From NCBI GenBank assembly GCA_947175585.1, contig CAMWNL010000145.1, positions 1 through 5,636 of the forward strand: a DNA stretch of 5,636 bases, read 5' to 3'. This stretch comes from an uncultured Bacteroidales bacterium. Lineage in GTDB: Bacteria > Bacteroidota > Bacteroidia > Bacteroidales > Muribaculaceae. Position 1 is the stretch's first letter. Every line of letters begins with the position of its first letter. The translations under genes and the position numbers were made by a program. Shown piece after piece: positions 1-5,636 of this stretch. The notes beneath the pieces were generated by a model. The model saw only the letters and a program-made list of their open reading frames with translations. It did not search any database and was not told where the DNA came from.

Positions 1-510
1 AAAAATAAGTTCTACCAGCTCTTTTGCAATCTGTTGGCAGAGATCATCCTGAACATCGTTGATCATCAGGGAGCTATCAAAGTCGCGATATGCGCTGAAC
101 GATTGGTCGACGTCTTTGTTGTCCTGCTTGTTGTCAGTGTATTTGACTCTGACTGTGATAGTCAGACGCGTCTGAGAGGCATAAGCATTCTCAGTCACGG
201 CCTGGGGCGAAAGGCTGTAGCCTGTGATTTCGCCTTCGAGCTGGAGGTCAGAAGCGCCGTCGACGGTCTGCAGACGGGTGTTTCGCGTGATGTAGTCGAG
301 CAACTCGTTTTCAAAGGTCTGCTGGAGAGGAGGGTAAACGAGAGCGGCTCGGATCGGGAACTCTGACACATGGATAGTCTTGTAGACAGTGTAATCGAGA
401 GCCGAACCGTTGAACTTATAGCTTATCCGGCATGCCGGCACACTGACGAGGATTGCCAGTGAAAATAGCAGTGTGCGCAGAAAGTTACGGTGATTATTGA
501 TCAAGGCCAT
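1..510 (-). CDS. lptE: LptE-family LPS-assembly lipoprotein (3' end cut by window edge)
   Basis: LptE is the outer-membrane lipoprotein that plugs and helps fold the LptD channel, the last step of lipopolysaccharide export. The reading frame stays open from the ATG at 510 to base 1, giving 170 codons with no stop; from memory of family length only a few residues are missing. The N-terminus is a lipoprotein signal peptide: basic residues (H7, R8, R12), a hydrophobic run at about L14-V24, and lipobox VPAC with the lipidated Cys at 27. The mature part has features I recall from Bacteroidetes LptE: ISYKFNGS near residues 29-36, ALVYPPLQQ, a central LEGEITGYSLSPQAV block and SFSAYRDFDSS near the end. 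The start codon lies inside the end of the sigma-54 activator gene (17-nt overlap), so translation is probably coupled and the two genes share a transcript. No surface-export acidic patch follows Cys27, which fits a periplasm-facing protein. Confidence 0.88.
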   Translation of the reverse strand, partial: MALINNHRNFLRTLLFSLAILVSVPACRISYKFNGSALDYTVYKTIHVSEFPIRAALVYPPLQQTFENELLDYITRNTRLQTVDGASDLQLEGEITGYSLSPQAVTENAYASQTRLTITVRVKYTDNKQDNKDVDQSFSAYRDFDSSLMINDVQDDLCQQIAKELVELIF

Positions 511-1738
511 ATTCTTTAATTTTTCGGTAGAGGGTTCGTTCGGAGATGCCGAGCTCGCGTGCGGCGATTTTGCGGCGGCCGCTGTTGCGTTCAAGAGCGG
601 CCTCGATGGCCTGACGCTCTTTTTCTTCGAGCGAATGAGGCTCATCCGGTTCGACAAGTTTCGGCACTACGGGCGAGCGTGAGATATCGACAAGAGCTGT
701 GGGCATGACCTCTTCGGTCATCGTCGTTGTGACATCGTCTGCAGACGCAGAGTCATTGACGTCAACAAATGTCTCGACGAGTTTGGGTTGCTTCTCGCCT
801 AAGCGCTCTTTGAGTTCATCAATCTGACCCTGCAGTCTGAAAATCATGTTGAATATCATCTCGCGTTCGCTGTCATAAGATCGGGAGCGTGATGCCGACA
901 GGGTCGGGGCATAGATGGTGGCGTTGGCAGGAAGATAGTTGGATATTATCTCGCTGTCTATTTCTTTACCGCTTTCAAACAGGGCTATCTGCTCTATGAC
1001 ATTTTTGAGCTGGCGCACATTGCCGGGCCATGAGTAGTGGCTGAGCGCCATGCGGCCGGAGTCGGCAAACGATATGGGCGCAGTGCGGTAACGCTCTGCG
1101 AAGTCTGAAGCAAATTTCCGGGCAAGCAGCATTATGTCGTCGCCTCTGTCGCGCAGCGGCGGAATGTTGATCTGCACAGTGGAGAGACGATAGTACAGGT
1201 CTTCGCGAAACCGACCTTCCGAAACGGCTTTGAGCAGATCGACATTGGTAGCGGCGACTACGCGGATATTGGTCTTCTGGACGGCCGACGAACCAACCTT
1301 GAGAAACTCACCTGTCTCAAGCACTCGCAGAAGCCGGGCCTGAGTTGTCAGCGGCAGTTCGGCCACTTCGTCGAGGAAGATCGTGCCGCCGTTGGCTTCT
1401 TCAAAATAGCCTTTGCGTGAGGCAACCGCTCCGGTAAACGAGCCTTTTTCATGGCCGAAAAGCTCGGAATCGATCGTGCCTTCGGGGATTGCGCCGCAGT
1501 TGACCGCTATATATTTGGAGTGTTTGCGGGGGCTATATGCGTGGATAATCTGAGGAAAAAACTCTTTGCCTGTGCCACTTTCGCCGATGACGAGCACCGA
1601 CAGGTCGATTGGCGCAACACGAATAGCTCTCGCCACCGCCACCTGTAGTGCCGGTGAATTACCGACAATGCCCAGACGCTGTTTGGCCTGGCGCACGTCG
1701 GCCGGAATTTCGTTTTGAGGAATCAGTCCTTGTGACAT
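494..1738 (-). CDS. Sigma-54-dependent transcriptional activator (AAA+ plus Fis-type HTH)
   Basis: This 414-residue protein is a bacterial enhancer-binding protein that uses ATP hydrolysis to open promoters held by sigma-54 RNA polymerase. Visible motifs in order are: Walker A GESGTGKE (52-59); the sigma-54 contact loop as GSFTGA (99-104) rather than the usual GAFTGA; Walker B GGTIFLDE (117-124); arginine-finger region FREDLYYRL (177-185, R178 and R184); sensor II WPGNVRQL (237-244); and a C-terminal Fis-type helix-turn-helix at about 370-412 (KIAARELGISERTLYRKI). About 25 residues precede the AAA+ domain, so there is no receiver, GAF or PAS domain and no visible signal input. Residues of about 275-365 form a low-conservation linker with a probable helical stretch (MIFRLQGQIDELKERL). 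The gene ends in TAA, and its last codons overlap the lptE start, which suggests an operon with outer-membrane biogenesis. The start is the first ATG of the frame, 7 nt after a TATATTTG box. Its target genes cannot be read from this window. Confidence 0.93.
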   Translation of the reverse strand: MSQGLIPQNEIPADVRQAKQRLGIVGNSPALQVAVARAIRVAPIDLSVLVIGESGTGKEFFPQIIHAYSPRKHSKYIAVNCGAIPEGTIDSELFGHEKGSFTGAVASRKGYFEEANGGTIFLDEVAELPLTTQARLLRVLETGEFLKVGSSAVQKTNIRVVAATNVDLLKAVSEGRFREDLYYRLSTVQINIPPLRDRGDDIMLLARKFASDFAERYRTAPISFADSGRMALSHYSWPGNVRQLKNVIEQIALFESGKEIDSEIISNYLPANATIYAPTLSASRSRSYDSEREMIFNMIFRLQGQIDELKERLGEKQPKLVETFVDVNDSASADDVTTTMTEEVMPTALVDISRSPVVPKLVEPDEPHSLEEKERQAIEAALERNSGRRKIAARELGISERTLYRKIKEYGLDQ

Positions 1739-1745
1739 TTGATTG

Positions 1746-1753
1746 CAAATATA
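1746..1753 (-). promoter_or_regulatory. Candidate -7 box for the sigma-54 activator gene
   Basis: Read on the minus strand, the sequence is TATATTTG, an exact match to the Bacteroidetes -7 consensus TAnnTTTG. Its last base is 7 nt before the ATG at 1738, so a transcript started here would have almost no leader. I found no TTTG -33 element 19-21 nt upstream, so the promoter is supported by one element only. It lies in the 69-bp gap between the dnaX stop and this gene. That gap also holds a weak 6-bp inverted repeat (GAATGA 1762-1767, TCATTC 1779-1784) without a U-tract. Confidence 0.42.
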
Positions 1754-1807
1754 TTAATTTTGAATGACTCAGGATTTTTCATTCTTAAATATTCAACTTT
1801 CATAAAC

Positions 1808-3082
1808 TTAGAGCAGCGTCATGTTGAAGTCATCGATAAATGCGTCAAACTCCGGATTGGATTTCCGCATGTGAGCGAGCACTTCGCGCTCTGTCCAGGT
1901 CTTCGGTGATGAGGGACCGTCTTTCAACGCCACACTCAGCGTGAATTTGTCATTGACAAGACTATTGCGCATATAGTTGACTATATCTTGCAGACTGTCA
2001 TTGACGAGGCCGACCTGGATGTCATTTTCAACAGCTACGCGGAAGTTATCACCGTCGATGCGTTCCGGCGCGCAGTTACGCATAATGTTGACAAGCAGAT
2101 GAGCCGTGCCGTGAGACTGCATGTATGAATGCCAGAAGTTGATGACCGCATCGTCAGTGTAAGCCATAGTCCTGACTTCATGGACGACAGTGGTCGCAGT
2201 GGCTTCAGACTCGGCATGGGTCGTCTTGCGCAGGGAGAGACCGGGTGTGCGCAGGCGTGGCCGTGCAGCGCCTCCCTGCGGAGGTTCAGGCTTTGCGGCC
2301 GGTTCGGCTACAGTCTGGACGGTCGCCGGTGACGCAGACGGCGGAGTCTGTTGACGGTATGTCTGGGCCGGCGCGTAATTTGAGGAGAAAGCGGCTATCG
2401 GTTTTAACTGCCCCTCTCCATCGCCGCAATCACTGTGGGAGGGGCTGAGTGGTTGGCATAGCTTGATCAACATCAGTTCGACAAGAAACTGCTTGTTGGC
2501 CGCCTGCCGGTAATTAAGGTCGGTGGAGTTACATAGATCCATCGCCTTGTAGAGGAACTCGGGCTTGCATTTAGCGGCTATCGCTGCCATTTCTGATTTC
2601 AGTTCGTCAGGCACTTCGAGCAGCGGCAATGTGTGGGGACTCGCCGCGAGCATGATGTCGCGTATATACAGCGCCAGACCGTTGACAAAGAACTGTGAGT
2701 CGAAGCCTTTGTCGCGTATCTGCTTGTAGATGACCAGCGCCTGAGGCACATCGTTGGCGATGAACGCATCTATGAGTTTCTTATAGTAGGCGTGGTCGAG
2801 CACGTTGAGATTGTCTATTGCCGACCGGTAGGTGATGTTGCCTCGCGATGATGCGGCAACCTGGTCGAAGATCGAAAGGGCGTCGCGCATTGCGCCGTCG
2901 GCTTTGGCTGCTATTACAGCCAGAGCGGCCGGGTCGGCGGTGATGCCTTCCTGAGTAGCTACATACGACATGTGGTCAACCATATCGCGAATGGTGATGC
3001 GGTTGAAATCATAGATCTGGCATCGCGACAGTATGGTCGGTATCACTTTGTGTTTCTCGGTGGTGGCCAGTATGAATATTAC
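1808..3082 (-). CDS. dnaX: DnaX C-terminal remainder after the internal stop
   Basis: The frame is open for 424 codons after the stop. It starts with sensor 1 (ILATTEKHK, 155-163 in full-length numbering), then the SRC arginine-finger motif (S170-R171-C172), the lid with sensor 2 GAMRDALS (R217), and the oligomerisation collar to about residue 360. A low-complexity Pro/Ala/Thr linker follows at about 361-458, then a C-terminal domain at about 459-575 that resembles the polymerase-binding end of tau. The first plausible restart codon is a GTG at 3044-3046 (codon 164, where relatives carry Val or Ile), 36 nt after the stop; it would give 412 residues without sensor 1. I see no convincing ribosome binding site before it. 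The strong preservation of this half argues that it is, or until recently was, translated as part of the whole gene. I found no long A-run for tau/gamma slippage. Confidence 0.82.
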   Translation of the reverse strand, partial: VIFILATTEKHKVIPTILSRCQIYDFNRITIRDMVDHMSYVATQEGITADPAALAVIAAKADGAMRDALSIFDQVAASSRGNITYRSAIDNLNVLDHAYYKKLIDAFIANDVPQALVIYKQIRDKGFDSQFFVNGLALYIRDIMLAASPHTLPLLEVPDELKSEMAAIAAKCKPEFLYKAMDLCNSTDLNYRQAANKQFLVELMLIKLCQPLSPSHSDCGDGEGQLKPIAAFSSNYAPAQTYRQQTPPSASPATVQTVAEPAAKPEPPQGGAARPRLRTPGLSLRKTTHAESEATATTVVHEVRTMAYTDDAVINFWHSYMQSHGTAHLLVNIMRNCAPERIDGDNFRVAVENDIQVGLVNDSLQDIVNYMRNSLVNDKFTLSVALKDGPSSPKTWTEREVLAHMRKSNPEFDAFIDDFNMTLL

Positions 3083-3535
3083 TTATGACGGCGGCTCTTC
3101 AAGAGTCTTGAGAAAGGCGTTGAAGGCCTGATTTGAGAGCATGTGGACCTCATCGATTATAAACACGCGGTAGCGTCCCCGGGTAGGGGGGAGCTGCACC
3201 TGCTCGATCATCGCCCTGATATCATCCACACCGTTGTGCGACGCCGCGTCAAGCTCGACTATGTTGAGCGAACGCCCCTCGTTGAAGTCATTGCATGAGT
3301 TACAGCAATTGCATGCTTCACCGTCGGGACCCGGATTCTCACAGTTGATGGTTTTTGCAAAAATACGCGCACACGACGTCTTGCCCACACCGCGCGAGCC
3401 GCAGAAGAGATAGGCGTGCGCGAGTCGGTCGGTCGCAATAGCGTTTTTTAAGGTTGATGTCAGCGCCGGTTGCCCGACCACTGAGGCGAAGGTCGAGGGT
3501 CTGTATTTTCGGGCCGATACAATATATTGTTCCAT
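3083..3535 (-). CDS. dnaX: DnaX N-terminal fragment (150 residues, up to the internal stop)
   Basis: This is the portion that would be translated as written. It carries the first half of the AAA+ ATPase domain: the RKYRPSTFASVVGQ nucleotide-binding entry (9-22), Walker A GSRGVGKT (46-53), a four-cysteine zinc module (C65, C75, C78, C81, with an extra C77), the DAASHNGVDDIR block (96-107) and Walker B VFIIDE (124-129), ending at LEEPPS (145-150). It lacks sensor 1, the SRC arginine finger, the lid and the oligomerisation collar, so it should be unable to hydrolyse ATP properly or join a clamp-loader ring. A candidate promoter (boxes at 3569-3572 and 3542-3549) lies just upstream. The fragment is expected to be non-functional unless the stop is an error or is read through. 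Confidence 0.85.
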   Translation of the reverse strand: MEQYIVSARKYRPSTFASVVGQPALTSTLKNAIATDRLAHAYLFCGSRGVGKTSCARIFAKTINCENPGPDGEACNCCNSCNDFNEGRSLNIVELDAASHNGVDDIRAMIEQVQLPPTRGRYRVFIIDEVHMLSNQAFNAFLKTLEEPPS

Positions 3536-3541
3536 AATATG

Positions 3542-3574
3542 CAAATTTAGGCCTTTTCTTTCAAAATACAAAAA
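3542..3574 (-). promoter_or_regulatory. Candidate dnaX promoter, Bacteroidetes type
   Basis: On the minus strand a TTTG (3569-3572, within a T-run) is followed after exactly 19 nt by TAAATTTG (3542-3549). This is a full match to the Bacteroidetes housekeeping consensus TTTG-N19-21-TAnnTTTG. The -7 box ends 6 nt before the dnaX ATG at 3535, which implies a transcript with little or no 5' leader. The 13-bp inverted repeat at 3549-3584 overlaps both boxes. This is the best two-element promoter in the window. Confidence 0.62.
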
Positions 3575-3584
3575 GAAAAGGCCT
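3549..3584. repeat. Perfect 13-bp inverted repeat upstream of dnaX (terminator or operator)
   Basis: The left arm AGGCCTTTTCTTT (3549-3561) and right arm AAAGAAAAGGCCT (3572-3584) are exact reverse complements around a 10-nt loop. It sits between the SIMPL gene stop (3618) and the dnaX start (3535). As RNA it would be a stable hairpin and could end the SIMPL transcript, but the minus-strand transcript continues AAATTTGC after the stem, so the classic U-tract is missing; on the plus strand the tail is only TTGCTC. Because it straddles the candidate dnaX promoter boxes, an operator for a dimeric repressor is the other reading. Confidence 0.55.
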
Positions 3585-3617
3585 TTGCTCTATATTCTTG
3601 TTATCTTTTGGCTTTTG

Positions 3618-4325
3618 TCAGTCCTCGAGGTAGTAGTCGATTGACGTGACGACGCGTATGTTTTTAATGTATGGAGTGTATTGGTCGCGGTCTTCAATCG
3701 TGAATTGACCCTGACGGGCGGTTTTGATTTTGCTTAGTCTGCTGTTGGAGTCGGCTGCAAATTTGTCAGCTGCCTCACGTGCATTGCGCGTTGCCTCGGC
3801 TATCATCTCCGGTTTGATAGAGTTGAGGTCAGTGTACTCATAAGTAGTCTGATACTGATAATTGCCGGCTATGACCGCGACGCCCTGCTTCATGAGGTCG
3901 GTCTGGCGGTCGATAAGCTTGCGCACCTGGTCGACTTTCGAAGAAGTGACCACGATCACGTTGGTGACATTATATCTGACCCTTACGTTTTCGGCATTGT
4001 AGCTGTCGGCCAGACGGTCGGTGACCGCAGGCGGATTGACCGAAATTTCGCTTTCATCTATGCCGTTTGACTTCAGGAAGTTGATGATGGTTGCGTTGTT
4101 GGACTGTATCTTATCATATATTGACACAAGGTCATTACCCATTTCTTTGGTCACGATAGGCCAGGTCACTTTATTGGCCATCACCTGGCGCTCGCATAGT
4201 CCGCGCACTGTCACGTCGCGGTCGCGGTTACTGAAATTGTCAATGCCGGCTTTAAGCGCGAAACCGAGTATCACCAGACCGAGAGCGATAAACGCCGAGG
4301 CGAGAAGTATGGTTGATTTCTTCAT
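3618..4325 (-). CDS. SIMPL-domain (DUF541, YggE-like) membrane-anchored protein
   Basis: This 235-residue protein has one N-terminal hydrophobic segment (about residues 5-25) after MKKS. It is either a membrane anchor or an uncleaved signal, putting the rest in the periplasm. Residues of about 37-233 form a SIMPL domain: it opens with DVTVRGLCERQVMANKVTWPI and includes the amphipathic region with NFLKSNGIDESEISVNPP (about 83-100). Further on come VRVRYNVTNVIVVTSSKVDQVRKL and the C-terminal EATRNAREAADKFAADSNSRL helix, followed by the strand IRVVTSIDYYLED. Related proteins include E. coli YggE (linked to oxidative-stress tolerance) and Brucella BP26, which forms a ring-like oligomer; the biochemical role is not settled. 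Unlike those exported proteins, this Bacteroidetes type seems to keep its N-terminal helix. It ends in TGA, is divergent from trmD, and has no convincing TAnnTTTG box in its upstream region. The family call is firm; the function is open. Confidence 0.87.
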   Translation of the reverse strand: MKKSTILLASAFIALGLVILGFALKAGIDNFSNRDRDVTVRGLCERQVMANKVTWPIVTKEMGNDLVSIYDKIQSNNATIINFLKSNGIDESEISVNPPAVTDRLADSYNAENVRVRYNVTNVIVVTSSKVDQVRKLIDRQTDLMKQGVAVIAGNYQYQTTYEYTDLNSIKPEMIAEATRNAREAADKFAADSNSRLSKIKTARQGQFTIEDRDQYTPYIKNIRVVTSIDYYLED

Positions 4326-4351
4326 AACGGTAAGTGTTTTTATAAGTTAAA

Positions 4352-4438
4352 TAAGTTTCGATAATTAGTAACTGATGAGTAAGTCCGAAGACCGCTGTGT
4401 CAATCCTGAGATTGATATAAGCTGATTGTCGAAACTTA
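4352..4438 (+). other. Large imperfect inverted repeat, candidate structured RNA
   Basis: The outer arms 4352-4369 and 4421-4438 pair over 18 positions, the outermost 10 perfectly (TAAGTTTCGA with TCGAAACTTA). Inside, 4396-4419 forms a 10-bp hairpin with a CTGA loop (TCAATC/GATTGA core), and GTC/GAC at 4383-4392 could form a tiny CGAA-capped stem, giving a branched, three-way-junction-like fold. All five non-Watson-Crick positions (4362/4428, 4366/4424, 4369/4421, 4399/4416, 4397/4418) are G-U pairs on the plus strand and would be A-C mismatches on the minus strand. This favours a plus-strand RNA. It matches no family I recognise. A pair of inverted protein-binding sites serving both divergent genes is the alternative. 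Confidence 0.4.
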
Positions 4439-4456
4439 CCTATCCGTAGTCAACAA

Positions 4457-4491
4457 CAAAGCCTCACGCAATATAGTTTTAAAAGGCTTTG
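4457..4491. repeat. 8-bp inverted repeat in the SIMPL-trmD spacer
   Basis: CAAAGCCT (4457-4464) and AGGCTTTG (4484-4491) are exact reverse complements around a 19-nt AT-rich loop. The nearest T-run (4506-4512) is 14 nt beyond the stem, so it is not a standard terminator in the plus direction, and no T-run follows on the minus strand. It could end a short plus-strand RNA from the element at 4352-4438, or be incidental. The function is unresolved. Confidence 0.3.
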
Positions 4492-4515
4492 CCGCAAATG
4501 TACGATTTTTTTCGT

Positions 4516-4523
4516 TAATTTTG
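4516..4523 (+). promoter_or_regulatory. Candidate trmD promoter -7 box
   Basis: TAATTTTG matches TAnnTTTG and ends 22 nt before the trmD ATG, giving a predicted leader of roughly 15-19 nt. The nearest TTTG upstream (4488-4491) is 24 nt away, longer than the usual 19-21 nt spacing, so the -33 element is doubtful. A CAAATGTACGA string (4495-4505) and a T7 run lie between; I recall similar strings ahead of other Bacteroidales genes, but cannot verify this. Confidence 0.5.
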
Positions 4524-4545
4524 TAATCACAAAAATAGTTTAGTC

Positions 4546-5223
4546 ATGCGCATAGATATTATCACTGTTCTCCCCGAAATGTTTGAATCACCTCTGGGCT
4601 GCTCTATCCTGAAAAGAGCTCAGGATAAAGGACTCGTTGAGATTGCGGTTCATAATCTCAGGGACTACACTACCAATCGTCACCGCAAGGTCGATGACTA
4701 TCCCTTCGGAGGCGATGCCGGCATGGTTATCCAGGTCGAACCCGTCGACCGCTGTATATCTGCGCTCAAAGAGCAGCGCCATTATGACGAGGTGATTTTT
4801 ACGGCTCCTGACGGGGAGGTGTTCAATCAGAAAATTGCCAATCAGATGTCGATGCTCGATAATATCATAATCCTCTGCGGTCATTACAAAGGCGTCGATT
4901 ACCGTATCCGCGAGCATCTCATCACCCGCGAAATTTCTATCGGTGACTATGTCTTGACCGGGGGTGAACTACCGGCCGTTATCATCACCGACGCTATTGT
5001 CCGACTGTTGCCCGGTGTCATTGGCGATGAACAGAGTGCACTGACCGACTCATTTCAGGATGATTTGCTCGAACCGCCGATTTATACCCGTCCGGCCAGT
5101 TATCGTGGTTGGGATGTGCCTGAAATACTTTTGTCAGGCCATCAGGCAAAAATCGACGAATGGCGTCACGAGCAAGCTTTGGCGCGCACACGGCTTCTGC
5201 GCCCCGACCTGCTCGGAGAGTAA
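4546..5223 (+). CDS. trmD: tRNA (guanine(37)-N1)-methyltransferase TrmD
   Basis: TrmD transfers a methyl group from S-adenosylmethionine to N1 of G37, next to the anticodon of tRNAs reading CNN-type codons, and so prevents +1 frameshifting. The 225-residue protein has the whole SPOUT signature: [13 protein letters not shown] start, FGGDAGMV (54-61), the knotted AdoMet site with [12 protein letters not shown] (110-121) and [16 protein letters not shown] (129-144), R153 in IVRLLPGV, and the catalytic Asp in LTDSF (D168, equivalent to E. coli D169). It continues with [34 protein letters not shown], which fits the C-terminal tRNA-binding domain. It is about 30 residues shorter than the E. coli enzyme, as I recall for Bacteroidetes. 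It stands alone, not in the rpsP-rimM-trmD-rplS operon of many other bacteria, with its own candidate promoter. It ends in TAA, 32 bp before the end of the convergent next gene. Confidence 0.97.
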
Positions 5224-5255
5224 CTGTTGATAAATATGTGTGTTAGGGAGGTAAA

Positions 5256-5579
5256 TTAGATAGCCTTGAGGCCTACATACATCACAAACATGAAGGCGGC
5301 GAGGACAATCAGTAGCACAGTCGATGCGACAAGAGCTGTTATGGCTGTATTGCGCCATGTGCGTGTCGATGCCTTCAGACCGAGGCAGCTTGATAGAAAC
5401 GCGGCAATGCTCACTCCGAGTGCTATTTGACCGTTGAACGATAGGATAACCCACGAAGCGACCGCCAGTAAAATGGCTAAAAGTGCGAATTTGTTGAATT
5501 TCGCACGTTTGTTTTTGTCTTCTGCTTCGCTGTAGCTTGCCGCAGGTTCGGCTATTGTTTGGTCAAGTTGCTTATCCAT
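5256..5579 (-). CDS. Small membrane protein of unknown function, three predicted helices
   Basis: I do not recognise this 107-residue protein. It has a charged, soluble N-terminal tail (about 1-30, ending in basic KNKRAKFNK), then three hydrophobic segments at about 31-48, 51-68 and 78-103 and almost no C-terminal tail. The basic stretch before the first helix suggests a cytoplasmic N-terminus. The pattern of a helix, a short loop, a Gly/Ala/Ser-rich helix ending SCLGLKA, then RNTAITALVAS entering the last helix resembles small DUF4190-like membrane proteins; this is a loose similarity of layout. The ATG at 5579 is 35 nt downstream of a TAATTTTG box, and the frame ends in TAA. Composition and the promoter suggest a real gene. 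It is convergent with trmD, with no clear terminator hairpin in the 32-bp gap, so the two transcripts may overlap at their 3' ends. Confidence 0.75.
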   Translation of the reverse strand: MDKQLDQTIAEPAASYSEAEDKNKRAKFNKFALLAILLAVASWVILSFNGQIALGVSIAAFLSSCLGLKASTRTWRNTAITALVASTVLLIVLAAFMFVMYVGLKAI

Positions 5580-5614
5580 GTCGTTGATGAGAGACTAACT
5601 TAAATTTTACTCTG

Positions 5615-5622
5615 CAAAATTA
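5615..5622 (-). promoter_or_regulatory. Candidate -7 box for the small membrane protein gene
   Basis: The minus strand reads TAATTTTG, matching TAnnTTTG, and ends 35 nt before the ATG at 5579, implying a leader of about 30 nt. The matching -33 element would lie beyond the right edge of the window and cannot be checked. The surrounding sequence is AT-rich, as expected for an intergenic promoter. Confidence 0.5.
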
Positions 5623-5636
5623 GTATATTTATATTA

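Follow-up and report, generated by a model that had tools for sequence, protein, structure and literature searches.

An in-frame TAA that interrupts the assembled dnaX gene of a fragmented draft genome is most likely not a feature of the organism

The dnaX gene is needed for replication in studied bacteria. Its product, the gamma/tau protein of DNA polymerase III, is described by the curated profile TIGR02397 and by the E. coli structures 8gj0 and 1jr3, and phenotypes of dnaX knock-down are reported in the available part of a C. difficile study (PMC12548448). For Bacteroidales, the essentiality of dnaX is unconfirmed from a P. gingivalis essential-gene paper (PMC3547785), in the available text of which the term 'DNA polymerase III' was not found. 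Frameshifting in dnaX, ribosomal or transcriptional, is described for E. coli, Thermus and others in the accessible sections of one report (PMC3711429), and those of another trace incorrect protein-coding sequences to local errors left uncurated in draft genomes (PMC7111523). A literature search on dnaX with a premature stop codon found no described case in the leading titles and abstract openings listed. What, then, should be made of a dnaX gene in which a single in-frame stop falls inside the ATPase domain?

The window analysed here, a stretch of 5,636 bases, is the whole of one contig (C145) out of the 409 that make up a draft genome totalling 2,170,140 bases. The genome has a completeness of 77.01% and a contamination of 2.84%, and its fragmentation suggests a metagenomic origin. 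The dnaX features of the window are the following.

3535-1808, minus strand: dnaX, from the ATG at 3535 to the TAA at 1808-1810, 575 codons.
3086..3535, minus strand: N-terminal piece of dnaX, 150 codons, with the beginning of the AAA+ domain as far as LEEPPS, covering PF13177 positions 2-130.
3083..3085, minus strand: in-frame TAA, codon 151, seen in this assembly and in none of the relatives compared.
1811..3082, minus strand: C-terminal piece of dnaX, 424 codons, with the remainder of the AAA+ domain, the lid, domain III and the C-terminal part.
1808..1810, minus strand: terminal TAA of dnaX, from the translation.

Among the neighbours, Pfam identifies a sigma-54 activator with a Fis-type helix-turn-helix, a SIMPL-domain protein and TrmD; the window also holds a 107-aa frame with no Pfam match and a frame that continues beyond the left end of the contig.

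The original prediction held that one in-frame TAA splits dnaX, with no frameshift and no further damage, and both the sequence and its translation agree. The TAA at codon 151 stands between LKTLEEPPS and VIFILATTEKHK (minus-strand translation, with TAA shown as X). Apart from this codon, which breaks the reading frame of the ATPase domain, dnaX is open from its ATG to its terminal TAA, and the frame does not shift across the stop. When the stop is read through, the product matches TIGR02397 over model positions 1-355 at 437.9 bits, above the curated cut-off of 250 bits; a single curated DnaX profile that spans both sides of the stop indicates that the interrupted frame is not a product of chance. 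The 161 positions of PF13177 are divided between the N-terminal piece (2-130) and the C-terminal piece (132-160), so the TAA occupies model position 131. The C-terminal piece also matches PF22608 and PF12169, and the ATPase lid and domain III are thus present. As had been claimed, the stop lies between Walker B and sensor 1, if we take these to be DEVH (residues 128-131) and ATT (residues 157-159), respectively. Neither piece by itself should be a working ATPase. The gene is interrupted in the assembled sequence; in the organism, judging from the comparisons below, it most likely is not.

Could the two pieces instead be made separately and form a split clamp-loader subunit, the second being translated from a start such as the GTG at 3046? 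This GTG, the first downstream of the stop, does open a frame of 412 codons. It lies 12 codons past the stop, however, and residues 151-162, with the ATT stretch, would be lost; moreover, the cut falls inside one Pfam domain. Searches with the N-terminal piece and with the 412-codon frame returned no near-identical separate piece among the 120 matches listed for each, in a protein set that is clustered at 90% identity and in which such fragments may sit inside the cluster of an intact protein (P0002, below). With this clustering, the searches with the pieces say little about recurrence of the TAA allele. Taken together, we consider a split subunit highly improbable. Two short DnaX proteins, P0165 and P0124 (on contigs of 12,341 and 56,708 bases), stop near the same region (EEPPHTVAVSDI and ILATTE); the search, by its length limits, favours fragments of this kind, and both may be contig ends or broken genes.

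How does codon 151 read in relatives? In the genus, 48 of 49 genomes, this one included, have a DnaX match above the TIGR02397 cut-off, with one such match listed per genome; in a draw from the family, 141 of 149 do, again including this one. In both sets a stop lies inside the match in this genome only. Nine relatives are common to the two sets, leaving 178 distinct other genomes, none of which has a stop inside its DnaX match; the count is for the N-terminal 355 positions of the model and includes a few partial matches (e.g. G046, G152). Eight family genomes have no DnaX match above the cut-off (G119, G132, G143, G155, G173, G176, G185 and G186), probably through assembly or binning gaps; three of them (G143, G155 and G185) are listed as at least 99% complete.

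For the codon itself there are readings from 38 of the 48 genus relatives and from three named loci; L034, one of the three, is on the same contig as a relative's and was dropped. The resulting 40 distinct loci have 31 Tyr, 8 His and 1 Phe, and no stop. Among the best 120 of 7,997 homologues scored, several of the close ones being named Muribaculaceae by their sources, residue 151 is Tyr in 119 and His in one. Going by these names, the organism is probably itself a member of that family. The expectation that Tyr belongs at this codon is borne out by both counts. Within residues 1-369, no residue but that of codon 151 is private to this sequence in comparison with the same best 120 of 7,997. 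Farther downstream, codon 530 (1946-1948, minus strand) encodes Lys at a variable position; Lys is seen there at most once among these best 120 homologues.

An intact counterpart is found in a public protein set. P0002 is a full-length protein of 575 aa, 99% identical to the dnaX product and with Tyr at residue 151, which establishes that an intact allele exists. Apart from residue 151, the two differ only at residues 443, 446, 458 and 530, the last being Asn in P0002, and the next homologue among the matches listed is 89% identical. From this near-identity we infer that P0002 comes from the same species as the present genome. Its cluster has 18 members, which do not count as so many independent readings of residue 151, and a longest contig of 15,301 bases. 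P0002 aligns to E. coli tau over residues 4-445 (E 9e-73); residue 151 directly follows LEEPP in this alignment, and E. coli tau has His.

The reading we prefer, at a probability of about three in four, is that the consensus of this fragmented draft genome is wrong or unrepresentative at one base of the TAA at 3083-3085. A single error during sequencing or amplification, or one read that came from a minority molecule, would have entered the consensus of a contig that is short and perhaps thinly covered; an error of base substitution would keep the frame untouched, which matches what is seen. If so, living cells of the species would make an ordinary full-length DnaX. This reading is favoured by the absence of the stop from 178 genomes, by the intact P0002, by a gene otherwise undamaged and conserved, by the state of the assembly (409 contigs, 77% complete), and by two more lone stops found in this genome and none in a relative. 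Counting against it are the sparseness of stops in surveyed gene families, the absence of a damage signature and the high error rate that would be implied. Of the three options in the original prediction (a wrong base, a second dnaX or a decoded stop), the first fits best; the second copy was not found in this 77%-complete genome, and decoding is without support from a tRNA set that is itself incomplete.

To examine the quality of the assembly, 60 of the 409 contigs and the window, 565,797 bases in all, were compared with 58 stretches (1,146,923 bases) of G044, a relative that is 99% complete, with filtering against antisense frames. In 167 aligned blocks and 57,341 residues, 12 stops were seen, of which three, including the one in dnaX, have both flanks at least 60% identical, our criterion for a conserved site. 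The second is a lone in-frame TAG where G044 has Glu (G000:C9:10928, L092, + strand), with both flanks at least 80% identical; the third is a lone in-frame TAA where G044 has Ser (G000:C40:318, L207, + strand), adjacent to a Gln where G044 has Pro. In the other nine one flank falls below 60%, and these resemble leaders or the ends of genes. Run in reverse (166 blocks, 57,012 residues), the comparison gave four stops, of which none reached 60% in both flanks (one stood at 0.65/0.55), and no frameshift was found in either direction. Three lone stops against none are suggestive of a poor assembly and no more: the numbers are too few to separate statistically, and one of the three is the starting finding itself.

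The genes with the other two lone stops may be real pseudogenes. About 3.9% of random single-base changes in the codons of this genome create a stop, and three unselected errors would mean approximately one wrong base per 2.3 kb. Such a rate is high for a consensus, and some of the three stops may therefore be real. Across this genome, no stop was found inside 16 ABC-transporter, 28 SusC-like and 5 class I synthetase matches, so that wrong bases, if any, are sparse. Stops flagged in relatives by such surveys have to be read with care; one TGA each was flagged in a clamp-loader-like match (G041:C12:16854-17096) and at the end of a SusC-like match (G038:C56:32-157). A codon-usage scan of 372,524 bases for same-frame neighbours split by one stop mixed in adjacent genes and antisense frames, and was replaced by the comparison with the relative.

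The two other lone stops and the neighbouring Pro-to-Gln difference looked compatible with an excess of G:C-to-T:A changes, for which the differences from the relative were tested. Changes of this type make up 34% of possible nonsense changes. Nonsynonymous G:C-to-T:A differences were not significantly lopsided (246 versus 213, p 0.135, in a test of little power), with 161/140 and 64/52 under stricter flanks. Synonymous ones were lopsided (1,891 versus 1,472), as were synonymous C:G-to-T:A differences (5,281 versus 3,700), which fits the lower G+C content here (46.6% versus 49.3%). A damage-type signature was not found among the differences from the relative, again in a test of little power. 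A mutator was also considered: no mutY above the cut-off was found in this genome (G000) or in G044, G016 and G038, two of these other three being 99% complete; a missing mutY is hence not special to this genome. Weaker mutY matches occur in three of the four genomes; that of G044 looks like an endonuclease III-like frame, and the stop flagged in it is the gene's own end.

Might the sequenced molecule truly carry TAA? A real nonsense allele, belonging to a minority or dying lineage or accompanied by an intact copy that is missing from the bin, is in our estimate unlikely, yet deserves the most serious hearing among the alternatives. By the completeness estimate, 23% of the genome is missing, so a second copy could have gone unseen, and P0002, with its four other differences, tells us that more than one dnaX allele exists. 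The intact second dnaX that the original prediction had proposed to look for was nevertheless found neither by profile nor by DNA search in the recovered contigs. Since the genus has one match per genome, a spare copy would be unusual. The gene bears no other lesion, and a lineage should not be able to retain a null dnaX, as is established for studied bacteria. In plasmid records, 29 contain DnaX-like DNA, all of it 60-80% identical.

Alternatively, the TAA could be real, with this single codon decoded as an amino acid by a near-cognate or suppressor tRNA to yield full-length DnaX at a reduced level. We regard this as very unlikely, and equally doubtful is its corollary, a living strain with a genuine, decoded in-frame TAA in its clamp-loader ATPase gene and a DnaX supply tied to readthrough. 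In its favour, the frame is intact after the TAA and the recovered tRNA set is incomplete. A family search of the genome for tRNAs gave 16 matches; ARAGORN found no UUA, CUA or UCA anticodon in the tRNA loci and 40 further contigs, an incomplete set from which tRNA-Tyr is also missing. The suppressor tRNA that had been suggested is accordingly not among the tRNAs found, though in a set so incomplete that it does not include tRNA-Tyr, a missing UUA tRNA counts as weak evidence. RF1 and RF2 both act at TAA. In this genome RF1 is above its cut-off, as is RF2 from model position 14, its start being cut off by the start of the contig, and neither has a stop inside. With the stop in no relative, no conserved recoding signal is to be expected.

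That the organism reads TAA as sense throughout, for which one conserved codon reading TAA could be cited, can be practically dismissed, and the candidate of wholesale recoding was rejected, in line with the original prediction. In 40 sampled contigs, TAA serves as terminator most often: of 196 open stretches with 250 codons or more, 125 end in TAA, 60 in TGA and 11 in TAG. Within the window, four genes end in TAA, as had been stated (dnaX, the sigma-54 regulator, TrmD and the 107-aa gene); the terminator of the SIMPL gene is TGA. The 57,341 residues aligned to G044 contain only two TAA and one TAG at well-aligned conserved sites, and both release factors are present.

Were the TAA genuine in living cells, the gene would offer a striking example of an essential replication protein whose synthesis passes through a stop codon. 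On the reading we prefer, that of a wrong or unrepresentative base, the case is mainly a caution: when a fragmented draft genome shows a single stop in one of its replication genes, this says little about biology.

How does this locus compare with the described systems? Draft genomes with local errors, as presented in the available part of PMC7111523, resemble it in their fragmentation and incompleteness and in a private lesion within an otherwise conserved gene; there the proof comes from reads that disagree with the consensus, whereas the present lesion is read from the assembled sequence. The recoded dnaX genes of the accessible sections of PMC3711429 share with it a dnaX frame that is not read straight through. 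They use slippery runs and a change of frame to make gamma and tau, whereas here the frame does not change and the stop lies inside the ATPase domain and in no relative; programmed frameshifting was rejected on these grounds, with the stop absent from 178 other genomes. Bacterial DnaX itself is matched by its profile over both pieces, and the AAA+ domain, the lid and domain III are common to it and to the gene described here. The difference is confined to codon 151, which is TAA in this assembly, His in E. coli tau and Tyr in most relatives.
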